Shown here piece by piece: positions 1-8,780 of a stretch of 8,780 nt of DNA. Source of the stretch: Chroococcidiopsidaceae cyanobacterium CP_BM_RX_35 (GTDB taxonomy: Bacteria > Cyanobacteriota > Cyanobacteriia > Cyanobacteriales > Chroococcidiopsidaceae); NCBI GenBank assembly GCA_019242465.1, contig JAFAVL010000302.1, positions 1-8,780 on the forward strand, given 5' to 3'. The notes under the pieces are model-generated. The model worked only from the letters and a program-made list of their open reading frames with translations. It was not told where the DNA came from and searched no databases. The position numbers and the translations under genes are program-made. Position 1 is the first letter of the stretch. Each line of letters starts with the position of its first letter.

Positions 1-402
1 CAGTTTCAAAATAGGTACCTTGACTCCAAAACCGAAATTTTCTAGAAGCAAATTCTCCAGCTTCTCTGCATATTTTGGAGGAAAAAGAGCATAAAGGCTA
101 TTTAGATTAAAAGGAATCGGAACTTTTTTGCCCTCTACGACTCCTAGTACATGGTGATAGTAGTGTCTCCAATCTGTAAATTGGGAGAGGTAATCCCAGA
201 CTTTTTTTGATTTGGTGTGAAAGATGTGAGGTCCATATTTATGAACGAGGATACCATGCTCGTTGTAGTAATCGTAGGCATTGCCGCCAATATGGTCTCG
301 CCGCTCTACAATCAACACTCTTTGCCCAAGCTGAGTCCCAATGCGTTCAGCCATGACACAGGCCGAGTATCCCGCCCCTATGATCAGCCAATCAAATAAC
401 AT
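1..402 (-). CDS. glf: UDP-galactopyranose mutase, N-terminal part (cut by window edge)
   Basis: Flavoenzyme that interconverts UDP-galactopyranose and UDP-galactofuranose in the cytoplasm, supplying the donor for galactofuranosyl transfer. The frame is open from an ATG at 402 to the left edge, giving 134 codons of a family that usually has about 370-390. Visible are the Rossmann FAD-binding motif GAGYSA (residues 9-14), the following acidic/basic strand end VERRDHIGGN (32-41), the family-typical YGPHIFHT (56-63), and VPIPFNL (94-100), which is also characteristic of Glf. The start is supported by GGAG at 414-411, 8 bases upstream of the ATG. It lies 30 bases after the stop that ends the exporter remnant, on the same strand as the two glycosyltransferases, which suggests the pathway uses galactofuranose. 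Nothing visible is broken. The C-terminal half, with most substrate-binding residues, lies outside the window. Family assignment is firm; which glycan it serves is inference. Confidence 0.93.
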   Translation of the reverse strand, partial: MLFDWLIIGAGYSACVMAERIGTQLGQRVLIVERRDHIGGNAYDYYNEHGILVHKYGPHIFHTKSKKVWDYLSQFTDWRHYYHHVLGVVEGKKVPIPFNLNSLYALFPPKYAEKLENLLLENFGFGVKVPILKL

Positions 403-432
403 TGATTTCACTCCGGTTATTTTTTAGACAGA

Positions 433-839
433 TTACATATTTTTGTGAAACATGATACTCATTCCAGAATGGGGACTGAGCCAATAGCCGAAAGTAGCCT
501 GGAAGAGGAATTTAGGGATAGATCGCCTAGCAATCAAAACACCCAGACTAGGAGCGAGACCACAAATTAAAGATGCCATTGTGCAGAGGACAAGTCCTGC
601 TAGAAAGACTCGCTTGCGCCCGTAAATATCTCCTAATGTCCCACTCGGCAGGACTAGACTTGTTGCAGGCAGGGTGTAAGCGTTGACAATCCACTGCAAT
701 CCCGACACATTGGAACCCAGGCCGAGTTGAATTTGGAAAGCGCTACATTCACTATGGTGTCGTTGAAATTAGCCATGAAGAGGTCGAAACACATTGCTGC
801 TAGCACGAGGACTTTAACACGACCTTGATTCATCGCCAT
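433..839 (-). pseudogene. Remnant of a DHA2-type MFS exporter gene (frameshifted and truncated)
   Basis: This is the start of a 14-helix major facilitator drug/metabolite exporter gene, a proton-coupled inner-membrane family usually about 450-500 residues long. The ATG at 839 has AAGG at 848-845, which overlaps the stop codon of the preceding glycosyltransferase gene. The first frame reads a helix with ANFNDTIVNVALSK, the DHA2 helix-1 signature. Homology then moves to the next frame: IQLGLGSNVSGLQWIVNAYT, then the loop motif A GTLGDIYGRKR and the next helices. Between TCC (737-735) and ATT (732-730) there are two bases instead of three, so one A was lost from an A-run at 734-732. After roughly codon 105 of the repaired frame (near 523-528) the family pattern stops, and about 30 unrelated residues run to a TAA at 435-433. 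Only the first three or so helices remain, so it cannot be a working transporter. In the helix-1 motif the usual Leu-Asp is Phe-Asn. Confidence 0.85.
460..471. repeat. Short inverted repeat upstream of glf
   Basis: CATTC (460-464) and GAATG (467-471) form a perfect 5-bp inverted repeat around CA, in the unrelated tail of the exporter pseudogene about 58 bases before the glf start. It could be a protein-binding half-site pair or chance. No -10/-35 pair that I would trust is visible near it. Confidence 0.25.
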
Positions 840-847
840 TGCTACCT

Positions 848-2065
848 TTACTTAAGTGATTCTGTCACTGTTGTCTTGTAGGTAGTAGCGAGAATATTCT
901 GCAAGCTATCAGCAATTTCAAATACAGCTCGATTGTTCACAGCAGCGATATTCGCATGGTAGCGAGCAAAAATTTCCGGCTGAAGAAACTGCTCAACCGC
1001 CTGAGCGATATGGCGAAAACTAGAGATAACTAGACCAACCTCCTTCTGTTGAACCCATTCGGCGTTGTATCGCTCGTGTATTAGTGTGGCAAAATTAAGC
1101 TCCATAATCATTGGTAGCTTCATAACCAGTGCCTCGCTGATGCTACAAGCACCCTGTTTACTAATAAAAAAATCGGCAAGATGCATATAGTAAGGAATAT
1201 CTTTAGTAAAGCCGATGACAAACCGCTTCTGGAGACCTTGGCTCTCGCGCAGAGCCAAAGCTAGTTCTTCATTGCGTCCACAAATAAAGATGAGTTGTAG
1301 CTTTTGTTGAAAACACTCCAGACGTTTGGCGATTTTCAGCATCACTTTGGAGCCATAACCACCGAATAACACAAGTCCGGTGAAACAGTCTGGATCTAAA
1401 CCCAAACGTTGCCTCTCGTTGCCGCGATCACACGAAATCGCTTCATAAAAGCGAGGATGAACAATCGTTCCCGAAGTTGGGATGATTCGCTCCTCCTTTA
1501 CTCCTGAAGAACGAGCTTGCTCTACAGTTTTCTCAGTTCCACAGATCACATAATTTCCCGTTTCCGGTTCTATCCAAAACGCGGGCGGAAAATCAGCGTA
1601 ATCTCCAATAATGGTCACTAAAGGTGTACCTGGTTTTGCCCTCTGTAAACCTTCCCATAGAACTTTGTTATACAAAGGTACTACAGAAACTATCATATCT
1701 GGCTGTTGTTGGTGGCAATATTCCTCAGTAATTCTTACACCGACCTCGTGATTTAGTCTGATAAGTAGTTTATTGAGGCGCATCTTCAGCGGCATAAGCC
1801 ATGTCCAGCCGCTTTTCAACATTCGGTTGTACAATTCATGTCCAGAAATTCCAAATAGCTTGTAGGTAAATACCTTTTTTTGTTCTGCTAAGCTATCCGC
1901 TATTTCGTCCACATCGGTGACACTAATTTGCCAAGGTAGTTGCTGCTGCTCGATGATTGAGCGGAGGGCATTATACATGGCATAATGCCCTCCACCCCCC
2001 TGGCAAGTGATAACATTAATCAAAAACTTCGTTTTCGGAGATGAGGATGATTGCAAGGTTTCCAT
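848..2065 (-). CDS. GT28 / MGDG-synthase-like glycosyltransferase, second copy
   Basis: A 405-residue GT-B fold glycosyltransferase resembling monogalactosyldiacylglycerol synthase: MGDG_synth N-terminal domain (about residues 15-190) followed by a GT28 C-terminal domain (about 225-390). Such enzymes transfer a sugar from a nucleotide donor to a lipid-like acceptor at the membrane face. Visible motifs are the glycine loop GGGGH (23-27), GDYADFPPAFWIEP (154-167), FGGYGS (234-239), ICGRNEEL (261-268) and the donor-site segment SKQGACSISEAL (301-312 region). I see no signal peptide or membrane helix. The ATG at 2065 is the furthest possible start, because an in-frame TAA lies at 2074-2072. No clear Shine-Dalgarno precedes it, so translation may depend on the gene upstream. 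It is clearly paralogous to the next gene, with roughly half the residues alike in the C-terminal domain, but has TD changed to GD and KSG to KQG in the motifs, which suggests a different donor or acceptor. The substrate is unknown. Confidence 0.85.
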   Translation of the reverse strand: METLQSSSSPKTKFLINVITCQGGGGHYAMYNALRSIIEQQQLPWQISVTDVDEIADSLAEQKKVFTYKLFGISGHELYNRMLKSGWTWLMPLKMRLNKLLIRLNHEVGVRITEEYCHQQQPDMIVSVVPLYNKVLWEGLQRAKPGTPLVTIIGDYADFPPAFWIEPETGNYVICGTEKTVEQARSSGVKEERIIPTSGTIVHPRFYEAISCDRGNERQRLGLDPDCFTGLVLFGGYGSKVMLKIAKRLECFQQKLQLIFICGRNEELALALRESQGLQKRFVIGFTKDIPYYMHLADFFISKQGACSISEALVMKLPMIMELNFATLIHERYNAEWVQQKEVGLVISSFRHIAQAVEQFLQPEIFARYHANIAAVNNRAVFEIADSLQNILATTYKTTVTESLK

Positions 2066-2078
2066 AAGGTTTTACGCG

Positions 2079-2113
2079 TGTACTAAGTGATTGGCGTTGC
2101 TTGCTTGTACTAA
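2079..2113. repeat. Direct repeat TGTACTAA in the gap between the two glycosyltransferase genes
   Basis: The 8-mer TGTACTAA occurs at 2079-2086 and again at 2106-2113, 27 bases start to start, inside the 60-base gap between the paralogous genes. It may be a leftover of the tandem duplication, a binding site, or chance. Confidence 0.3.
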
Positions 2114-2125
2114 CGTGTTTGTGTT

Positions 2126-3301
2126 TCATTTCACTCCGTAATGAACATCCGGAACGTGATTGCGCTCTTGGCATACTCCTAACTGGGAGCATTCAAGGAT
2201 TCCTGACAAAATATCAACAACTTCAAACACTGCTTTATTGTTGACAGCGGTGGCATTGGCACGGTAGCGAGCCAGATTTTCCGGCTGGATCAGCTTCTCT
2301 ACAGCTTGGTTAATGTCCCGAAAATTGCCGACTACAATACCAATCCCATTATCCGCAATCCACATGGCTGAGGGCCGTTCTTGAAACAAGCTTAAGGCAT
2401 TGCAATCTGTAATTACTGGCAAGTTCATCGCCACAGCCTCACTAACACCTACCGAGCCGGATTTACCAACGAAAAAATCGGACAAATGCATGTAGTAAGG
2501 AATTTCACTCGTAAACGTTTCAACAAACCTCGGCAAGCGGCTTTGTTGACGGCGCAGGGTTGTTGCTAGTTTTTCGTTGCGTCCGCAAATGAAAATAAGT
2601 TGTAGATTTAGTTGTGATTTCTCCAAACAATCGGCAATCTCCAGCAGCACATTTGACCCCTGACTGCCAAAAGTGATTAAACCAGTAGGCAAATCTGGAT
2701 CTAGTCCTAGGCGTTTTCTCTCGATTGAGCGAGCAACAGTAATGGATTCGTAGAAACAAGGTTGAATTATCACTCCCGAGGTGCGGAAGATTTGCTCCGG
2801 CATGTAACCAAAGTTTTTTGCTTGTTCAACCGCCCGTTCAGTGGGACAAATTAAGAATTGCTCCTGGGGCTCAATCCAGAAGCGGGGTGGGCAATCGGCA
2901 TGATCTGTGATAAAAGTCACGAAGGGGACACTAGGTGACGCTGCCTGCAAACTTTCATAAAGCACCCGATTGATATATGGCATCACTGAAACTACCATGT
3001 CGGGCTTATGCTGCTGCCAGTATCTTTTAAGACGTGCTAACCAAGCAGAATGGTTCAGGCGAATTTGTAGCTTGAACAAAGGAACCAATAGAGGTTCATT
3101 AATAACTTTTGCCCAGGTTTTTTGGAGTACAAATTTATTGTAAAAATCCTGCGAAGTACTCGTCCCAATGATTTCTTTAAAAGCCTCAACTATATGGATT
3201 TCCCAAGGCAATTGCCGCTTCTCGATAACTTTTTGCAAAGCATTGGCAGTGCTGCGATGGCCTGCACCAGCATCATAAACCATTAGATATACTTTCTTCA
3301 T
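2126..3301 (-). CDS. GT28 / MGDG-synthase-like glycosyltransferase, first copy
   Basis: A 391-residue GT-B fold glycosyltransferase related to monogalactosyldiacylglycerol synthase, expected to move a hexose from a nucleotide sugar to a lipophilic acceptor. It keeps the family motifs: GAGH (12-15) at the N-terminal glycine loop, ITDHADCPPRFWIEP (131-145), FGSQGS (211-216), FICGRNEKL (237-245) and the donor-site segment GKSGSVGVSEA (279-289). Its motifs are closer to the family norm than those of the downstream copy, so it may be the more ancestral of the pair. I chose the ATG at 3301. AGGGAA at 3311-3306 gives a short but usable spacing, whereas a GTG at 3304 in the same frame would sit too close to it; the choice changes the protein by one residue. 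It starts 25 bases after the SDR stop. The last 20 or so residues are not shared with the paralogue. True substrates cannot be read from the sequence; a role in glycosylating the product of this locus is inferred from context. Confidence 0.87.
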   Translation of the reverse strand: MKKVYLMVYDAGAGHRSTANALQKVIEKRQLPWEIHIVEAFKEIIGTSTSQDFYNKFVLQKTWAKVINEPLLVPLFKLQIRLNHSAWLARLKRYWQQHKPDMVVSVMPYINRVLYESLQAASPSVPFVTFITDHADCPPRFWIEPQEQFLICPTERAVEQAKNFGYMPEQIFRTSGVIIQPCFYESITVARSIERKRLGLDPDLPTGLITFGSQGSNVLLEIADCLEKSQLNLQLIFICGRNEKLATTLRRQQSRLPRFVETFTSEIPYYMHLSDFFVGKSGSVGVSEAVAMNLPVITDCNALSLFQERPSAMWIADNGIGIVVGNFRDINQAVEKLIQPENLARYRANATAVNNKAVFEVVDILSGILECSQLGVCQERNHVPDVHYGVK

Positions 3302-3329
3302 CACTTTCCCTAATAGGTTTGTATTTAGG

Positions 3330-4241
3330 TTAGGAGCAATCTTGGGTTTTCCTTATTTCTCCGTCTGGTGTTGCGGTGACCATTGTTCTGCTCTCACTAG
3401 GTTTCGACGCAACGCGCATTTGCTTTTCGGCGCGTAATTGGTTGAGCTTGGTCACCCCGATCCACTGGTAAACTTTATCTCCAAATCCTGGGAAAATTTG
3501 GCACAGTGCCAGCAGTAGTCTTGTCGTACCTACTGTCATCGGATCTTGATTGACAACCACTTCCGCCTCATTCTGCTTAATAGCCCTTATTACCGTGCTC
3601 GCTACGTCTTCTGGCTTAGACGTTCCTGATAAACTTGGTGCAGGTATGCCAGTATCAGCAAACATACCTTGTTGCGAAATATATCCTGGACAAATTACCG
3701 AGATCCCAACACCAGTACCTGCCAATTCTTGCCTAACAGCATCACTCCACATGAGCAAACCAGCTTTACTGGCTGAATAAATGCTGTTATAAGCAGGTCC
3801 CTTTTTGGCAGCCAGAGAAGCAATATTGACAATATGGCCACTACCCCGGGATAACATGGTCGGCAGTAGCAAACGGGATAACTCCATAGCAGCCAGTAAG
3901 TTGGTGGATAATACTGACTGGAGATCGGTAGTGGAGTAATCTTGGAAGTTTCTGTATATCTCTATGCCTGCGTTATTGATTAAAATGTCAATTGAACCTG
4001 CAAGCTGATTGATTTGCTCAACGAGGGCTGGCAGCTCTTCTACCCTACTAATGTCGTATGGAATGCCTATCCACTGACCTCCTAAAGCTTTGACTTTGGT
4101 AGCTACCTGCCCTAGCCCCTCCTGCGAACGCGAAACACCAACTACAGTTGCCTTTTCTTTTGCCAAAGCGCGAGCAATAAAGACTCCTATGCCGCGTGAG
4201 GCACCTGTCAAAAGTACTGTCTGACCTGCAATGATTGTCAT
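3330..4241 (-). CDS. Classical short-chain dehydrogenase/reductase (SDR)
   Basis: A 303-residue NAD(P)H-dependent oxidoreductase of the classical SDR family. It carries the cofactor loop TGASRGIG (12-19), the structural NNAG (89-92), and a full catalytic set: Asn114, Ser142 and Tyr155-xxx-Lys159 within YSASK, followed by PGYI (185-188). Arg16 in the glycine loop and SRS after the second strand (37-39) favour NADPH over NADH. The core is normal in length. About 50 extra C-terminal residues (from about 250) include a mildly hydrophobic stretch, as in SDRs that act on lipid substrates. The ATG at 4241 is preceded by GAGG at 4260-4257, a long 15-base spacing, so the ribosome site is weak. It sits 40 bases after the docking-domain gene and 25 before the glycosyltransferases. 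The adjacent PKS module has no ketoreductase domain, so reduction of its keto product in trans is a reasonable inference. A general fatty-acyl or sugar reductase is the alternative. Confidence 0.9.
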   Translation of the reverse strand: MTIIAGQTVLLTGASRGIGVFIARALAKEKATVVGVSRSQEGLGQVATKVKALGGQWIGIPYDISRVEELPALVEQINQLAGSIDILINNAGIEIYRNFQDYSTTDLQSVLSTNLLAAMELSRLLLPTMLSRGSGHIVNIASLAAKKGPAYNSIYSASKAGLLMWSDAVRQELAGTGVGISVICPGYISQQGMFADTGIPAPSLSGTSKPEDVASTVIRAIKQNEAEVVVNQDPMTVGTTRLLLALCQIFPGFGDKVYQWIGVTKLNQLRAEKQMRVASKPSESRTMVTATPDGEIRKTQDCS

Positions 4242-4281
4242 GATTGCTTAACACATCCTCATTCATTAGTACCAACCCAGT

Positions 4282-6150
4282 TCAGCTAGCAGCAATGCAT
4301 TCTTTGAGAGAAGTGAAATGCTTGCCACCCAGCTCAATCTGTCCCTGTTCAACTCCAGTTTTGATTCTGGCAACTAAATACTTCCAGTCTGAGGCGATGA
4401 TATTTGTGCCATGATCTGGCTCAAGTAGACTGGCTAGGGCAATATCGCTACCATATTTGTTCACTAAATTGTATATACCTAAGAAATTGAAAACCCCTGA
4501 TTCGTAAGTTCCACATGGAACCGAGGGATTGTGTACTCCAGTGCAATACTCGTCGTTATTTGGTTTAAACCACTGCATTGACGGATATCCGTGGAAATGA
4601 ACCATCGCTGTACCATTTTTAATCAGTTCCGGTGCGTACAAAGCAGCAGCCAGAGCGATCGCTACCATGACATAGATATCATAAGAGGGTTTGACATCGC
4701 CCACTATAGTATCGATACCTTTTGGTAATTGGAGTAACAACCTATCTTGCAGCCCAATCCTGAGCAAGTCAGTTTCTAGATTAAGATCTGTTTTAATTGC
4801 GCCTGAACGAGAACTGACAAGCCAGATGTCTGGTAGCTGCTTAAATACATCTTTTTCCCCAATCCTGGTTTTGATATACCTCCTACCGATTTCATTTTGA
4901 CGCAGTTCATCACGACTGAATCCTTCGATAGGGGGCAGACTTTCCCACTCGCTTTCAGATATTTCTACAGCACCTAGGTATTGTGGCGGTTCAGCGTAGG
5001 CAACAAAACCATAAGAAACGCCTGTTCTGCCATTTGCCATCCAGTCTACAATATCTCTGTGAGGCTTTCTTTTAACTACATCGTCAATTTTAAAACCAGA
5101 AGGTAGTAGACCCGTTGATGCTAGCTCTTTACCCAATCTGACTAATTGATCTGCATAGATAGATTCTTTCGGGTCATACTCACCTACCTCAAATCGCGAG
5201 AGAGACAGTGGCAGAATCGGTACATAAATTTTAGGAATTAAAGAGTTAACAACGAATGAGTCAACTGACTCTACAGGAAACACAGAGTCTGAGAGGTTCA
5301 TATTTAAAATAGAAATCTTGGTCTCAGAAACCCCAATCACAATTTCAGAAAATGTTTTGATCAGGGTATTTACACCAATAGGGATTTTTTGTTGATAAGG
5401 GACACTTGGATCAACAAACTTTTCATTAATTTCTGCTAAAACTATGACTTGAGTATTTGTGGGGTCTTCAAGCGGTTGAATATTTTCTTCAGCCCAACTG
5501 ATAAATTGCATAATCTTAGAAGCAGATATCTGGCGTTTTTTTAAAAAAAAGCGAGAATATAATTGATAGATTGTATCTACCACAAACGTCTTCGCTTTGC
5601 CAAGTAAAGAAGTATGCTTTTCAACATCAACGACAGCACTAATACCAGTTTTAATCACTCTTGCTGTGATGTTTTTTTTCCATTTAGTGAAAGGAATAGT
5701 GATTTCGTACTGAACTTCTTTAGTTGCTCCCTCCCAAGGTATGAGCTGAACTCCATTGTCCCGCAGCTTATGTTCTAACTCTTCTCTGAACTTCAAAATT
5801 ATTTCTTTTTTGTATCCATCTGGCAAAGGTCTAAAGGTAACTTTTAGCTTCTTTGCCATGACTTTTGGATCAATAATGGGAGGGATAAAGCCTAATCTAC
5901 GGGAAAAACCTCCAACCAAGCGCCCAATTGTCTGCAAGCTGAGGTCTTGAGTTTTAGCTGCAGAATCATCACTACCAGTTGAGTTATTACTTTGAAGAAA
6001 AGCAAGAATTTCTGTTTTGCGTTCAGCTAGCTCTGTGCGTAGTGTTGGTGTCAGTACTCCCTTGGGAGAATTAATTTTGAGTTTATCATTATCAGTCCAT
6101 AACTGAACGCCTTGTTGATTAAGGTTTTCCAAAAGCTCAGATACGTTCAT
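4282..6150 (-). CDS. Protein with N-terminal TubC-like docking domain and an unassigned body of about 550 residues
   Basis: 622 residues. Residues 1-53 match the TubC N-terminal docking domain of PKS/NRPS proteins: ELLENLNQQGVQLW, a short beta-hairpin with DKLKI, then KGVLTP and a closing helix. Such domains bind the C-terminal tail of the partner protein that precedes them in an assembly line. A Ser/Asn/Asp-rich linker (54-66) follows, then a body I do not recognise. It has no condensation HHxxxDG, no adenylation motifs, no thioesterase GxSxG in a convincing setting and no carrier-protein serine motif. An Ala-rich hydrophobic stretch lies near 494-508 (YVMVAIALAAALYAP). It is followed by a segment dense in possible catalytic residues: VHFHGYP (517-523), two cysteines (536, 546) and EPDHGTN (577-583). 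The ATG at 6150 has AGAGAGG ending at 6161, 10 bases upstream, a good site. It lies 47 bases after the PKS gene. The docking domain and position suggest it acts on a PKS-bound intermediate; the reaction is unknown. Confidence 0.85.
   Translation of the reverse strand: MNVSELLENLNQQGVQLWTDNDKLKINSPKGVLTPTLRTELAERKTEILAFLQSNNSTGSDDSAAKTQDLSLQTIGRLVGGFSRRLGFIPPIIDPKVMAKKLKVTFRPLPDGYKKEIILKFREELEHKLRDNGVQLIPWEGATKEVQYEITIPFTKWKKNITARVIKTGISAVVDVEKHTSLLGKAKTFVVDTIYQLYSRFFLKKRQISASKIMQFISWAEENIQPLEDPTNTQVIVLAEINEKFVDPSVPYQQKIPIGVNTLIKTFSEIVIGVSETKISILNMNLSDSVFPVESVDSFVVNSLIPKIYVPILPLSLSRFEVGEYDPKESIYADQLVRLGKELASTGLLPSGFKIDDVVKRKPHRDIVDWMANGRTGVSYGFVAYAEPPQYLGAVEISESEWESLPPIEGFSRDELRQNEIGRRYIKTRIGEKDVFKQLPDIWLVSSRSGAIKTDLNLETDLLRIGLQDRLLLQLPKGIDTIVGDVKPSYDIYVMVAIALAAALYAPELIKNGTAMVHFHGYPSMQWFKPNNDEYCTGVHNPSVPCGTYESGVFNFLGIYNLVNKYGSDIALASLLEPDHGTNIIASDWKYLVARIKTGVEQGQIELGGKHFTSLKECIAAS
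4655..4662. repeat. HIP1 octamer GCGATCGC
   Basis: A single copy of the palindrome GCGATCGC, which is strongly over-represented in many cyanobacterial genomes, lies within the docking-domain gene. It supports a cyanobacterial source but is not evidence of a local function. Confidence 0.6.
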
Positions 6151-6197
6151 AAATTCACAACCTCTCTTTTTCTATATTTTTTTGGCTCGGCTTGCGA

Positions 6198-8780
6198 TTA
6201 AACCTCAAAAAGTTCTGACTCAGAAGCTTCTAATTGTTTAGCTAAGTACTGTGAAAGCGACTCAATAGTCGGATAATGTATCAGCAGGAGTGGAGACATC
6301 TCAAGTCCAAGAGATTGTTTCCCAGCGCTAGCAATGCCAATCGCCAGCACTGAATCCAGACCGTAGCTATCGAAAGGTACTCGGACATGTATGTCATCGG
6401 GTTTGACTCCCAGCTCTTTGGCAATTTGGCCAACTAGCCAAGCTTGAATATCGTCCGCTGTCAGAGACCTTAGATTGAGCTGCTGCACTAATACGCCCTC
6501 TGATTCGGTAGTGCCAACAAATTCGGATTCAGTTTGCCCAAGAAGGTTAGTCGTTGAGGGCTGGCCATTTCTGTGACCATTGCTATTAGGTTCAAACCAG
6601 TAGCGCTTTCGCTGCCAGGGGTAGGTTGGCAGTTGCACGCGTTGACGTGAGTAGTCCCGGTCAAAACCCGACCAGTCTATTTTTACTCCATGCACATATA
6701 AAGTCCCCAAACTCTCAAGCAGCTGTTGCCAATCATCTAGAATCGGCTTTGGCCCAACTTCCACAAATATTTCGTATCCCTGTTGAGCTAAGGTATTCAT
6801 GCTGGCGGCACTTAGAGGTTGTTGCACTCGACGGCACCAATATTCAGGGGTAGCTATTTGGGCAGTAGCTAGTTCACCAGTAAGATTGGAAACTAGGGAA
6901 ATTCGTGGTTGGGAGTAGGTTACTTGCCTCGTAACTTGCTCAAAATTCCCTAACACAGATTCCATAACCAACTTCAATCCGTCTTCCAAGCTGAAAACTC
7001 CAGCTACACAGGCAGCAACGAATTCCCCTATATCGCGACCTATGACCGCGTCGGGTTCAATGCCCCAGGATTTCCATAACTGGAAGAGGGCATACTCCAA
7101 AGCGAAGAGAGCAGGGGAGCCAGTTGCGTGCGGAGAGAAGTCCGAGCGGAGGTCTCCTCCGCTCGGAACTTCGGAGGGTCCCCCCCGTTGAGCAAATTGG
7201 AGTGGAGCAGGGGAAGCAAAAAGTACCTCAAGTAGAGGCTCTTCTAAATAGGGCCGCAAAAGTTCATTGCAATGGTCAAGGGCTGAACGGAAGGCAGGTT
7301 GGGTTTCGTACAGCTGACGTCCCATTCCCACATACTCGGAGCCAAGACCTGTGAAAAAGAAGGCGATTTTAGGAGGAACTAACGCCTTTCCTTTAAATAA
7401 TCCTGCTGCTTCTTGCCCAACACTGAAGGCGGCAAGCTTTTCACTGAGTTCGGCACATGAAGATACTATCACACTTAGTCGATGCTGAAAGTGTGATCGC
7501 CCGCTATTGGCAGTAAAGCAAATATCTCCTAAAGCTAAGTCTGGGTTTTCAGTTAGGTGCTTCTCGTACCGCTCGGCTAACTGGACAAGAGCCTCGTCTG
7601 TCTTAGCTGACAGCGCCAGTATGTGCAGAGGTCGCTCTACTGACCTTTGGCCTGGCGCTTTCACCGGAGCCTCTTCCAGAACCACATGAGCATTGGTGCC
7701 GCTAAAGCCAAAGGCACTCACTCCCGCCAGCCGCCGCTTTTCTCTTGCATGCCAGGGCATTCGCTCCGTAGGAACTTTCAGTGGCAATTTATCCCAGTTG
7801 ATGTAAGGATTGGGCTGCTCAAAGTGTAGGTGGGGTGGAATCTCTCCGTGTTGCAGGGCAAGCACCACCTTGATCAGACTTGCGACGCCAGAAGCTGGTT
7901 CTAAGTGACCCATGTTGGTTTTTACCGATCCAATAACCAAAGGTTGGTCTTGAGGGCGGTTCTTGCCATACACTTCCCCCAAAGCTGCTACCTCAATCGG
8001 TTCTCCTACAGATGTCCCGGTGCCCTGAACCTCTACATAGTCAATCTGAGCTGAATCTACGCCGCCATTCTCTAGGGCTTGGCGAATCACGGCTTGCTCA
8101 GATGGTCCGTTAGGGGCAATCAAGCTACTACTGCGACCATTGTGGTTGACCGCAGAGCCTCGAATCAGAGCCAAGATGTTGTCCCCGTCAGCCAAAGCAT
8201 CTGAGAGCCGCTTGAGGAGGATGACGCCACATCCTTCTCCTTTGACAAAACCGCTGGCAGTAGCATCGAAGGTTTTGCAGCGACCGTCGGGATTCAGCAT
8301 CCGCGTCCTGGAGAGAGCAATACTGGTGTCCGGCACGAGATTCAAACCAACTCCGCCAGCTAGAGCTAGATTGCACTCTCCCAAGCGCAAACTCTGACAA
8401 GCCAAATGCACTGTTACTAGCGAAGAAGAGCAGGACGTATCGACAGCCATACTAGGACCTTTTAGCCCTAAAACATATGACAGGCGACCAGCAGCTACGC
8501 TCAAAGAGTTGCCGATGGCGGAAAAAGCATCTATCTGGGTTGGATCTCCTAATGACGAGATTGCCCTGTTGTAGTCATTTATGTAAATGCCAATAAACAC
8601 GCCTGTGGAGCTGTTATATAAATGCTCTGGTGCCAGACTGGCATTTTCTAGAGCCTCCCAACCAACCTCCAGCAACAGCCGTTGCTGGGGGTCCATACTT
8701 ACTGCTTCCCGCGCTGAGATCCCGAAAAACTCAGGGTTAAAGGCATCCACCTGAGCCAAAAAACCCCCTTCGCGGGTAGA
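6198..8780 (-). CDS. Type I polyketide synthase, C-terminal part: KS - degenerate AT - ACP (cut by window edge)
   Basis: 860 codons are visible, open to the right edge. The TTG at 8759 is internal, because STREGGF before it matches the ketosynthase consensus; about 65-70 KS residues and any upstream domains are outside. Numbered from the first visible codon: KS to about 372 with DTSCSSS (Cys117), KTNMGH (Lys287, His292) and GFSGTNAH. The HGTGT motif reads QGTGT, with Gln252 (codon CAG at 8027-8025) for the first catalytic His. A KS-AT linker follows, then an AT remnant (about 470-685). There GQGSQ is GLGSE and GHSxGE is GRDIGE, so Asp583 (GAT, 7034-7032) replaces the nucleophilic Ser. About 80-90 residues between GVFSLEDGLK and FEQV, including the region of the second catalytic His, are missing. 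A post-AT LPTYPWQR linker and an ACP with YGLDS (Ser810, the phosphopantetheine site) complete it. There is no KR, DH, ER or TE. The ACP resembles those of Hgl-type cyanobacterial lipid synthases. The C-terminal tail is acidic (ASESELFEV) and may be the ligand of the next protein's docking domain. Confidence 0.92.
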   Translation of the reverse strand, partial: STREGGFLAQVDAFNPEFFGISAREAVSMDPQQRLLLEVGWEALENASLAPEHLYNSSTGVFIGIYINDYNRAISSLGDPTQIDAFSAIGNSLSVAAGRLSYVLGLKGPSMAVDTSCSSSLVTVHLACQSLRLGECNLALAGGVGLNLVPDTSIALSRTRMLNPDGRCKTFDATASGFVKGEGCGVILLKRLSDALADGDNILALIRGSAVNHNGRSSSLIAPNGPSEQAVIRQALENGGVDSAQIDYVEVQGTGTSVGEPIEVAALGEVYGKNRPQDQPLVIGSVKTNMGHLEPASGVASLIKVVLALQHGEIPPHLHFEQPNPYINWDKLPLKVPTERMPWHAREKRRLAGVSAFGFSGTNAHVVLEEAPVKAPGQRSVERPLHILALSAKTDEALVQLAERYEKHLTENPDLALGDICFTANSGRSHFQHRLSVIVSSCAELSEKLAAFSVGQEAAGLFKGKALVPPKIAFFFTGLGSEYVGMGRQLYETQPAFRSALDHCNELLRPYLEEPLLEVLFASPAPLQFAQRGGPSEVPSGGDLRSDFSPHATGSPALFALEYALFQLWKSWGIEPDAVIGRDIGEFVAACVAGVFSLEDGLKLVMESVLGNFEQVTRQVTYSQPRISLVSNLTGELATAQIATPEYWCRRVQQPLSAASMNTLAQQGYEIFVEVGPKPILDDWQQLLESLGTLYVHGVKIDWSGFDRDYSRQRVQLPTYPWQRKRYWFEPNSNGHRNGQPSTTNLLGQTESEFVGTTESEGVLVQQLNLRSLTADDIQAWLVGQIAKELGVKPDDIHVRVPFDSYGLDSVLAIGIASAGKQSLGLEMSPLLLIHYPTIESLSQYLAKQLEASESELFEV
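7119..7187 (-). repeat. GC-rich hairpin repeat inserted in frame in the AT domain
   Basis: About 69 bp (23 codons, from Arg to Gly in FAQ-RGG...ATG-SPAL) interrupt the AT where family members run directly from the N-terminal helices into xQPALFALEYAL. It encodes a low-complexity Gly/Pro/Ser peptide that no AT has. At its centre is a perfect 12-bp inverted repeat, TCCGAGCGGAGG (7141-7152) and CCTCCGCTCGGA (7156-7167), with a 3-base loop. The stem extends by GAAG/CTTC (7137-7140, 7169-7172) past one bulged base. A seven-C run lies beside it. Its base composition is far more GC-rich than the flanks. Exact edges are estimates, and no clear target-site duplication is visible. It looks like a member of a dispersed cyanobacterial hairpin repeat family; membership is inferred, not tested. 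Confidence 0.7.

Follow-up and report, generated by a model that had tools for sequence, protein, structure and literature searches.

The window, an 8,780-nt stretch of DNA from a Chroococcidiopsidaceae cyanobacterium, encodes a polyketide synthase (PKS) protein that raises a simple question: what is a module for when its acyltransferase (AT) is crippled in several ways while the rest of its reading frame is preserved? A first-pass annotation, made from the sequence alone, proposed that the AT is a structural remnant and that the acyl carrier protein (ACP) is loaded in trans or by direct transfer. We consider it quite likely that this module, part of a cis-AT PKS within an ngl-like glycolipid cluster, acts as a non-elongating relay. 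As such, it probably survives only to pass a finished chain to a docked enzyme, for which the neighbouring ORF2 is the candidate.

The module and its neighbours

The protein comprises 860 residues in an open frame whose 5' end is open at the window edge, with Pfam domains for a ketosynthase (KS), a KS-AT linker, an AT and an ACP; we denote the altered KS and the AT remnant KS* and AT0. The minus-strand run also includes a small fragment of an MFS transporter and the beginning of a presumably UDP-galactopyranose-mutase-like protein. The genes of the run are as follows.

6198..8780, minus strand: KS*-AT0-ACP protein (open frame and Pfam domains; 5' end beyond the window)
4282..6150, minus strand: ORF2, 622 residues, with a docking domain, a middle part and a predicted class II aldolase fold
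3330..4241, minus strand: short-chain dehydrogenase/reductase, SDR (PF00106)
2126..3304, minus strand: lipid glycosyltransferase of the MGDG-synthase type (PF06925, PF04101)
848..2065, minus strand: second lipid glycosyltransferase of the MGDG-synthase type (PF06925, PF04101)

Lesions of the acyltransferase and ketosynthase

Within the module, the following features were located.

7818..8777, minus strand: KS*, without the first ~58 profile positions (PF00109, residues 2-195, profile 59-252; PF02801, residues 203-321)
8430..8432, minus strand: KS active-site Cys117, kept, in DTSCSSS
8025..8027, minus strand: Gln252, replacing the first catalytic His, in VEVQGTGT
7905..7907, minus strand: second catalytic His292 of the KS, kept, in KTNMGH (family alignment)
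7434..7625, minus strand: KS-AT linker, CurL-like (PF22621, residues 386-449)
6615..7370, minus strand: AT0 and post-AT linker (PF00698, residues 474-606; alignment)
7122..7208, minus strand: in-frame insert of 87 bp, which is a dispersed repeat and contains a 12-nt inverted repeat
6942..6968 (about), minus strand: junction of the 84 missing AT residues, the small subdomain with the AFHS motif (alignment)
6243..6440, minus strand: ACP domain (PF00550, residues 781-846; GLDS phosphopantetheine site at 6342-6362)
6201..6227, minus strand: acidic C-terminal tail ASESELFEV, proposed to bind the ORF2 docking domain; it defines the family, and similar tails occur on stand-alone ACPs beside ORF2 homologues

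The Pfam match to AT0, of 87 bits, spans no more than positions 2-114 of the 319-position profile. The lesions listed in the first-pass annotation are all present. Asp583 stands in place of the nucleophilic serine, with GRDIGE replacing GHSxGE (7023-7040, minus strand), and GLGSE is found at 7332-7349 on the same strand. The loss, first put at about 80-90 residues, amounts to 84: 15 residues remain where the intact AT of locus L015 has 99. The foreign insert adds 29 residues and is missing in P0122, the closest relative among the matches listed. A scan of 292 cyanobacterial genomes, in which at most three candidates per genome were scored, found partial copies matching 26 to 78 of its 87 bases in eight genomes, with at least two copies in five of these. 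Both deletion and insert kept the frame, which is open over its whole length. The AlphaFold model of the protein is poor (pLDDT 57), in the KS part too, and it is not used for any claim here.

The KS active site is altered as first described, with Cys117 kept and VEVQGTGT instead of VEAHGTGT. The first KS histidine, in HGTGT, acts in decarboxylation; since glutamine and asparagine can also donate hydrogen bonds, the loss of decarboxylation in KS* is uncertain. The domain is not a KSQ, in which cysteine is replaced by glutamine, as Cys117 is present and the glutamine sits at the histidine position. In sequence it instead has the two traits of a KS0, a retained active-site cysteine and a lost HGTGT histidine, in all family members that cover these sites.

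Conservation across the family

A scan of a genome collection with the whole protein as query returned 68 loci, 13 of which (L001-L013) are syntenic, with an ORF2 neighbour at 68-82% identity. The SDR lies near in 12 of the 13, and L006 ends before reaching it. All 13 have an AT without GHSxGE and a KS without the HGTGT histidine; a normal AT at this locus, the finding that would have spoken against the first-pass reading, occurs in none of them. We added proteins from a database search with the dead AT (query residues 450-780; the best 120 of 2411 matches were used) and, reached by way of ORF2, the loci L099 and L117. Defined by a C-terminal tail ending in FE plus I, V, L or F, the family comprises 57 rows among the matches listed and the loci, at least five proteins being present twice, as a locus and as a database protein.

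The AT serine is lost in all 56 rows that still have an AT. Besides the window, 41 serine-lacking rows come from the search with a dead AT; L001-L013, found with the whole protein, and L117, found via ORF2, agree in having lost the serine. The first KS histidine is replaced in 57 of 57 rows (by glutamine in 49 and asparagine in 8). Cys117 is kept in 55 of the 55 rows covering the site, two rows being partial, and the second histidine, in KTN.GH, and the GLDS of the ACP are each kept in all 57. A one-off lesion or sequencing error was rejected because separate assemblies and genera share these traits.

The small subdomain of the AT varies in length across the same rows: 99 residues in P0175, 106 in P0183, 39 and 44 in two others and 8-31 in 52, compared with 98-107 in serine-bearing ATs of the same alignment. 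L099 has no AT core at all, in an open frame. The serine and histidine losses are family-wide and the subdomain loss is not, because P0175 and P0183 keep a full-length subdomain. In a KS tree obtained by quick search from 55 family rows and 16 others of our choice, the family falls on one side of a branch with an SH-aLRT of 88, under the star level. P0175 and P0183 are nested in a seven-row clade whose other five members are without the subdomain. Unordered parsimony within the family gives two changes of subdomain state, counted as two regains. Because a subdomain of 84 residues is most unlikely to arise anew, repeated loss is the more probable history. To count several independent losses, however, one must leave aside regain through recombination with another AT, for which the closest match outside the P0175-P0183 pair is 64%. 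Over the 71-row tree, whose rows were mostly selected for their similarity to a dead AT, parsimony gives seven changes for the subdomain, five for the AT serine and two for the KS histidine.

A cluster resembling ngl

The window cluster resembles ngl (pks3) of Nostoc punctiforme ATCC 29133. The products of ngl are the nostochlorosides, gulose glycolipids that carry chlorine and a C21 tail derived from palmitate (PMC10849952, Glasser et al. 2024). As described in the sections of that paper on which we draw, ngl encodes a FAAL, CylC and CylK homologues, the latter (NglO) with an RTX domain, and a glycosyltransferase. Its authors, who call N. punctiforme genetically tractable, mark one KS as KS* for an inactivating mutation (Fig. 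3 legend) and explain the odd C21 length by a larger PKS product that is cleaved (PMC10849952).

On the side of the window, the counterparts of ngl are a KS* with an altered active site, an SDR and two lipid glycosyltransferases, the upstream half lying beyond the window. That half can be read in L001, where the gene order is AMP-ligase, ACP, a putative CylC-like protein, KS-AT-KR-ACP, KS*-AT0-ACP, ORF2, SDR, glycosyltransferases and MFS. The AMP-ligase there, an AMP-binding protein by its match, we take to be a FAAL, and the protein after the ACP, whose match to AurF stays below threshold (21.8 bits; cut-off 29.6), we take to be CylC-like. With its modular PKS, KS* and lipid glycosyltransferases, L001 resembles ngl as published (PMC10849952). 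To the eye, the terminal frames of L001 and L008 resemble RTX sequences.

Upstream of KS*, the modules of L001 and L012 are ordinary KS-AT-KR-ACP modules (two in L012); in L013 and L099 KS* is preceded by a fully reducing KS-AT-DH-ER-KR-ACP module. In all four loci these modules have full or near-full AT matches, which is not the arrangement of a trans-AT PKS. The L012 locus, of HT-58-2, belongs to a region for which antiSMASH indicated a likeness to carbamidocyclophanes, according to the part of the source that treats it (PMC8073705).

ORF2, a candidate docked enzyme

Two parts of ORF2 could be assigned.

5983..6150, minus strand: TubC-type beta-hairpin docking domain at the N-terminus (PF18563, E 7e-22; AerJ bHD 8aqq, TM 0.87, 1.2 Å)
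4285..5175, minus strand: class II aldolase-like domain with invariant H518 and H520 (4591-4599) and H580 (4411-4413)

The N-terminus thus combines a PF18563 match with the bHD fold. Residues 326-622 are predicted to adopt a class II aldolase fold, and H518, H520 and H580 are invariant in 52 ORF2 rows. The likeness to class II aldolases (FucA, RhuA, YgbL, NovR) lies in this predicted fold and in the sequence spacing of the HxH...H motif, a putative three-histidine metal site, which is 62 in ORF2 and 64 in six of nine PF00596 proteins, the other three differing. Kinship at the sequence level was considered and rejected. With E up to 10, no PF00596 match was listed for three ORF2 proteins, HMMER filters dropping most weak matches; a profile search of the PDB gave no sequence-level link to class II aldolases, and HHalign of ORF2 with nine aldolases returned a probability of 1%. 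The ORF2-bearing genome G004 likewise has no PF00596 match.

A tailed ACP accompanies ORF2 in all 20 loci; this ACP stands alone in 18 of them and is joined to KS* in the other two. The ACP-ORF2 pair is therefore the constant part, and KS*-AT0 looks like an adaptor to it. Because ORF2 homologues adjoin PfaD-type genes, membership in the heterocyst glycolipid (hgl) group was considered; it was rejected, as the Pfam domains of L105 indicate a Pfa-type lipid synthase setting and, in the part of the HT-58-2 report that bears on this, the hgl-like region is apart from L012 (PMC8073705).

A proposed non-elongating relay

We propose that the acyl chain moves from the ACP of the last extending module to Cys117 of KS* and is then transacylated to the ACP of the same protein, with no malonyl added because the KS is without its first histidine and the AT is dead. 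The C-terminal tail of this ACP would dock the beta-hairpin domain of ORF2, the aldolase-like domain of ORF2 would act on the chain end, perhaps with the SDR, and glycosylation would come last.

An alternative is that the module still elongates, with KS* decarboxylating by means of Gln/Asn and the second histidine, a neighbouring AT or FabD loading malonyl, and ORF2 removing one carbon. The retention of KTN.GH throughout the family is in keeping with this, as are irumamycin module 12, whose dead cis AT is proposed to be served by the preceding AT (PMC11672594), and the explanation of the C21 lipid as a cleaved larger product (PMC10849952). We nevertheless regard it as unlikely, given that the first histidine is lost in every family row, whereas the upstream KS domains of L001, L008, L099 and L117 retain HGTGT, and that the ngl authors mark their KS as inactivated (PMC10849952).

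The family-wide loss of the first histidine also bears on the two routes left open by the first-pass annotation: direct transfer fits better, and loading of the ACP in trans with an extender fits worse. A free-standing AT was sought in the genomes of three relatives (G001, G002, G005). Five PF00698 frames of less than 500 residues are present (295 and 462 in G001, 294 and 328 in G002, 297 in G005), all outside the cluster, and the PF00698 matches within the cluster regions are confined to modular PKS frames. The scan thus lends loading in trans no support, and we consider it unlikely; the first-pass description of a dead AT in an otherwise live module was right, and the module is real, conserved and unusual.

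What the relay would deliver can be sketched from the module order of L013 and L099 together with the published carbon positions: we infer that a chain extended by two modules would be a C20 thioester, its carbonyl becoming carbon 2 of the lipid and carbon 1 still needing a source. This weighs against the relay: if two extending modules give C20, the C21 ngl lipid has one carbon too many, and extension followed by loss of a carbon would also explain it. Relatives of OtnC and YgbL catalyse decarboxylation to a hydroxymethyl ketone. We tentatively suggest, as one possibility among others, that KS*-AT0-ACP and ORF2 form a terminal unit for relay and carbon editing. In it a decayed cis-AT module, now an adaptor, would lend chains to an ACP-ORF2 pair known otherwise from Pfa-type lipid clusters, and ORF2, as a docked aldolase- or decarboxylase-like enzyme, would form or cleave a carbon bond at the end of the chain, for example by decarboxylation to a hydroxymethyl ketone that the SDR would then reduce, yielding the C21 chain and its 1,2-diol.

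Selection and the fate of the acyltransferase

Median dN/dS values were calculated by the Nei-Gojobori method for nine of the 13 syntenic loci (L006, L007, L010 and L013 were left out), in a group A of six Nostoc-type loci (15 non-independent pairs) and a group B of three loci.

Group A, relay module: KS* 0.067, ACP 0.080, KS-AT linker 0.130, AT0 0.260 (range 0.225-0.491)
Group A, intact upstream module: KS 0.089, ACP 0.159, linker 0.275, AT 0.138 (0.087-0.192)
Group B, relay module: KS* 0.071, ACP 0.106, linker 0.219, AT0 0.213
Group B, upstream module: KS 0.081, ACP 0.079, linker 0.313, AT 0.130

AT0 exceeds the intact neighbouring AT in both groups, and it is under relaxed yet present constraint, at about linker level, with KS and ACP constrained as usual. 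A raised ratio alone is no proof of lost function, because the upstream KS-AT linker is just as weakly constrained (0.275, 0.313). Taken with the residues lost and kept in the family alignment, these values bear out the proposal of selection on KS and ACP around an AT remnant, and support the view that AT0 is without what an AT needs and behaves as a remnant under weaker constraint.

AT0 might have been kept for structure or docking, in setting the KS-ACP spacing or in binding ORF2 or a trans AT; its dN/dS of 0.21-0.26 lies well under 1, and all rows other than L099 keep N-terminal AT and post-AT sequence. This is distinctly improbable, however, as L099 has an open frame without an AT core and what remains of the subdomain outside the two full-length rows ranges from 8 to 44 residues. 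For the same reasons AT0 looks unlike the kept docking remnants of trans-AT lines with which it had been compared. A decaying pseudogene, which the large in-frame deletion and repeat insert of the window copy and the raised AT dN/dS might suggest, is hardly credible in view of the open frame, the low ratios of KS* (0.067) and ACP (0.080), the synteny, the residues conserved in several genera and the product made by the KS*-containing ngl cluster of N. punctiforme (PMC10849952). In the relay that we favour, with no extender to load, the AT would lose its serine first and its small subdomain later, the latter in the majority of lineages, and the remaining structural spacer could vanish.

Comparison with known systems

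We know of no earlier aldolase-fold enzyme docked on a polyketide carrier, and the open-licence PMC literature yielded no paper on an AT loss of this kind, bar the irumamycin Ser-to-Gly change, or on a PKS-docked aldolase-fold protein. The proposed substrate of ORF2 would be an ACP-bound chain, whereas class II aldolases act on a sugar phosphate. The sections of the ngl paper on which we draw name the KS change, and neither an AT loss nor an ORF2 fold (PMC10849952). ORF2 is a candidate gene for the odd-numbered, vicinal-diol chain of the ngl lipid.

Irumamycin module 12 likewise has a dead cis AT, its GHS serine being changed to glycine, and is proposed to receive malonyl from AT11. Extension is proposed there, and the part of that report that treats the module mentions neither subdomain loss nor a KS change (PMC11672594); the loss of the KS histidine argues against such extension with a neighbour's malonyl here.

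A closer parallel is the KS0 of MmpE in the trans-AT mupirocin line, which hands the chain on to the ACP of the same protein, where an oxidoreductase acts. In that KS0-ACP-OR unit, as is proposed here, a KS takes the chain and passes it to a second ACP for another enzyme, with a docking domain making the connection; the mupirocin line has no cis AT, whereas here a cis-AT module has a decayed AT and the enzyme proposed to act is a separate docked protein of predicted aldolase fold (PMC7619045). Non-elongating relay modules are thus known from trans-AT lines, and the present family would be a cis-AT version. With the serine and histidine gone from every row that covers them and the subdomain full in some members, partial or near zero in others, and one member without an AT core, it suggests how an ordinary cis-AT module becomes a relay.

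Acyltransferase decay in other cyanobacterial PKS modules

A dead acyltransferase (AT) was also observed in other cyanobacterial PKS modules, at loci L014 and L019 (PKS at 9704-12829) and in the database proteins P0179, P0193, P0195 and P0211. In the alignment, these carry GYGVGE, GHGVGE or GDGVGE as the AT motif, and the small subdomain, the part of the AT that holds the AFHS motif, is shortened in each with the exception of P0179. The ketosynthase (KS) retains an intact HGTGT motif throughout, despite the dead AT. AT decay of this kind seems to recur.

Protein P0205, labelled Anabaena lutea, has the KS motif VETQGTAT and the AT motif GHNIGE. Its AT subdomain is shortened, and its C-terminal tail is unlike that of the relay family. 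P0205 may represent a second origin of the KS*-AT0 type of relay, with its His-substituted KS and Ser-less AT remnant.

Settings of ORF2

Homologues of ORF2, the 622-aa neighbour of the KS*-AT0-ACP protein, accompany a stand-alone tailed ACP in many cyanobacteria (L100-L116, L118). At L105, the sole locus of this set annotated by Pfam, Pfa-type lipid synthase genes lie alongside the pair, as does a PapA-like acyltransferase. Genomes G387 and G283 each encode two full-length ORF2 copies, those of G283 lying in a KS* setting (L099, a relay-family locus lacking the AT core) and in a stand-alone ACP setting (L107).

Left end of the window

1-708: MFS transporter frame and adjoining incomplete mutase-like frame

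The MFS frame is just 91 aa long, compared with ~520-535 aa in relatives, which it matches over ~64 residues; a rearrangement, frame break or assembly join may account for its shortness.

KS-AT protein of L028 and L029

L028, 9794-12535: KS-AT protein
L029, 9800-12535: KS-AT protein

Both proteins have GYDVGE as the AT motif and keep a TFHS motif; a search for an ACP motif in the two found none. The L028 protein adjoins genes that by eye resemble those for FAAL and CylC.
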